Assembly (NCBI GenBank): GCA_016871175.1
Contig: VFZL01000004.1
Location: 62,001-126,000 of the forward strand
Direction of reading: 5' to 3'
DNA length: 64,000 bases
Origin: Acidimicrobiia bacterium
Lineage (GTDB): Bacteria; Acidobacteriota; Vicinamibacteria; Vicinamibacterales; CAVVIG01
A program made the translations under genes and the position numbers. The notes beneath the pieces were generated by a model. That model was not told the origin of the DNA and searched no databases. It worked only from the letters and a program-made list of their open reading frames with translations. Positions 1 to 64,000 of this stretch are shown here, piece after piece (the stretch's first letter is position 1; each line of letters starts with the position of its first letter).

Positions 1-942
1 GAGCGCCCACCGGATGCCACCGGTGAGATGCGCTTTAAACACGGAGTCGTTGGTGAACGTCTCCGCCAAGTGTCCGAGCGACGTGTAGAACACGCGACCC
101 TTCCCCCAGTTACGCCACCAGGATTGCGGGTAGTCACCGCCCTTCCGTACCGCGGCGCGAGGCGAGGCGCCTTCCAGGTTCGTACGCTCGGTATCCAGGC
201 TCAACAGCACGTGCACACGCTCACGCGAGAAGCCCATCGGCGCCTTGAAGCTGCCGGGCTGTGAGATGTTCAGCTCGGGTGTCTTCTCGTTCCACGGTGC
301 CGAGGCAAACACGTAGAACTCTTCGGCCACGGGCCATGTCGTTCCCAGCATTCGCGTCGCCGGATGCTTGGTATCCTCGACCTTCAGCACGCCAATACGA
401 CGCTGGTTGACCGGCACGTCGCTGCCCAGGAGCGGCGTGAAGATGGAATTGAAGTAGTAGGCGCCGAGCATCTCCCCGTACTCAGGGAAGTCGTACATCA
501 TCACCGTGGCGCAGTGGATGCCGATGAAGGCTTTCCCGCCGCGCACGAAATCCACAATCGCTTTCTTCTGCACGGCAGTCAGGCCGATGTCGCCGTTGGC
601 CATCATGATGAGGCCGTCGAATTGATTCAAGTACGCTGGGGTGAAGAACGTCAGGTCCTGTTTCCCGACGCCCGGCTCGTAGCCTTGGAGCGCGGTGACG
701 TCGAACCCCGCCGACTTGCCCCACTCGAGCGTCTGCTGTTCGGCTGCGGGAAGGCTGGCGTGCCCATGGGATCCGGGCGCGCCAACGCCGGGATACGTGA
801 AGATCAGCACCCTCTTCCGCGCGGCACCGCCGGCCTGGGCCTGGACGGTTCGTGTCGTCATCCAAGCTCCGGCCGCAAAGGTGACGAAGAGGAGCGCAAG
901 AAGCGTGAACGCGTGGGCGGACGGTTTGAGGGAATGGCGCAT
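1..942 (-). CDS. ThuA-like domain protein, 3' end outside window
   Basis: The frame is open from the ATG at 942 to the left edge (314 residues, C-terminus missing). Residues 1-36 look like a Sec signal peptide with a hydrophobic core, so the protein is probably exported. The rest reads as a ThuA (trehalose-utilisation-like, class I glutamine amidotransferase-like) domain: an early strand RKRVLIFTYPG, a central stretch KAFIGIHCATVMMYDFPEY and the characteristic tail with YPQSWWRNWGKGRVFYTSLGH and GGIRWAL. ThuA proteins are common beside glycoside or DUF1552 genes in Acidobacteriota and Planctomycetota; the substrate is unknown. A DUF1552 remnant lies directly upstream. Confidence 0.88.
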   Translation of the reverse strand, partial: MRHSLKPSAHAFTLLALLFVTFAAGAWMTTRTVQAQAGGAARKRVLIFTYPGVGAPGSHGHASLPAAEQQTLEWGKSAGFDVTALQGYEPGVGKQDLTFFTPAYLNQFDGLIMMANGDIGLTAVQKKAIVDFVRGGKAFIGIHCATVMMYDFPEYGEMLGAYYFNSIFTPLLGSDVPVNQRRIGVLKVEDTKHPATRMLGTTWPVAEEFYVFASAPWNEKTPELNISQPGSFKAPMGFSRERVHVLLSLDTERTNLEGASPRAAVRKGGDYPQSWWRNWGKGRVFYTSLGHLAETFTNDSVFKAHLTGGIRWAL

Positions 943-1037
943 GGTCAGAGACTCCGGAGCAGATGTACGCATGGGAGCTTACCGCAGGTCGGCCGACGAC
1001 GCCGCGGCGGGGCTCGACGGGCCCCTCATGTCCACGT

Positions 1038-1697
1038 CTACACGCCTGGCAGATCCTCGAGATTGAGCGGTCCGGTGCAGTCCCCCAGCTGCTCCGGTGC
1101 CCGAACGCCGGACTTGTCGAGCAGCGCGATCAGTAGGTTGGTGAGCGGCGTGTCCTTCCTGTACGCGAGATGTCGGCCACCCCTGACACGGCCGGCGCCG
1201 CCTCCAGCCAGCACGAGCGGCAGCGGCGAGTGGTCGAGCAGTGTGCCGTCGCCATCTGGCGTGGCGCGCAGCCGCTCCAGGAAATAGCGCAGCAGATCGA
1301 CATGGTACGTGTTGATCTTGACGAGCTTCGCGATCTTCTGCGGATCGTCCTGGTGATGCGACGTGGAGTGATGCGGGTCGGGGACGCCGATCAGCGGATG
1401 CGTCCGCTGGCTCGTTTCACGTCCGGCGAGGAACGTGATGACGCGCGTCAGGTCAGCCTGGAACGCGAGCGCCTGGAGGTCGTACATCAGCTTGATGTGC
1501 TCCTCGAAATCAGCCGGAATACCGGTGGGCCGGGAGGGCAGCGGGAGGTCGATTGATGTGGCGTTGCGCGCCTCCGCCGCGTGCCGTATCCGCTCGGCTT
1601 CTACAGCCGCGGGATGAACGGTCGTATCGACGATCCAAGGACTGGCTGGAAAGGGCGCGGCTTGTGGGCGAGCTACGATACAGGCGCGTTGCACCAC
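1038..1697 (-). pseudogene. DUF1552 protein remnant with internal deletion
   Basis: The C-terminal half of a DUF1552 protein is visible: IDLPLPSRPTGIP, then AFQADLTRVITFLAGRE, VPDPHHSTSHHQ and TPDGDGTLLDHS. Family members are about 430-460 residues and have an N-terminal Tat signal; only about 190 homologous residues remain and the first half is absent. After LLDHS the text jumps straight to PLPLVLAGGG, losing roughly twenty residues (the usual GSGLSDGNRHTHENLP region) but staying in frame. The first ~30 codons of this frame are not DUF1552-like. Function of the family is unknown; it usually sits beside DUF1592 or cytochrome-type genes. I read this as a deletion-scarred remnant. Confidence 0.75.
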
Positions 1698-1849
1698 ATC
1701 GAGGGCGGGCGGGGGCGCACGAACGAGGTCGTCCGTTTTCAGCTGCGGCCGGACCCGCTCGCCGTTGCGGCCTGTGCGGCGATCACGACGGTTCGTTACA
1801 ATGAAGCGTGGTCGCGACGGTCACGGGCTAGGCGGGACCGTCCGCGCGC

Positions 1850-1939
1850 GGAGGGATGGCCGAGTGGTCGATGGCGGTGGTCTTGAAAACCACTGTACCG
1901 GGAACGGTACCGGGGGTTCGAATCCCTCTCCCTCCGCCA
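1850..1939 (+). tRNA. tRNA-Ser (anticodon UGA)
   Basis: A 90-nt class II tRNA. The 7-bp acceptor stem GGAGGGA (1850-1856) pairs with TCCCTCC (1929-1935), followed by discriminator G and an encoded CCA (1937-1939). The anticodon loop is CTTGAAA inside a GTGGT/ACCAC stem, giving anticodon TGA. A long variable arm (TACCGGGAACGGTA) and a T-loop TTCGAAT are present. The length and anticodon fit tRNA-Ser and not tRNA-Sec, whose anticodon is UCA. Confidence 0.97.
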
Positions 1940-2327
1940 CATCAACGAGTTACGGCCGGTCAATCTTTCTCGGGTGGCATCGGAGGGCTCGCGCTTCCCC
2001 AGAAGTTACCCTATCGAACCGCGCGTAAGGACAACGCCAATGCACTTCGGTCGAATTCATCGTGCCGACCGGCTCAACTGGATCACCGAGCTGAAGGGCG
2101 ACGAGCCCGATGATCTCATTCCGTCCGCGATATCGCCTGCCGGCCTGCGGATCCTATCCGACCACCGCGCCACAAACATCGGCACGGCTCAGGACCTTGA
2201 GGATCGGCTGCTCGGTCCTCACGAGTGCGATAGTGAAGGAGGTCCTTCCGGAATCTCCGTGGGTCATACGGGATCCGGGTGATTCGTTCTGCGGCGGGTT
2301 GAAGTCGACGAGTCCTGCTGGTACGAA
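1940..2327. other. Intergenic stretch after tRNA-Ser, nothing recognised
   Basis: Several short open frames exist on both strands but none resembles a known family or has a convincing ribosome binding site. The stretch lies between a tRNA gene and a transposase remnant, a usual place for insertions to accumulate, so it may hold debris of mobile DNA. Confidence 0.5.
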
Positions 2328-2345
2328 CCGCTCCGGGGGGAGCGG
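2328..2345 (+). promoter_or_regulatory. Hairpin covering the transposase ribosome binding site
   Basis: CCGCTCC (2328-2334) and GGAGCGG (2339-2345) form a perfect 7-bp stem with a GGGG loop. The GGAG inside the 3' arm is the likely Shine-Dalgarno of the TTG start at 2348. Folding would hide it, a known way for insertion sequences to limit translation from read-through transcripts. Confidence 0.45.
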
Positions 2346-2347
2346 CA

Positions 2348-2905
2348 TTGCAGGACACGAAGCTGTTCGAAACGATTCTCGGAATTACCGCGCCGTGGCA
2401 TATTGCGCGGGCCGATTTGAAGACGGACGAGCAGCGCGTCGATCTGTGGTTGGCGCACGAGCCGACACGCTGGCCGTGTCCGGACTGCGACGTCGAGCTG
2501 GCCGGATTTGATCAGGCCGAGGAGCGGACGTGGCGCCATCTCGACACGTGCCAGTTTCAGACGCATCTCCACGCGGAGATTCCCCGTGTCCAGTGCCCGA
2601 CCCACGACGTCAGACAAGTGTGCGTACCGTGGGCGGAGCCGCGCAGTCGCTTCACGCTGCTGATGGAGCGGCTCGTGATTGACTTGATCCTGCAGTGCCG
2701 CACGGTGAAAGGCGCGTGCGCGATCGCCGGCCGCAGCTGGGACGAAGCCTGGGGCAACATGCAGCGCGCCGTCGCGCCCGCGCGCGTACATCGGGGTCGA
2801 TGAACAGGCGTTTCGCAAAGGCCATCGGTACCAGACGGTCGTGTGCGACTTGGAGCGGTCCACGTTGGAATTGTGGCCGAAGAACACAGGACCGAGAGCC
2901 TGGCC
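2348..2905 (+). pseudogene. ISL3-family transposase remnant, frameshifted and truncated
   Basis: Starts with TTG (LQDTKLFETILGIT), followed by the N-terminal zinc-finger region with CPDCDVELAGFD and CPTHDV, and a helix-turn-helix-like part, as in ISL3-family DDE transposases. The frame breaks near 2783; the homologous text continues in another frame as YIGVDEQAFRKGHRYQTVV (the first catalytic Asp of the DDE triad lies in VDEQ), then shifts again near 2866 to VAEEHRTESLA. Intact members are about 400 residues; this stops after about 185. No terminal inverted repeats could be assigned. It is a dead insertion sequence. Confidence 0.8.
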
Positions 2906-2911
2906 TGCGAC

Positions 2912-3090
2912 CCGACCCATGCGGCGCCGCCCCACAGCCAACTGGTCCATGTTGCCGGGAGCTTGCGGTGCAGCAGGACGGCGAGCGCGATCGCGCCGCC
3001 CACGGTCAGCAGCGCCTGCAGCCCGAGAAACGCCAGGGGTGCTGTGTATGCGGCCAGCGCTGTGCGTTTGCGGTGCCGCGGGGCTTCTAG
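2912..3090 (-). pseudogene. Membrane-protein fragment, YhfC-like
   Basis: Read on the minus strand this gives two hydrophobic helices, LAFLGLQALLTVGGAIALAV and a second around LWGGAAWVGSQ, reminiscent of the N-terminal part of YhfC-family intramembrane proteins. There is no start codon context and the fragment is cut at 2912 exactly where the transposase remnant ends, so it looks like a gene severed by that insertion. The family assignment is tentative. Confidence 0.3.
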
Positions 3091-3515
3091 GCCACCGTCG
3101 CGTGGTCGCGTAGGCGACCGAGGAACCTGCGCAAGTCCAGGGGTCCATTCGTGGCGGCCAGATGGACGCGCTTCATGTCGAGCGTGTCGTAGGCATGCGC
3201 CACCACGCTCCGGAATCCCGCCGCGCGCACGAGGCGACTCGACAGCTCGCCGTCCATGACGTCAGCGGCGGACAATCGCTTGAATGCGTCCGCGTAACTG
3301 GTGGGCGTGCCAAGCCGAAGCGCAAGACATGCCGACATCGCGAGGTCGATGACGATCTGCGTGGCCTGCCAGAGGTGGAGAATCACCGCGTCGGAGGCGT
3401 CAGTGGCCGGGAACAACTCGTCCGGCGAGGCCGGCAGTCTGGCCGCCACTCGATCCAGGTGCCGCTCCACTGCCATTGTCCGCTCGGCGAGGACGGCTCG
3501 ATCCAGGCCGCTCAT
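3087..3515 (-). CDS. HepT-like toxin (DUF86)
   Basis: 142 residues, mostly helical. The signature R-x4-H-x-Y of HepT/HEPN ribonucleases is present as RSVVAHAY (R102, H107, Y109). In MntA/HepT systems the antitoxin MntA adds AMP to the Tyr of this motif and blocks RNase activity (established for the family). Its ATG overlaps the stop of the upstream antitoxin gene by 4 nt, the usual arrangement. That antitoxin has lost its N-terminus here, so a toxin without a working antitoxin would be left; either the toxin is inactive or poorly expressed, or it is controlled by another copy elsewhere. Confidence 0.85.
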   Translation of the reverse strand: MSGLDRAVLAERTMAVERHLDRVAARLPASPDELFPATDASDAVILHLWQATQIVIDLAMSACLALRLGTPTSYADAFKRLSAADVMDGELSSRLVRAAGFRSVVAHAYDTLDMKRVHLAATNGPLDLRRFLGRLRDHATVA

Positions 3516-3784
3516 CGGGGCAGCTCCGCGAGGAGGCGCTCGTACCCCCTTCGGAGCACGGGTTCAGCATCGAACCAGAAGGTTGCGGCCTCCAAACGAA
3601 AGCGGTCGGCCAATCCGTCGACGGCTTCGAAGATCAGCTGGCCTTCGCTGGCCGCACGAAACCGCAGCAAGCCACTCGCGCGTTCGAGATCGACCAGATC
3701 GACTCGGTCGGTCTCCAGCGTCGTCACCAGGGATGCCAGCAGCGCCGGCACGCCCTCACGGGGGCGCTGGCGGTCGGTGCTCAT
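3512..3784 (-). pseudogene. MntA-like nucleotidyltransferase antitoxin, 5' end lost
   Basis: 90 residues from ATG at 3784. The C-terminal part of an MntA-like protein is clear (RVDLVDLERASGLLRF, then the ALFEG-like GQLIFEAVDG region), but the N-terminal catalytic element GSxxxGxxxxxSDxDL is missing. Full-length members are about 130-150 residues. Sequence just upstream belongs to a different gene on the opposite strand, so a deletion or rearrangement joined the two at about 3784/3785. Without the GS motif it should not be able to AMPylate HepT. Confidence 0.7.
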
Positions 3785-4171
3785 GGATATCCGCGAGCCA
3801 GCAAGGGTGTGGACTTCGTCGTGGGCGATGAGGCGTTCACGGTGCACGAGGACGGCATCGTCACGATCAACCCCGACGTTCCCATTCGAGTGGGTAGCGT
3901 CGCCGTGGATCCTATTTCAGTTGGGTCCGATGAACGTCATCTCATCGAGGCCCTCGCGCGGTCCTTCGTCCGAGGCGGAGTCCCCATCCTTCCGATCGAG
4001 GCCTTGGTCGGCATGAAGCTCAAGTCCCCGCGGCGCAAAGATGCGGTGGACGTCGTCGAGCTGGTCAAGGCGGGCATCGACACGGCCAGAGTCTCGACCT
4101 ATCTGTCGACGCACGCGGCACATCTGGCCGCGAAGTTCGAGGCCCTGGTCGCCGAGGCCGCGGACGAGTAG
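3785..4171 (+). pseudogene. Nucleotidyltransferase-like protein, N-terminally truncated
   Basis: The frame reads GYPRASKGVDFVVG, then GIVTINPDVPIRVGSVAVD, VLPIEALVGMKLKSPRRKDA and DVVELVKAGID. This resembles small stand-alone nucleotidyltransferase-fold proteins in which RxTKDxDF carries the metal-binding acids; here Asp of GVDF remains. No ATG precedes it; the frame continues upstream into unrelated antisense DNA of the MntA gene. Roughly the first 30-40 residues are lost. A GTG inside GVDF could start a short product. Probably a toxin-antitoxin-type or AbiEii-like relative, but the role is unknown. Confidence 0.55.
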
Positions 4172-4224
4172 CCTGAGGCGGGGACCGTGACCCCGTTGCG
4201 CTGCGCGAGCGCCGCGAGATCCCC

Positions 4225-5136
4225 TCATGGCGCATGCGGTTCCTCGGCCTCCACCATCATCCAGGCGATCCGCCCTTCGCTCGCGAGGCGTTCTCGATAG
4301 CCGCGGCCTGGTGACGGGCTGCGCGTCCTCAGAGCGACCGCCACGGCGTACCGATTCGGAGCGACGGCCCAGCAGCGCAAGTCCGAGACCACGGCGCCGT
4401 CGGCCTCGAGCCGCTCGCGGACGATCTGGCGCAACGCCATCGGCCCTTGGTGATCGAGCAACACCGACGCGGACGTCTTCACCAGACCCACCGACCACCA
4501 CGCGACGATCACCGCGCCCACGAGTCCCGCCGCTGGGTCGATCCACCCGACGTCCCACTGTCGGGCGGCGATGAGCGCGAGGATCGCGAGCACCGAGGTG
4601 GCCATGTCTGCGACGACGTGCAGGTACGCGGCACGCAGGTTGTGGTCGTGCGCGTGCGAGCAGCCGCTCGAGTGGTCGTCGTGCAGCATCCACGCGCTGA
4701 TGCCGTTGACGACGAGACCAAGAACCGCCACGGCGGCCGCGGGGCCGTAGAGAATTGGGGTTGGATGCCACGCGCGTGCCAGGCTCTCCCAGATCATCCA
4801 GATTGCGGTGATACCGAGCACGGTCGCACCCGTGTAGCCGCCAAGCGCGTTCACCTTGCCTGTGCCGAAGGCGAACTGCGGGCTGCTCGCGTGACGCCGC
4901 GCATACGCGTAGGCAAACACCGCGATGCCCATCGCCGCAGTGTGTGCCGCCATGTGGAGGCCGTCTGCCAACACGGCCATGGAGCCGAGGAGCCAGCCAC
5001 CGACGACCTCAGCCACCATGGTGACCGCGGCCAGCGTCGCCACCCACATCGTTCGGCGTTCCGCCGGTGATTCGACGTGGTCCGCGGACGCCGGCCAGTT
5101 GTGTGTATCGTGCCGGACACCCGAGAGGCTCGACAT
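4225..5136 (-). CDS. dmeF: Cation diffusion facilitator, DmeF-type Co/Ni efflux pump
   Basis: 303 residues from the ATG at 5136. Six membrane helices; metal-site motifs are ADGLHMAAH in helix 2 and HVVADMATS in helix 5. A histidine-rich loop (DDHSSGCSHAHDHN) lies between helices 4 and 5. FAFGTGKVNALGGY and HDHNLRAAYLH are typical of DmeF, which exports Co(II)/Ni(II) against the proton gradient. It is directly downstream of the Co/Ni import cluster on the same strand with a 131-bp gap, suggesting import and overflow export of the same metal. The frame is open further upstream but that part has no family similarity. Confidence 0.88.
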   Translation of the reverse strand: MSSLSGVRHDTHNWPASADHVESPAERRTMWVATLAAVTMVAEVVGGWLLGSMAVLADGLHMAAHTAAMGIAVFAYAYARRHASSPQFAFGTGKVNALGGYTGATVLGITAIWMIWESLARAWHPTPILYGPAAAVAVLGLVVNGISAWMLHDDHSSGCSHAHDHNLRAAYLHVVADMATSVLAILALIAARQWDVGWIDPAAGLVGAVIVAWWSVGLVKTSASVLLDHQGPMALRQIVRERLEADGAVVSDLRCWAVAPNRYAVAVALRTRSPSPGRGYRERLASEGRIAWMMVEAEEPHAP

Positions 5137-5267
5137 CTCGCGGATTCTTAGCGGTCCGACCGGCGACAGGGACCACAATTCAACGAAAGGCACATGGACG
5201 CCTGTGTCTGGGCGTCGGAGGCCGCTGAGCGGCGATCGCAAGTCGCAAATCCCGAGTCGACGAGTCG

Positions 5268-6314
5268 CTACGCTTCGGGCGCCTCGAAGACACGAACCTC
5301 GCCGCGAGCTCCGCCGGTCAACAAATAGCGCCCGTCGGGCGACCAGGCCAACGTGCTGACGGGTTGCGTCAAGCGCGCGGATGCCAGCTGGGTTTTCGAT
5401 CGACCCGGGTGCCACACGATGACACGCCCATCGGCGCCCCCGCTCGCGAGCACATCGTCGAAACGGCGGAACTCGAGCGTGGCGACCGCCTCCTTGTGGC
5501 CGCGCAGCACCGTGGGTTTCGTTCCTGCCGGTCCGCGCCCGGTGCAATCCCAGAGCGTGACCTCAGAGCCGCCGCCCGTGGCGAGCCATCGACTCTTGTG
5601 GCTCCACGCCAACGCGCGCACCTTGAGGGGATAGCCCGACATCTGCAGGTCCTTGCCGCGCTCGACAATCCAGAAGTGCACCGTCGAGTCCTGCTCGCCC
5701 GTCGCGATGTACTTGCCGCTCGGGCTCCACCGAGCCGACAGCGACGATCCCTGCCATGTCAGCGTTTTGATCGGCGTCTCGTGTTCCGGATCCAGCACCG
5801 TGACGCCACCGTAGCTGGTCGAGCAGAGGAGCATCTCGTGCGGATGCCACTGGACGTCGGTGACGGTCGCCCGGTGCTTGGGATACTCACGCACCAAGTG
5901 CCCGTCGCGGTCCCAGATGCGGACCGCCCGCCCGGCCGCGCAGGCCAGTCGCGTGCCATCCGCGCTCCAGGCCACGCGCTCGGCCCACGGCGCGCCCGCG
6001 TCCAGCTCTTGGGCCTGGCGACCCTGCGGCACCTCCCACAGGCGCACCTTTCCATCCTGTCCGCACGTGGCGATCGTGCCCCCGCGCGGGTCAGAGGCGG
6101 CCGACGTGAGCCCGTGGGCGTGCGCGCGCGTCTCGAAGGCCCTGACGCCGCGTTCGCGCTCGACCACGGTCAGGCCGCCGCTCACGTCACCGATCGCGAC
6201 GTGCAGCCCGTCGGGCAGCCAGCCCGCCGCGATCACGTGGTCGGCGACGTCCAGGCTGCACCGAGCGTTCAGCATGCGTGTCGGTCGTGCGGAGAGCCCC
6301 GTTACACCAGACAT
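5268..6314 (-). CDS. WD40 repeat protein, last gene of the metal cluster
   Basis: 348 residues with about seven WD40-type blades; GH-WD-like units are visible, such as [48 protein letters not shown] and GRVIVWHPG. No signal peptide or enzyme domain, so it is probably a cytoplasmic beta-propeller scaffold. Its ATG at 6314 overlaps the COG0523 gene by 13 nt, which implies translational coupling. WD40 genes next to COG0523 GTPases recur in bacteria; the propeller may bind the GTPase or its client, but this is inference. A start at the internal ATG 6275 is possible. Confidence 0.85.
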
Positions 6315-7642
6315 TGCCGGAACCCGGAGGTCAATGCGGCGCGATCAAGCTTCCGGCCGATGAAGATGAGGCTGTTGTGCCGCGGCTCCGTTCCCCACGC
6401 GCGATCCGGCCGACCGTCGAACAGCATGTGCACGCCCTGGAACACATACCGCTCGTCCTTACCATAAAGGTTGAGCACGCCCTTCATCCGGAAGATGTCT
6501 TGCCCTTGTGTCTGGAGCAACGTGCTCAGCCACGAGTTGAACCGCTTGACGTCCAGTGCACCCATGTCGGAGATGCCGACGGAGGTGACCTCTTCATCGT
6601 GCTCGTGATCGGGTTTGTAGTGTCGGTCGGCGCGCGCGGTGAGCGTCGTGCCTCCGGCCTGGAACGTCGCGCTGAACTCGTCGGGATGGTGCTCGGTGAA
6701 CACGGCGATGCGTCCGGCCGCTGGGACGACGAAGCGTGCGGCGCCACCCGACAGGTCGAGCACGTGCAGCGTCGGGCCCGGCGTCAACGCCGCCCCTGGC
6801 GCCGCCGGCACCTCGTCGCTCGAGAACGTCAGCACGGCATCCATCAACACGGACTCCAGCGGATTCTTCGCCTCCGCCGACACTGGCAGGACGACGACGC
6901 CCATCGTGGGATCGGGTCCCGCCTGAACGACGAATTCGCATCCGCCGGCCGGAATGTCCAGGATGCCGCCCCACTCAAAGGGGTACTCCGGCTCGAGGAA
7001 CTGCGGATCCACTTTGAGCGCGCGGTCGAGATCGAAGCCACCTTGGTTGAGAATCCGATCCATGTCGACGACGGCGTTCTCCGTGCGTACGATCTTGGCG
7101 GCGGGATTCATGACTCGCAGTCGCGCTTCGAGGCGGTCCAAGTCGGCCGGGGCCACCAAGTCGACCTTGTTCAGCAGGATGACGTCCGCGAAGGCGATCT
7201 GCTCCTTGACCTCACTGGCCTCGTCGATGTGTTGCCACACGTGCCTCGCGTCGACGAGCGTCACAATCGCATCGAGCTTGAGCACGCCCTGCATTTCGTC
7301 GTCGACGAAGAAGGTCTGCGCCACGGGGCCCGGATCGGCCATACCGGTGGTCTCGATGAGGATGTGATCGAACTTGTCCTTTCGCTTCATCAGATTGCCG
7401 AGGATGCGGATCAGGTCACCGCGCACGGTGCAGCAGATGCACCCGTTGTTCATCTCGAAGATTTCTTCCTCGGCGCCGATCACCAGTTCCTGGTCGACGC
7501 CAATCTCGCCGAACTCGTTCTCGATGACCGCGATCCGTTTGCCGTGGTTCTCGGTGAGGATGCGGTTGAGCAGCGTTGTCTTGCCGGATCCGAGGAAGCC
7601 GGTGAGGACGGTGACAGGGACGCGTTCAGTGGCGGTGCTCAT
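6302..7642 (-). CDS. COG0523 GTPase (CobW/ZNG1 family metal chaperone)
   Basis: 446 residues. Walker [10 protein letters not shown] at residues 15-23, the family metal-binding motif GCICC at 67-71, Walker B-like [11 protein letters not shown], and the guanine-specificity motif NKVD. The C-terminal CobW_C domain has a His-rich patch ([11 protein letters not shown]) that can bind metal, and ends with the usual [15 protein letters not shown]. Members insert Co, Zn or other metals into client proteins using GTP. Its ATG overlaps the stop of the ferredoxin-like gene (ATGA). Context with CbiMNQO favours cobalt or nickel, but zinc cannot be excluded. Confidence 0.93.
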
Positions 7643-8034
7643 CGGTAGTCCTCCAGCGCGACACCACTGGCCGCGCGGAAACGCTCGAACACGAACGGTT
7701 CGAAGCTCTTCGGTAGGGGCAGTAGGCGCTGCGTCTCGGCCACCTGCGTTGCCCACTGCAGCAGGTGCTCGTAGTCGACGTGGCGAGAGAGGCCGCCCAG
7801 CCAGGTGGTCCCTCGAGACGAGCCGATCGAAACGACGTTGGTGAGATCGCACGGACCGAGACAGCCGCTGATCGTCAGCTGGACGTGCTTCAGCAACCGG
7901 CGGGCCTTCCATTGATCCTTCAGCCACTGCACGGGCACGTCTGGATGGCCCTTGTCCGTGCGCCCGCAGCAGCACCCGAGGCATACGGATATGTGCGCGA
8001 GGGTTTGTCGCTTGGTGAACAGCGCACGACTCAT
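7639..8034 (-). CDS. Thioredoxin-like [2Fe-2S] ferredoxin family protein
   Basis: 131 residues from ATG 8034, which overlaps the stop of the ABC gene by 4 nt. Cysteines are at positions 18, 21, 22, 23, 58 and 62 ([13 protein letters not shown] and [12 protein letters not shown]), the layout of thioredoxin-fold 2Fe-2S proteins associated with cobalamin or cobalt genes. It may give electrons or act as a metal or redox sensor for the GTPase or transporter; the exact role is unknown. The frame extends upstream but that part is antisense to nothing conserved and is not included. Confidence 0.82.
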
Positions 8035-8885
8035 GGCATCACCATGGCCGTCTCGCGCACCCGACGCGTCGCAGCACGGCGTACGGCGGTCGCGAGGTCG
8101 GCACCCGATCGCGGGCGCTCCCCGTCCGGCAAGACGCCCGTGTCGATCAAAGCCCGCGTCACGTCCAACACCCACGGTCGGCGAAGCGACGCGTGCGTGC
8201 TCGCCAGCGTCGCCATCCGCTCATCGGGTGGTCCACTTGCCGCGATTCGCCCACCGGCCAACAGCACGACGCGATTCGCCCAGCCAAAGACGAGGTCCAC
8301 GTCGTGGGTGGCCATGATCGCGCCGGCGCCACGGCTGACCGCATCGTCGACGGCCGAGAGCAGCGCGTCCTCGGCGACGGCGTCCAGGCCGAGCGTCGGC
8401 TCGTCGAGCAGCAGCACGGCTGGCTCCATCACCAACACGCCGGCGAGGGCCACCATCCGACGCTCCCCGGCGCTCAACGCGTGGATCGGGCGGTCGGCGA
8501 GCCCGTGGATGCCGAGTCGTTGGAGCCCGGCGGCAGCGCGCCATCGCGCCGCGGCAACGGGGACGCCATCGTTCCGAAGTGAGATGGCCACGTCGTCGAG
8601 GACCGTGGGCCCGAAGAGCTGATCGTCCGGATTCTGGAATAGCAGGCCGATCCTTGACGGAGCTGGTGCCGCGGACGCAGGCTCGGAACGGTCACCGAGG
8701 ACGCGTTCGCCCGCGGCCGGTTCCAGGAGCCCCGCCAGAAGATGGAGCAGCGTGGTCTTGCCGACGCCGTTTGCGCCCAGGAGCGCGACCCGCTCGCCGC
8801 GCGCGAGATGCAGCGAGAGTCCGCTGAGAATCTCGCGGTCGTCTCGGCGGTACGCGAGTTCGCGGATGGCGAGCAACGCCGTCAT
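8031..8885 (-). CDS. cbiO: ECF-type cobalt/nickel transporter ATPase CbiO
   Basis: 284 residues. Walker A GANGVGKT (37-44), Q-loop FQNPDDQLF typical of ECF ATPases, ABC signature LSAGERR, Walker B VLLLDEPT and switch His in ATHDVD. It powers Co(II)/Ni(II) import together with CbiM, CbiN-like and CbiQ encoded upstream. The C-terminal ~60 residues after the ABC fold are an extension. Its ATG overlaps the cbiQ stop (ATGA) and its own stop overlaps the next gene, so the five genes are translationally linked. Confidence 0.92.
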
Positions 8886-9622
8886 CCCAGGATCCTCGGC
8901 AGCACGGCCATCGCGCCCAGGCCGGCCGACACGATGCCGCAGAGGCGCCAGGACGGTGGGGGGCCATCGCCCCGGTCGAGCGGCACGCCTCCACGCGCGC
9001 GCATGCCGAGCTCCATGCCGCTCGCGCGCTGAAGGGTCCGCGCGAAGAGGGCACCGGCCACACAACCCGTCGAGCGGACTCGCCCGTGCCACCCGCGGAA
9101 GCCCGCTCGAGCGCGCTGCGCGGCGACGAGCGTGTGGAGCGTCGCTTCCATCGAGAACATGAAGCGGACAATCCCTAGCAGGACGTCGACGAGGGTTGGC
9201 GATACGCCGACCCGGCGTAGCAGCCACCCGAGATCTTGCACTGGCGTCGTCAGCGCGAAGGCCGAGGTCGCCATCAATGCTCCCGAGGCCCGCGCCATCG
9301 CTTCCATGGCCTTGCGGGCGTCGTCACCCGTCACGGCGAGACGGACACCGCCCTCGAAGGACATCGTGACGGCCACGGGCACAGACAACGCCAGGAGGAA
9401 GAGAAGCGGCCCGAGGACCACGCGTGCGGACACTCGAACGGGGATGGGCGCCGCAGTCACGATAGCCACTGCCGTTCCCGCGACGAGGAGAGACACCAGC
9501 GGCGAGGGATGCGTGACGGCGAGTGCCACGGCCAGCAGTGCTACGAACGCCTTCTCGCCGGGGTGGCGATGGGCCCACCGGTTCCGCCGTGCCCAGTGCT
9601 CGACGAGGGTCGGACGATACAT
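8882..9622 (-). CDS. cbiQ: ECF cobalt/nickel transporter transmembrane protein CbiQ
   Basis: 246 residues from ATG 9622. The start ARRNRWAHRHPGEK is the usual CbiQ opening, followed by several hydrophobic segments and the cytoplasmic Ala-Arg-Gly coupling motifs (RARAGFRGW and GMRARGG) that dock the ATPase. It lies 2 nt after the CbiN-like gene and overlaps cbiO. An upstream in-frame start is possible but would overlap the previous gene heavily. Confidence 0.9.
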   Translation of the reverse strand: MYRPTLVEHWARRNRWAHRHPGEKAFVALLAVALAVTHPSPLVSLLVAGTAVAIVTAAPIPVRVSARVVLGPLLFLLALSVPVAVTMSFEGGVRLAVTGDDARKAMEAMARASGALMATSAFALTTPVQDLGWLLRRVGVSPTLVDVLLGIVRFMFSMEATLHTLVAAQRARAGFRGWHGRVRSTGCVAGALFARTLQRASGMELGMRARGGVPLDRGDGPPPSWRLCGIVSAGLGAMAVLPRILG

Positions 9623-9624
9623 CG

Positions 9625-9891
9625 CTAGTCGGTCCTCTTGCGTAAGTGCGCGCCCGCCACCCAGAAGAGCCACGCACCAGCGATGCCTTGGACCAGTAAC
9701 CACTGCGATCCCGTGTCTGCCTCACGTGGCGAATCGCGTTCCTCGGTGGGCGGCAGGCCAAATGCCGGATGTGTCAGGCGGACATGTTCTATGGCGCGAT
9801 CGTCGGTGCCCGGGCGCGGACATGCCGTGCTCAGTCCAGTGGCCAAGAGCGCCACCGCGCCGAAGATGAGCGCGAGTCGCCGTTCACGCAC
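9625..9891 (-). CDS. Small membrane protein, CbiN-like
   Basis: 88 residues from GTG 9891 (VRERRLALIFG), overlapping the cbiM stop by 8 nt. Two membrane helices, residues ~6-24 and ~62-80, separated by a soluble loop with a TEERDSPREAD stretch. Size, topology and place between cbiM and cbiQ match CbiN or the PDGLE-type small subunit that stimulates Co/Ni uptake. Sequence similarity alone is weak, so the call rests largely on position. Confidence 0.7.
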   Translation of the reverse strand: MRERRLALIFGAVALLATGLSTACPRPGTDDRAIEHVRLTHPAFGLPPTEERDSPREADTGSQWLLVQGIAGAWLFWVAGAHLRKRTD

Positions 9892-10531
9892 GACGCACCA
9901 GTCCTGGCTGCACGTGCGCGGCAAGCGTTTCCCAAGCGGCGACGGTGAAGACAGCTTCGGCGACCGCGAGCGGGGCCTGTGCCGGCAGAAAGATCGCGCC
10001 GAACTTCAGCAGCGCGCCGGGCACGCCCGAGACAGGATCGGGAAACGCGAGCGCGAGCTGGCACGCAGTGACCCCATAGGTCGCCAGCACGCCGACCGCT
10101 GTCGCGACGCCGATGGCCCAGCGGCGCGGGAGGACGTGGCTCGTGGCGCGGCAGCAGAGCCACGCCGCCCAGGGTCCGGCGACGCACATTGAGAAGACAT
10201 TGGCGCCGAGCGTGGTCAGACCGCCGTGGGCCATGAGCAACGCCTGCAGGACGAGCACGGGAACGCCCAGTGCGGACATCACTGCCGGTCCGCACGCCAT
10301 CGCGCCCAAGCTGGTGCCGCTGGGATGAGAGGAACTGCCGGCCACCGATGGCAGCTTCAACGACGACATGAGCAGCGTGAAGCCGCCAACGGCGCCGACA
10401 CGCAGCGCTGCCGCCGGTGACGCCGCGATCGCGGCCGATAGACGGCGCGTCCCGTGGACGACGAACGGCAGTGCCGTGGCGCTCCACGCGACGGCATGAC
10501 TGGCGGGTAGGAACCCGTCGGCGATGTGCAT
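9884..10531 (-). CDS. cbiM: Cobalt/nickel ECF substrate-binding membrane protein CbiM
   Basis: 215 residues from ATG 10531. The mature N-terminus MHIADGFLP is diagnostic: in CbiM/NikM the N-terminal Met-His region plus later His residues bind the metal inside the membrane. A second motif SSHPSGTSLGA (normally HLTGTGLGA) supplies another His. Six or so hydrophobic segments follow. It is the first gene of the CbiM-N-Q-O cluster; upstream is a 139-bp gap shared with a divergent small gene. I looked for a cobalamin riboswitch there and saw none. Confidence 0.92.
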   Translation of the reverse strand: MHIADGFLPASHAVAWSATALPFVVHGTRRLSAAIAASPAAALRVGAVGGFTLLMSSLKLPSVAGSSSHPSGTSLGAMACGPAVMSALGVPVLVLQALLMAHGGLTTLGANVFSMCVAGPWAAWLCCRATSHVLPRRWAIGVATAVGVLATYGVTACQLALAFPDPVSGVPGALLKFGAIFLPAQAPLAVAEAVFTVAAWETLAAHVQPGLVRRA

Positions 10532-10670
10532 GACGACCCTGGGCGACTGTAGAGCAGCGACTCGAGCCGAGGCGGTGTCCGTGCGTACGGTCGTTTGTGT
10601 GCGATCCGACACCGACATGTGGTGCCGGCGAACACGCCATCCTTGGGCTGCCTGGGCGCAGGATCGCCGC

Positions 10671-10952
10671 ATGGATCTCCTTTTGGGCAAGCCAAAGCCG
10701 GCTCCAGAACGCATCGCGGCCGTGAAGGCGTGGGTGGGCGAGCTGTTCGGGCTCTCCGACGGCGCAACGATCCTCGTCACGGAGCTCGCCTGCAAGGAGC
10801 CGGGGTGCCCGCCGCTCGAGACGGTGATTGCGGTGCTGGACGGAGCCGGCGGTCAGTGGAAGCGGTCGCTCCACAAGGCCGTGAGCGAGGTCACCCGCGA
10901 GGACGTCGCCGCTATCGGCATGCTGTGGAGCGCTCACATGGCGGCTGACTAG
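10671..10952 (+). CDS. Small conserved protein beside the metal cluster
   Basis: 93 residues, no signal peptide or membrane helix. Key stretches: VKAWVGELFGLSDGATILVTE, LACKEPGCPPLETVIAV and a Lys-rich LHKAVSEVTREDV end. The two Cys around KEPG could bind metal. It is transcribed divergently from cbiM from a shared 139-bp region and converges on the Crp-like gene with stops overlapping as CTAG. I recognise it as a recurring small neighbour of COG0523 genes but know no function. Confidence 0.7.
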   Translation: MDLLLGKPKPAPERIAAVKAWVGELFGLSDGATILVTELACKEPGCPPLETVIAVLDGAGGQWKRSLHKAVSEVTREDVAAIGMLWSAHMAAD

Positions 10953-11980
10953 CTCGCGTGCTGATGGGCCCGCGCCGGGTCGAGGCAGACGCGCGGGCCG
11001 GACCCGGTCGCCACGGTCCAGACGATGCCACGCCGGCGCAGTCGGCCCATGGCGCGTGTGACCGTGGCACGTGTCGACGCCGTGGCAGCCGCCAGCAGAC
11101 CGTGCGTGAGCCGGACGTCGATGAGCGTGCCTCTGAGCGAAGGCCGCCCGAGTTGCTCGGCGGCCACCGACAGCACGCCGAGCAGGCGTTCGTCCAGGTG
11201 AGGGCGTGCCTGCGCGGCGGCCCACGCTTCCAGATGGCGGAGCCTGGCGCGCAAGGACTCCGCGAAGCCGGGCGAGGCAACGACCTGCGCCCACGACACG
11301 CACACGGCGTTGGTGTCCGCCAGCGCGACGAGCTCCAGACAGCAGCCATCGTCTGGATGCCCGACGATCAGATGGTCGGCGCCGAAGAGGCCGATCAAGA
11401 CTGCCGTCCCGTCTGAATGGATCACCCGCTGCGCCACGACGCCCGACTCGATGCGCAGGACGTGGTGCTCGCCGACCGTGATCCGCGCGCCGTCGACATA
11501 CGATCGGCGTCCGGCCGGCGACGCTGCGCTGGGGATGAGGCCTCCGGCATGTTCGATCGCCGAGATGAGACGGGCGCCATCGACGTCCGCCGGCAGCACG
11601 AGCCGTGCGCCTTGCTCGTACGCCGCGAGCGCCACGGCGTCCCGTGCGGTGCGATTCCACGCGATCCACGGTGCGCGGGGCGGCGCCACCCGGGAGTCGT
11701 CCTCGAGCACTAGCAGTGTGAGATCGATGCCGTCTGCGGACGGCCCTGTGCCCGCGCCGTCGACGACGAAGACATGTGGGCTGCTCGGGATGAGATTAAA
11801 CAGAGCCGCCGCGGACACTGGCGGCGCGATGAGTCGGACACGACGTCCGGCGAGTGCCTCTTGCGGCTCGGGGCGACGCCTTGCGATGTGCTGGACCGTA
11901 CGCATGAGCTGAACGCTGATACTGTCCTGTCGCGGGGCCCCTGGCGAGCCCGATCCGGTGAATGGTGCGCCGTTCGGCAT
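10949..11980 (-). CDS. Crp/Fnr-like transcription regulator with receiver-like N-terminus
   Basis: 343 residues from ATG 11980 (318 from ATG 11905; no strong ribosome site favours either). The last ~80 residues are a Crp-type winged helix (LRGTLIDVRLTHGLLAAATASTRATVTRAMGRLRRRGIV). Before this is a cyclic-nucleotide-binding-like barrel (GARITVGEHHVLRIESG and later). The first ~130 residues look like a degenerate alpha/beta receiver fold (HVFVVDGAG, LTLLVLEDD, WNRTARDAVALAAYEQGARLVL) without the phosphorylated Asp arrangement. Target genes are unknown; the neighbouring metal cluster is a candidate. Confidence 0.72.
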   Translation of the reverse strand: MPNGAPFTGSGSPGAPRQDSISVQLMRTVQHIARRRPEPQEALAGRRVRLIAPPVSAAALFNLIPSSPHVFVVDGAGTGPSADGIDLTLLVLEDDSRVAPPRAPWIAWNRTARDAVALAAYEQGARLVLPADVDGARLISAIEHAGGLIPSAASPAGRRSYVDGARITVGEHHVLRIESGVVAQRVIHSDGTAVLIGLFGADHLIVGHPDDGCCLELVALADTNAVCVSWAQVVASPGFAESLRARLRHLEAWAAAQARPHLDERLLGVLSVAAEQLGRPSLRGTLIDVRLTHGLLAAATASTRATVTRAMGRLRRRGIVWTVATGSGPRVCLDPARAHQHAS

Positions 11981-12005
11981 GACTTGTCGCTTAACGACGT
12001 CCACG

Positions 12006-12739
12006 TCACCTGAGGCCGAGCCGCTGCTGCGCGAGCCGGGCCGTATCCGGGAAGTCCGTGAAGATGCCATCGACGCCGAACTCGGTAAACTGCACGTGCT
12101 CGCGGATCGGATCGCCGCCGTATCCGGACGGAGCGGCAGTCCCAAGCGCCTGAAGTGTGACGGGTGCTTCGTCTCTGGGTACACGCCAATCGGCCGGCCC
12201 AGATCGGTGCTCTTCGACTTGGCGAGCGCCACGACTTGTTCGAATGTGGGAATCGCGAACTGCCCGTTGAACGACTGGGAGCGCGACACGAGCCGTTCTT
12301 TCGCGCGAAGGGTTCGGATCTCCGCGATCGTGAAGCCCTCGGTGAACCACCCGGTCACCAGTTCCCCGTCGATGTTCACCGTTCGCTTGCGGTTGGGAGA
12401 CCTCTCCGCGACGTCTGTCGTCGATCCGATCTCGTTCTCGTGACGCGCGATGAGCACACCGTCCTTGATGGCGACCAGGTCTGGCTCGATGTAGTCCGGG
12501 CCTTGCTCGATCGCCAGCGTGTACGACTCCAGCGTGTGCTCGGGGCGATGCCCGCTGGCACCGCGGTGGCCGATGATGATCGGGCGCTTCGCATTGGTCG
12601 CCGGCCCAATTACCGTTTGCGATGACACCGCGGTCAGGCTCGGCGGCGGGCCGGTCACGCATCCTGAGGCTCCGAGCGTTGAGAGCGCGAGAATGACTGT
12701 CGCCGATGGTGTGAGGGGCCGGGCCGATGTGAGGGGCAT
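12006..12739 (-). pseudogene. Glycerophosphodiester phosphodiesterase, internally deleted
   Basis: Starts as a lipoprotein (lipobox LGASGC) and continues with GDPD signatures: IIIGHRGASGHRPEHT (catalytic HR) and EPDLVAIKDGVLIARHE (metal ligands E, D, H). After YPETKHPSHF the text breaks near 12135 and resumes in another frame as GDPIREHVQFTEFGVDGIF and TDFPDTARLAQQ, the normal C-terminus. The middle of the TIM barrel, roughly 100 residues or more, is gone. The frame that continues past the break runs by chance into the downstream Crp-like gene; this is not a real fusion. Confidence 0.78.
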
Positions 12740-12768
12740 GGCACCATCCCACGCCTCACATGTGACGT

Positions 12769-12975
12769 TCAGTTGACCTGCTGAATCGACTCGAGGTGTC
12801 GGACCAGATTCGCGAGCCGCACGCGGTTGGCCTTGTCATTGGCGTCGAGCCCGCGAAAGATCGGCCCCCACACCGGCATCGCGGACGACCCGTGCGCGGC
12901 GGGAGTGGCCGGCAGGCCTCCATGGCGCTGTGCGATGGCGGTGAGATCTGGGGGAGGCGTTTTCAGGGCCTGCTC
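12769..12975 (-). pseudogene. Cytochrome c C-terminal fragment
   Basis: The frame reads TPPPDLTAIAQRHGG, then AAHGSSAMPVWGPIFRG and NLVRHLESIQQ, the C-terminal half of a class I cytochrome c that includes the axial Met in SAMPVWG. The heme-binding CxxCH is absent and about ten residues between RHGG and AHGS are missing. The fragment is fused head-to-tail, in a different frame, to the haloperoxidase fragment upstream. Confidence 0.7.
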
Positions 12976-13525
12976 GACCGGGTTCGAGCGATGGCGTGGG
13001 CCGCCACTGTCCCATCTCGGTTTTGCCGAGATAGGGCGGCACCTCCGGGGACAGGAATCGACCATCGGCCCGGCGCAGGGCGATGATCTCTGGCGCCGCC
13101 TCGGCGCCGACCGCCACCCCTGGGTCATCCGCCGTCAGTTTGTGGAGCGCCAGATAGTTGACGTACTCCTTCTCGATCGAGGCCGTCTGATCCGGAAGGA
13201 GCTGCACGAGCGTGTCGCGCGCAGCCCTGGCGCCCGCGGAGGTCGAGGATCCTGTGGCCTCGCGCAGGACGACGTGATACGGCGCGAATCCACCGTCGAT
13301 GTTGATCATCGCGTCGTAGGTCGAGGCGTGCACCATCGCGAGACCCAGCGCAGCCGTGGCCGGCGAGAGACCATTGGCGTCCATGACACGCGTCGTGATT
13401 GCGTTCCAATCGCTGGCCGGATCGGCGCGGACGTGCGGCGCGCCTGACCGGGTACCCTCATCCGGCTCGCGATCGCGCGCCGTCAGTCCGACAGACACGA
13501 GCGCCGCCATACCCATTCGCCTCAT
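12976..13525 (-). pseudogene. Vanadium-dependent haloperoxidase-like N-terminal fragment
   Basis: About 182 residues from ATG 13525 with a signal peptide (MRRMGMAALVSVGLTA). DWNAITTRVMDANGLSPATA, AMVHASTYDAMINID and ARDTLVQLLPDQ match secreted PAP2/vanadium haloperoxidase-like proteins; QWRPTPSLEP is the last homologous stretch. The catalytic C-terminal half with the vanadate-binding His and Arg residues is absent and replaced by cytochrome c sequence. A deletion that took the end of one gene and the start of the next explains it. Confidence 0.72.
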
Positions 13526-13727
13526 GGTGAGCGCCTTCTCGAGCCTCCTCTTCGGACGGAACCCCGCGCAATGAGCGCGAGGCAAACCGATCATCCCGTT
13601 CTAGACACGCCGAATCTCAGTCGTAGTAGCACCAACAGTGTGAACGTTCATCGCGCGCTCCGTGGCATCAGTCGACGGACGACGATCGAGCCGGAATGAT
13701 CGGATGCTAGAGGGAAGAGCGAGTGGA
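13526..13727. other. Intergenic, nothing recognised
   Basis: Together with the repeat and the gap up to 13846 this makes a gene-free stretch of about 320 bases between the haloperoxidase remnant and the toxin-antitoxin pair. No promoter, RNA or conserved frame was recognised apart from the repeat listed separately. Confidence 0.5.
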
Positions 13728-13784
13728 TGCCCATCACCAGAATTGACTACACTCCGCGCTGGGGTGTCGACGAACTACGCAGGC
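13728..13784 (+). repeat. Imperfect direct repeat, copy A
   Basis: GCCCATCACCAGAATTGACT begins a ~50-bp block that recurs at 14716 in the same orientation with about 80 percent identity by eye; the second shared core is GGGGTGTCGACGAACTA here versus GGGGTGTCGACCAAACTA there. The two copies bracket the MntA/HepT genes. Confidence 0.6.
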
Positions 13785-13846
13785 CCCGGCCGAACCTCCA
13801 CCGGTCAGCCGCCAGAGCGGCGTACGAGTGTATGGATCGCGGCCGT

Positions 13847-14236
13847 CTAGGTCTTGACATCTTCGAGGGCCCCCGTCACGGCGGCGAAGAGCAGTCGCTG
13901 ATCGATATCGTCGTAGTCGTGCACCAATCGGTTTCTCAGGCCGGCGGCCTTGGCAATGCCGCTCGCGAATACGGGGTCGAGAATCCCCACGACTCCGAGT
14001 TGCTGGAACGACGAGTGGTAGTCGCTCGGCGGTGGATGACCGCTCGCAGTCAGGACGTGATAGTTGATGTCGATCATCCGCGTTACGATCCGCTCGAGCA
14101 GTCGCTCGCAGACCACTTGATCGACTCGACTCGCCAGGTAGGCGGTCTCGCCACCGCTGTGGATGTCCCGGAGCTGATCCAGGTCGGCGGTGATGAGCAG
14201 AAGCTTACGCGTGACGAGCTCGGAGTCGAGCGTCAT
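13847..14236 (-). CDS. hepT: HepT-like RNase toxin of an MntA/HepT pair
   Basis: 129 residues. The R-x4-H-x-Y signature RNRLVHDY is at residues 101-108, giving catalytic Arg and His and the Tyr that MntA-type antitoxins AMPylate (family knowledge). The ATG at 14236 overlaps the stop of mntA by 4 nt. Unlike the copy at 3.1-3.8 kb, both partners here are complete, so this pair is probably functional. Confidence 0.9.
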   Translation of the reverse strand: MTLDSELVTRKLLLITADLDQLRDIHSGGETAYLASRVDQVVCERLLERIVTRMIDINYHVLTASGHPPPSDYHSSFQQLGVVGILDPVFASGIAKAAGLRNRLVHDYDDIDQRLLFAAVTGALEDVKT

Positions 14237-14628
14237 CGACGGGTCGCCTTGACGGCACGCTGGACGTATGCGCGCTCCATCTCCAGGAAACGGCGATGAT
14301 CCTGATAACGCTTGAATGCGTACCGCCGGAATGCGTCGAATCGCCGTTCGGTCCCGTGCTCGAGAACCGCACGAGTGGAGACCTGTTTCAATAAAAGCGG
14401 ATCGGCCCGATTGAGAACCACCACATCGACAGGCCTACCTTGCCCGAGCGACTGTAGGTCGGCAATTGCGGTGACTTCGGCCTCGAGGCTGACGGGCACC
14501 CGCTCGAAGAGGATCCCGAGATCGATGTCGCTGCCGGGATGCGTGAGGCCAGTCACCGTCGATCCGAATCGGACGACCAAGGCGAGGCCATGTCGCTCGG
14601 CAATCTTCGCGAGAGCGTTGGCGTCCAC
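14233..14628 (-). CDS. mntA: MntA-like nucleotidyltransferase antitoxin
   Basis: 131 residues from a GTG start. The minimal nucleotidyltransferase motif is intact: GSTVTGLTHPGSDIDLGIL at residues 22-40, with the two metal-binding Asp in SDID, and a third acidic strand PVDVVVLNR. Family members transfer AMP to HepT and so neutralise it. The order antitoxin-toxin and the ATGA overlap fit the type VII toxin-antitoxin class. The module is bracketed by an imperfect direct repeat. Confidence 0.9.
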   Translation of the reverse strand: MDANALAKIAERHGLALVVRFGSTVTGLTHPGSDIDLGILFERVPVSLEAEVTAIADLQSLGQGRPVDVVVLNRADPLLLKQVSTRAVLEHGTERRFDAFRRYAFKRYQDHRRFLEMERAYVQRAVKATRR

Positions 14629-14715
14629 CGGCTGATTATACCGGGCGCCTCCTTGCGACCGATCACTCGGTCTCCATGCTTTTGCGCCGCGCGATGCGAC
14701 GCCGGGCCGGTGGTA

Positions 14716-14765
14716 CGCCCATCACCAGAACTGATTACGTGTCGGGGGTGTCGACCAAACTATGT
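14716..14765 (+). repeat. Imperfect direct repeat, copy B
   Basis: GCCCATCACCAGAACTGATT here corresponds to copy A at 13728 (18 of the first 21 bases shared), followed by GGGGTGTCGACCAAACTATG. Same orientation, 988 bp apart. Confidence 0.6.
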
Positions 14766-14840
14766 CGAAAGTCACTCACGCTCGCATTTCGCCAAGGAGA
14801 TGATGGCGAACGGCATCGCGCCCTTCGAGATGAAGCGGAC

Positions 14841-15317
14841 GTGGCTCACCGTCAGCTCGCCGCGCTGCAGTTGGTCACGGACCCAACGCTCAATGAGTTC
14901 GCACCGCCGCGCTTGATCTCCGAGTTGCTGGAGCGGCTGCGCGGCGTTGTGCGTGCGGACGGCATCGCTCTTGTTCTCATGCGGGGTGCGGGCGCGCCAC
15001 GCGTCTATTCCACGCCGGACGGGCTGCATCCGGCAGGGCTCTCCGAGCGCGCCTTAGCGAACGTGCCAGGTGACTCTACCTCTCGCGTGGTGTTCGTGCA
15101 GAACGACCCGGCACGTGTCGCAGAAAAGAGCTTTCTGAGCTGGCCAGAAGGAACCTCGTCGCTTATTACGGTACCGGTCGTTCAGGCCGGCCAGGTCGAA
15201 GGGACCATTGAAGTGGTCGATCGCCGCGGTCGCCGGTCCACAGAGTGGGAGATTGCGCTCATGCAAGTGGTCGCGGCGTGGGTGGCAGGCTTGGCGCGCG
15301 ATCAAAGCGATCGTTGA
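14841..15317 (+). CDS. GAF-like domain protein, possibly an N-terminally truncated sensor
   Basis: 158 residues from GTG 14841; the frame is open back to an ATG at 14676, but that part runs through the direct repeat and is unlikely to code. The sequence LISELLERLRGVVRADGIAL, then SSLITVPVVQAGQVEGTIEV and EIALMQVVAAWVAGL is a typical GAF fold with its final helix. GAF domains bind small ligands in sensory proteins. No output domain follows, so it is either a stand-alone sensor or the remnant of a larger kinase. Confidence 0.6.
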   Translation: MAHRQLAALQLVTDPTLNEFAPPRLISELLERLRGVVRADGIALVLMRGAGAPRVYSTPDGLHPAGLSERALANVPGDSTSRVVFVQNDPARVAEKSFLSWPEGTSSLITVPVVQAGQVEGTIEVVDRRGRRSTEWEIALMQVVAAWVAGLARDQSDR

Positions 15318-15406
15318 CACGTCGACACCGTGCCTGCCGCCGGTGTCGAAGCCCGCGCACAGCGCACGGCGTGATGAGTCGGGGTTCGGGGGGACCCTGG
15401 CGAAAC

Positions 15407-15823
15407 TCAGTGCACCGGCCCTAGTACACTCGCAGAGCACTGTTGGCAGACGTCATGGTCTTCCATCCACTCAGGCGGTTTTGTTTCACCGCAGAGCTGA
15501 CACATGACGTACCGTGACAGCCGTGCATCGCGCGCACCGCGAATCAGTTGACCAACGACATTCATGACCGTCGACTCGGGCAGTCTTCGCCACCGCACGA
15601 GCCCAACACGACGCGGCCGCATCACCGGCGTGTAGGGAGTTTCCCAGCGCACCGCGTACTGCTCGATGGCCACGGAGGCCTTTGTCAATCGAGCGACGAC
15701 CTCGCCGGGCGACCCACCCGTGAATTGGAACGTCCCATCGGCGAGCTCTTCCTGCTGCACCGGCCTGGGAAGGTGCGCGTTCAAGAAAGCAATCAACTGC
15801 TCGTACCGTGCCGCCGCGTCCAT
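15407..15823 (-). CDS. Hypothetical protein with C-terminal zinc ribbon
   Basis: 138 residues from ATG 15823. The N-terminal ~100 residues show no known fold to me; the C-terminus CQLCGETKPPEWMEDHDVC plus QQC gives a CxxC...CxxC zinc site. No signal peptide. Adjacent genes are unrelated and on the other strand. Confidence 0.65.
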   Translation of the reverse strand: MDAAARYEQLIAFLNAHLPRPVQQEELADGTFQFTGGSPGEVVARLTKASVAIEQYAVRWETPYTPVMRPRRVGLVRWRRLPESTVMNVVGQLIRGARDARLSRYVMCQLCGETKPPEWMEDHDVCQQCSASVLGPVH

Positions 15824-16051
15824 ACCCCCTCAACATACCTCAGAGCGGGCGCAGCGCTGCGCCATCTTGAGCAGCGAGCGAACTGAGCCGTCGAGGCCTG
15901 TCCGATGTGCCCGCTTCATGCCCGTTTGTCAGACACAGAGCGACGCCACCAGCTGCCTGTATACTCCGTGGTTATTCCTGAGCTCGCTTGGTCGGAGTGC
16001 CGGGGGGACGTGACACTGCCCCCGGTGCCTTGTTTCAGGGACGTGCCCATA

Positions 16052-16699
16052 GTGCATCCTTTCGATGAAGAGCCCGACGCGCGGTTGGTGGAGCGGCTCC
16101 AGCACGACAAGACTGGGGACACCCGCCCTTTCGACATCCTGCTCAAGCGCCACCAACACTTCGTGGTGGGGAATTGTCGCTTCTTGACGCGGTCCAGCGG
16201 CGAGGCGGAGGACCTTGCGCAGGAAGTCTTCGTAAAGGCGTACTTCGCGATTCGGCGGTTCGAGGGTCGCGCGCAGTTTCGCAGCTGGATTCAGCGCATC
16301 AAGGTCAACCACTGTCTGAACTTCCTCCGGAAGAACCGGGGTGTGTCCATGGTTGATGTCGACGACCCCGCGTTGGCCGACGACCCGCGACTCGAGCAGC
16401 CCGCGGTCGCATCAACGAAGCTCGAACAGGCCGAGCAGCGTCAGCAGATTGCTCGTGCTCTCGATTCGATGTCGGACACGCTCCGAGTGCCACTGAGCCT
16501 TCGAGACGCCGACGGCATGTCGTACGAGGAAATCGCGGAACGCCTTGGGATCAGGTTGCCCGCGGTGAAGATGCGCATCAAGCGTGGGCGCGAGGAGTTT
16601 CGCCGGTTGCTCGACACTGGGAGCGAGGGCACGGTCGGATCGGACCGCTCGGCGAATCTCACTCGACCACCCGCGAACCGTGGAGCCGTGAATGGCTGA
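16052..16699 (+). CDS. ECF RNA polymerase sigma factor
   Basis: 215 residues from GTG 16052, preceded by AGGGA. Region 2 is seen as GEAEDLAQEVFVKAYFAI with RFEGRAQFRSWIQRIKVNH; region 4 as VPLSLRDADGMSYEEIAERL and IRLPAVKMRIKRGREE. It overlaps the next small gene by 8 nt (ATGGCTGA), implying coupled translation, so the partner probably modulates the sigma factor. No classical zinc anti-sigma factor is present. An N-terminal extension back to 15905 is open but lacks similarity. Confidence 0.9.
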   Translation: MHPFDEEPDARLVERLQHDKTGDTRPFDILLKRHQHFVVGNCRFLTRSSGEAEDLAQEVFVKAYFAIRRFEGRAQFRSWIQRIKVNHCLNFLRKNRGVSMVDVDDPALADDPRLEQPAVASTKLEQAEQRQQIARALDSMSDTLRVPLSLRDADGMSYEEIAERLGIRLPAVKMRIKRGREEFRRLLDTGSEGTVGSDRSANLTRPPANRGAVNG

Positions 16700-16880
16700 T
16701 CAGGCGGAACTTCCGCCCGATGAGGAAGGGGAGCTCGTGGAGCTCTCCGACACCGATCTCGGCCAACCGCTTGCCGAGTTACAGAATCTTGGGTGGCAAC
16801 CGCGCGAAGACTTTGGCCGCAGAGTTGGCGGTCGCATCGAGCGCCGTCTGCTCACAGGTCGGCTCCTCGACATGGCGTAG
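16692..16880 (+). CDS. Small acidic protein coupled to the sigma factor
   Basis: 62 residues, acidic N-terminus (ELPPDEEGELVELSD) then GWQPREDFGRRVGGRIERRLL. No membrane helix or zinc motif. The last part resembles short proteins that follow ECF sigma genes in Acidobacteriota. The 8-nt overlap suggests a regulatory partner, but no biochemical role is known. Confidence 0.7.
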   Translation: MADQAELPPDEEGELVELSDTDLGQPLAELQNLGWQPREDFGRRVGGRIERRLLTGRLLDMA

Positions 16881-16987
16881 TCTGCCCCGCTCATGGTGAT
16901 TCTGGAGCTCTTGCGTGCGCCGCTCGAGTTGTTCTCAAGAAGCCGGCGAGCGAAATGAACCCTCGGTAGCGAAGCGGAGGGAACCCG

Positions 16988-17812
16988 ATGAACATCCAAG
17001 AGCAACTGAACGTGGTCATCACAGCATTGCAGCGCGCGGTGCTCGACGTGTTACCGCGAGTGGCGACGGGCATCGCGATCGTCATCGCTCTGCTCATCGT
17101 GGCCCGGCTGATCGAACGGGTGATCCGCTCGCTCTTGCGCCGGATCCAGTTGGATGCGCTCCTCAAGAGTGTCGGCGTCGATCAGACCCTGCAGCGCCTG
17201 GGCCGGCGGCAGTCGCCGACGGAAGTGCTCCCGAGGCTGGCCTATTACCTGTTACTGCTGTTTTTCGCCCAGGTCGGAGCCGATGTTTTCGGCATCACCG
17301 CTGTATCGCAAGCGGTCTCGTCGGTGTTCGCCTACCTGCCCAACGTGGTTGCGGCGGCGCTCATTCTCACGGTTGGCACATCGGCCGCCCAGTTCGCCGG
17401 TCAAACGGTGACACAGGCAGCTGACGAGTCAGGCATCGAATTCGCCAAGTCGCTCGGGTCCATCGTCACCGGGCTCATCGTCTTCGTCGTGGGCATCATG
17501 GCGGTCGGGCAACTGCGATTCGATACCGACATGGTGCGGATTTTCACCGTCTCTCTATTGGCGGGGTTCGCGCTCGCCTTTGGGCTGTCGTTCGGCTTGG
17601 GTACGCGCGACATCACGCGCAATATCCTCGCAGGCTTCTACGCGCGGAAGCTGTTTCAACCGGGCGATCCCGTGGAGATTCTCGGCCATCGAGGGGTCAT
17701 TAAGGGCATCACCGCCACCCAAACGCTGATTGAGTAGGAGCAAGGCGTCGTCAGGTTTGCGAACTCGGTGTTCCTCGACGAGACCGTGCGAAGCACGCCA
17801 GCTCACGGATAG
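16988..17812 (+). pseudogene. Mechanosensitive channel MscS family protein with in-frame TAG
   Basis: 249 codons are open from ATG 16988: three or four membrane helices, then the MscS pore helix region FALAFGLSFGLGTRDITRNI and the start of the beta domain (LFQPGDPVEILGHRGVIKGI, TQTLIE). A TAG at 17735-17737 interrupts, after which the same frame continues EQGVVRFANSVFLDETV to a stop at 17812, exactly the expected family text (LIE-Q-x-G...FANS). A single CAG to TAG change explains it. The upstream sequence AAGCGGAGGG is a good ribosome site. Without the last 24 residues the short-form channel may not fold. Confidence 0.8.
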
Positions 17813-18381
17813 AGCCGTGTGATGCGCCATCGATCGCCTTCCAGCGTGTAGAGGACGCGATCGTGTAACCGATCCGGGCGTCCGTACCAGAACTCGACGC
17901 GCGCTGGCACGACGCGGTACCCGCCCCAGAACGGCGGGCGCGGCACCTCCTGTTCCGCGAAACGTCGCTCGACAGTCCGATACGCCTCCTCCAACACCTC
18001 GCGCGCCAGCAGCTCGGCGCTCTGTAGCGAGGCCCACGCGCTGATCTGGCTGCCCCTGGGCCGTTCCCGGAAGTAGCGGTTCGACTCTTCCGGAGGCAGC
18101 GTCTCCACTGCGCCTTCGACGCGAATCTGTTCCTCCAGATCGGGCCAGTGGAAGCAGAGCGCGGCGTGCGGGTTGTCGGTGAGCTCGCGCCCTTTTCGAC
18201 TGTTGTAGTTCGTGTGAAAGACGAACCCCCGCGCGTCCACGTGCCTGCAGAGCACGATGCGCACTGAGGGACGGCCGTCCGATCCGACCGTGGCCAGCGC
18301 CACGGGAAGGGTGTCGATGTTTCGCACGCGCGCCCGCTCGGCGGCATCGAGGAACGCGGTAATCGGATCGGCGCTCGACAT
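17803..18381 (-). CDS. pdxH: Pyridoxamine 5'-phosphate oxidase
   Basis: 192 residues from ATG 18381. FMN-dependent oxidation of pyridoxamine/pyridoxine phosphate to PLP. Family stretches: ALATVGSDGRPSVRIVLCRH, FVFHTNYNSRKGREL, ALCFHWPDLEEQIRVEGAV, NRYFRERPRGSQISAWAS and the C-terminal FWYGRPDRLHDRVLYT plus RLYP. All normal landmarks are present. Its 3' end overlaps the tail of the MscS gene on the other strand. A longer start at 18480 is possible but not needed. Confidence 0.95.
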   Translation of the reverse strand: MSSADPITAFLDAAERARVRNIDTLPVALATVGSDGRPSVRIVLCRHVDARGFVFHTNYNSRKGRELTDNPHAALCFHWPDLEEQIRVEGAVETLPPEESNRYFRERPRGSQISAWASLQSAELLAREVLEEAYRTVERRFAEQEVPRPPFWGGYRVVPARVEFWYGRPDRLHDRVLYTLEGDRWRITRLYP

Positions 18382-18476
18382 TGCGGCGAAGTCTCCGATC
18401 CGACTATACCGCGCGTCGAGTAGGTCAGGAGTGATCAGCGGGCGACGAGAAACGCCCGTGTGCGCGCGCACCGGGC

Positions 18477-19358
18477 TCACCCGGCCGACGTAGCGGCGGA
18501 ACGCCGCGCGACCAGCATGCGGTACTTCATGTACCCGCCACGATAGAGGCGTTCAAGGGCCAACCCTCCGTGGTACGAGTCCAGCACGCTGCACCACCCG
18601 TCGTGGAAGGTCAGCACTGCCGCGGCTGCTCGGTTCACCCCCTCTAGGATGGCGATCCGAGTCAGCGTGCGTGGCGCGACCGACGGGGTGAGATCGCGGT
18701 CCGCGATGAGGTCCAGACCGCAGGCTTCAAGCGACGATCGGTGCTGGGCGACCGTCGCCAGTACCGGGCACCGCCATCCCCGCTTGAAGGCCGCAAGATC
18801 TCGCGCGGCCGCCGCGTCTAACGCGATGTCCGGCCGCGGCATGTCGTCGACAATGGCCAGAAGCCCCCCCGGCGTGAGGCGGCGAGCGAGTGCCGTGACC
18901 GACGTGCCAGGGCCGGGTGAGTGAGCGAGAGATTCGATCGCGATGATCAGGTCGAACGGGCCGACAGGAGGCGAGTCGTAGCTGCGCACGAGCAACTGCA
19001 CACGACCGGACAGCCCAGCCCGCCCGACGGCCCCCCGACCGATGCGGGCCTGACGCTCACTCAGCGTCACGCCGACGTACTCGCCGCCGATTCTCAAGGC
19101 CAGCTCGATCATCGTGCCACCCATTCCACAGCCCGCGTCGAGGACCCGAGGACTGAGCAACGGTGGCAGCGTTTCGAGCAACAGATCGTGGAGCCGAGTG
19201 GCTGTCGGCCGACCCGCGGCACGTGGGTCAATCAACGCACGGTGCACCGTCTGCGTCGCATGACCGCCGCCGTACCCGAACCACTGCCCGACGCGTGTCC
19301 ACGCGGAGAGCCGGTCATAGTACTCGCCGGTCTGCGGGTCGACGTCCGAGTACGGCAC
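18477..19358 (-). CDS. SAM-dependent methyltransferase
   Basis: 293 residues from GTG 19358 (VPYSDVDPQTGEYYDRLSAW). Class I fold with motif I VLDAGCGMGGTMIELAL, motif post I GGEYVGVTLSERQA and DLIIAIESLAHSPGP, similar to small-molecule C-methyltransferases that act on lipid or natural-product substrates. The C-terminal part ends YRGGYMKYRMLVARR. The start is uncertain because no ATG lies near; sequence just upstream belongs to the DUF6691 remnant, so a few N-terminal residues may have been lost. Substrate unknown. Confidence 0.8.
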   Translation of the reverse strand: MPYSDVDPQTGEYYDRLSAWTRVGQWFGYGGGHATQTVHRALIDPRAAGRPTATRLHDLLLETLPPLLSPRVLDAGCGMGGTMIELALRIGGEYVGVTLSERQARIGRGAVGRAGLSGRVQLLVRSYDSPPVGPFDLIIAIESLAHSPGPGTSVTALARRLTPGGLLAIVDDMPRPDIALDAAAARDLAAFKRGWRCPVLATVAQHRSSLEACGLDLIADRDLTPSVAPRTLTRIAILEGVNRAAAAVLTFHDGWCSVLDSYHGGLALERLYRGGYMKYRMLVARRSAATSAG

Positions 19359-19371
19359 GAGCGTGAGGCCG

Positions 19372-19620
19372 CTACCCTTCGCCTGGTCCCACTTCGAGTG
19401 GCGGGAGCGGCATGCGTGGCTGCAGCTTGACCAAGAGGGGTCCCGGGCACAGGCCGGACATCGGCCAGCCCAAGCCGAACAAGAGGCCACCCAGAACATT
19501 GCCAAGGTGCTGCGGCTTGGTCTCGACGCGGATCGGTTCACGGAACACCGTCGCGCCAGAGCGACTCAGCACGAACCCGAACGCCGTGCCGAGCCCTAAG
19601 TACACCAACGTCATCGTCAC
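19372..19620 (-). pseudogene. DUF6691 (YeeE/YedE partner) remnant
   Basis: Opens MTLVYLGLGTAFGFVLSRSGA, the usual first helix of DUF6691 sulfur-transport-like proteins, then jumps to VFREPIRVETKPQHLGNVLG and GLLFGLGWPMSGLCPGPLLV. Full-length members are about 140 residues; around forty residues between the first helix and GGLLFG are missing and the C-terminal helix is gone. Its start overlaps the end of the YeeE remnant (GTGACGATGACG). Confidence 0.7.
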
Positions 19621-19880
19621 CTCCGAGAGCCCTGTCCTCTCAGCCAGACGCGAAAGATCAGGTTGGTCGTCAGCATGCCACCGGCCATGAAGCTCAGCGT
19701 TGAGACGATGTCGCGCGTTAGAGGTTCGCTACACCGAAGACACCGTCAATGCTCGTGCACCCACCGGCCACGCGCGTACCCGAAGCCGACGAACGAACCG
19801 CCGATGAGCGCGACAACCGCGATCGGGAAACCGGCGACGGCCCAGTGCCAAGGTTCGAGCGAGTGAAGGAGGAGCGGCAT
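19617..19880 (-). pseudogene. YeeE/YedE transporter remnant with central deletion
   Basis: ATG 19880 begins MPLLLHSLEPWHWAVAGFPI, the typical first helix of a YeeE protein, but after about 40 residues the frame stops. The normal C-terminal helix is found downstream in another frame: TLSFMAGGMLTTNLIFRVWL then GQGSRR and stop. Roughly 100 central residues are deleted. With the DUF6691 remnant this shows that a two-gene sulfur-compound transporter decayed by internal deletions. Confidence 0.72.
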
Positions 19881-19983
19881 ACTGTCCGAAGTGTACTGGA
19901 CCTTGATTCGGCCCGATAATCAAGGTATTCGCCCGTGCCATCGGGACAGGGTCGCACGGGCGAACGTCAGGAGGCCTCTCTCC

Positions 19984-21246
19984 ATGGTGTCCAACTTCGA
20001 GGCACGGCTGGAGCGCTACGCCGACGCAGCCATCCACGCGGGGCTCAACCTGCAGCGCGGTCAACGGCTCATGATGATCGGGCCGCGCTTGACTGGTGGT
20101 GTCGCCCCCGAGGCAACGCCACTGGTGCGCGCCCTGGCGGCCACGGCGTACCGCGCCGGGTCGCCGCTCGTGGAGGTGTTGTGGGGAGACGAGGCGTTGC
20201 AGCTCCTACGGTTCCGCGACGCGATACCGGAGTCCTTCGCGCAGTACTCGGCGTGGCTCCCCAAAGCACTGGTCGATCACATCGAGGGTGGTCATGCCTT
20301 GCTGTCCATTTATGCAAACGATCCCGATCTCCTCGCGGGACTTCCCGCGGACCGCGTGAGCGCCCTGCAACAGGCGGCGTCGCGCGGCCTGCAACAGTTC
20401 TCGGAGCTCATTGGCAAGAACAGCACGAACTGGCTGGTGGTGTCGGGTGCCGCTGAACGCTGGGCGACGAAGGTCTTCCCCGAGGACCCGCCTCACGCAG
20501 CGACCGATCGGCTGTGGGACGCGATCTTTCGCATGTGTCGTGTCGAAACGAGCGATGGTGTGTCGGGGTGGTCGGCGCACCTGGAGGCGCTGGCGCGTCG
20601 GTGCGGGCACTTGAACGCTCGGCACTACAGCACTCTGCGATATCGCGGTGGAGGCACCAACCTTTCGGTCGGTCTCCCAGGCGACCATGTCTGGGTGAGC
20701 GGACGCTCGACCAGCGCCCGCGGCGTCGCCTTTGCCCCGAACATGCCGACCGAGGAGCTGTTCACGATGCCGCACAAGGAGCGCGCGGATGGTGTCGTGC
20801 GCTCGAGTAAGCCGCTGAGCTACGGTGGCGTCACCATCGAGGACTTCACCCTCCGGTTCGTCTCAGGTCGCATCGTCGAAGCCTGCGCCGCGACGGGCGA
20901 AGCCGTCTTGCGTAACATGATCGCGTCCGATGATGGCGCGGCGCGCCTCGGCGAGCTGGCGCTCGTCCCGCATTCGTCGCCTATCTCGCAGTCTGGGCGG
21001 CTCTTCTACAACACCCTGTTCGACGAGAATGCCGCCAGCCACCTCGCCGTGGGCTCCGCCTATCGGTTCACGCTCCAAGGCGGCGAGCGCATGTCCGACG
21101 AGGCGTTCGCGGACGCCGGCGGGAATCGCAGCATGATCCACGTCGACTTCATGATCGGTCACGAGACGCTGGACATCGACGGTGTGCGAGAGGACGGCAC
21201 CACCGAGCCGATCATGCGCGGCGGCGAATGGGCGTGCGCGCTCTGA
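19984..21246 (+). CDS. Aminopeptidase, M29 (aminopeptidase T) family
   Basis: 420 residues from ATG 19984, with AGGAGG at 19970. M29 metallo-aminopeptidases remove N-terminal residues using two divalent metals. Metal-ligand regions are NMPTEELFTMPHKERADG (Glu, His) and the C-terminal SMIHVDFMIGH (His, Asp); both are intact. No signal peptide, so cytoplasmic. A secreted M3 peptidase gene follows after 67 bp in the same direction. Confidence 0.93.
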   Translation: MVSNFEARLERYADAAIHAGLNLQRGQRLMMIGPRLTGGVAPEATPLVRALAATAYRAGSPLVEVLWGDEALQLLRFRDAIPESFAQYSAWLPKALVDHIEGGHALLSIYANDPDLLAGLPADRVSALQQAASRGLQQFSELIGKNSTNWLVVSGAAERWATKVFPEDPPHAATDRLWDAIFRMCRVETSDGVSGWSAHLEALARRCGHLNARHYSTLRYRGGGTNLSVGLPGDHVWVSGRSTSARGVAFAPNMPTEELFTMPHKERADGVVRSSKPLSYGGVTIEDFTLRFVSGRIVEACAATGEAVLRNMIASDDGAARLGELALVPHSSPISQSGRLFYNTLFDENAASHLAVGSAYRFTLQGGERMSDEAFADAGGNRSMIHVDFMIGHETLDIDGVREDGTTEPIMRGGEWACAL

Positions 21247-21313
21247 GGTCGGCTCTCGGCGCTTCTTCTCTCCGCCATCGGCGCTACTGGTATCATCAGC
21301 GAGGAGGTTGGCC

Positions 21314-23341
21314 GTGCACGTGCGCCTAAAGCACCTGTTGACGATCGGCGGGTTCACGGGCCTTTTTACCCTGTCTATGCCCTCGCTGCCGTCGGCTGCT
21401 GAACTCACCCCTGGTGCCTCGAAGCTGCTCGTGGTCTCTCCTCAAGTGTTCAAGGAGACGTGTCTGGCGGACATCGCTCAGGCGAAGGAGCGAGCCGCGA
21501 AATTCATGGGATCGCAGGGCGTCATCGATGGTGTGGCGGCACTTGACGAATACGACTCGGCCGTGGCCCTGCTCGCCGACGCGTCGGCACGTGCCAGCCT
21601 GGCTCGCAGCGTGCATCCGGACGAGGCGATGCGCGACGCCGCGGCGTCCTGCGAGACCGAGGTCGAGAAGGCGACCACCGAGCTTACGCTCAACCGCGCC
21701 ATCTACGACCGCATGGCTTCCCTCACGATCGCCACGGCTGATGCGGCCACCAAGCACTACGTGCAGAAGACGCTTCGCGATTTCCGCCGCGCCGGCGTGG
21801 ACAAGGACGACGCGACCCGCGCGAGGATCAGAACCCTGCGCGACGAGCTCGTGAAGTTGGGCCAGCAGTTCGACGAGAACATCGCGAGCGACGTGCGCAC
21901 GCTGGAGGTGGATCCGACCGACTTGGACGGGTTACCGGAAGACTTCAAGCGGTCGCATCCGGTCCAGCCCAACGGCAAGGTGCGCCTCACGACCAACAAC
22001 ACGGACTATCAGCCGTTCTTGACCTATTCGACGTCGGCGACCGCGCGGGCCGCCATCTGGAAGTTGTACCGCCAGCGCGCGCACCCAAAGAACGTCACGG
22101 TGCTCAAGGGGATGCTCGAGGCACGACAGGAGCTTGCGACGCTTCTGGGCTTTCCGACCTGGGCCGATTACATCACCGGCGACAAGATGATCGGCACCAA
22201 GCAGAACGTCAGCGACTTCATCGACCGCATCGTCAAGGCTGCGGACACGCGTATGAAATCGGACTACGCGGCTTTGCTCGCCCGCCGACAGCGAGACGTG
22301 CGAGGGGCCGCCGCCGTCGACGCGTGGGACAGCAGCTACTACCAGGAGAAAGTGAAGGCCGAGCAGTACAATTTCGACTCGCAGTCCGTACGGCCGTTCT
22401 TCGAGTACTCGCGTGTGAAGACAGGCGTGATGGACATTACAAGTCGGATGTTCGGCATCACCTACCGTCCGGTGAAGGACGCCGCCGTCTGGCACGCGGA
22501 TGTCGACGTGTACGATGTCCTCGAGGGAACGACGCTTCTGGGTCGCATCTACCTTGATATGTTCCCGCGCGACAACAAGTACAAGCACTACGCGCAGTTC
22601 ACATTGACGAACGGCAAGAGCGGTCGCACCCTGCCCGAGGGTGTGTTGGTGTGCAACTTCCCGAGGCCTGGCGCGGAGCCAGCGCTGATGCAGCACTCCG
22701 ACGTCGAGACCTTCTTTCATGAGTTCGGCCACCTCCTCCACCACGTGCTGGGCGGCCATACCAGATGGGCCGGTATCGCGGGTGTCGCGACCGAGTGGGA
22801 CTTCGTCGAAGCGCCGTCGCAGATGCTCGAGGAGTGGGTCTGGACTCCCGAAACGCTCCAGACGTTCGCGACGCATTACAAGACGGGCGAGCCAATTCCG
22901 GCGGACCTGGTCAAGCGGATGCGTGCGGCCGATGAATTCGGCAAGGGCCTCTTCGTCCGGCAACAGATGTTCTACGCCTCGCTCAGCCTCCAGCTACACA
23001 GCCGGGAGCCGAAGAGCATAGACATGCCGAAGCTTGTGGCCGAGTTCCAGGAACGACTCACACCGTATCGCTTTGTGGAAGATACGTACTTCGAGGAGTC
23101 GTTCACGCACCTCAACGGCTACTCGGCGGTCTACTACACCTACATGTGGTCGCTCGTCATTGCCAAGGACATGTTCACAGTCTTCAACCGTGCGGGGTTG
23201 ATGAATCGCGACGCGGCGCTGCGGTACCGGTCTCGGGTGTTGGAGCCTGGCGGCTCGCAACCGGCCGCGGATCTCGTGCGCCACTTCCTCGACCGACCGT
23301 ATAGCTTCACAGCTTTCGAAGATTGGCTGAACGCGAATTGA
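21314..23341 (+). CDS. M3 family zinc metallopeptidase, secreted
   Basis: 675 residues from GTG 21314, 5 nt after GAGGAGG. Residues 1-30 form a signal peptide (LLTIGGFTGLFTLSMPS then SAAE). The catalytic site is HEFGHLLHH at residue 469, with the downstream metal Glu in EAPSQMLEEWVW, as in thimet/Dcp-type oligopeptidases. Length is normal for the family. It probably degrades short peptides in the periplasm, feeding on external protein together with the other peptidases in this window. Confidence 0.95.
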   Translation: MHVRLKHLLTIGGFTGLFTLSMPSLPSAAELTPGASKLLVVSPQVFKETCLADIAQAKERAAKFMGSQGVIDGVAALDEYDSAVALLADASARASLARSVHPDEAMRDAAASCETEVEKATTELTLNRAIYDRMASLTIATADAATKHYVQKTLRDFRRAGVDKDDATRARIRTLRDELVKLGQQFDENIASDVRTLEVDPTDLDGLPEDFKRSHPVQPNGKVRLTTNNTDYQPFLTYSTSATARAAIWKLYRQRAHPKNVTVLKGMLEARQELATLLGFPTWADYITGDKMIGTKQNVSDFIDRIVKAADTRMKSDYAALLARRQRDVRGAAAVDAWDSSYYQEKVKAEQYNFDSQSVRPFFEYSRVKTGVMDITSRMFGITYRPVKDAAVWHADVDVYDVLEGTTLLGRIYLDMFPRDNKYKHYAQFTLTNGKSGRTLPEGVLVCNFPRPGAEPALMQHSDVETFFHEFGHLLHHVLGGHTRWAGIAGVATEWDFVEAPSQMLEEWVWTPETLQTFATHYKTGEPIPADLVKRMRAADEFGKGLFVRQQMFYASLSLQLHSREPKSIDMPKLVAEFQERLTPYRFVEDTYFEESFTHLNGYSAVYYTYMWSLVIAKDMFTVFNRAGLMNRDAALRYRSRVLEPGGSQPAADLVRHFLDRPYSFTAFEDWLNAN

Positions 23342-23349
23342 TCGGATCG

Positions 23350-24182
23350 ATGGCCGCGCTTCATCCTCAGATCGTCCACTTCACCATTGTGCTGGTGATG
23401 GTCGGAGTGATGTTTCGTCTGATCTCGCTCTTCGGGCGGCCCGCCTTCGCCTCGCCCGCGGCCGCGACATTACTGCTGCTGGCGACGATGAGTGCCGCCC
23501 TGTCGGTGCGGAGCGGCTTGGACGCCCATGGGCCCGTCGAGCGTGCACCGGGGGCCAGAGCCGCGGTAATCGCGCACGAGGAGTGGGGCGAGCGGGCACA
23601 CAACATCCTCATCGTCATAGCTGCCGTGGAAGTGATCGCACTGTTGCTACGCCGTTCACCCAGGGTGCGGTACCTCCACGTGGTCTCGGCAGTCGTCGGT
23701 GTGCTGGCCGTGTTCGCCGTCTACGAGGCAGGGGAGCACGGCGGCGCGTTGGTTTATCGCTACGCTGGCGGGGTTGGGATTCGATCAGGGGAACCCCAGG
23801 ATGTGGGGCGGCTGCTGCTCGCCGGGCTGTACACCAGTCCCAACTGGATCGCGAGGCAGGGAGAGCACAGGACGCCGCAGATCTGATTGAGACGGCAGCT
23901 CGTCGATTTCCTCAGGACTCCGAGGTGCAACTGCTGGCGGCGGAGTCGAAGCTCGTCGACAAGAAAGACCCGCAGGCCGCCATCGAGGCGTTGAACGTGA
24001 TTCAGGTCTCCGATGACGATCGCGTTCTGCGCATACGCCGCGGGACGTTGCAGGCGGACGCATTCGAGGCGGCGGGGCAGAAGGATGCCGCGATCGCCGT
24101 GCTCCAGCCGATCGTCGAGGCGTTCCCAACCAATGCGCGCCTGAGGGCCCGTCTCGAGACGCTCAAGGCCAAACCGAGATGA
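23350..24182 (+). pseudogene. DUF2231-type membrane protein with TPR tail, frameshifted
   Basis: Starts ATG 23350 (MAALHPQIVHFTIVLVMVGV), with four hydrophobic helices of the DUF2231 type to LLLAGLY near 23831. From there the homologous text continues one frame later as HQSQLDREAGRAQDAADLIE and then tetratricopeptide-like repeats to the TGA at 24182 (AAIAVLQPIVEAFPTNARLR). Inserting one C in TACACCAG restores GLYHQSQLD. The next gene starts directly at 24183. It is either a fresh frameshift or a one-base sequence error; otherwise the gene is complete. Confidence 0.75.
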
Positions 24183-25088
24183 ATGTCTGAGTCGGCTCGG
24201 CGTGGGATCCGGTCCGCCCAGTTCGGGATCCTCGCCAACGCCGCGCTCGCCGTGGTGAAGCTGATCGCTGGGCTGCTCGGCGACAGCTATGCCCTCGTGG
24301 CCGACGCCGTCGAGTCGATCGCGGACATCTTCTCTTCACTCATCGTGTGGGGTGAACTCCGCCTTTCGGTTCGCGACCATAGCGACCAGTATCCGTTCGG
24401 TTACGGCAAGGCGGAGCCATTGGCCGCGACAGTTGTCGCACTGATGCTCGTTGCTGCCGGAGTGGGCATCGCCGTGGAAGCCGTGACCGAGATTCGCACG
24501 CCGCATCACGCACCCGCGCCGTGGACGCTGGCAGTCCTGGTCGTCGTCATGATCGCCAAGACCGTATTGTCGAGGCGTGTCGGCGAGGTCGGTGCGGCGA
24601 TCGACAGTACCGTCGTGCGTGCGGACGCCTGGCATCACCTGAGCGACGCGTTGACGTCGGCAGCGGCGTTCGTCGGCATCGCCATCGCCATTGCGGGTGG
24701 ACCTGGCTGGGAGTCCGCGGACGACTGGGCGGCGCTCGCCGCATCGGCGATCATCGTGTTCAACGGCACGGGGATCCTGCGACCGGCCCTTGCCGACCTG
24801 ATGGACCGCATGCCTGGTCCAGAAGTCGTCGACGCCATTCGAGGCGTAGCGTCCGGTGTCACGGGAGTCAGGGCTATCGAGAAGCTCGCCGTGCGGAAGA
24901 GCGGCATCGTGTACCGCGTAATCATCCACGTGCAGGCCGACGCGTCTCTTTCCCTGCACGACGCGCACATCCTGGGAGGCCGCGTGAAGAGCGCGATCCG
25001 CGTGGCCATGCCACACGTGCAGGACGTGCTCGTGCACATGGAGCCGTTCGAGCCGGCTGTCACGGCACGGTCGATTCCTGAAGCGTGA
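24183..25088 (+). CDS. Cation diffusion facilitator family transporter
   Basis: 301 residues. Six helices; the metal site motifs are VADAVESIAD in helix 2 and DAWHHLSDALTS in helix 5, the HxxxD type associated with Zn, Fe or Mn. YPFGYGKAEPLAA is the conserved cytoplasmic loop. The C-terminal dimerisation domain (VIIHVQADASLSLHDAHIL) is complete. It follows the DUF2231/TPR gene without a gap. It differs from the DmeF pump at 4.2 kb by lacking the His-rich loop. Confidence 0.93.
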   Translation: MSESARRGIRSAQFGILANAALAVVKLIAGLLGDSYALVADAVESIADIFSSLIVWGELRLSVRDHSDQYPFGYGKAEPLAATVVALMLVAAGVGIAVEAVTEIRTPHHAPAPWTLAVLVVVMIAKTVLSRRVGEVGAAIDSTVVRADAWHHLSDALTSAAAFVGIAIAIAGGPGWESADDWAALAASAIIVFNGTGILRPALADLMDRMPGPEVVDAIRGVASGVTGVRAIEKLAVRKSGIVYRVIIHVQADASLSLHDAHILGGRVKSAIRVAMPHVQDVLVHMEPFEPAVTARSIPEA

Positions 25089-26037
25089 GCGCGACCTTCA
25101 ACCACCAGCGCGGCTGCCACTCGGCTGCAACCGGCACACCGGCGAGCGCGCCGTTGGTGCCAACGTAGACGTCGAAGCGCGTCCGGGCATCGGTCGCCAG
25201 CGTGGTGATCTCAAAGGACGATCGGACGGCCGAGACCACCTGATCGCCGAGATGCACGGTCGTTGGCTGCAGCTCACGCCGGCGCAACTCGTACAGGCCC
25301 TGACCGAACACGTACTGCACACGCAGATCCTCGCGTGCGGATCGTGCGAGCCCGGCTCGGGTGCGACTCACGTCCCGCGCTATGAGGTCCGCCAGGGCGA
25401 CGAGGAAGCCTGGCCGGACGCCTGCGGACACGACCTGCTCACGCGGAGCGGCAGCTGCGGACGCCGCTCGCACGCGATCGAGGGTGGCGTCGACGTCGTG
25501 AACGGAGAAGGCCCTGGTCGTTGCGATGCGCGCAGTTCTCCAAGCAGAGCGCCCGCCCACAACTTAACCCGCGATCGCTCGGAAGTCACCCGTGCGCTGC
25601 CGTCGCTCGACGTCGGCGGCGGCCTCGTCATAGGAGGCCGTGTCATCGCCGGTCATCAACGCCAGCAGGAGACCGCCGATGTCATCGGCCTGCTACGCAA
25701 TGAAGCCCCACTTGTTCAGGCCGCGCGGCGCCCTGTTCGGATCAGTGCCCACCAGTAGCTCATACGCGCGACATCCCTCGTCCGCCGACCGCCACGTGAT
25801 GCGTGCGAACCCAACGTCATCCTTGCCGAACCAGAAGAGCAACGGACGGATGCGTCCGGCCATGCGGTAGCGACGCACCATCGTCGTGTGGCAACCCTCA
25901 CCCGGGAACGGTGTGCGTTCCGAGAGCGTGATCGGGTGCGACACGGTGAAGCGAGCCGTGGCGCCGACGTGGAGGACGGCGATTGAGAAGACAAGTCCTG
26001 TCCCGGCGATCACGCCAGGTATGCGATGTCCGAACAT
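25060..26037 (-). pseudogene. Conserved exported protein of unknown function with two in-frame stops
   Basis: One frame of 326 codons from ATG 26037 (strong ribosome site GAGGAGG) to the stop at 25060, broken by TAG at 25693-25695 and TAA at 25563-25565. A signal peptide is present (IPGVIAGTGLVFSIAVLHVG). Coherent protein text runs through all three parts: GRIRPLLFWFGKDDVGFARI before the first stop, LLLALMTGDDTASYDEAAAD between them, and PGFLVALADLI, RVQYVFGQGLYELR and PVAAEWQPRWWLKV after. I do not know the family. Codon use and absence of frameshift suggest recent inactivation by point mutations. Confidence 0.7.
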
Positions 26038-26058
26038 GGTCCTCCTCTAGCGGGGCGA

Positions 26059-27588
26059 TCAGGCCTGCGAGGGTGCGACGTCGAGCTTGGGCACCTGTAG
26101 GTGTGGCATTGGTGCCGCGACGAACAACCGACGAGACGGCTTCGCGATCAAACGGGCCACGGCGACGGAGCGCGCCACGCGCGCTGAGTCGGTCGCTATG
26201 CCGGTGTTGGCGTACATCTGACGATAGAGCTTGGAGATCAGCACGAAGGCGAGCCGACCCTTGAGCGACTTGACGACCCGCGCGCGCGCCCAGATGCTGG
26301 GCAGTGAGTAGAAGCGGTCCCAGGTCGCCTGGGTCCGCCGGCGGATCTCGTCAGGCGACATCACGGGATGCGGAGTGTAGACCTTGGGTCGATTGGCCTG
26401 CGGGATCAGCCAGTGCCGGGTGATCGGCACACCCCCCACCTGGAGTCCCTTCCCTTGTTGCTCACGCTCCCACTTCTCGAAGTCGACTGTGCCGGGGAAC
26501 GGCGTGAGCATAACGAACTGCGCGAAGGTCACGCCAGCGCGCTCGGCGAGCGATGCCGTGGCTTCAAAGGTCTCCGGTCTGTCGCTCGGGAGCCCGAAAA
26601 TGAACGAGCCCAGGACGTGAATGCCGTGCTGCTTGAACGCCTGCAGTCGCTCAACGAGCGCGTCGCCATGAAGATTGAAGCCCTTGTACACATCCTTCAG
26701 GCCCTCGGGGGTTACGGATTCCACCCCGATGAGCGCCCCCTTGATGCGAGCCTTGGACATGGCTTGAAGGAACTCCGGATCCTCAGCCGCTTCCATGGTG
26801 ATCTGCGTGTAGAACACCATGTCCGACGGGAGCTTTGCCAGCTTGGCCATCAACTCGAAGCGCTGTGCACGAATCGCTTGCAGCTCGTGAAGACGCGTCT
26901 TGTCCTGTCGCCGCTCGGCTTGTGCGAGGTCGGCAAGCGATACCGGGTAGAAGTTGTCGTCGGCCAGCGCGACGAACTTGAAGCCGATTCGTCGCAGCTC
27001 CACCGCCTCTCGAACCACGTTGTCGACGATCGATTGGCGAGGCTGCTGACCGTCGGTGCGCCACACGGAACAGAAGGAGCAGTGTTTCGGGCATCCGCGA
27101 ACCGTCTGAATCGACGCCCACATGTATCGGTCCTTGGGCAGCAGATCCCACCGAGCGGGCTTGAACGAGTCGCCGCCGATGCGTCCCGCCTCGTACACCA
27201 ACTTCACCTGACCCTCGATGCAGTCTTTGATCACGGTGCCCCACATGGCGTCGCCGTCGCCCCGAACGACCGCGTGCGCGCCACCGAGGGCGTGCGGTTC
27301 GTTCGGATACAGGGTTGCGTGAATTCCTCCGAACACGACGATCGCTCCGCGCGCCCGGAGGGCGCTGCCGACCTCGTATCCGCGCAGCGCGTTCCCTGTG
27401 TGGATGCCGATACCGACCACGTCACCCTCCTGGATGCGCGTCACGTCCAGCGGATCCAGCGTCTCGTCACAGATGATGGGGTCGCCGTACTCCCGCGGCG
27501 TGGCGGCGGCCAGCACGTAGAGCCACCGCGGCGTGATGACAGCCGTGCCGAAGGAGACGTGACTGGGGTTGACGAGAAAAACGCGCAT
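26059..27588 (-). CDS. B12-binding radical SAM protein
   Basis: 509 residues from ATG 27588 with GGGAGG upstream. The N-terminal ~130 residues are a cobalamin-binding-like fold (MRVFLVNPSH, VVFGGIHATLYPNEP); the radical SAM cluster motif CPKHCSFC has Cys at 166, 170 and 173. Then a TIM-barrel part with SFIFGLPSDRPETFEATASL and a helical DUF4070-like tail. Such proteins perform difficult methylations, cyclisations or hopanoid/lipid changes; substrate unknown. The neighbouring broken exported protein lies 21 bp downstream in the same direction. Confidence 0.88.
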   Translation of the reverse strand: MRVFLVNPSHVSFGTAVITPRWLYVLAAATPREYGDPIICDETLDPLDVTRIQEGDVVGIGIHTGNALRGYEVGSALRARGAIVVFGGIHATLYPNEPHALGGAHAVVRGDGDAMWGTVIKDCIEGQVKLVYEAGRIGGDSFKPARWDLLPKDRYMWASIQTVRGCPKHCSFCSVWRTDGQQPRQSIVDNVVREAVELRRIGFKFVALADDNFYPVSLADLAQAERRQDKTRLHELQAIRAQRFELMAKLAKLPSDMVFYTQITMEAAEDPEFLQAMSKARIKGALIGVESVTPEGLKDVYKGFNLHGDALVERLQAFKQHGIHVLGSFIFGLPSDRPETFEATASLAERAGVTFAQFVMLTPFPGTVDFEKWEREQQGKGLQVGGVPITRHWLIPQANRPKVYTPHPVMSPDEIRRRTQATWDRFYSLPSIWARARVVKSLKGRLAFVLISKLYRQMYANTGIATDSARVARSVAVARLIAKPSRRLFVAAPMPHLQVPKLDVAPSQA

Positions 27589-27681
27589 GCGATGCCTCCC
27601 ACTAGGCCCCGAAGCCAAACAACCCGCCCGATGCAGCCGCTGATGGCGTCTAGAGCGCCGCGAATGATGAGCGTTGACAGA

Positions 27682-27717
27682 AACCGATGAACGAAGAACA
27701 ACCGATGAACGAAGAAC
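27682..27717 (+). repeat. Perfect tandem duplication of an 18-mer
   Basis: AACCGATGAACGAAGAAC occurs twice back to back in the 145-bp gap between the radical SAM and M56 genes. Each unit contains the sub-motif GAACGAAGAAC. It resembles the GACCAACGAC-type intergenic repeat at 55.7 kb in style though not in sequence. Confidence 0.85.
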
Positions 27718-27733
27718 GCGGAAGAGCCGGCGG

Positions 27734-29341
27734 CTAGAATTGCTCGGCAACCGCCTTTCCTGTGCGGCCGAAGAAGCCGCCAAGAGCATTACCCCGACGC
27801 GCCACATGGCGGCCAAAGGCGGTGCTCCGTTGTGCGAGTTGCTGTCCGACGGTGACAACCTCTCGTGCGACGTGCCGGCCGACGGTGGCCCATAGGCCTG
27901 GTTCAGCGTCCAGCGCGGCGTTCGACTCGGTGCCACCTGCCTCCGGGGACGAAACGTCAATGAGGCCAGCCGGCGGGCCGACGAGGACACGACCAGGAAT
28001 CGGTGGCGGTGCTGCCTCGCCGGCCGCGTTGTTCGCCGCGAGCGCGACCACCGGTGCGCCGCTCGAATCCGTATCGTCTCGGCGAACCTCGACTCGAGCG
28101 ATCTGTATCGGAGACGCCACGCTCGAGAGCGGCCGCCTCAGGGACGTCGTGCCCCACGTCATTGTCCTCCTCGCACTCGCGGAGCGCCCGTTCACATCGA
28201 CGGGCGCCGGTCTGGCCACATGCCGATCAACGACTCGTGCCGGGTCGGGGGCCGTCGTGTGCCCGACGCCCGTTGGAATCACGGCATTCGAAAGGTCGAC
28301 GGGCCTCGGCACCGCGTCCGGCGTCGAACGACGCGCCACGGTTTCAGCCGCCCGCGTGCCGACGATCGGACCGACCGCGATCGCAACAGCCGAGGCCGCC
28401 GCCAGACCGGCGATACCCGAGCCGAGTACCAAGCGCTGCACGGCAGCACGACGGCGAACCCGCGGATCGAGCAACCGCCGTACGCGGAGCAGCAACGACC
28501 CGGTTCCCGCTGCGTGCGGGACTATCGCTGCGACGGACGAGAGACGCCGAGCCGCGATGGCGTCCGCGGCGTCGGCCAGACACGTGGCGTATCGCACAGC
28601 GTTTCCGATGCGGGCGGCGACCGCATCATCGCAGGCCGCTTCCCGTTCAGCGTCGAGCGCCGCCGTAATGACGCGGACGGCGGGGTGCCAGCCGACGAGG
28701 ACGCTGATGCACGACTGGAGCAGCGTGGCCCAATCGTCGTAGCGTGCGAGATGCACCTGCTCGTGCAGGATGATCAAATCGAGGTCCTCGCGATCCAGCG
28801 TAGTCACGAGCCGGTCGGAGACCACGATGGCCGGCCGACCCAGGAGGCCTAGCGCGCAGGCGCCAGAAACGCTCGATGACATGCGGAGCGCGGCGTGTCG
28901 GCGCCCAGCCCTTCGCCACTGCCGCCGCAGCGACAGCGATCGCTCCACTGCGCGGGCCAGCCGACGCGAGCGTCGTTCCAGCTGACGGACTGTGACCAGG
29001 CCGCGCGTCAGCCGCCCGAACCCGAGCAGCACCGAGCCAAGCCAGGCGCCGATGCCGCACGCAACCAACCAGTCCGGTGGCGCGGGGAGTTCGATAAGTG
29101 GCCTAGAGACAAGCGACGCACCCGGCGCGAGTGATTCCGCGTCAACGCGCGGCAGTGCCATCGACCCGTTGCCGAACATCGTGGAGTGGGTGATAAGCGG
29201 AAGGAGCAGCACCGCGACCAGCACCGCCCACCAGAGCGCGTAGCGCGTGGCGGCGTTGATTCGGGGAGCGCAGCGCAGCGCAAGCCACAACGTGACCGCG
29301 ACAGCCGACCCCTGCCAGAGCCACTGCAGGAGCGACGTCAT
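27734..29341 (-). CDS. M56 (BlaR1-type) membrane metallopeptidase
   Basis: 535 residues. Four N-terminal membrane helices flank the cytoplasmic zinc-peptidase domain with HEQVH at 193-197 and a downstream Glu in LDAEREAACDD. A further helix (LVLGSGIAGLAAASAVAIAV) leads to a ~190-residue low-complexity exported tail in place of the penicillin-binding domain of true BlaR1. In the Bla/Mec paradigm such proteins sense an extracytoplasmic cue and inactivate the partner repressor. Its ATG overlaps blaI by 4 nt. Confidence 0.9.
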   Translation of the reverse strand: MTSLLQWLWQGSAVAVTLWLALRCAPRINAATRYALWWAVLVAVLLLPLITHSTMFGNGSMALPRVDAESLAPGASLVSRPLIELPAPPDWLVACGIGAWLGSVLLGFGRLTRGLVTVRQLERRSRRLARAVERSLSLRRQWRRAGRRHAALRMSSSVSGACALGLLGRPAIVVSDRLVTTLDREDLDLIILHEQVHLARYDDWATLLQSCISVLVGWHPAVRVITAALDAEREAACDDAVAARIGNAVRYATCLADAADAIAARRLSSVAAIVPHAAGTGSLLLRVRRLLDPRVRRRAAVQRLVLGSGIAGLAAASAVAIAVGPIVGTRAAETVARRSTPDAVPRPVDLSNAVIPTGVGHTTAPDPARVVDRHVARPAPVDVNGRSASARRTMTWGTTSLRRPLSSVASPIQIARVEVRRDDTDSSGAPVVALAANNAAGEAAPPPIPGRVLVGPPAGLIDVSSPEAGGTESNAALDAEPGLWATVGRHVAREVVTVGQQLAQRSTAFGRHVARRGNALGGFFGRTGKAVAEQF

Positions 29342-29730
29342 CGATCGCCCTCGGCGGTGTGGCCAGCGACGAGGGCTCGGACACGGTTTCGCTCGTCTTC
29401 CGTCGGGTGCTCGTGCCCGAGCAGGTTCAGCATCAGCGCCTCCTCCGAGCCGTCGAAGAACCGCGACACGAGTTGCGACACTGCCCGCCGTCGTGCCTGT
29501 GAGCGATTGATGACCGGCAAGTAGACGAACGCGCGCCCATCTTTTTCGTGTCTGACGTACCCCTTTCGCTCCAGAATGCGCAGCACCGTCAGGATGGAGT
29601 TGTAGGCCGGCTTGTCCGGCCCCTCGATGAGCTCAACGACTTCGCCAACGGTGGCGCTGTTGCCATTCCAAAGCACGCGCATGATGCGTAGCTCTGCGTC
29701 AGTCAGCGCTGGGGATTGCCGTCGAGCCAT
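29338..29730 (-). CDS. BlaI/MecI-family transcription repressor
   Basis: 130 residues: winged helix at 9-75 (LTDAELRIMRVLWNGNSATV, YNSILTVLRILERKGYVRHE) and a helical dimerisation tail (ALMLNLLGHE). In the family the linker is cut after the M56 protein is activated. The gene is preceded by a sigma-70 promoter whose spacer is a palindrome (listed), so it probably represses itself and the M56 gene. No beta-lactamase lies nearby. Confidence 0.93.
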   Translation of the reverse strand: MARRQSPALTDAELRIMRVLWNGNSATVGEVVELIEGPDKPAYNSILTVLRILERKGYVRHEKDGRAFVYLPVINRSQARRRAVSQLVSRFFDGSEEALMLNLLGHEHPTEDERNRVRALVAGHTAEGDR

Positions 29731-29754
29731 TGGTAAGACCGGAAAACACCTCAG

Positions 29755-29783
29755 TTAATATCCTAAGAATTTAGGAGAAACAA
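29755..29783 (-). promoter_or_regulatory. blaI-M56 promoter with operator in the spacer
   Basis: On the minus strand: -35 TTGTTT (29783-29778), a 17-bp spacer, and -10 TATTAA (29760-29755). The spacer contains the palindrome TCCTAAATTCTTAGGA (29776-29761; six-base arms TCCTAA/TTAGGA around ATTC). It ends 31 bp before the blaI ATG. A BlaI dimer bound there would block RNA polymerase. Confidence 0.75.
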
Positions 29784-29844
29784 GATGACGATATGCCGGT
29801 TCCTCGTGAGCGTCAACTAAAAACTTAATTCCTTGTGGAACTGC

Positions 29845-32184
29845 CTACAGCCTGAACAAGCGCGTGAACTTGACCACGAATCCGCGGTTCCGGATTTCAG
29901 GGAATCCGCGGACCGTCATGTCGCGATTGTCCGAGTAAACGACGAACAGGTCGCTGCCCGGCTGGTACTCCCAGCGGTACCGGATGTTCGTGTTCATGGC
30001 CGACGTGCCCGTGTTGAACTGAATGAGCGCGGCGGCCGACATGCGCGGCGAGATCGAATACGTCGTGCGGGTGGTCAGCAGGGCGCTGGCAAACGAGCCG
30101 ACCGGCAGCTCGACCCAATTCAGCTGGAGGCTGGGTTCGAAGGAGGTCTGCGGCGTGATCTCGAGCCGTCCGCGTCCGCTGCTGAAGCCCGTCCGCTTGC
30201 CGTCGTAGAAAGACCCGGTGTCGACATTCACCCAACCTGACATCCGACGCAGGGGCGAGAACAGATACCCGATGTGAAGCTCGGGCCAACTGTAGCCGCC
30301 TGCCGGCACCGACACACCGCTTGACAGCGCGAACGGCACGCGAATCAGCTCGTAGCTCTCCGCGTATTCGAGGCCGATCACATCGCCGTTTTGGAACTCG
30401 GACCGGAAGCCGACCTGTGCGAGGCGCGACTCGAGCTGGCCGCTTGGCGATGTCGTGTAGTCGAACTGCCCATCCCAGGTGAACTTGCGTACAGACCTGA
30501 TCGATTTGGGCCGCGGGCTGAAGCGGACGAACGCCGAGTCCCGGCTAAACGCCTGACGTCGGAGGAATCCGATGTCTGGATTGAAATTCGTGTCGACGAA
30601 CAACCGCTCGACCTGCAGGCCATAGCGATCGGCGTTGTAGTCGAACTGGCCCCGATAGCTCAGCGAGTCACCGCTGCGGTCCGGTTGCGTCGTCTTGGCG
30701 GCGAACGTGCTGATGGTGACGTTCTGGTAAAGCGAGAACACTCCGTCGGCACCGAATGATTGGGCCCGACCCTGGCCCAAGGTGGATGTCGACCGATCGG
30801 TGAAGAGGACACCGATGGCACTGCGGCTAAGGATGTCGCGCTTCACGCGGACGACGCCGAAGTTCGTGGATGGGAGTGCCGCTTGGCCGGGAGCTCCCTG
30901 TGCGTCGCCGGTCTTGATGTCGATGAGGCCGATGCTGTAGCGCCCAACCTTACCCGACATGCGGGCGCCGACGTTAATCGGCACGGGTCCCGCCGGACCC
31001 AGGCCGATGCGACGGCTGAAGAACATCACCGGCACGTCGTTCGGGTTCGGATTCGCCTGTGTGCTCCCCGCCGCACCTGAACCTCCGCCACCAGCGCTGC
31101 GCGGCTGATTCTGCAGCCCGCCGAACGAAAAAATCCCCTGCCCTTCGAGAAAGAACTCGCGCTTCTCGGGGAAGACCTGATTAAAGCGGGTCAGGTTGAC
31201 CTGTTGCTCATCCTCCTCGACTTGGGCGAAATCGGTGTTGTAGCTGAGATCGGCGATTAGCCCGCCCGCGACGCCGACCTTCGCGTCGAATCCTCTGTCG
31301 AAACGCGGATCGTTCAACGCCAAGCTCCCCCTCGGTCGGAGCGTCGTGACGCCGGAGATGGCGTAGGGTTTGAGCTCCAGCGTCCGGCTGTTGCGCGGCG
31401 TTTGGATGCCGACGAGCGTGGCCGCGGCCGACACCTTGTTCATGCCGCGGCGTCCCAACGCCGCGGGAATGGGCATCAGGAAGGTGGTTTCGTTCTTCCA
31501 CCGGATGACGCGCTTGAAGTTGATGCCCCAAATCTGATCGTTGCCGGCCGCATAGCGGAGCGACTTGAACGGAATCACCATCTCGACGGTGTAACCGTCC
31601 TCGACGCGGTCGGCATGTGCGTCCCAGACGGTGTTCCAGTCGCGATTGAAGTCACGTTCGTCGGTGATGTACGCGTCGGACATGCCGCCGGCGAGCGCCG
31701 CCTGGAACAGGAATCCGTTGCGGCGGTCGTGAAACGTGTCCAACAGCACCGCGAAGCTCTCGTTGTCGTTGATGCTGTTGCCGTCGCGACGCATTTCGGT
31801 CGCAATCTCACGATCCGGCTCTGAGTCCCAGCACCGCGCGGCGATGTAGACGTTCTTGTCGTCGTAAAGGACCCAGACCTCGGTCTTCTCCGTGCTCGGT
31901 TCGCCTTCGTGTGGTTCCTGTTGGACGAAGCCGGCGATCGCCTCGGTGTGGGCGTACACGCCCTCCTCGAGCCGGCCGTCGACGACGATGGGCTCCACGA
32001 TGCGCGTGGCCCGGACGGTCGCGCGGTCGGAGCTCTCCCGCGTGAACACAGCCGTCAGGGCCGCAGACCCCACGTCCGAGATGCGGGCTCTTGGTGGGTC
32101 CTGCGCCGACGCGGAGCGTCCCGCCTCGAGCAAACAGATAGCGAAAAAAAAGGGAATCCCCAGAGACGGACCGCGTGCAGTCAA
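29845..32184 (-). CDS. DUF5916 outer-membrane protein with CBM9-like N-terminal domain
   Basis: 779 residues from TTG 32184 (start uncertain). Signal peptide in the first ~27 residues. Residues ~60-250 are a carbohydrate-binding family 9-like domain (PIVVDGRLEEGVYAH, EVWVLYDDKNVYIAARCWD, GYTVEMVIPFKSLRY). From ~300 a DUF5916 beta-barrel follows, with KREFFLEGQGIFSFGG and FFSRRIGLG, ending in the aromatic outer-membrane signature FTRLFRL. Typical of Acidobacteriota and Gemmatimonadota; likely binds or takes up a polymer or peptide. It is complete. Confidence 0.9.
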   Translation of the reverse strand: MTARGPSLGIPFFFAICLLEAGRSASAQDPPRARISDVGSAALTAVFTRESSDRATVRATRIVEPIVVDGRLEEGVYAHTEAIAGFVQQEPHEGEPSTEKTEVWVLYDDKNVYIAARCWDSEPDREIATEMRRDGNSINDNESFAVLLDTFHDRRNGFLFQAALAGGMSDAYITDERDFNRDWNTVWDAHADRVEDGYTVEMVIPFKSLRYAAGNDQIWGINFKRVIRWKNETTFLMPIPAALGRRGMNKVSAAATLVGIQTPRNSRTLELKPYAISGVTTLRPRGSLALNDPRFDRGFDAKVGVAGGLIADLSYNTDFAQVEEDEQQVNLTRFNQVFPEKREFFLEGQGIFSFGGLQNQPRSAGGGGSGAAGSTQANPNPNDVPVMFFSRRIGLGPAGPVPINVGARMSGKVGRYSIGLIDIKTGDAQGAPGQAALPSTNFGVVRVKRDILSRSAIGVLFTDRSTSTLGQGRAQSFGADGVFSLYQNVTISTFAAKTTQPDRSGDSLSYRGQFDYNADRYGLQVERLFVDTNFNPDIGFLRRQAFSRDSAFVRFSPRPKSIRSVRKFTWDGQFDYTTSPSGQLESRLAQVGFRSEFQNGDVIGLEYAESYELIRVPFALSSGVSVPAGGYSWPELHIGYLFSPLRRMSGWVNVDTGSFYDGKRTGFSSGRGRLEITPQTSFEPSLQLNWVELPVGSFASALLTTRTTYSISPRMSAAALIQFNTGTSAMNTNIRYRWEYQPGSDLFVVYSDNRDMTVRGFPEIRNRGFVVKFTRLFRL

Positions 32185-32383
32185 CGCCCTTGATGCCGCC
32201 CGCCTGCGTTCGTGAACACCACGGTACCCAGTCGGGGCGGAACCGCCAGTCTAGCAGGGAGCGGGATCTTCCCGACGTCGTGTTCGGAATTGCACCCGTC
32301 GGCGTTTACACAGGGCAAGGAGTCATACACGACATGCCCGTCCCCCTGCCCTGCCGGCTGACCACTTCGCGCTCCTCCAGCGG

Positions 32384-33073
32384 GTGACCCGCACAGTCGC
32401 CCGAAACAATCGGTTGAGCGCGGAAGACGCGGAGGATTTCGCCCAGACTGTTCAGGTGAAGCTGCTGGAGCGCCAATACGACGCGTTCAGCAGCTACGAA
32501 GGCCGCTGCTCCCTGTCGACGTATCTGACCGTGGTCGTCACCCGTCTGCTACTCGACTGGAACGCGACGCGTGGGAAGTGGCGCCCTTCAGCGCTGGCGA
32601 CGCGGCTGGGACCCGATGCGGTCCTCCTGGAGCGCTTGATGAGCCGTGACGGCCTGACCCGCGCCGAGGCGATTGCAACCGTTTCCTCCCGACGCCCCTC
32701 GGGCACGGAGGCCCAGGTGGCAGCACTTGCCGATCAACTCGCTCCTCGTCCACGTCGGGTTTTCATCCGTGACGTGCCGGATGACACGCTCGGCCGGCTG
32801 GAGTTCCACGATCCTATCGCCGCGGCGGAGGTGCGCGCGGAGCGGCGTCGGATACGCGGTGCGCTGCGAATGGCGTGCTCGACACTGGCTGCTGAGGATC
32901 GACGGCTCATCGCACTCCGCTTTGGCCGCCGCTCGCTTACGGTTCGTGCAATCGGGGACGAGATGGGAACCGATCCCAAGCCGCTCTACCGGCGTCTGGA
33001 TCGCACCCTGAAGGTGCTCCGCCATCGCCTCACGGCGATGGGTATCGAAACCGCACCGCTAGGTGCCGCCTGA
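32384..33073 (+). CDS. RNA polymerase sigma factor, ECF-like, possible frameshift at start
   Basis: 229 residues from GTG 32384. Region 2 LSAEDAEDFAQTVQVKLLER and CSLSTYLTVVVTRLLLDW; region 4 LAAEDRRLIALRFGRRSLTV and DEMGTDPKPLYRRLDRTLKV. Family text begins earlier, ALPADHFALLQR, in the same frame but without a start codon. An ATG at 32334 with AAGGAG in front is one base out of frame; one more C in the run TCCCCCT (32341-32347) would join them. So the true start is probably 32334 and the frame was broken in a homopolymer, by mutation or error. Confidence 0.8.
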   Translation: MTRTVARNNRLSAEDAEDFAQTVQVKLLERQYDAFSSYEGRCSLSTYLTVVVTRLLLDWNATRGKWRPSALATRLGPDAVLLERLMSRDGLTRAEAIATVSSRRPSGTEAQVAALADQLAPRPRRVFIRDVPDDTLGRLEFHDPIAAAEVRAERRRIRGALRMACSTLAAEDRRLIALRFGRRSLTVRAIGDEMGTDPKPLYRRLDRTLKVLRHRLTAMGIETAPLGAA

Positions 33074-33119
33074 CAGGCCCTGGGAGGCCAGGTGGGCTGG
33101 CACACCCAGCCCTCCCGGC

Positions 33120-33959
33120 TCACCGAACCTTCGACGCCGAGAACGACCCGCCCGCAGACATCGTGCCTTGCATTGCGTTCCCGTTCACTCGACCACGGTA
33201 TTCCACCGAGCCCGCGTTGAACGTAATCTCGCTCCCGTTCAACTTGCCGGACACCGCCGCGCTCGTCCCGCCGCTCTTGAGCGTGCCGCTGATGTTCTGG
33301 TAGGTCTGGGTGAGCGCGAGCTCGCCTTGCGCAAGCTTCCAAGTGCCCTGCACCTTCGCGGGGATGATCCAGAGAAGCGCCGTGCACCAGCTGGTGCACT
33401 GCTCGGTGGTGTTCGCCCCCTCTGGCGACGACACCGTGAAGGTATCGTCCGGCGTCCAGTCCTCCATCGTGAACGTGTTCGACACGACTCGCGTGCCCGG
33501 CTTCAGATCCAACAGTTTCGGTCGCAGCTTGACGTTGATGGAGGGCAACAAGAACATCGTGATGACGGTGGCCTTCGAGAGGTCGGTCTCGAAGAGGTCG
33601 GCCTTCATGAAGGTCGCCTTGCCACCGACGCCGGCGGCCGCGGCGTTCTTCTGGGAGATCGCCACCATGTCGGGGTTGTATTCGATGCCGATGGCGGTCG
33701 CACCACGCTTGGCGGCCGTGATCACCGTCCGGCCATCACCGGATCCGAGGTCCATCACGATGTCCTGCGCCGTCACCTTCGCCATGTCGAGCATTTTGTC
33801 GACGAGCGTTTGCGGCGACGGCACCCAGACGACGTCCTTACCGGCTTGGCCCACGGAGGGCTCGAATGGCTTCGCAGGCGCCTGCTGTTGAGCGAACGAC
33901 AGGGCCGCTGATGCGAGCACCGCGACGAGGGACAGGACGAGGGGTCGAATTCTATGCAT
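33120..33959 (-). CDS. Exported SAM-binding-fold protein (methyltransferase-like)
   Basis: 279 residues from ATG 33959 with a signal peptide (LVLSLVAVLASAALSFAQ). A methyltransferase fold follows: VMDLGSGDGRTVITAAKRGA is motif I and GIEYNPDMVAIS carries the ribose-binding Glu. The last ~90 residues are a beta-rich domain (QGTWKLAQGELALTQTYQN, SGTLKSGGTSAAVSG). It is odd for a SAM enzyme to be exported, since SAM is cytoplasmic; related proteins are known in Acidobacteriota, and a structural role is possible. Confidence 0.82.
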   Translation of the reverse strand: MHRIRPLVLSLVAVLASAALSFAQQQAPAKPFEPSVGQAGKDVVWVPSPQTLVDKMLDMAKVTAQDIVMDLGSGDGRTVITAAKRGATAIGIEYNPDMVAISQKNAAAAGVGGKATFMKADLFETDLSKATVITMFLLPSINVKLRPKLLDLKPGTRVVSNTFTMEDWTPDDTFTVSSPEGANTTEQCTSWCTALLWIIPAKVQGTWKLAQGELALTQTYQNISGTLKSGGTSAAVSGKLNGSEITFNAGSVEYRGRVNGNAMQGTMSAGGSFSASKVR

Positions 33960-34056
33960 GCAGCCCTCCAGAGCTGGAAACCTAGGATCAGGCCCCATAG
34001 AGTGAACGAACAGGCCGACCAAGCGCAAGCGTAGTCTGAGCCGTTTATGATGAGAC

Positions 34057-35700
34057 ATGTCCGAGTCGCGTGCCTCGGGCGCTTCGTCCCGCGCCTGGCC
34101 CATACCGTGGCACGTTGTCCGTGGCCGGGAGCCGGCCGGTCCGGCCACGCCACCCCGTTTTGACCCTAGCCCAGACGGCGTCCACGCCTACCTGTCCGAC
34201 GCCGCCCGCATGCCTGGCGGGCACGCCGAGGCCGTCGCCTACCCGACGACCGAGGCTGAGGTGGCCACCCTGCTCCGCGAGCGGTCTCACGTGCTGGCCG
34301 TCGGGGCGCAATCCTCGCTGACGGGCGGCGCGACGCCCACGGGCGGCCTGGTGCTGAGCACGGCGCGGATGAAGGCGCTGATCACGTCGAGCCATCGCGT
34401 CATCGTTGGATCCGGTGTCACGCTGACTGAGATCGAGAGCGCGCTGGCCCCCGACCGACGATGGTATCCGCCCGCGCCCACGTATCTGGGCGCGACTGTC
34501 GGCGGCGTGATCGCCACGAATGCCGCCGGAGCGGCCACCTTCAAGTACGGGACCACACGCGATTGGGTCGAGGCGCTGACGGTCGTGCTGGCGACTGGAG
34601 ACGTGCTCGACCTGCGACGGGGCGAGGTCCGCGCGCACCCCGACGGATTCTTCGAATTCGAGCTGCGCGATCGCCGGGTGCGCGTGGACGTTCCGGCGTA
34701 CCGCCGACCGGCCGTGCCGAAGGTGTCGTGTGGCTACTACGCCGCACCGGGGATGGATCTGGTCGACCTGTTCATCGGCGCTGAAGGCACTCTCGGAGTC
34801 GTGACCTCCGCGACGCTTCGAGTCGTGACACCGCGTCCGTCAACGGTTCTCGTGTGGGTCACCTGTCCGTCTCGCGCGACGGGCCTGAGGCTCGTGGACC
34901 GATTGCGTTCCGCTTCGCAGGAGACCTGGTGCTCCCGGCAGACCCATGGGCTCGACGTGAGCGCCATCGAGCACATGGATCGGCGGAGTCTGGACCTGCT
35001 GCGTGAGGACGGCGTTGAGCGCTCGCTCGATATCGCGCTGCCCGGTGACAGCGATCTCGCGCTGCTCATCGCGTTGGAGCTGGATCCGGGCCTGACGGCC
35101 GACATGGCCTTCAGCGAGATCGGTCGAGCGCTCGATGCGGGCGCTCCGAGCACCTCACTGACGCGCTTCTGTCGCATGCTGGCAGACGAGACGCTGTTGG
35201 ATCGCGCGGAGATCGCTCTTCCCGGTGACCGACGGCAGGCCGCCTTCGTCGCGTGCCGCGAGGCGGTGCCGACGGCCGTCAACCAACGAGTGGCGCGCGG
35301 CCAACACGACATCGACCCGACCATCGAGAAGATCGCCGCTGATGTCATCGTGCCGTTCGACCGGCTGCCGATCCTTCTTGACGCGTTTGACGCTGGGTTC
35401 CGCTCCCGTCATCTCGATGGCGCCGCGTGGGGGCACATCTCCGACGGTAACTTGCACGCGAACGTCATCCCGCGGAGCACCGAAGAGCTCCGGGCCGGCA
35501 AGGCCGCCATCCTTGAATTCGGTCGCGTGGCACTCACGCTTGGCGGCGCTCCCTGCGCCGAGCACGGCGTCGGTCGCAATCCGATCAAACAGCAATTGAT
35601 GCGGGAATTGGTCGGTCCGGTGGGAATGGAGGCGATGCGACGCGTCAAACGGGCCTTGGATCCGCGCGGCATCCTCGCGCCGGGCGTGCTGGGTCTCTGA
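34057..35700 (+). CDS. FAD-linked oxidase, D-lactate/glycolate dehydrogenase-like
   Basis: 547 residues. N-terminal FAD-binding-4 domain with GAQSSLTGGATPTGG and GATVGGVIATNAAGAATFKY, then FAD-oxidase C-terminal domain with WGHISDGNLHANVIP (metal/substrate His) and EHGVGRNPIK, ending PRGILAPGVLGL. This is the GlcD/D-lactate dehydrogenase class that oxidises 2-hydroxy acids and passes electrons to quinone or cytochrome. No partner iron-sulfur gene is adjacent. Substrate not assignable. Confidence 0.9.
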   Translation: MSESRASGASSRAWPIPWHVVRGREPAGPATPPRFDPSPDGVHAYLSDAARMPGGHAEAVAYPTTEAEVATLLRERSHVLAVGAQSSLTGGATPTGGLVLSTARMKALITSSHRVIVGSGVTLTEIESALAPDRRWYPPAPTYLGATVGGVIATNAAGAATFKYGTTRDWVEALTVVLATGDVLDLRRGEVRAHPDGFFEFELRDRRVRVDVPAYRRPAVPKVSCGYYAAPGMDLVDLFIGAEGTLGVVTSATLRVVTPRPSTVLVWVTCPSRATGLRLVDRLRSASQETWCSRQTHGLDVSAIEHMDRRSLDLLREDGVERSLDIALPGDSDLALLIALELDPGLTADMAFSEIGRALDAGAPSTSLTRFCRMLADETLLDRAEIALPGDRRQAAFVACREAVPTAVNQRVARGQHDIDPTIEKIAADVIVPFDRLPILLDAFDAGFRSRHLDGAAWGHISDGNLHANVIPRSTEELRAGKAAILEFGRVALTLGGAPCAEHGVGRNPIKQQLMRELVGPVGMEAMRRVKRALDPRGILAPGVLGL

Positions 35701-35720
35701 CCAGGAACTCCGGGACCCCG

Positions 35721-36317
35721 TCAGCGAACGAGCGTCGCGACGGCGACCACGCCGAGACCGGACACGAGCAGCTAGGTCGCGGTGGTGGCGGCCGCGTCGC
35801 TGGCTGGCAGAGCGGGTATCTCGCCTTTCTCGCGCAGGCGCGTCAACGCCTGCACGAGGCGAGATTGCGCCACGAACGCCGTCGCGAGCGCGGCGAGCAG
35901 ACAACACAATCCGACACCCAGCGCCAGGCGCAGACCGACGCCCCATCCACCCGAGGCGACCACCGACAGCAGCGTGCCCATCCAACCGACGAGCGCCAAT
36001 GACGCGAGCCACCGAAGGTGGGTCAGCTCGCGATCGCCGCTCTGACGAGCGAGGTCGAGTCGAAGCAGCCGCTCCGCGCGCTTACGGTCCGCCTCGCGCT
36101 GCTCTCGATCGTAGGACAGCCGCTGATCATCCCGGTGGAACGCCTCCCTGAGCGCCGCGACGGCGGCGCCCGCGAGCTTGGCTTCGACCGGGGCGTCGGC
36201 CAGCTGCATGGTGCCAGCGGCACGGCTCGAGCCGACGGCGCCGCCACGAGTCACCTTGCTGACCACTTCCGCCACTCCAAGAACCGCGTTGAGCACGCGC
36301 AACCAAGGGAACGGCAT
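35721..36317 (-). pseudogene. Membrane protein of unknown function with in-frame TAG
   Basis: From ATG 36317 the protein has a cytoplasmic part with a charged coiled-coil-like segment (REAFHRDDQRLSYDREQREA) and two membrane helices (LASLALVGWMGTLLSVVASG and LGVGLCCLLAALATAFVAQ). A TAG at 35772-35774 ends it, but the same frame goes on as LLVSGLGVVAVATLVR and stops at 35721. The tail is a perfectly plausible third helix, so the amber codon (for example Trp TGG to TAG) seems to have shortened it. Function unknown; no family recognised. Confidence 0.6.
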
Positions 36318-36334
36318 GTCTGCTCCGTATGGCC

Positions 36335-38203
36335 CTACTGTTGAGAACCCAGCCAACGCTGGCGAAACGCCCGCTGACCGTCCGACAGCCGCTGGCCTGC
36401 CGACTCCGCGGGCACGACCTCAAATGATGGATCCGCGGCGAGCGTGAGCGCGACGCTACGCTCGATGCCGGCACGATCGGCGGCTCGCACCGTGACCGTG
36501 TCACGTGGTCGGTGCGCCGCGATTCGCCGCACCAGGTCGGCCTCGGTCGCTGCGCGATGGCCATCGATTTCGAGGATCTCGTCGCCGCGATCGAGGCCAG
36601 CTTGGTGCAGCGGGGTGCCGGGCAGCGTGGCGCTTTCAATGCGGAGGCCATGTGAGCTCTGCGTGAACTCCACGCTCCCCGCCCACGCGGCGTCGGGCCG
36701 CTGGCGCCGGAGCACGAGCCCGGCGGACCGCAGCAATCGGTCGTAGTCGGCGATCTCATGACCGAGGATGTAGCGCTTGAAGAATTCGTCAGCGAACTCC
36801 GCTGATCCGCTGACCTCGGCAAGCCGGGCTTCGACGTCGGCCAGCGTGTATGGGCGGTCGACGTAGCCTGGTCGGCTTCCACCCGGCTTCCCGTGTACGC
36901 GCCACATCGCCCGCATGAAGTCGTCGAGTGTCACCCGGCCGTCAAACCGGTCTCGTAGCGTCAGATCGAGAGCGAGGGCGAGGGCCGCGCCGTGCGGGTA
37001 GTAGGAGACATAGGTGGACGACCAGTTCGTCGGATCCACGGGCTTGCCCCCGTCGGTGAAGACCGCCATCCGGCTCATGTCGTCGGCGGTCCGCGCGAAT
37101 CGGGCCGGGCTGAGCGCCACCGCCCCGACGAACTGGGTCACGGCCTGCGCCGTTGCTGCGACGTCCTCCAGGCCGGCGCGCGCGAGCGTCAGTGCTCCGT
37201 AGTACTCCGTGAAACCCTCGGCGAGCCACAGTTCGCTCGAGACGTTGGCCGCTTCGAAGTCGAAGGGCTCGAGCGAGCGGGGTCGGATCCGCTCCACGTT
37301 CCAGTTGTGGAAGAACTCGTGGGAGACAGTGCCAAGCAAGCGCAGGCGGTCGGCGCGGATCGCGCCAGGCGCCGTGACGACGGTGCTGTTGCGATGCTCC
37401 ATCCCGTCGCCGTTGGCGTACGGGAGGTAGTCCGCCAGAAACGTATAGTGCCCTGGCTCGTAGGTCGGATATTCGCCGTAGATCGTCCGCTGTTCGGCGA
37501 CGATTGCCTTGACGTCCTCGACGAATCGATCGAGCTCCTCGTTGGTGCCGTTGTGGTGCGCAGCGAAACGAAACGTCCGGCCGTCGAGGACGAACGTGCG
37601 CAGCGCGACGGGCCCGAACTCGGTCGGGCTGTCCATCAAGTACTGTAGGTTCGGAGCGGTGAACCGGAGTGGGTCGCCGGTCGCGAGCAACTGTGTCGCG
37701 ACGTGCCAGCGATTCCGCCCGGGCGGTGCGAGGAAGATCACCACTGACGGCCGGTCCTCCAATCCGCGCGAGAACACGAGCGCGGCCGGCATGTTGATGT
37801 GCGCGTGGGCCGGGTCCAGGCCAAGGTACGTTCCATCCACGCGGTCCCCGAACACCTTGTACTTGAACGTGACCGACCCACCGTGGCCCTCGATGCGCCA
37901 GCCATGTGCGTCTGGTTCGGTGGCCCGGATCTCGCGGCCATCGGCCCCGAAGGCGTGCACGTCGTACACGTTCTTTGCGAAATCGTGAACGGTATACCGG
38001 CCGGGAGACGAGCGGCTCATGCGGACGTCGAGCGCGCCTGACCCGATGTCTGGGAAGGTCACCTCCACCTGCATCCAATGGTGTTCGAGGGCCGGGAACG
38101 AGAGCCGATACTCGATGGGCCTCGCTGTCTGCGCGATGCCACTGAAGAGCCCGCTGGCGAACACGACCGAGCCGAGCAGGCACATCGCGAAGGGACGTCT
38201 CAC
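36335..38203 (-). CDS. M61 family peptidase (glycyl aminopeptidase-like) with PDZ domain
   Basis: 622 residues from GTG 38203. Signal peptide MCLLGSVVFASGLFSGIA region. The M61 N-terminal beta domain precedes the catalytic SHEFFHNWN motif and the third ligand in ELWLAEGFTEYYG. A C-terminal PDZ domain (ESATLPGTPLHQAGLDRGD, ILEIDGHRA) follows. It is secreted and takes part in peptide or amino-acid scavenging. It lies 13 bp downstream of the selenoprotein gene and is probably cotranscribed with it. Confidence 0.93.
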   Translation of the reverse strand: MRRPFAMCLLGSVVFASGLFSGIAQTARPIEYRLSFPALEHHWMQVEVTFPDIGSGALDVRMSRSSPGRYTVHDFAKNVYDVHAFGADGREIRATEPDAHGWRIEGHGGSVTFKYKVFGDRVDGTYLGLDPAHAHINMPAALVFSRGLEDRPSVVIFLAPPGRNRWHVATQLLATGDPLRFTAPNLQYLMDSPTEFGPVALRTFVLDGRTFRFAAHHNGTNEELDRFVEDVKAIVAEQRTIYGEYPTYEPGHYTFLADYLPYANGDGMEHRNSTVVTAPGAIRADRLRLLGTVSHEFFHNWNVERIRPRSLEPFDFEAANVSSELWLAEGFTEYYGALTLARAGLEDVAATAQAVTQFVGAVALSPARFARTADDMSRMAVFTDGGKPVDPTNWSSTYVSYYPHGAALALALDLTLRDRFDGRVTLDDFMRAMWRVHGKPGGSRPGYVDRPYTLADVEARLAEVSGSAEFADEFFKRYILGHEIADYDRLLRSAGLVLRRQRPDAAWAGSVEFTQSSHGLRIESATLPGTPLHQAGLDRGDEILEIDGHRAATEADLVRRIAAHRPRDTVTVRAADRAGIERSVALTLAADPSFEVVPAESAGQRLSDGQRAFRQRWLGSQQ

Positions 38204-38216
38204 AGGCCCACCTGGC

Positions 38217-38912
38217 CTACTCGGCCTGAGAGAAGAGCGCCTGTTCGATGAACGCGTCTTCTGGCAGTGCTCCCAGGATTTCGATTGTGTTGTCGACGAT
38301 CGTCTTGGGGACTCCGGTGACGCGGTACTTCCGCGCCAGGTCCGGGTGCTCGGTGGCCTCGACCGCGTAGGCCGTGATGTGGGGGCTGGCGAACGCCATC
38401 TCATGCGCGAGCGTCACGGCTCGCGGGCAGTGCGGTCACGTGGGTGTAGTGAACACGTGCAGCGTCACCGGACGCTGGACGGATGCCAAGCGCTGACGAG
38501 ACGCTTCCGAGAGCTGCGACTCACCGCCGCCCGCCAGCAGCACAGCCTGCACCAGCGACACGAACTCGTATCCAGCCGGCGTCCCGAGAAAGCGGATGCG
38601 CGTGTCGACGAGATCCCCGGAGTCAGCCGAGCCATCGGCGGCAGACACGTGATCGATCTGTGCGTACGCCACCGCGATGGCCGGCACCCGGTCGATGCCG
38701 TACCGCCGAGCGCGGTCAGGTTCCAGGACGAAGTTGACCTCGTCGATGATGACGCGGCTGGACAGGGCCGGGAGCTCGTTCAGCACCTGCCGCGTCTGTG
38801 CGCAGGTCTCGCACCCCAGCGACTGCGTGAAGAACAGCAGGTGTACTGGTCGCGTCAACTGTTCGAATTCGGTGCGCAATCGCGTTTGGTCAGCGGAGCC
38901 GAGCAGCGACAT
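38217..38912 (-). CDS. Candidate selenoprotein: two-domain thioredoxin-fold oxidoreductase (PDO-like), UGA = Sec159
   Basis: 231 residues if the TGA at 38438-38436 is read as selenocysteine. Two thioredoxin folds, as in PDO/GlrX-like protein disulfide oxidoreductases. Domain 1 has CETC (34-37) and VPAIAVAYA (cis-Pro loop); domain 2 has HVFTTPT-U-PHCPRAV, so the TGA replaces the first Cys of the CxxC redox pair, and VTGVPKTIVDN (cis-Pro loop) follows further on in the same frame. Protein text is fully coherent on both sides and ends normally at TAG 38217. A 7-bp hairpin 10 nt after the TGA fits a bacterial SECIS. Cytoplasmic, dithiol/selenol redox role. The alternative, a nonsense mutation TGC/TGT to TGA, is possible but would have hit exactly the active-site Cys. 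Confidence 0.85.
38406..38425 (-). promoter_or_regulatory. SECIS-like hairpin after the in-frame UGA
   Basis: On the minus strand CGCGAGC (38425-38419) pairs perfectly with GCTCGCG (38412-38406), enclosing a hexaloop CGUGAC. The hairpin starts 10 nt, and the loop 17 nt, after the UGA, the same loop distance as in the E. coli fdhF SECIS, and the loop has G at position 2 followed by U, as SelB recognition elements usually require. It is inside coding sequence, as bacterial SECIS elements are. Confidence 0.7.
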
Positions 38913-38941
38913 ACCGCCATTATGGACTGAGATGATGTCCG

Positions 38942-39388
38942 TTACTTGAACAGCTCATCGAACGCACGACGTGCACTATGTTGATCGGTGGCCGTGGCGG
39001 TGCCTGTTTGACGCTCGACGGTGGTGCGCGCACTGAAGAACGTGCAGGCATTGCGCTCGTCCTTCGGGGCGACTCGCTCGGGAAGCCCAGTCTGCGTACA
39101 CTGCCAGCGCGCGCTCGTGTCGAACGACACGCAATTGATGCAACTGTGGACGTCGACACCGCATCGAGCACACCGCGTGTCGAGGGCGACGTCGGTTGAC
39201 AGGCGATTGCCGCAGCGCGCGCAGCGGAAGACCTCGTGTGAGGCCATCAGGTTCGGGGTCCGTGGCCCGGAGGCGTCCTGAAGTGGGCGTCCCGGTGCAC
39301 GGGGCTCCGGCGCACGTTTCGGTGGTCGGGGCTGTTTGTCTCGCGGTTCGTCTTGATAGCCTCGTTGACGGTACTTGCGCTCGCTCAT
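38942..39388 (-). CDS. Zinc-ribbon protein of unknown function
   Basis: 148 residues from ATG 39388 (MSERKYRQRGYQDE, then a Pro/Arg-rich linker). Six Cys in three CxxC pairs at 56/59, 73/76 and 83/86 (FRCARCGNRL, TRCARCGVD, SCINC), followed by FSARTTVERQT. It resembles a recurring acidobacterial protein I know only as hypothetical. It is the first gene of a likely operon with the selenoprotein (29-bp gap) and the M61 peptidase. The metal-binding pattern suggests a nucleic-acid or protein-binding role. Confidence 0.8.
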   Translation of the reverse strand: MSERKYRQRGYQDEPRDKQPRPPKRAPEPRAPGRPLQDASGPRTPNLMASHEVFRCARCGNRLSTDVALDTRCARCGVDVHSCINCVSFDTSARWQCTQTGLPERVAPKDERNACTFFSARTTVERQTGTATATDQHSARRAFDELFK

Positions 39389-39507
39389 GCGGGCATCCTG
39401 CAGTAGATGGCACGGGCGGCGCAAGGGCGCCCGTGCACTAAGGGTTGTCGCGTCGCGACGACGCACGCGGGGCAGGAACCGCGGATGAATTAGGTCACAC
39501 GACAGAA

Positions 39508-39604
39508 TATACTTATTGACTGAAACCTCGACAGTTGTGGCCTGAATCCACAGATTACGTGAAACATTTCACAAAATAGGTTGCAGCCCTACCTGGAAGG
39601 AGGT
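39508..39604 (+). promoter_or_regulatory. Upstream region of the respiratory operon
   Basis: The ~300-bp gap before actA is noticeably AT-richer than its surroundings. It holds a good -10-like TATACT (39508-39513) without a clear -35, a perfect inverted repeat GTGAAACATTTCAC (39559-39572) that could be a regulator site of the Crp/Fnr class, and AAGGAGGT (39597-39604), a very strong ribosome site that stands 14 nt before a GTG at 39619. The true start of ActA is probably later (39685). Confidence 0.5.
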
Positions 39605-39684
39605 ATTCTGGCCTCACCGTGGTGCCGGGCGATCACACGTCACGCCCGGCCTCGAGTGGACGCGGTCAGTTGGCTGTGAAACCG

Positions 39685-40335
39685 ATGCCGCAGATCTTTC
39701 GTCGCAGCTCGAACGCCGTCGCCCGTCTGAGCATCCTGGCCGTCGTCCTTCTTGTGGGCGCAGGACTGACACTGCTCTGGGTGCTCCAGCGTTCAGGGTG
39801 GTACACGGACCAGCGCGTCGCTCGCGAACAGCCCATTCAGTTCAGCCACGAGCGCCACGTCGGCGGCAATGGCATTGATTGCCGGTACTGCCACACATCG
39901 GTGGAGGAGTCCTCGTCTGCAGGAATCCCGCCGGTGAAGACCTGCATGAACTGCCACTCCGAAGTGTTCGCTCAAAGCCAGTACCTCAAGCCGGTGCGCG
40001 ACGCCTTCGAAAGCAATCGCGCGATCAAATGGAACCGCGTGCACGACCTGCCGGACTTCGTCCACTTCGATCACAGCATTCATGTGAGCAAGGGCGTGGG
40101 CTGTACCACCTGCCATGGCCAAGTGGACCGGATGCCGCTCATGTGGCAGGAGCAATCGCTTCAGATGGAATGGTGCCTGAATTGCCACCGCAACCCGGAT
40201 CGCTACGTCCGGCCGAGAAGTGCGGTGTTTTCCGTCAACTATCAAGCACCGCCCGACCAGCTCGAGCTGGGCGCCCGGCTGGTGGCGGACTACGAGATCC
40301 AGAAGTTGACGAGTTGCTCGACGTGTCATCAATGA
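39685..40335 (+). CDS. actA: Alternative complex III, pentaheme cytochrome c subunit ActA
   Basis: 216 residues from ATG 39685 (MPQIFRRSSN, the usual start; an upstream GTG at 39619 with a strong ribosome site adds 22 residues). One N-terminal membrane anchor (ILAVVLLVGAGLTLLWVL) then five heme sites CRYCH, CMNCH, CTTCH, CLNCH and CSTCH. It forms the periplasmic electron exit of the quinol-oxidising complex. Its stop overlaps the actB start (ATGA). Confidence 0.93.
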   Translation: MPQIFRRSSNAVARLSILAVVLLVGAGLTLLWVLQRSGWYTDQRVAREQPIQFSHERHVGGNGIDCRYCHTSVEESSSAGIPPVKTCMNCHSEVFAQSQYLKPVRDAFESNRAIKWNRVHDLPDFVHFDHSIHVSKGVGCTTCHGQVDRMPLMWQEQSLQMEWCLNCHRNPDRYVRPRSAVFSVNYQAPPDQLELGARLVADYEIQKLTSCSTCHQ

Positions 40336-43334
40336 CGCAAGACGCCCGAGAGCTCTGGCGATCGCTCGATGAACTGGCGGACGATCCCGCCTTTCGCGAA
40401 CGCCTTCACCGCGAGTTCCCCACGCCGGTGGAAGCCGTGACGGATCCGCTCGAACGCCGGTCGTTCCTGAAGTTGATGGGGGCGTCACTCGGCCTGGCGG
40501 GTGTGACGGCGTGCACGAAGCAGCCGGTCGAGAAGATCGTCCCTTACGTGCGCCAGCCGGAAGAAGTGGTGCCCGGCAAGCCGCTCTTCTTTGCGACAGC
40601 GATGCCGCTTGGTGGCGCTGGCGTCGGCGTGCTCGTCGAGAGCCACGAGGGTCGTCCCACGAAAGTCGAGGGCAATCCGACGCATCCCGACAGCCTCGGT
40701 GCGACCGACGTGTTCGCGCAGGCCGCTGTGCTCGATCTGTACGACCCCGACCGCGCCCGCGTCGTGACCAACGTCGGCGAGATTCGGCCGTGGCCGACGT
40801 TTCTGGCGACGCTTCGAGCCGCACTGGCCGGTCAACAGCGGCTGCGAGGCGCCGGCTTGAGGATTCTGACCGAGTCGATCAGCTCACCCACGCTCAGCGC
40901 CCAACTCCAAGGCATCCTGACGCAGTATCCGGAGGCCAAGTGGCACCAGTGGGATCCAGCTGGCCGTGACACCGCCTATTCGGGGGCGCGGCTGGCGTTT
41001 GGCGAGCCGGTCGAAACCCTCTACCAGATTGACCGGGCCGACGTCATCGTGGCGCTCGACGCCGATTTCCTCACCTGCGGTCCCGGTTCGCTCCGCTACG
41101 CGCGGCAATTCGCGGGGCGTCGTCGTCCGTCTGAGGCGGAGCGGATGAACCGGCTCTATGTTGCCGAGGCGATGCCGACCTCGACGGGCGCACGAGCCGA
41201 CCATCGTCTGCCCGTGAAGCCGAGCGAAGTAGACCTCATCGCTCGCCAGCTGGCGGTGGCCGTGGGCGTGGCGGGCGTGCCGACAGGCGGCAGCTTCGCG
41301 GGGACGGCGGCCGAGCATGTCTCCAGGTGGATCGCCGCGGTCGCCAAGGATCTTCAAGGGCACAAGGGCGCGTCGGTGGTGATCGCGGGTCCCTCACAGC
41401 CGGCGAGCGTGCATGCACTTGCCCACGCGATGAACGCCGCCCTCGGAAGCGTCGGTACGACGGTTGTGTATACCGAGCCGGTCGTGACGTCGCCGGTCGA
41501 CCACTCGGAGTCCATCAAGGATCTCGTGGCCGACATGACCGCAGGCCGCGTCGACATCTTGCTCATGATGGGCGGCAACCCGGTGTACTCGTCGCCAGCG
41601 GACCTCACCTTCGGTGCCGCGATGGCGAAAGTGCCGCTGCGGATCTACTACGGTTCGCACGACGATGAGACCGCGGGACAGTCGCACTGGCACGTGCCGC
41701 AGTCACACTTTCTCGAGAGCTGGAGCGATGTACGAGCGCTCGACGGAACAGTGTCGATCATTCAGCCGCTCATCGCGCCGCTCTATGCGACGCGCTCGCC
41801 TCACGAGCTGCTTGCGGTCTTCAGCGACACGCCTGAGAAGTCCGGCTACGAGATCGTACGCGAGCACTGGATCAAGACAACCGGCCTCGGCCGACCGGAC
41901 GATGAATCGGACGCGACGCCGGAGTTCGAGAGCCGCTGGCGCCGGTGGTTGCACGACGGGGTGATGGAGGGCACGGCGTTCGCCCCCAGAGCGGTCACGC
42001 TCCGAGCGGATGCGACCGCCGCAGCGGCTGCGCTGTCTGGTTCTGGCGCTGACATCCAGTTCCGCACGGACCCGTGTGTGCTCGATGGCCGCTTCGCCAA
42101 CAACGGATGGCTGCAGGAGCTGCCGAAGCCGCTCACGAAATTGGTGTGGGACAACGCCGTCATCGTGTCGCCGACCATGGCTCAGCAGATCGGGGTCGAG
42201 ACATCGTTCTCTTATCAAGGTGGCGAACGCGGCCAGACGCTCAGCGAGATCGTCGAGGTACGCTACAACGGCCGGTCGGTCCGGGGTGCGTTGTTTCCGG
42301 TGGTTGGCCACCCCGACGCCGTGGTGACGGTTCACCTGGGTTACGGTCGTCGGCGCGGCGGCAGTCTGCTCCGTGGGGCTGGATTCGACGCAAACGCGAT
42401 TCGAACCTCCGACGCACTCTATGTAGGTCGCGGCGTCGAGATTACGCGCACCGGCGACGGCTACTCGCTGGCGTGCACACAAGGGCATCACTCCATGCAA
42501 GGCCGCGGCATGGTCCGTGCGCTCACGAAGGAGGAGTTCCTCCGCCATCCGGAAGCCGTGCATGAAGGCTTCGAATCGCCGCCACGCACCTTGACGCTGG
42601 TCCCCGAGTACAAGTACGAGGGCTACAAGTGGGGCATGGCGATCGACGTCAACGTCTGCACGGGGTGCAACGCGTGCGTCATTGGCTGCCAGGCCGAGAA
42701 CAACATCCCGGTGGTGGGGAAGGCGCAGGTGCTTCGCGGTCGCGAGATGCACTGGCTGCGTGTCGACCAGTACCACCGAGGCGCCCCCGAGAATCCGGAA
42801 ACGTTCTTCCAGCCTGTCCCGTGCCAGCAGTGCGAGAACGCGCCGTGCGAGGTCGTCTGTCCGGTCAATGCCACCGTCCACAGCCATGAGGGGCTGAACG
42901 ACCAGGTGTACAACCGGTGTGTCGGAACCCGCTACTGCTCGAACAACTGCCCGTACAAGGTGCGCCGGTTCAATTACCTGCTGTACCAGGATTGGGACAC
43001 GCCCAGCTTGAAGTTGGGCCGTAATCCCGATGTCACGGTCCGCAGCCGCGGCGTGATGGAGAAGTGTACGTACTGCGTGCAGCGAATCAACGAGGCGAAG
43101 ATCACCTCAGAGAAGGAGCGTCGTAAGGTGCGCGACGGCGAGATTCAGACCGCGTGCGAAGCGGCGTGCCCGACCGAGGCGATCGTGTTCGGCGATCTGA
43201 ACGACCCGCAAAGCCGTGTGTCCCGGCTGCAAGCGGAGCAGCGGAACTACGCGATGCTGGCCGACCTGAACACGCGACCGCGGACCACTTACTTGGCCGT
43301 GGTACGGAACGCGAATCCCGAGGTGGGGGCGTAG
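40332..43334 (+). CDS. actB: Alternative complex III, iron-sulfur molybdopterin-like subunit ActB
   Basis: 1000 residues from ATG 40332. Tat signal with RRSFLKLMGASLGLAG at ~43-58. A large molybdopterin-oxidoreductase-like domain without an evident cofactor-binding Cys, then a ferredoxin-type domain from about residue 775 with CTGCNACVIGC, CQQCENAPCEVVC, CVGTRYCSNNC and CTYC...CEAACP, enough for four clusters. In ACIII it conducts electrons and has no Mo cofactor (family knowledge). The protein is a fusion of the two domains, as in other Act complexes, and is uninterrupted. Confidence 0.95.
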   Translation: MTQDARELWRSLDELADDPAFRERLHREFPTPVEAVTDPLERRSFLKLMGASLGLAGVTACTKQPVEKIVPYVRQPEEVVPGKPLFFATAMPLGGAGVGVLVESHEGRPTKVEGNPTHPDSLGATDVFAQAAVLDLYDPDRARVVTNVGEIRPWPTFLATLRAALAGQQRLRGAGLRILTESISSPTLSAQLQGILTQYPEAKWHQWDPAGRDTAYSGARLAFGEPVETLYQIDRADVIVALDADFLTCGPGSLRYARQFAGRRRPSEAERMNRLYVAEAMPTSTGARADHRLPVKPSEVDLIARQLAVAVGVAGVPTGGSFAGTAAEHVSRWIAAVAKDLQGHKGASVVIAGPSQPASVHALAHAMNAALGSVGTTVVYTEPVVTSPVDHSESIKDLVADMTAGRVDILLMMGGNPVYSSPADLTFGAAMAKVPLRIYYGSHDDETAGQSHWHVPQSHFLESWSDVRALDGTVSIIQPLIAPLYATRSPHELLAVFSDTPEKSGYEIVREHWIKTTGLGRPDDESDATPEFESRWRRWLHDGVMEGTAFAPRAVTLRADATAAAAALSGSGADIQFRTDPCVLDGRFANNGWLQELPKPLTKLVWDNAVIVSPTMAQQIGVETSFSYQGGERGQTLSEIVEVRYNGRSVRGALFPVVGHPDAVVTVHLGYGRRRGGSLLRGAGFDANAIRTSDALYVGRGVEITRTGDGYSLACTQGHHSMQGRGMVRALTKEEFLRHPEAVHEGFESPPRTLTLVPEYKYEGYKWGMAIDVNVCTGCNACVIGCQAENNIPVVGKAQVLRGREMHWLRVDQYHRGAPENPETFFQPVPCQQCENAPCEVVCPVNATVHSHEGLNDQVYNRCVGTRYCSNNCPYKVRRFNYLLYQDWDTPSLKLGRNPDVTVRSRGVMEKCTYCVQRINEAKITSEKERRKVRDGEIQTACEAACPTEAIVFGDLNDPQSRVSRLQAEQRNYAMLADLNTRPRTTYLAVVRNANPEVGA

Positions 43335-43342
43335 GGAGAGCG

Positions 43343-44746
43343 ATGGCAAACGGGGTTCAAGCGGTTCCTGACGCCCGGGCGACCACGGAGCTGGTTCCGG
43401 TCATCACGCCAGGGCACTCGTTCGTGTCGGTCACCGAGAAGATCTCCAAGATTGTCCTGCGGAAGGACACGCCGATTGGCTGGTTCCTCTTGTTCGCCCT
43501 GACCCTGGGCGTCTCCGGCCTCCTGGCGACGTCGCTCGGCTACCTGGTGTTCATGGGGATCGGCATCTGGGGGAACAACCAACCGGTAGGCTGGGCTTTC
43601 GACATCACGAACTTCGTCTGGTGGATCGGAATCGGCCACGCCGGCACGCTGATCTCGGCGATTCTGCTGCTCTTCCGCCAGCAGTGGCGCACCTCGATCA
43701 ACCGCTTCGCCGAAGCGATGACGCTGGCCGCGGTCGCGTGCGCGGGCCTTTTCCCACTGTTCCACACGGGTCGTCCTTGGCTCGCGTACTGGCTGCTGCC
43801 GTACCCGAATACGATGGGAATGTGGCCGAACTTCAAGAGCCCGCTCGTCTGGGACGTGTTCGCGGTGTCCACCTATCTGACCGTGTCGGCGCTTTTCTGG
43901 TACACGGGACTCATCCCCGATCTTGCCACGATGCGGGACAATGCGAAGTCGAGGATCGGACGGCGCGTGTACGGGCTGCTAGCCATGGGCTGGCGAAACT
44001 CCGCCTATCACTGGCAGCACTACGAAGTCGCCTACCTGCTACTCGCGGGCCTATCGACCCCGCTCGTCGTGTCGGTGCACAGCGTGGTCAGCTTGGATTT
44101 CGCGGTGTCAGTGCTGCCGGGCTGGCACACGACGGTCTTCCCGCCATACTTCGTTGCCGGCGCGATCTACTCGGGATTCGCGATGGTCCTGACGTTGATG
44201 ATTCCGATCCGTGCCGCGTACGGCCTGCAGGACTTCATCACGATGCGCCACATCGAAAACATGGCCAAGGTCATGCTCGCCACCGGGCTCATCGTCGGCT
44301 ACGGGTACTCGCTCGAAGCCTTCATGGCCTGGTACAGCGGCAACAGGTACGAGACCTTCATGATGTGGAACCGCATGACAGGCCCGTACTGGTGGTCCTA
44401 CGCGCTCCTCATCCTGTGTAACGTCGTCACGCCGGCGTTCCTCTGGTCGAAAAAGGTGCGGACCAGCGTCGGCGCGCTGTTCGTGATTTCGATCGTCGTG
44501 AACATCGGGATGTGGCTCGAGCGGTTCGTGATCGTCGTGACCAGTCTGCACCGCGATTTCGTGCCCTCATCGTGGGGTCGATTCAGCCCGACGATCTGGG
44601 ATTTCTCGACTTATATCGGCACACTCGGCTTCTTCCTGATGCTGCTCCTGCTGTTCGTGCGGTTCCTGCCGATGATCTCTATCTTCGAGATGAGGACGCT
44701 CCTGCCGTCGGCCAAGGTCGACGAGGCGCACGGACACGGTCACTGA
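43343..44746 (+). CDS. actC: Alternative complex III, NrfD-like membrane subunit ActC
   Basis: 467 residues, about ten membrane helices. NrfD/PsrC-family text such as FVWWIGIGHAGTLISAILLL, ACAGLFPLFHTGRPWL and WLERFVIVVTSLHRDF. It holds the quinol-binding site facing the periplasm. A ribosome site GGGAGAG precedes the ATG 8 bp after actB. Ends with the His-rich HGHGH. Confidence 0.94.
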   Translation: MANGVQAVPDARATTELVPVITPGHSFVSVTEKISKIVLRKDTPIGWFLLFALTLGVSGLLATSLGYLVFMGIGIWGNNQPVGWAFDITNFVWWIGIGHAGTLISAILLLFRQQWRTSINRFAEAMTLAAVACAGLFPLFHTGRPWLAYWLLPYPNTMGMWPNFKSPLVWDVFAVSTYLTVSALFWYTGLIPDLATMRDNAKSRIGRRVYGLLAMGWRNSAYHWQHYEVAYLLLAGLSTPLVVSVHSVVSLDFAVSVLPGWHTTVFPPYFVAGAIYSGFAMVLTLMIPIRAAYGLQDFITMRHIENMAKVMLATGLIVGYGYSLEAFMAWYSGNRYETFMMWNRMTGPYWWSYALLILCNVVTPAFLWSKKVRTSVGALFVISIVVNIGMWLERFVIVVTSLHRDFVPSSWGRFSPTIWDFSTYIGTLGFFLMLLLLFVRFLPMISIFEMRTLLPSAKVDEAHGHGH

Positions 44747-44758
44747 GGACGGCGATCG

Positions 44759-45316
44759 ATGGCCACACACATGACCCAGTCCAGCCAGCCCGCCGTGCAC
44801 GGCTTGATCGCCGAGTTCGACAACCCGAACGCGCTGGTGGCGGCGACCGCCAAGGCACATCGCGACGGCTATCGCAAGATGGACGCCTATTCGCCGTACC
44901 CCATCGAGGAGCTGCGCCACGCACTCGGCGCGCCGGCGTCGAGGCTCCCGGTCATCGTCTTCATCGGCGGGCTGATTGGTGCGGCGGCGGGCTTTTCGCT
45001 CGAGTCGTGGGCGAACGCGGTGGCGTATCCCCTGAACGTGGCTGGCAAGCCCTACATTTCGTGGCCGATGTTCATCCCGGTGACGTTCGAGACGACCGTC
45101 TTGTTCGCGTCTCTCTCGGCCGTGGTCGGGATGCTCGCCCTGAACAGGCTCCCACAGCCCTATCACCCCGTGTTCAATCACGCGCGATTCTCGGCAGCCT
45201 CGACCGATCGATTCTTTCTGTGCATCGAGGCACGGGATCCCAAGTTCGACCTGAAGCGGACGCGGGCCTTTATGGACACGCTCGGGGCGCTCGAGGTCGC
45301 TGCCGTTGAGGGCTAG
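44759..45316 (+). CDS. actD: Alternative complex III subunit ActD (DUF3341)
   Basis: 185 residues. The N-terminal cytoplasmic domain opens HGLIAEFDNPNALVAAT and YSPYPIEELRHAL, then two helices (VIVFIGGLIGAAAGFSLESW and ISWPMFIPVTFETTVLF region). This is the DUF3341 membrane subunit that packs beside ActC. It overlaps actE by 11 nt. Confidence 0.93.
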   Translation: MATHMTQSSQPAVHGLIAEFDNPNALVAATAKAHRDGYRKMDAYSPYPIEELRHALGAPASRLPVIVFIGGLIGAAAGFSLESWANAVAYPLNVAGKPYISWPMFIPVTFETTVLFASLSAVVGMLALNRLPQPYHPVFNHARFSAASTDRFFLCIEARDPKFDLKRTRAFMDTLGALEVAAVEG

Positions 45317-45953
45317 TGGCCTGTCCTCGGTGGTCTCGCGCAGCTCGGCGCGAACGTGGCTCGCGTTGGTCGGGTTGCTCCTGTTCGGCGTCTCCTGCCG
45401 CCAGGACATGCACAATCAGCCGAAGTATGTCCCGCTGCGGGAGTCGACCTTCTTCGCCGACGGCAGCTCAGCCCGTCCGCTGCCGGCGGGCACGGTCGCG
45501 CGTGGACAGTTACGAGACGACATCCTGCTCTACACCGGCAAGGTCGGGAACGAGCCGGTCGACCAGTTCCCGTTTCCTGTGACCGAGCAGGTGATGGCCC
45601 GCGGTCAGGAGGCGTTCACCGCGTACTGTTCCCACTGTCACGGCCAGACGGGCGCGGGCGACGGGATGGTGGTGCAACGCGGCTACACGAAGCCCTTGGC
45701 GCTGTACGATGAAAAGGTGAGCCAGAAGCCCGTGGGCCACATCTTCGACGTCATCACCAACGGGTTTGGTGCGATGCCCGATCACGCGGCGCAAGTGAAG
45801 GTGAACGATCGCTGGGCCATCGCTGCGTACGTGCGGGCTTTGCAAGCGAGCACGTCAGGCACGGTCAGCGACGTGCCGCCCGAGCAGCGCGAGCAGTTGG
45901 ACCGAGCCGTGGACGCGCCCGGGGCTGGCGCGGCCAGCCAGACGGCGCGCTAG
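45306..45953 (+). CDS. actE: Alternative complex III monoheme cytochrome c subunit ActE
   Basis: 215 residues from TTG 45306. Lipobox LLFGVSC makes it a lipoprotein. One heme site CSHCH at residue ~107 and an axial Met in GFGAMPDHAAQV. It passes electrons from ActA towards the oxidase. The Ala/Gln-rich tail after residue 180 is low-complexity. Confidence 0.92.
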   Translation: MRASGLSSVVSRSSARTWLALVGLLLFGVSCRQDMHNQPKYVPLRESTFFADGSSARPLPAGTVARGQLRDDILLYTGKVGNEPVDQFPFPVTEQVMARGQEAFTAYCSHCHGQTGAGDGMVVQRGYTKPLALYDEKVSQKPVGHIFDVITNGFGAMPDHAAQVKVNDRWAIAAYVRALQASTSGTVSDVPPEQREQLDRAVDAPGAGAASQTAR

Positions 45954-45980
45954 CGTGTCGGAAGGAGGAAGTCGACAGGA

Positions 45981-47210
45981 GTGGCTGGACCGATCATGCG
46001 TTTTCGGCAAGCGGCCGACCAACTGATTCCCGAGCTCGCCGGGTACCAGCGTGTGTTTCTCATGGCCGGAGGCCTTCTCCTGCTTGTGTCGCTGGTCGGC
46101 TGGTTCCTCAATCCCGCGCAGTTCTTTCAGTCGTACCTGACGGCGTACATGCTCGTGCTGAGCGCGACGCTCGGCCCGCTTGCTCTAGGGATGATTCACC
46201 AGCAGTCCGGCGGCAAATGGGGCGTGGTGATTCGGAGCATCCTGGGCGCCGCCTCGCGCGTGCTGCCGGTCATGACGGCCCTGTTCCTGCCGATCGTCGT
46301 CGGGATGCCGCACCTGTACCACTGGACTCACGCGGACGCAGTCGCGCAAGACGAGATCCTGCAGGCGAAGTCCCTGTACCTGAACGTGCCGTTCTTTCTG
46401 CTCCGGGCCTTGCTGTACTTCGCCGTGTGGAACGCACTCGCCTTCTTCCTGAACAAGTGGACGGTCGAGCAGGATCGCACCGGCGATCCCGCGGTCGCCA
46501 AGCGAATGGAGCGGCTGAGCGGCGGCGGATTGCTCGTCTTCGGCATCACAGTCACCTTCGCGTCCTTCGACTGGCTCATGTCGCTCGATCCGCACTGGTT
46601 CTCGACCATCTACGGGTTCCTGATCTTGGGCGGCCAAGGGCTGACGACGATGGCCCTGACGATCATCGCGCTGCACTGGTTGAGCAAGCGCGAACCGATG
46701 AACGTGGCAGTGGTGCCACAGTACTTCCACGACCTGGCGAACTTGATGCTGGCGTTCGTGATCCTGTGGACCTACTTCTCGTTCTCGCAGTACTTGATCA
46801 TCTATGCGGGCAACCTGCCCGAAGAGATCACCTGGTACACCCGTCGTCTCGACACGACCTGGATCAACGTGGGCCGGTTCCTCATCCTGGCGCACTTTGC
46901 TGTCCCGTTCCTGCTGCTGCTGTTCCGTCGAAACAAGCGTGTGGCTGAACGTCTCGTGCCGATTGCCGCCTTCCTGCTCGTGGTCCGCTTCATCGATCTC
47001 TTCTGGCTCGTTGCGCCGACGTTCCACGAACGGTTGTCGCTGAGCTGGCTGGACATCGTGCTCCCGCTGGGGCTCGTGGCGGTCTGGATCGGCTGTTTCG
47101 TCTGGCAGCTGCGGGGCAACCCGCTGCTGCCGTACTACGACCCGCAGTTTGCGGAGGCTGTGCCCCGGCTCGCCGTGCAGGGCGAGGGGCACCATCACCA
47201 GGCGCACTGA
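45981..47210 (+). CDS. actF: Alternative complex III, NrfD-like membrane subunit ActF
   Basis: 409 residues from GTG 45981, with GGAAGGAGG upstream. About ten membrane helices; recognisable family stretches are TASFDWLMSLDPHWFSTIYG (here FASFDWLMSLDPHWFSTIYG) and YFHDLANLMLAFVILWTYFS. ActF is the second NrfD-like subunit and probably forms a proton path. Ends His-rich (GHHHQAH). Confidence 0.94.
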   Translation: MAGPIMRFRQAADQLIPELAGYQRVFLMAGGLLLLVSLVGWFLNPAQFFQSYLTAYMLVLSATLGPLALGMIHQQSGGKWGVVIRSILGAASRVLPVMTALFLPIVVGMPHLYHWTHADAVAQDEILQAKSLYLNVPFFLLRALLYFAVWNALAFFLNKWTVEQDRTGDPAVAKRMERLSGGGLLVFGITVTFASFDWLMSLDPHWFSTIYGFLILGGQGLTTMALTIIALHWLSKREPMNVAVVPQYFHDLANLMLAFVILWTYFSFSQYLIIYAGNLPEEITWYTRRLDTTWINVGRFLILAHFAVPFLLLLFRRNKRVAERLVPIAAFLLVVRFIDLFWLVAPTFHERLSLSWLDIVLPLGLVAVWIGCFVWQLRGNPLLPYYDPQFAEAVPRLAVQGEGHHHQAH

Positions 47211-47218
47211 GGCGCGAA

Positions 47219-47701
47219 ATGTCGTTAACAGAATCTCAGCAGACTCAGCAGCCGCCCATGCCCCACCACGAAGAGGGCGATATCTATTTCGGCGCCATCT
47301 TCAAGTTCGTGATCTACCTGGCGATATTCGTCGCGATCGTCCAGGTGTTCACCTTCTACGTGATGCGGAGCATCGACAACCGGATGGTGGCCAACCAGGA
47401 GATCCGGTATCCGCTCTTGGCCGAGCAGGGCGAGCGTTTGCCGCCGGCCCCGCGTCTCCAGACGCTGCCCAAGGAGGAGCTGGCGGCTCTGCGCGAGGCG
47501 TGGAGACGGGACCTCGAGGGGTACAGCTGGGTGGACAAGAGCGCGGGAACCGTGCGCATGCCCATCGAGCTTGCGATGAGGCGCGTGCTCGAGCGTGGGT
47601 TACCGGCGCGGGCCGCCGAATCGAGCCCAGCGACGCCTGCACCCGCCACGTTGAGGCCTCCCGACGCCACGAAGCCCGCCGGCGCACCGGCGGGGCGCTA
47701 A
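47219..47701 (+). CDS. Single-helix membrane protein of the respiratory operon
   Basis: 160 residues: His/acid N-terminus, one helix (FVIYLAIFVAIVQVFTFYVM), then a periplasmic part with LEGYSWVDKSAGTVRMPIEL and a Pro/Ala-rich end. The YSWVDxxxGxVRIPI motif recurs in proteins placed between actF and SCO1 genes, so it is probably an accessory or assembly subunit linking complex III to the oxidase. No cofactor site. Confidence 0.8.
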   Translation: MSLTESQQTQQPPMPHHEEGDIYFGAIFKFVIYLAIFVAIVQVFTFYVMRSIDNRMVANQEIRYPLLAEQGERLPPAPRLQTLPKEELAALREAWRRDLEGYSWVDKSAGTVRMPIELAMRRVLERGLPARAAESSPATPAPATLRPPDATKPAGAPAGR

Positions 47702-47720
47702 GGACTGCGACGAAACAGCC

Positions 47721-48617
47721 ATGAGGATCGTTCTCGGCGTCCTGCTCTTCCTCGGCACGGTGACCCCGCCGCTCGCCGCTCAGATGACTGGCGCCCCGAC
47801 GCCCGGGTACCGGCCGATGCCTGGCATTCCGGCGTCGACGCTGCCCCAGGCGTTGCGAGAGATCGGCTTCGACCAGAGGCTCGACGCGCCGTTGCCACTC
47901 GACGCGACGTTTCAAGACGAAGACGGGCGGACCGTTCAGATCGGCGAGTACCTCGGGAAGAAACCAGCCGTGCTGGCGTTCGTGTACTTCGATTGCCCCA
48001 TGCTCTGCACGCAGATCGTGAACGCCCTGGCCGCGGCGCTACGGCCTTTGTCGCTGACGCCGGGCGAAGAGTTCGACGTCGTGCTGGTGAGCTTCGACCC
48101 GCGTGAGACACCCGCGCTCGCCAAGCAGAAGAAAGCAGAAGCCATCGCCCGGTACGGTCGTCCGGACACCGCCACGGGGTGGCACTTCCTGACTGGCGAC
48201 GAAGCGTCGATCAAGCGCCTGACGCACGCCGCCGGATTCCGTTACGTGTGGGACGAGGAGACCAAGCAGTTCGCGCACCCCTCGGGCATCATCATCGTCA
48301 CGCCGGACGGCCGTCCGGCACGGTACCTGTTCGGGATCGAGTACGGTCCTCGTGACGTACGACTCGCGTTGGTCGAGGCGTCGGCGGGCAGGATCGGATC
48401 ACCCGCCGACCAATTGCTGCTGTTCTGTTACCACTACGATCCGATGACCGGTCGGTACGGGATCGTGATCATGCGCGTGCTGCGTCTCGCCGCCATCGCG
48501 ATCGTGCTTGCGCTCGTGGCTTATATCGTCGTCATGGTTCGCCGCGAGAGGCGCACGGCGCACGCGCGGGTCGTGCCGTCTACTCATTTTGCGCCCAGGC
48601 CTGTGCACCGTAACTGA
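47721..48617 (+). CDS. SCO1/SenC copper chaperone
   Basis: 298 residues with a signal peptide (LGVLLFLGTVTPPLAAQ). The thioredoxin-like SCO fold contains the copper ligands FDCPMLC at ~92-96 and the later His in KQFAHPSGIIIV. SCO proteins load CuA of oxidase subunit II, whose gene follows after 1 bp. Unusually it has a C-terminal helix (LAAIAIVLALVAYIVVMV), so it may be anchored at its end. Confidence 0.93.
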   Translation: MRIVLGVLLFLGTVTPPLAAQMTGAPTPGYRPMPGIPASTLPQALREIGFDQRLDAPLPLDATFQDEDGRTVQIGEYLGKKPAVLAFVYFDCPMLCTQIVNALAAALRPLSLTPGEEFDVVLVSFDPRETPALAKQKKAEAIARYGRPDTATGWHFLTGDEASIKRLTHAAGFRYVWDEETKQFAHPSGIIIVTPDGRPARYLFGIEYGPRDVRLALVEASAGRIGSPADQLLLFCYHYDPMTGRYGIVIMRVLRLAAIAIVLALVAYIVVMVRRERRTAHARVVPSTHFAPRPVHRN

Positions 48618-48618
48618 C

Positions 48619-49635
48619 ATGTGGACTTCTCCGCTCTTTCCGGAAGCCGCCTCAACGATCGCCCCTCGGGTAGACGCGTTCTACTTCTTCCTGGTCAGCC
48701 TGACCGCGTTCATGTCGATTCTGATCGCGGTCGCGTTCTTCTACTTCTTCGTGAAATACCGCCGCCGGTCGCCGGACGAAGTGGGTGTCCACATCGAAGG
48801 AGGCATGGCGCTCGAGATTGCGTGGTCCGTGATCCCGCTGATCATCGTGATGGTCATCTTCGGTTGGAGCACGTCGCTCTTTCTCACGTACACGCGTCCG
48901 CCGGCTGAGACCCTCAACATCTACGTCGTCGGCAAGCAGTGGATGTGGAAGTTCCAGCACCTGAATGGCCACCGCGAGATCAACGAACTGCACGTGCCGG
49001 TCGGCCGCGCGGTGAAGCTGATCATGACCTCGGAGGACGTGATTCACGACGTGTTCGTGCCGGCGTTCCGCGTGAAGGCGGACGTGCTGCCGGGGCGCTA
49101 CACGCAGCTGTGGTTCAACGCGACCAAGGCCGGCCGCTACCACCTGTTCTGCGCGGAGTACTGCGGGACGAAGCACTCGGGGATGATTGGCGAGGTGATC
49201 GTGCAAGAGCCCGCGGAATTCGAGGCCTGGCTCTTGACCGGTCGAGCGGAGGGATCGCTGGCCTCGGCGGGTGGGAAGCTGTTCCAGGATCTGGCGTGCC
49301 ACACGTGCCATCGCCCCGATCAGACCGGACGCGGACCGGTGCTGCCGGGTCTCTTCGGTCGCACGATCACGCTTCAGAACGGCGCTCGGCAGGTGGTGGA
49401 CGAAGCGTACTTGCGCGAGTCGATCCTGCGGCCGGCCGAGAAGGTCACGCAAGGGTTCCAGCCCGTGATGCCGGCGTATCAAGGGCTCATCACGGAAGAA
49501 GGCGTACTCCAGCTCATCGAGTACGTGAAGTCGCTTGGCACCGAGCCGCAAACGCAGCCCGTTCGCCCGGCGTCCGGCGGTCCCGCGCCAGGCGAGACCC
49601 CGCCGTTGCCTCCGAAGAGTGAGGTCAATAGGTAA
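48619..49635 (+). CDS. coxB: Cytochrome c oxidase subunit II, caa3 type
   Basis: 338 residues. Two helices, then the CuA domain with CAEYCGTKHSGM at ~178 (two Cys, Glu, His, Met), and a C-terminal fused cytochrome c with CHTCH at ~226 and MPAY as Met ligand. The fused heme marks a caa3-type enzyme. Ends in a Pro-rich tail. The start ATG 48619 is 1 bp after the SCO1 stop. Confidence 0.95.
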   Translation: MWTSPLFPEAASTIAPRVDAFYFFLVSLTAFMSILIAVAFFYFFVKYRRRSPDEVGVHIEGGMALEIAWSVIPLIIVMVIFGWSTSLFLTYTRPPAETLNIYVVGKQWMWKFQHLNGHREINELHVPVGRAVKLIMTSEDVIHDVFVPAFRVKADVLPGRYTQLWFNATKAGRYHLFCAEYCGTKHSGMIGEVIVQEPAEFEAWLLTGRAEGSLASAGGKLFQDLACHTCHRPDQTGRGPVLPGLFGRTITLQNGARQVVDEAYLRESILRPAEKVTQGFQPVMPAYQGLITEEGVLQLIEYVKSLGTEPQTQPVRPASGGPAPGETPPLPPKSEVNR

Positions 49636-49638
49636 GCC

Positions 49639-51306
49639 ATGTCTGCCACGCCTGCCCAATCCACGCTGTCAGCCAAGCCGACGCTTCCGGCGATTTCCCC
49701 AGTCATGCCCGAGCATCACTACCTGAACAACGGGTATGGGCTCAAGTCGTGGCTCCTCACGCGCGACCACAAGCGCATCGCGATTCTCTACCTGCTCTCG
49801 GTGTCCTTCTTCTTCTTGTTGGGCGGATTGTTCGCGGTGGTGGTGCGGCTCGAGCTCGCCACGCCAGCGGGCGACCTGCTCACATCGGACAACTACAACA
49901 AGTCGTTCACCATGCACGGCGTGCTGATGGTGTTCTTCTTCCTCATCCCCGCGATTCCGGCGACGCTCGGCAACTTCCTCATTCCGCTGATGGTGGGCGC
50001 GAAGGACCTCGCGTTCCCGAAGATCAACCTGCTCAGTTGGTACATCTACATGCTGGGCGCCTCGTTCGGCTCGTGGGCGATTCTCACCGGCGGCCTCGAC
50101 ACCGGCTGGACGTTCTACACGCCCTTCAGCACCGTGGCGTCGACCAGTGCCGTCGTGCCGGCCGCGCTCGGCGTGTTCATCAGTGGATTCTCGTCGATCC
50201 TCACGGGCCTGAACTTCATCGTCACGATCCATCGGATGCGGGCACCCGGCTTGACGTGGTTCCGCTTGCCGCTCTTCGTGTGGGCGCACTATGCGACGAG
50301 CTTGATCATGATCCTGGGCACGCCGGTCATCGCCATCACCATCGTGCTCGTCGCCGCCGAGCGTGTCTTCTCGTTCGGGATCTTCGATCCGAAGCGCGGC
50401 GGCGATCCCGTGCTCTTCCAGCACCTCTTTTGGTTCTACTCACATCCCGCGGTGTACATCATGGTGCTGCCGGCGATGGGTGTGATCAGCGAGCTCGTTG
50501 CCGGCAGCTGTCGCAAGTCGGTGTTCGGCTATCATTTCGTGGCGTTCTCGAGCCTGGCGATCGCCATCATCGGGTTCTTCGTGTGGGGCCACCACATGTT
50601 CGTGGCCGGCCAGTCCGTGTACGCGGCGCTCATCTTCTCGATCCTGAGCTTCCTGGTCGCCATCCCGTCGGCCGTGAAGGTCTTCAACTGGACGGCAACG
50701 ATGTACAAGGGGTCGGTGACGCATGCCACGCCGATGTGGTACGCGATGGGCTTCATCGGGCTGTTCACGATCGGCGGGCTCACGGGGCTTTTCCTCGCGG
50801 CGGTCGGCCTCGACATTCACGTGACCGATACGTACTTCATCGTGGCGCATTTCCACTACGTGATGGTGGGCGGCACGATCATGGGGTACCTCGGCGGCCT
50901 GCATTACTGGTGGCCGAAGATGACCGGGAAGCTCTATAACGAGAACGCGGCCAAGGTGGCGGCGGCGCTGATCTTCTTCGGCTTCAACCTGACGTTCTTC
51001 CCGCAGTTCGTCCTCGGCTACCTAGGCATGCCGAGGCGATATCACGCGTACCCACCCGAATTCCAGATGCTAAACGTGCTGTCGTCGGCCGGCGCTTCCA
51101 TTTTGGCGGTCGGCTACATCTTCCCGATCATCTACCTGCTGTACTCGTTGAAGAACGGGAGGATTGCGGGCGCCAACCCCTGGGGCGCCGTCGGCCTCGA
51201 GTGGAGAACAAGCTCGCCGCCGCCCACCTTCAACTTCGAGAAGACACCCTCCGTGACCTGGGAAGCCTACGAGTACCCGGAGGGAGTGGAGAGCCATGTC
51301 GCCTGA
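49639..51306 (+). CDS. coxA: Cytochrome c oxidase subunit I, A2-type
   Basis: 555 residues with 12 helices. Heme ligand in [15 protein letters not shown]; the CuB/cross-linked Tyr region is [13 protein letters not shown], which has YSHP in place of the GHPEV Glu, placing it in the A2 class of heme-copper oxidases (as in Thermus/Rhodothermus caa3). CuB histidines in FVWGHHMF and heme a/a3 histidines in [12 protein letters not shown]. It reduces oxygen to water and pumps protons. Confidence 0.96.
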
Positions 51307-51997
51307 CACCTCCGCGGCAGCGGAATCCCATCGAGGGCACCACCCGGCGCTGGTCCATCACTTCGACAGCCTCGCCGAGCAGCACGAGGCTGCGAGCCTC
51401 GGCATGTGGACCTTCCTGGTGACCGAGGTTCTCTTCTTCGGCGGCGCGCTGATGGCGTACTCGGTCTACCGAAGCTGGTACCCCGAGGCATTCGCGTCGG
51501 CCAGTCATCACCTTGACATCACCCTGGGCGCGTTCAATACAGCTGTCTTGATCTTCAGCAGCTTGACCATGGCGCTCGCCGTGCATGCAGCACAGCTGGG
51601 CCAGATTCCGAAGCTGAAGCTGTTCCTCATCCTCACCATGGCCCTCGGCGCGACGTTCCTGGTTGTGAAGGGCTTCGAGTATCACGAGAAGTACGTCGAG
51701 GGACACATTCCAGGCTTGTTCCCGTTCAACTATCAGGAGGAGCCGCAGTTCTTCGCGCACGCGCAGATCTTCTTCTCGATCTACTTCGTGCTCACGGGGC
51801 TGCACGCCCTGCACATGCTGGTGGGCCTGGGGATCATGGTCTGGATGTATGTCTGGGCCCACAACGGGACCATCGACCGAGACTACAACAGCCCTATCGA
51901 GATTGCCGGGCTCTACTGGCACTTCGTCGACATCGTCTGGATCTTCCTATTTCCACTGCTGTACTTGATTGGACGGCACGGGACCACGGCGCACTGA
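51296..51997 (+). CDS. coxC: Cytochrome c oxidase subunit III
   Basis: 233 residues, about seven helices; conserved [20 protein letters not shown] and the C-terminal [18 protein letters not shown]. Overlaps coxA by 11 nt. N-terminus is His-rich, an apparent feature of this operon. Confidence 0.95.
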
Positions 51998-52014
51998 CGC
52001 AAGGCCGCATCGAG

Positions 52015-52329
52015 ATGTCAGATCATCAGCACACGCAAGCGCAGCACATCGTTCCGCTCTCGGTCTACTACGCGATCTTCGCCGCATTGATGGTTGGGAC
52101 CGCGATCACGGTGTGGGTGGCGTTCATCGACCTGGGTGTGCTCAATACCGTGGCCGCCCTGGCGATTGCCTGCACCAAGGCGACACTCGTGATCCTCTAT
52201 TTCATGCACGTGAGGTACAGCACGAAGCTCACATGGGCCGTCGTGGCGAGCAGCGTGTTCTGGCTGCTCATTCTTCTCGCGCTGACCTTCAACGACTACC
52301 TGACGCGGCACCTGTCGACGTACGGATAG
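52015..52329 (+). CDS. coxD: Cytochrome c oxidase subunit IV
   Basis: 104 residues, three helices, with the family stretch KATLVILYFMHVRYSTKLTW. Last gene of the operon; 17 bp after coxC. After it a receiver-domain fragment begins within 30 bp. Confidence 0.9.
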   Translation: MSDHQHTQAQHIVPLSVYYAIFAALMVGTAITVWVAFIDLGVLNTVAALAIACTKATLVILYFMHVRYSTKLTWAVVASSVFWLLILLALTFNDYLTRHLSTYG

Positions 52330-52356
52330 CTCGGCTCGGACGCCAACAGGCCGGGC

Positions 52357-52554
52357 ATGAGCGGTATCCAGCTCGTGCGTGAGCTCCTCGAGCGCCGTCC
52401 CTTCCTCGCGGCCATCGTGATGTCTGGCTATACCGAGGATCTGCCGCGACTCGGCGAGCTCGAGGATCGCGTGGCGCTCCTCCCGAAGCCGTTCACACCC
52501 AATGAGGCTCGCGAAAAGGTCGGTCGCATCTTCGGCCGCGCGGCGTCTTCCTGA
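52357..52554 (+). pseudogene. Response-regulator receiver domain, C-terminal half only
   Basis: The text MSGIQLVRELLERRPFLAAI, VMSGYTEDLPRLGEL and LLPKPFTPNEAREKV is the second half of a receiver domain with the conserved Lys in KPF. The phosphorylated Asp and first half are missing; upstream bases read only RPG before MSG. It may be the last part of a sensor-kinase/receiver gene cut by a deletion next to coxD. Confidence 0.7.
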
Positions 52555-52788
52555 TTCGGGCCTCCGCACAAAACCCCCCGCTCGGTCACGCGCGGGGCCA
52601 CGCCTCGCCGAGGCACTCGAATGACAGATCTGACGGTCGGTCCGCTCGCGGTGTCCCGCCTTGCCACACGGCGGCCTGCACACCGCTTCACGGAACGGCC
52701 GCTATCTCGTTCATCTGCCTATCTTTGATTGACAGCAGTCCTTCGGGTTCGGAAGTTGCATCGCCCTGTTGGCGCCCCAGAGCCGCCC

Positions 52789-54167
52789 ATGTCAAGAGCC
52801 GCCGTCGCCGCTGCACCTTCGTTGCCCCCTCCGATCGCGTCGGAGCCGGTCGCTCAGGTCGAATCGGCCTCCACCCCTCAGCAGGAGGAGTCTTCGTCCG
52901 ACGAAGGTCGCGCAGACCAGCTCCACGCCCTCGACCCTCTGCCCTTTACGTGCAAGGCCCGTCTGAGGTTCGGCCCGGTCGTGACCGTCATCGACATCTC
53001 GAATAGCGGCGCGCAGATCGAGACCACGAACTACCGTATCCAGCCTGGCTCGGCGGTGATGCTCGAAATCGCCGGCCCACAGGGCGAGCTGGCGATTCCG
53101 GCCACCGTCCTGCGCTGCCAATTGGCGAATCTGCTTCCGGAGCCGATCTATCGCGGGGCCTTGGCATTCAGGCGCGATTTCGACGTGCGTTCATTGGGCG
53201 TGCCAGCGGAGGCGGAGCCGGCGATGGAGCTGAATCCAGCGACGGAGCTGGGGTGCCTTCGCCGGGCCATTGAGCGCCTCGCCATTGGAGAGGGTGGGGG
53301 GCCCACGCCGGAACCGGTGATGACGGCACTTTTGGGCGCGCTGAATGCGGCGGACGCGACGCGCGAGACGCCGGCCGGTCGTGGAGCAGGTATTGAGCTC
53401 GAACGAGAGCTTGCGCTCCTCTTTCACGAGATCGCCAGCGCACTCGAGCGGACGCCCACACCCGCCTCATTGCAGACCGCAGTCCAGGAACATCTCTGCC
53501 GGGTCGTGCCGGGCCACGGAATCCACGTGTGGGAACTCGGTACTTCGGCAACGGCGTCAGGCGCTGAAGCGATCCTCATCTCGATTCCGCGCCTGTCTGC
53601 TGACGCACCGGCTGCCCGACTGAGCGTCGAGTTTCCGGACGGAGCCGAACCGCAAGGAGTGCACCTTCAGCTCTTGAAGGCTGCGGTTCAGCTCATCGCG
53701 TTGGCGCGCGAGCTCGGTCGCCTGACTGGGGCCGATCGACCGCTGCACGTCCGCGGACCCGAGCCGCTGCCTGACGGGTGGAGTCGCGTCGTGGTGTGCT
53801 TCGCGAACGGTCAAACTCGCAAAGGCTTTACGACCGAGTTCACCGCGAGCACGGGCCACCTGGAGTTGACGTCGAAGCCAACGTCTTCCACCAAGGCGGT
53901 GCTGATTCCATTCACCGAGCTCAAGACGATCCACTTCGTCAAGGATCCCGCGCGAGGAGGCAGCGGTGCCGGTGGAGGGGTGGGGGTTCTGCTCCCAAGG
54001 GGCGGAAGTTGCGTATCACCTTCGGCGATGGTGAGCACCTTGAGGGCACGACCGACAGCTACCGCCGCAGTGCGCCCGGATTCTTCGTGCAGCCGCTGGA
54101 TCCGCAGAGCGAAGACGAGCGCGTGTTCGTCATCGGGCCTGCCGCCAAACATGTGCTGTTCGGCTAG
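52789..54167 (+). pseudogene. PilZ-domain protein, frameshifted in a G-run
   Basis: From ATG 52789: a Pro/Ser-rich lead, a PilZ-like domain at ~40-140 (FTCKARLRFGPVVTVIDISN, GAQIETTNYRIQPGSAVMLE), helical middle part and a beta C-terminal domain. The first frame runs past GSGAGGGVGVLL into unrelated text to 54219; the natural end (KGRKLRITFGDGEHLEGTTD, APGFFVQPLDPQSEDERVFV and AAKHVLFG to the stop at 54167) is in another frame. The shift lies near GGTGGAGGGGTGGGGG (53971-53986), a slippage-prone G tract. PilZ domains bind cyclic di-GMP. Confidence 0.72.
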
Positions 54168-54277
54168 CGCGCGGCCCACCTTCGCGCTTGAGCGGGGCAA
54201 GCCAACCACCCACCGTTGAGCGCCAGGCTTCGCTGGACGGAGCCAGCGCCCAACGCCCGTCGTATACTCGTGTCGCG

Positions 54278-55732
54278 ATGCGGTTCGCGCCCGAGTACGT
54301 GACCCACGTTCTCAACGAAAACTTCGAGGACGCGAAGCGGTTGTTCGTCGGACCCCTCTTGGCGATCCACTATGCCCATCTCGCGATGCTCGCGGAGACC
54401 CGGATCATCGCGTCGGACACACCCCATCGCTTGCGCGTGGCGCTGGACGTCGTCTCACGCGAGAACGTGTGCGCGATTCGGTACGACGGAACGTATGAGG
54501 ATCTCTTCTTCTACATCGATCGGCTGATTGTCCGCGAAGCGGGAGAGGACGCCGCCGGACGCCTACACACCGCGCGCAGTCGGAACGACATCGCGATGAC
54601 GATGTATCGGATGCGACTGCGGGAGTTCGTGCTCGGCTTGATGGCGGCAAGCCTGGATCTGCGACGATCTGTGCTGGAGCTGGCGGAACGGCACCGCGAC
54701 ACGGTGTTCCTCGTGCACACGCACACGCAGCGCGCGCAACCGACGACCGTGGCCCACTACATGTTGGCCGTCGCCGAGCAACTGGAGCGCGATGCGACTC
54801 GACTCAAAGCCGCGTACGATGACACGAATCGATCGCCTCTCGGCTCGTGCGCCATCACCGGCACTGGCTTCCCGATCGACCGCGATCTCACGGCTGACCT
54901 GCTCGGCTTCGATGGACCGACCGGCAACACGTACGGCAGTATCGCCACCGTCGACTACTTGCTCGAGAGCGTCTCGGCGGCATCGGTGTTGCTCACCGGT
55001 CTGGGCCGCTTCACTCAGGATCTGCTGCTGTGGTCGACAGAGGAATTCGACTACCTTCGACTGGGCGATGGCTTCGTGCAGTCGAGCAGCATCATGCCGC
55101 AGAAACGAAACCCCGTGGCGCTCGAGCATGTGCGTTCGATCGGCAGCAAGGCGGTTGGGCAGGCCCACGCGGTCGTCCTGGCGGTCCACAATACCCCCTT
55201 TGGTGACATCGTCGACACCGAAGACGATCTGCAGCCGTTGGTGTTCACGATGTTTCGTGATGCGACGCGGGCGGTGAAGCTGCTGGCCGCCGCGCTGGCA
55301 ACCGCGACGTTCGACGCCACGGCGCTCGAGGCGAGGGCCGCAGAAGGCTGGGCCACGTTGACCGAGTTGGCCGACCGCCTTGTCCGCGACCACGATGTGC
55401 CGTTCACGACCGCCCACCGAATCGCGGCGCGCCTGATCGAGGTGCGCGGTCGAGAGTCGACCGCACCGCTCTCGTATCTCCTCGCGGAGGTGTCCGAGTC
55501 GCTCCTGGGTACGGCGCTGCGCTACAGCGAGGCCCCGCTCACCGAGGTCGTGAGCCCCCGTCATTTCGTCCAGGTACGACGGACGCTCGGCGGTCCGGCG
55601 CCCGAGGAAGTTGCTCGCGCGACAACCGGTGCGCGCGCAGCCCTCGATTCCGACCAGGCCTGGTGGCATGATCGTACCGGCCGCCTAACGCAAGCGCAGC
55701 AACGTCTGTCCGATCGATGTGCGCGGTTGTGA
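54278..55732 (+). CDS. Argininosuccinate lyase-like enzyme
   Basis: 484 residues from ATG 54278. Fumarase/aspartase superfamily: HTARSRNDIAMTMYRMRL (substrate-binding), HTHTQRAQPTTVAHYM (catalytic His region) and the signature loop SSSIMPQKRNP at ~268-278. The N-terminus (FAPEYVTHVLNENFEDAKRL) differs from the MxLWGGRF start of standard ArgH and resembles a divergent branch. No other arginine genes are nearby; the neighbour is a sodium-solute symporter, so it could act on another amino-acid conjugate. Confidence 0.85.
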   Translation: MRFAPEYVTHVLNENFEDAKRLFVGPLLAIHYAHLAMLAETRIIASDTPHRLRVALDVVSRENVCAIRYDGTYEDLFFYIDRLIVREAGEDAAGRLHTARSRNDIAMTMYRMRLREFVLGLMAASLDLRRSVLELAERHRDTVFLVHTHTQRAQPTTVAHYMLAVAEQLERDATRLKAAYDDTNRSPLGSCAITGTGFPIDRDLTADLLGFDGPTGNTYGSIATVDYLLESVSAASVLLTGLGRFTQDLLLWSTEEFDYLRLGDGFVQSSSIMPQKRNPVALEHVRSIGSKAVGQAHAVVLAVHNTPFGDIVDTEDDLQPLVFTMFRDATRAVKLLAAALATATFDATALEARAAEGWATLTELADRLVRDHDVPFTTAHRIAARLIEVRGRESTAPLSYLLAEVSESLLGTALRYSEAPLTEVVSPRHFVQVRRTLGGPAPEEVARATTGARAALDSDQAWWHDRTGRLTQAQQRLSDRCARL

Positions 55733-55803
55733 CCAACGACCGTGACCAACGACATTCGACCGACGACCTGGGACGAATGAACGACCAACGATCAACGACC
55801 AAT
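55731..55803 (+). repeat. Degenerate GACCAACGAC repeats
   Basis: GACCAACGAC occurs at 55731 and 55744, and variants GACCAACGAT at 55783 and ATCAACGACC at 55791. The tract begins within the stop codon of the lyase gene and runs into the first codons of a small membrane peptide. Confidence 0.7.
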
Positions 55804-55884
55804 CTTCGGGTATTCGTCCAGATCCTGCTGCTCGAGGCCGCGATCGTGCTGGGGCTCTGGTGGTTCGGTCGAGCGTACTCCTGA
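55777..55884 (+). CDS. 35-residue single-helix membrane peptide before the symporter
   Basis: ATG 55777 to TGA 55884. After a polar start (MNDQRSTTNLR) comes one hydrophobic helix, VFVQILLLEAAIVLGLWWFG, ending RAYS. It ends 10 bp before the ATG of the SSS symporter. Small one- or two-helix partners upstream of SSS symporters are known (for example DUF4212-type), so it may be an accessory subunit. The first codons lie in the repeat tract, which could equally mean a chance frame. Confidence 0.5.
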   Translation: MNDQRSTTNLRVFVQILLLEAAIVLGLWWFGRAYS

Positions 55885-55894
55885 TCGGGGACTG

Positions 55895-57544
55895 ATGCAC
55901 GCGCTGGACTGGGCGATCGTCGTTGCCTACCTCGCCTGGATGGTCTGGGATGGGCTCAAGCGCTCGAACCGCACCGACGAAGTCGAGGGCTACTTCTTGG
56001 CCGGACGATCGCTGCCGTGGTGGGCTGTCGGCCTGTCTGTGATGGCGACGCAACTCAGTGCCATCACCCTGGTGGGCACGACTGGTCAGGCGTACGCCAC
56101 CGGCTTCCGGTTCATTCAGTTCTACCTCGGCCTCCCGCTTGCGATGATCCTGCTGTCGGTGACCGTGGTTCCGTTCTTCCACCGTGCGGGCGTGTACACC
56201 GCGTACGAGTACCTGGAGCAGCGTTTCGACACGCGGACCCGAACGCTCGCGGCCTTGCTCTTCCTGCTCGGAAGGACGTTCTCGCTCGGCGTCGTGCTCG
56301 CGGCCCCATCCGTTGTCATCTCGGCCATCGTTGGGTGGAGCGTGCCCACGACCGTCCTTGTACTCGCGGTGCCGATGGTCGTGTACACGGCATTCGGCGG
56401 CGTGCAGGCCGTGGCGTGGACCGACGTCAAACAGATGTTCATCATCGTCGCCGGCGTCGTGGCCGCGGTCGTCGTGCTCGTCGCGAGCCTTCCCGAGCAG
56501 GTGGGTTTCGGTGATGCGCTCAGTCTGGCGGGAGCGACGGGGCGACTGCAGGCACTCGACTACCGCTTCAGCTTCAGTGAGACATACACGGTCTGGTCGG
56601 GGTTCATCGGCGGTTTGTTCCTGATGCTGGCGTACTTTGGGTGCGATCACAGCCAGGTGCAGCGCTACCTGACCGCGAAGTCAGTGGATGAAGCCGGGCA
56701 TTCGCTCCTGATGAGCGCGTACTACAAGATCCCATTGCAGCTCTTGATCTTGACCACAGGCGTGCTCGTGTTCGTGTTCTACCTGTTCCACGCGCCACCC
56801 ATGCTGTTCAATCGTGCGCACGAGGCGGCGGTGGCAGCCGGCCCCCGCGCCGAGGAGTACCGCGCACTCGAACGTGACTTCCAGGCGGCCATCGCGGAGC
56901 GCCGCGTGGCGGCGGAAGCCCGGAATCGAGCGGCCTTCCTCGATCGCGATCGTGAGGTCAACGCGATCCGCGCGAAGGCTGTTGACCTGGTCAGAGCCGT
57001 GAGTGGGGATGTGCAGTACACCGACGTCAACTACGTATTCCCGACGTTCATCACGACACAGATGCCGGTCGGCCTCGTCGGGCTCATGATTGCCGCGATG
57101 TTCGCGGCCGCCATGTCGACCGCCGCCGGTGAGCTCAGCTCGCTCGCCAGCGTGACGATCATCGACTTCTACCGTCGCCACCTCGTGAAGCAGGCGGCGG
57201 ACGCCCACTACCTCCGTGTGTCGAAGCTTGCGACGATCGGTTGGGGGCTCTTCGCCTGTGTGGTCGCCATGTCGGCTTCGAATCAGGGGTCGCTCATCGA
57301 GGTCGTGAACCGGTACGGTTCCTTCTTTTACGGATCGCTCCTTGGTGTCTTCATGCTGGCCATCTTGACCAAGCGCGCGACGGCCGCTGGCGCGTTTTAC
57401 GGCTTGATTGCCGGCATGGCGGTCGTGCTGGCTTTCGCGTTCGGCACCTCGGTCGCGTTCCTCTGGCACAACCTGATTGGTGCCGTCGTCGTCGTGGCCG
57501 TCGGCATGACGATCAGCCTGCTGCCGCCACGGACCGCGCAATAG
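55895..57544 (+). CDS. Sodium:solute symporter (SSS family)
   Basis: 549 residues, 13-14 helices. Family markers: EGYFLAGRSLPWWAVGLSVM, ATQLSAITLVGTTGQAYATG and the C-terminal AAAMSTAAGELSSLASVTII with the Na2-site Ser/Thr. An uncommon charged insertion of about 75 residues (REEYRALERDFQAAIAER-like region, near residues 315-365) sits between helices. Substrate unknown; the adjacent lyase-like enzyme hints at an amino-acid derivative. Confidence 0.93.
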   Translation: MHALDWAIVVAYLAWMVWDGLKRSNRTDEVEGYFLAGRSLPWWAVGLSVMATQLSAITLVGTTGQAYATGFRFIQFYLGLPLAMILLSVTVVPFFHRAGVYTAYEYLEQRFDTRTRTLAALLFLLGRTFSLGVVLAAPSVVISAIVGWSVPTTVLVLAVPMVVYTAFGGVQAVAWTDVKQMFIIVAGVVAAVVVLVASLPEQVGFGDALSLAGATGRLQALDYRFSFSETYTVWSGFIGGLFLMLAYFGCDHSQVQRYLTAKSVDEAGHSLLMSAYYKIPLQLLILTTGVLVFVFYLFHAPPMLFNRAHEAAVAAGPRAEEYRALERDFQAAIAERRVAAEARNRAAFLDRDREVNAIRAKAVDLVRAVSGDVQYTDVNYVFPTFITTQMPVGLVGLMIAAMFAAAMSTAAGELSSLASVTIIDFYRRHLVKQAADAHYLRVSKLATIGWGLFACVVAMSASNQGSLIEVVNRYGSFFYGSLLGVFMLAILTKRATAAGAFYGLIAGMAVVLAFAFGTSVAFLWHNLIGAVVVVAVGMTISLLPPRTAQ

Positions 57545-57547
57545 AGA

Positions 57548-57578
57548 AGGCCGGGCAGCAGGAGGCGTTGCCCGGCCT
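57548..57578 (+). terminator. Hairpin after the symporter gene
   Basis: AGGCCGGGCA (57548-57557) and TGCCCGGCCT (57569-57578) form a perfect 10-bp stem with an 11-nt loop, starting 4 bp after the stop. No U-tract follows, so it is a probable but not classical terminator; it also lies between convergent genes. Confidence 0.65.
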
Positions 57579-57624
57579 CACACGCGCGTCGCTGTCGCGG
57601 CGGCGCACGTCACGTGCGTGTTGG

Positions 57625-58550
57625 CTATTCCTGAATGCGGAACGGCACCACGAGCGATCCCACCGTCGGGTCGTTCGCAATCACCGCGACACCCATCGAC
57701 TGCGCGGCCTCGTTCTCAGGCTGCTGATAGCACGTGCCCGGTGCCGTCATGTCTTGACTGGGCGCCACCACCTCAATCGACTTCGCCACGAGCCCCACGG
57801 TGTACCCGGGATCGACCAGGCGCGTGTACGCGAGCTGAGACCCGTGCACCTGGGCGAAGAAGACCAGGCCCGCGCCGTTCTGATTGTTCAAATATCGCGG
57901 ACCGCTGCAGTCCAGCGATGTGTGGAGGAACTGCACCGAGGGAACCGGGATGCCGGCCGCCGTGGCCTGAAAGTACACCCGATCCGGACCGACCTGCCGC
58001 ATCACGCCACCGTTGTAGCCATCGAGCAGCGTGCCCACCGGGACGCCGTTGGCGTCGACCAGCGTCAGGCCGTGTCCGGCGGCACCAGCCGGTCCTTGCG
58101 GCCCTTGCGGACCCTGGGGGCCTTGTGGTCCCTGCGGTCCCGCCGCGCCATCAGCCCCGCGCGGCCCTTCCGGACCCTGCTGCCGTTGGGGGCCCTGCGG
58201 TCCCGCAGCTCCCCGGAGACCCATTGGACCCGCCGGTCCAACTTGACCCTGGGGTCCCGCTGGCCCCGCCGGCCCCTGCGGTCCCGCCGGACCTGCTGGC
58301 CCCGCGGGTCCTGCCGGACCCAGGGTTTCTCGAGACCCCTGCTGGCCGAAGATTGTGTTGAGCGGAGCTGCGATCGAGTTTGGTCCGCACGGCCCGGCTA
58401 CCAGGCGCGGTACCTTACCAGGCGTCAGGCAACGTTGATCGCGGACGACTCCTTGTCCCGTCCTTTTCGGCCATCCCCGGCCTCGGCCAGAGGCGAGGAG
58501 AGGGCAAATACGACAGTGAAAGCCACGAAGGCGCAACTCGTGTGTCTCAT
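57625..58550 (-). pseudogene. Secreted collagen-like protein, frameshifted near the signal peptide
   Basis: ATG 58550 opens a signal peptide (CAFVAFTVVFALSSPLAEAG) and the start of the mature part (DKESSAIN), but the frame then stops at a TGA. One base later in frame the protein continues CLTPGKVPRLVAGPCGPNSI, then 27 Gly-X-Y triplets (58078-58325 approx.) with a single interruption RQQ, and a ~130-residue globular C-terminal domain ending VVPFRIQE. The shift is near 58428-58432. Gly-X-Y triplets with GPQ/GPA form a triple helix in bacterial collagen-like surface proteins. Without the shift it would be an intact ~300-residue exported protein. Confidence 0.75.
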
Positions 58551-58791
58551 GCCTTTCCCTCTTGCAAGAGCGGGGCACCAGCGCCGAAACGTGCTGTTCC
58601 ACTGGAATTCGCGCGAAAGTGGCAACGCTTGACGTGCAAGCGTGTTCGATTTGCGAGCAGGGAGGCGGACACATGCCGATTTCTCTAGGAAATCGCGTGT
58701 CCGAAACGGAACACCGGGTGCAGAGGCGTGAATCCTTCTCACCTGGGCGTGTTCGCCGCCGCCGGCGCCGAACGCCGCGCTCACCAGACCG

Positions 58792-61219
58792 ATGACGTCG
58801 CCAGGACGTGAGAGAGGTCGACGCTTCTCTCTGCGTTCCTTGAGCGGAAACCTGTGGGTCCCGACGTCTGCCTCGACCACCCGCGACCTGCTGCGAACCG
58901 AGGGGAGCGTCGTCGGCATGCCGGGTTCGACGGCGTACAGTCAATGGGTGACGCTCTCGCCGGGGACGTACAAGAAGTACATCATGTCAGGCAACACGGG
59001 CGCCAATGTGCTGAACCTGCCGCTCGTGCGTCAAGGTGCGATGCCGGTCGACCTGATCCGCCGGGCACCGCAGGACGAGGACACCCTCAACCGCAACGTG
59101 TACGCGCAGCGTTTCTACACGCAAGCAAGCCTTCGGATCCTGCTGTCCGATCGCATCGCGGACTACTCGACGCTTCCTGACATCACGGCGGACACGCCCG
59201 TGTTGCTCGAGGGTACGCCGACCGGCTACGGTCCGGTGGACGCCACACATCCGCCCATTGCGCGCGTGTTCGGTCCTAACGCAAACGTCACCGTGACCAG
59301 CTCCACCTATGCAGCACCGTTCGCCTAGCTCCTCGTATCGGCCATCCCCGCGGTGTACCAGCTCCAACCGCTGTCCGTCACGGTCGGCGGCGTCACGCGT
59401 ACCATCTCGTGTCAGGGCGAGGTTGGGCCGCAAGCGACAGGCATCGCGAACTGGAATGCCAATTCGTTCGCCGGATGTACAGTCACCGCTCCACCCTTGT
59501 TTGTCGGCCCCCTGGTCGCGAATTCGCTCAATGGTGCAACCCTGACCTCCACGACCGTCAACGGGGTGCCGGTCAGCACCACCATCACCACGAACACCGC
59601 CAACGCGATCAACGTCGTCAACAACGGGACCGCGCCGTTTTCACCTAACCTGTTGTGGCTTCCCAATAGGGCTGGCGTCGACGTGCCGGTCACGTGCGAG
59701 GGCTACGCAGACGCGACGATTGGAGCCCCCGCCAGCCGGCGATTCTTCAACTGCCGAGGAGTTACGGCGGCCGTCGCCGCCGGCACGTACAACGCGACCA
59801 AGGCGTTGGCCGACACGGACACCTCGACGATCGGCGGCTACATCAAGATCGAACGGCGCAACATCGTTCCCGCCGGATCGCCCGCCACATGGACCGATGT
59901 GACGATGGAGATCCTGAACCTGGGCATCGGCGCGGGGAACTCCGGCGGTGCCGCGTGTGGCGTTCCGAACCCGAACGCCGTCCTCAGGATTCAACGCCTA
60001 CGCGACAACGGCGGCGGGTCCTGTACCTATTTCCAGAGCCTGAACCCTTGGGACCGGCGGCCGCAGGGGCTGTATGACCCTCGAGAAGGGACGGTGCGTG
60101 ACGCGACCACCACGGATCCGATGGGCTACGCAGGGGTGATGCTGTACATCGCCCTTGACGTGAACAACCTCAGGCGCTGGCTTGATGGGACGATCGGTAC
60201 CACCGGAACGCAGACGGCTCAGGCCGCAAGCGGCAACGGCTTCATCGTGTACTTCTCCGATCGTCGCGGCAATCACAACGCGGCTGGTGACGAGACTGGT
60301 GAGTGTGGTTTCGAGGATCACGTGAACTCCACGGTCACCAACGGCTTGCCCGACGGTGCTCTGCAACCGGGCGAAGACGTCAACTGGGATGCGCGGACGC
60401 CGACGGTGATCACACAAGAGACGTACGGGGGAACGCCCTCGACCATCGGTGCTCCGGCTGGTATGGCGACGGCCGGTGTGGCGCCGTTCGCGACGATTCC
60501 GAACAGCAACAACGCCGGCGCCGTCACACCAACGGCTGGGGCCATGCGCGTGAACAGGGTCATGCTATTCCGACGTGCATTGAAGCTCGTGAACGCCGGG
60601 TTGGTGAGCCTGCCCGCCACAGGCTTGACTGTCGCGGCCGAGAATCCTGTCTACGTGCACGGTAACTACAACGCGATTGTTCCGGGGACCGTCCCCACGA
60701 ATTCTGCGCAGTGGACCACGGCGTGGAACAGTCAGGCCAGCGCGCCGGCGTCCGTCGTCGGAGACGCGATCACGCTGCTCTCGAACAACTGGAGCGACGC
60801 GGTCGTTCGAAGTTCCGAACAGCAACGCATCGCGGCCGGCAACCACCACCACGTAGCGGTTCGCCGCCCTGGCGGGCAAGGGGCTGTCGTTCCCGCATTG
60901 CGGTGCCGCGTGCGGGAACCCAGGCGACCTGTTCGGCACCGACGGTGGAGCGGCCAACTTCCTGCGGATGCTCGAGAACTGGGGCGGCCAGCAGACCGCT
61001 TACCGTGGATCGCTGATCTCGCTCCACGTCAACAGGCAGGCGACCGGCACCTACAAGTTCGGTTCAGGCGGCGGCTTCAACAACGTATACAACGCAGGCG
61101 CGCGCGCGTTCTCGTTCGACATCAACTTCCTGACGCCGTCGCTGCTGCCGCCAGGGACACCCATGTTCCGTGACGTGAACACGCTGCAGTTCCGTCAGAT
61201 CCTCCGGCCGAACCAGTAG
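58792..61219 (+). pseudogene. Large exported surface or pilus-cluster protein, multiply broken
   Basis: One gene with at least three lesions. Frame A runs from 58792 (NLWVPTSASTTRDLLRTEGS) to a TAG at 59326-59328, then continues in the same frame (AIPAVYQLQPLSVTVGGVTR and on) to DAITLLSNNWSDA near 60798. One base is missing there; the natural text continues in another frame as FEVPNSNASRPATTTT, a further TAG (~60866), then RFAALAGKGLSFPH, MLENWGGQQTAYRGSLISL and PGTPMFRDVNTLQFRQILRP to 61219. The N-terminus with any membrane anchor or signal is also absent. It recalls large hypothetical proteins of acidobacterial type IV pilus clusters, but I cannot name the family. Confidence 0.68.
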
Positions 61220-61343
61220 CGTTCTACAGACGACTCGAAGCCGTTGTGCGACCCGCGGGGGACCGTCGGGGCACAACGGCGGCGCGCCGGGCGCGCCCGC
61301 GACAGGCTCAGGATCACCCAGGTCGAAGGGCGACGGTACGGAG

Positions 61344-61360
61344 CGGGGGGCAGCCCCCCG
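61344..61360 (+). terminator. GC hairpin between convergent genes
   Basis: CGGGGGGC and GCCCCCCG (61344-61360) flank a single A and can fold as a G/C stem with a short loop. It lies in the 176-bp gap between the 3' ends of the broken surface protein and the M16 gene, so it may terminate one or both; no U-tract is seen. Confidence 0.45.
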
Positions 61361-61395
61361 TGGCGACGGAGCCCGGGTTCTGGGCTGAGCCCCGG

Positions 61396-62874
61396 TTAGT
61401 GAAAGACGCTGTCGATTGTCAGCGTCTTCGCCGGCCCCAGCTTCAGCGTGGCGATCCCCGCCTCGATCGTCTTCCCGTCTCCGACCACCACCACCGCCAG
61501 CTTGGAGGGATCGAGGTGCTTTTTGGCCACACGCTGGACGTCCGCGGCCGTCACAGCCTGAATCCGGCGGACATAACTGGAGAAGTAGTCATCAGGGAAT
61601 CTGTACGTGATCGCGTCCTCGAGGCGGCGGGAGATGTCGCCGGTGGTTTCGAATCCTCCTGGAAAGCGCAGCGCCACGTAATTCTTCGCGCGCGTCAGCT
61701 CGTCGGGCGGCACCGGTTGCAGGATCCCGTTGAGCTCGTTGAAGAACTCCCGCAGCGATTCCTTCGTCTTGTCGGTCTGCACCCCAGCCATCGCAGAGAA
61801 GGGCCCAGCCGTCAGGCGCATGTCGAATGACGAAGCGGCGCCGTACGTGTAGCCATGCTTCTCGCGCAGGTTCAAGTTCAGCCGCGAGCTGAACGCCCCA
61901 CCCAGGATCGTGTTCAGGACTTGCAGCGGAAAGAAGTCCGGAGTGGAACGCGGCACACCGATCCAACCGATGCGGATCTGCGACTGCGGTGCTCCGGGCT
62001 TGTCGACGAGGTATACCGTGCGGGTGGCATGTTGTGCCGCGTCGGGCAGCGTGGCGCGAGCTGGCGCACCGGCCGGTGCCTTCCAGGACCCGAAGCTCGC
62101 CTCGAGGAGCTTGAGGACGGCGTCCGGGGTCACGTCGCCGACGACGAGCAGTGTGGCATTGTCGGGACGAAACGCGCTCGCGTAGAACGACCGCAGATCG
62201 TCCACCGTGAAGGCGCGAATGGTTTCATTGGTGCCCATCGCGGCGGTGCCATACCGGTGTGTCGAACCGTACAGCAAGCGCGCGAACGTGAGGCCGGCGA
62301 TCGTTGACGGGTCGTCACGTGCCTGAATCAGGTTCGTCAGCCGCTGCTGGCGCTGTCGCTCGAGCTCCTCACGCGGGAAGGTGGGACGCATCGCGACGTC
62401 CGCCATGATCGGCAGCGCTTCGGCAAGTCGAGCCACCGGCACGTGCAGCCGAATCGCCGAAGAGTCAAAGCCGCTCGAGGCGCCCAGGTCCGCGCCGAGG
62501 AAGTCGACCGCATCCGCGATCTCGAGGGACGATCGCGTCCCCGCCCCTTCGGTCAGCATCGCCGTGGTCAGGCTCGCAATGCCGAACTTGCCTACCGGGT
62601 CGTCGGCGGTGCCGCTGAGCACCACGAGGTTCACCTGCGCGACCGGCACTTCGTGCAGCTCGACGATCCACACCGGAAGGCCGTTCGACAACTGCCGTTT
62701 CTGGATCGACGGGAGCGTCAAGGCCGGTGCAGAGCCGACTGCAGGCGGCTTCAATCGATCGGGTGCCTGGGCAGGCAGGGCGGCAGCCGCCGCCATCATG
62801 CACGTGAGGCACGCGAAGACGCCTGCTCGGGTCGATGAGGCCACGTGGCCGCCGTCCCTTCTACTGCTGGCCAT
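61396..62874 (-). CDS. M16 family peptidase-like protein, non-catalytic partner
   Basis: 492 residues from ATG 62874, with signal peptide (GVFACLTCMMAAAAALPAQA). Two M16 half-domains are recognisable; at the place of the HxxEH zinc site it has FGIASLTTAMLTEGAGTR, so it cannot bind zinc. The second half keeps the R/Y pair region (LNLNLREKHGYTYGAASSF). Typically such a protein dimerises with an HxxEH subunit encoded next to it, here the upstream gene (14-nt overlap). Exported peptide degradation is the likely role. Confidence 0.92.
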   Translation of the reverse strand: MASSRRDGGHVASSTRAGVFACLTCMMAAAAALPAQAPDRLKPPAVGSAPALTLPSIQKRQLSNGLPVWIVELHEVPVAQVNLVVLSGTADDPVGKFGIASLTTAMLTEGAGTRSSLEIADAVDFLGADLGASSGFDSSAIRLHVPVARLAEALPIMADVAMRPTFPREELERQRQQRLTNLIQARDDPSTIAGLTFARLLYGSTHRYGTAAMGTNETIRAFTVDDLRSFYASAFRPDNATLLVVGDVTPDAVLKLLEASFGSWKAPAGAPARATLPDAAQHATRTVYLVDKPGAPQSQIRIGWIGVPRSTPDFFPLQVLNTILGGAFSSRLNLNLREKHGYTYGAASSFDMRLTAGPFSAMAGVQTDKTKESLREFFNELNGILQPVPPDELTRAKNYVALRFPGGFETTGDISRRLEDAITYRFPDDYFSSYVRRIQAVTAADVQRVAKKHLDPSKLAVVVVGDGKTIEAGIATLKLGPAKTLTIDSVFH

Positions 62875-64000
62875 TGGTCTTCCCCTCCGGCAGCACCGCC
62901 AGCTCCACCCGTCGACCCAGGGGGAGGAACGCATCGGCTGCCGCGCGGACATCGGACGGACTGAGGGCCCGGTAGCGGGCCAGATCCTCGTTGAACCAGT
63001 CGGGGTTGCCGGTGGCCACGAAGTACCCGTTCAACTGGTCGGCTTTGCCGCCGAATCCCCCCATGCGCTCCATGCGGTTATAGAAAGACGACTCGATCTG
63101 GTTCAGCGCCCGCTGGACCTCGAACGCTGATGGTGGCTCGTTCTGCAGCGTCACGATCTCCTCGTCGATGACCTTCTGCAGCTCCTCCACGGTGTGTCCC
63201 GGTCGCGGCATCGCGTCGATGATGAAGGACGACCCGAGCGCCATCGAGCTCTGATAGGCCGTGACGCTTTGCGCAATCTGCATGTCGTAGACGAGCCGTT
63301 TGTAGAGCCGTGAGTTCTTGCCACCCGCGAGCACGTCGGCGACGAGGTCGAGCGCCGCGTCACCGGGGGCGAGCCGCTTCGGGGTCAGCCACGCCAGGAA
63401 CAAGCGAGGGAGTTGCACGCGATCGGTGATCGTCTTCTTCGTGACGCTCGTCAGCGCAACGCCTGGGATGGTCATCGGCTCGACGGTCGCCCCAGGTTTC
63501 ACGTCGCTGAACCACTTCTCCACGAGGGCGCGAGTCGCCTTCGGGTCGATATCTCCCGCCACGACCAGACTCGCGTTCGCCGGCGCGTAGAACTTCCTGA
63601 AGAACGCGACCACATCGTCGTAGCTCGCCGCGGTGAGGTCCGGCATGTAGCCGATCACGGGCCAGTGATACGGGTGGCCTTCCGGATAGAGCATCTCGTT
63701 CAAGACGACGTCTGCCATGCCGTACGGCTCGTTTTCGACACGTTCGCGCCGCTCGTTCTTGACCACGTCGCGCTGAGCGTCCACCGTTTGCGGCGTCATG
63801 GTGTCGAGCAAGTAGCCCATGCGGTCGGATTCGAGGAAGAGCGCCAGCTCGAGCGCGTTGGACGGCACGTTGATCCAGTAGTTCGTACGGTCGTTGCTGG
63901 TCGAGCCATTGTTCATCCCACCGGCGCCCTCGAGCCACGAGTCGAACTCGCCCGGCTTCACATGGCCCGACCCCATGAACATCAGATGCTCGAAGAGGTG
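62861..64000 (-). CDS. M16 family zinc metallopeptidase, catalytic subunit, 5' end outside window
   Basis: 380 residues visible. The zinc motif HLFEHLMF, of the HxxEH type, is at the extreme right edge (63998-64000 is its first His), and the downstream Glu of NERRERVENEPYG completes the site. YPEGHPYHWPVIGY, the middle linker and RLYKRLVYDMQIAQSV are family features. The signal peptide and about 80 N-terminal residues are outside. It overlaps the non-catalytic partner gene by 14 nt. Confidence 0.94.
   Translation of the reverse strand, partial: HLFEHLMFMGSGHVKPGEFDSWLEGAGGMNNGSTSNDRTNYWINVPSNALELALFLESDRMGYLLDTMTPQTVDAQRDVVKNERRERVENEPYGMADVVLNEMLYPEGHPYHWPVIGYMPDLTAASYDDVVAFFRKFYAPANASLVVAGDIDPKATRALVEKWFSDVKPGATVEPMTIPGVALTSVTKKTITDRVQLPRLFLAWLTPKRLAPGDAALDLVADVLAGGKNSRLYKRLVYDMQIAQSVTAYQSSMALGSSFIIDAMPRPGHTVEELQKVIDEEIVTLQNEPPSAFEVQRALNQIESSFYNRMERMGGFGGKADQLNGYFVATGNPDWFNEDLARYRALSPSDVRAAADAFLPLGRRVELAVLPEGKTNGQQ

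Follow-up and report, generated by a model that had tools for sequence, protein, structure and literature searches.

The window, the 64,000-nucleotide stretch of DNA analysed here, encodes on its minus strand (38217..38912) a two-domain protein disulfide oxidoreductase (PDO) whose gene carries one in-frame UGA. Comparison with related sequences indicates that the gene very probably encodes a selenoprotein form of PDO (TIGR02187), in which the UGA at codon 159 is read as selenocysteine (Sec). A UxxC selenoprotein with a PDO-like fold had been proposed in the first-pass annotation of the window, and the proposal is supported by the conservation of the UGA, by homologues with Cys in its place, by the Sec machinery of the genome, by a SECIS-type hairpin behind the UGA and by the predicted fold. 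The wider interest of the system lies in an apparent replacement of the Sec machinery.

Reading Frame, Fold and Genomic Context

Translation of the minus-strand frame from 38912 to 38217 gives 158 residues, a TGA (38438-38436), 72 further residues and a TAG, that is, 231 codons plus the terminator, in agreement with the first-pass annotation, according to which the frame is broken only by this TGA, at the first Cys of a CxxC motif, and continues for 72 residues past it. The TGA (38436..38438, minus strand) is preceded by VFTTPT and followed by PHCPRAV, so that Sec, as residue 159, would occupy the first position of a C-terminal UxxC active site (U-P-H-C, residues 159-162; 38427..38438, minus strand). 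The N-terminal domain carries a CETC motif (residues 34-37; 38802..38813, minus strand). Pro202 of a VPK loop (38307..38309, minus strand) is invariant in an alignment of 21 rows and by analogy corresponds to the cis-Pro of the second thioredoxin fold, its cis conformation being the one expected from the family. A plain ORF call stops the oxidoreductase at the UGA, with the result that the active site is lost.

With the UGA written as C, the protein scores 229.8 bits against the NCBIfam model TIGR02187 (“PDO_seleno_TRX”; cut-off 185), covering profile positions 3-206 of 209. An AlphaFold2 model made from 21 aligned sequences reaches a pLDDT of 94.6, and in a Foldseek search the whole model matches the PDO structures 2ywm and 1a8l at TM 0.84-0.86, so that two fused thioredoxin folds and a full-length PDO match are predicted. 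By sequence, the nearest solved relatives are 2ywm, 2ayt and 1a8l.

Directly after the oxidoreductase gene lies a gene for an M61-type peptidase, while the upstream neighbour, 29 nt before it, encodes a Cys-rich, zinc-ribbon-like protein of 148 aa (38942..39388, minus strand) that has no Pfam match at E<=0.01. A homologue of this neighbour was found in the same stretch at 29 of 44 distinct loci, many of the stretches carrying only 1.5 kb or less of flank, and it accompanies both Sec and Cys forms, which makes it, on positional grounds, a candidate partner of the oxidoreductase. In G001 and G016 the neighbour lies in the opposite orientation.

Conservation of the UGA Codon Among Relatives

The search covered 60 genomes, the window's own (G000) and 59 relatives, and found an oxidoreductase homologue in 42 of them. 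Looking for Cys or TGA at this codon in homologues had been suggested in the first-pass annotation: in the alignment, 32 full-length homologues have TGA at the codon for residue 159 and nine have TGC or TGT, which makes the UGA form the commoner one among the relatives searched. The Cys forms are those of G004, G007, G016, G021, G022, G032 and G056, together with second copies in G002 and G028, and seven of the 60 genomes are Cys-only. Of the remaining 21 genomes, none has a full-length homologue; the machinery is present in some of these and absent from others. Left out of the counts as partial were G046, where only the C-terminal part is covered, with one TGA, G024, which matches at its two ends only, and G035, whose weak stretch is probably unrelated; three named contigs that duplicate G001, G016 and G003 with identical context were excluded as well. 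The context in the genus-mate G001 is also that of CADEDC010000009.1, a contig from an uncultured acidobacterium, and on this ground the window is placed in Acidobacteriota. At the G024 locus (L060), residues 1-33 and 199-226 stand in direct succession, so that the UGA is removed, in a genome with selA and tRNA-Sec; judging from the sequence, this looks like an internal deletion or an assembly fault.

The same annotation had named stops at other places in the relatives as a sign of simple decay; in all 32 rows with the UGA form there is a single internal stop, which is a TGA and falls at the same codon every time, at identities down to about 40%. It is therefore very improbable that the gene is decaying, with the TGA as a genuine stop and the downstream half as a relic. 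The apparent internal deletion in G024 indicates that decay may occur in the family, but the half downstream of the UGA is strongly conserved in the alignment, and all 32 UGA forms reside in genomes with Sec machinery.

We consider it equally hard to credit that the functional product is truncated at the UGA and consists of one domain. The first domain is indeed a well-formed unit with its CETC in the predicted model, but it is the motif of the second domain that is better kept, with the C-terminal [U/C]xxC present in 41/41 sequences and both N-terminal Cys in 35/41, and the Cys homologues read straight through. The description of domain 1 as keeping a normal CETC accordingly holds for the window gene but not throughout the family, since the genus-mate G001 has SETC at this place.

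Selenocysteine Machinery

All four Sec components whose presence in the same genome the first-pass annotation had asked about are over their cut-offs in G000: a tRNA-Sec of 74.6 bits with a TCA anticodon, and selA, selB and selD with profile scores of 579, 296 and 379 bits, respectively, the three genes adjoining one another. Across the 60 genomes each component was scored by its own cut-off, and tRNA-Sec matches of 49-53 bits were set aside as tRNA-Ser because the sole member of this group that was checked, which lies in the window, is a tRNA-Ser. This tRNA-Ser(TGA) at 1850-1939 scores 51 bits, enough to pass the gathering score of Rfam's tRNA-Sec model, and is therefore a source of false tRNA-Sec calls.

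At least three of the four components are over cut-off in every one of the 32 UGA genomes, whereas none of the four is over cut-off in six of the seven genomes with Cys forms only. The exception is G056, which has the Cys form together with selA, selB and tRNA-Sec, and no selD over cut-off. The association (32/32 UGA genomes against 1/7 Cys-only genomes with Sec machinery) has a Fisher p of 2e-6, uncorrected for kinship, and on the tree there are four independent Sec/Cys contrasts, of which three fit, none goes against and one is without difference (sign test p 0.25).

The same evidence bears on the idea that the UGA is read otherwise, by a near-cognate tRNA or through a change of the code, to give Trp or another residue. 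Such a reading is most unlikely, since the nine full-length homologues without UGA all have Cys here and the genome has a UCA-anticodon tRNA-Sec together with selA, selB and selD. Moreover, when the window was scanned for TGA codons with a biased open frame running on at both sides, five were obtained, the TGA of the oxidoreductase included, and the remaining four were judged solely from their contexts to be gene ends or antisense frames.

A SECIS-Type Hairpin Downstream of the UGA

Behind the UGA the mRNA can form a SECIS-type hairpin (38406..38425, minus strand) with a 7-bp stem and a 6-nt loop, CGUGAC (38418-38413), a feature that was assessed by folding and by comparison of codon choice. 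In the accessible text of PMC13188914, the rules for bacterial SECIS (bSECIS) elements comprise an apical loop of 3-9 nt, a G in the first two loop positions, an upper stem of 4-16 bp, a distance of 16-37 nt from UGA to loop and an MFE of -7.5 kcal/mol or lower. The hairpin of the window conforms to these rules, with its 6-nt loop and 7-bp stem, a loop that starts 17 nt after the UGA and an MFE of -12.5 kcal/mol. For the 44 nt from the UGA in the window sequence, RNAfold gave a structure no better than those of dinucleotide shuffles (z -0.54; 55/200 as good), and single-sequence folding was dropped as SECIS evidence because this result is not significant.

Comparison with synonymous recodings is more informative in the set of genes as a whole: the stability of the hairpin region has a mean z of -1.8 in the 32 UGA genes and of -0.6 in the nine Cys genes, and for the window gene alone 13/300 recodings fold as well. 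At codons +6 to +8, the choice is narrow in the UGA genes and different in the Cys genes, with GCG for Ala at +6 in 27/32 UGA genes as against GCC in 4/7 Cys genes, GTC for Val at +7 in 26/32 as against GTG in 8/9, and AGC for Ser at +8 in 23/23 UGA genes. Elsewhere it is the Cys genes that are more uniform, namely at +4 (Pro CCG in 9/9 Cys genes and 21/32 UGA genes) and at +10 (Ala GCG in 7/9 and 14/29, respectively).

A stem counter that accepts 5- or 6-nt loops only found 6-7 bp in 29/32 UGA genes, 4 in G033 and 0 in G040 and G050, and never more than 3 in the Cys genes. By RNAfold, G040, G050 and the Cys gene G056 form a 7-bp stem with a 4-nt loop while scoring low by the stem counter, and the contrast between UGA and Cys genes in this count is therefore somewhat overstated, because 4-nt loops were disallowed. 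Two of the Cys genes, G016 (L020) and G056 (L057), fold nearly as well as the UGA genes (z -1.77 and -1.82), the region after the Cys codon still forming a hairpin about as stable as in the latter; these two Cys forms could be recent Sec-to-Cys switches.

Proposed Decoding and Function

Insertion of Sec at residue 159 itself very probably takes place, to go by the comparative data. The ribosome would decode the UGA at codon 159 as Sec by means of the cell's SelB, its tRNA-Sec and the in-frame SECIS just downstream. By analogy, Sec159 would be the attacking residue of the C-terminal UxxC in disulfide exchange, and the protein, likely cytoplasmic as no signal peptide was seen by eye, may act in disulfide reduction or exchange, or in electron transfer to a peroxidase, as suggested by PDO and by the N-terminal part of AhpF. 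Because it is lost in some relatives, the N-terminal CxxC probably serves as an accessory relay.

Probable Replacement of the Selenocysteine Machinery in the Genus

In a tree of SelB, in which the bootstrap had not settled, G000, G001, G011 and G027 form one group (100/100) whose branch measures 2.99 changes per site, and ten further members of the family fall outside it. The tree was built from 40 selB loci, of which G058, G041 and G029 were lost at the motif filter, which found no frame in them; G010 (an eleventh family member, frame-broken and on a very long branch) and the short G020 are partial rows, and the UGA genomes G009, G013, G019, G028 and G051 stand outside the tree. The four genomes of the group have a divergent selA-selB-selD cluster (L062, L063, L064 and L065, respectively). 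The tRNA-Sec sequences of G000, G001 and G027 agree at 93-98% with one another and at 71-87% with those from six other genomes. Among the matches listed for 297 genomes of the phylum, from which G001 is absent, the SelB with the best E-value, once G000, G011 and G027 are set aside, is 39% identical, and outside the group of four the identity reaches at most 46%, over part of the protein only; a donor of the foreign machinery was not found among these matches. Trees were made of SelB and PDO, while the evidence on SelA and SelD comes from their profile scores, the order of the genes and the sequence context of the selD UGA.

The PDO tree (41 rows, with the partial G046, G024 and G035 and the three duplicate contigs left out) places the window gene within the family, with G017 and G026 as its neighbours (98/88). 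Taken together, it seems reasonably likely that the genus swapped its Sec machinery for a foreign selA-selB-selD and tRNA-Sec and kept its native UGA oxidoreductase, which would now be decoded by the foreign SelB; the simplest reading is that the machinery was exchanged while the UGA gene stayed in place. The oxidoreductase may have passed from one SelB to the other either directly or via a temporary Cys stage, and a Cys stage and return is conceivable because G016, which has the Cys form and lacks the machinery, is placed near the window gene (94/65). If the replacement is real, it would constitute a natural experiment on the handover of a resident UGA gene and its SECIS between SelBs, and together with the Sec/Cys switches it offers a usable system for studying the gain and loss of selenoproteins and their handover to new decoding factors.

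The possibility that the SECIS was re-tuned to the foreign SelB was considered, given that the loop is GGUCA in 21/32 UGA genes and CGUGA in G000 and G001, and found to be unsupported: G053 and G058 have CGUGA too, and G036 has CGUGG. Of these, G053 and G036 fall outside the foreign SelB group and G058 is absent from the SelB tree. The GU of the oxidoreductase loop is, in addition, dictated by the conserved Val codon. The selD loops, read at a fixed offset after tblastn had located the selD UGA, are GGUGC in 13, GGUCC in 12, GGUUC in four, CGUGC in one and CGUGU in one of 31 genomes that do not belong to the group of four, not all of which are in the SelB tree, and CGUGC in two, CGUGU in one and GGUGC in one within the group. 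Since the same loop types thus occur outside the foreign SelB group, no re-tuning is claimed.

Further in-frame TGA codons were observed near the machinery genes. Beside selA-selB-selD, G000 (L062:1393-1968, contig C29) and G001 (L063:9628-9999) have a Prx-like gene with a TGA at the place of the peroxidatic Cys, between KAFTAG and TAEC, and by eye a CUC-CGUGA-GAG hairpin lies downstream, which makes the gene a candidate for a further selenoprotein. A Prx-like fragment near selA in G027 (L039), with an in-frame TGA between SADW and PFC and, again by eye, a hairpin loop CGUGG, is another such candidate.

Comparison With Known Systems

The PDOs of Pyrococcus furiosus (1a8l) and Aquifex aeolicus (2ywm, 2ayt) likewise consist of two thioredoxin folds and share 28-31% identity with the window protein in the fold match. 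In the alignments, the Aquifex aeolicus structures 2ywm and 2ayt have Cys where the window protein has Sec, and presumably 1a8l has Cys at this place too. Structures of the N-terminal domain of AhpF follow a little behind PDO in the fold match (TM 0.76-0.82). Unlike AhpF, the window protein, with only 231 codons, lacks the flavoprotein part, and it scores 69.5 bits against an AhpF cut-off of 502.9.

A mixed CxxC/UxxC form had been thought possibly undescribed in the first-pass annotation, a view that cannot be kept: the family is named PDO_seleno_TRX in NCBIfam, and, as far as the accessible parts of the sources go, a “Homolog of AhpF N-terminal domain (Grx-like domain protein)” with TIGR02187 and UxxC appears in selenoprotein lists (PMC9312934, PMC13188914), while the AhpF-homolog family of the same name was listed in 2006 (PMC1794560). 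This kind of selenoprotein is therefore not new, having been in print since 2006, with UxxC in the later lists. For Acidobacteriota, the accessible text of one study counts three known selenoprotein genes, unnamed there, in one acidobacterium (PMC12013277). In the literature searched, which covered few subscription papers and in part only the accessible text, little was found on selenoproteins in this phylum, and no report of the TIGR02187 selenoprotein family in it (PMC12013277 and PMC5029168 included). Being common within an order of Acidobacteriota, the UGA form adds a selenium-dependent redox enzyme to the phylum. With the printed “homolog of AhpF N-terminal domain” family the window protein has both TIGR02187 and UxxC in common, but the members named in the accessible part of the 2006 list come from Carboxydothermus and Symbiobacterium (PMC1794560), whereas the window gene belongs to Acidobacteriota.
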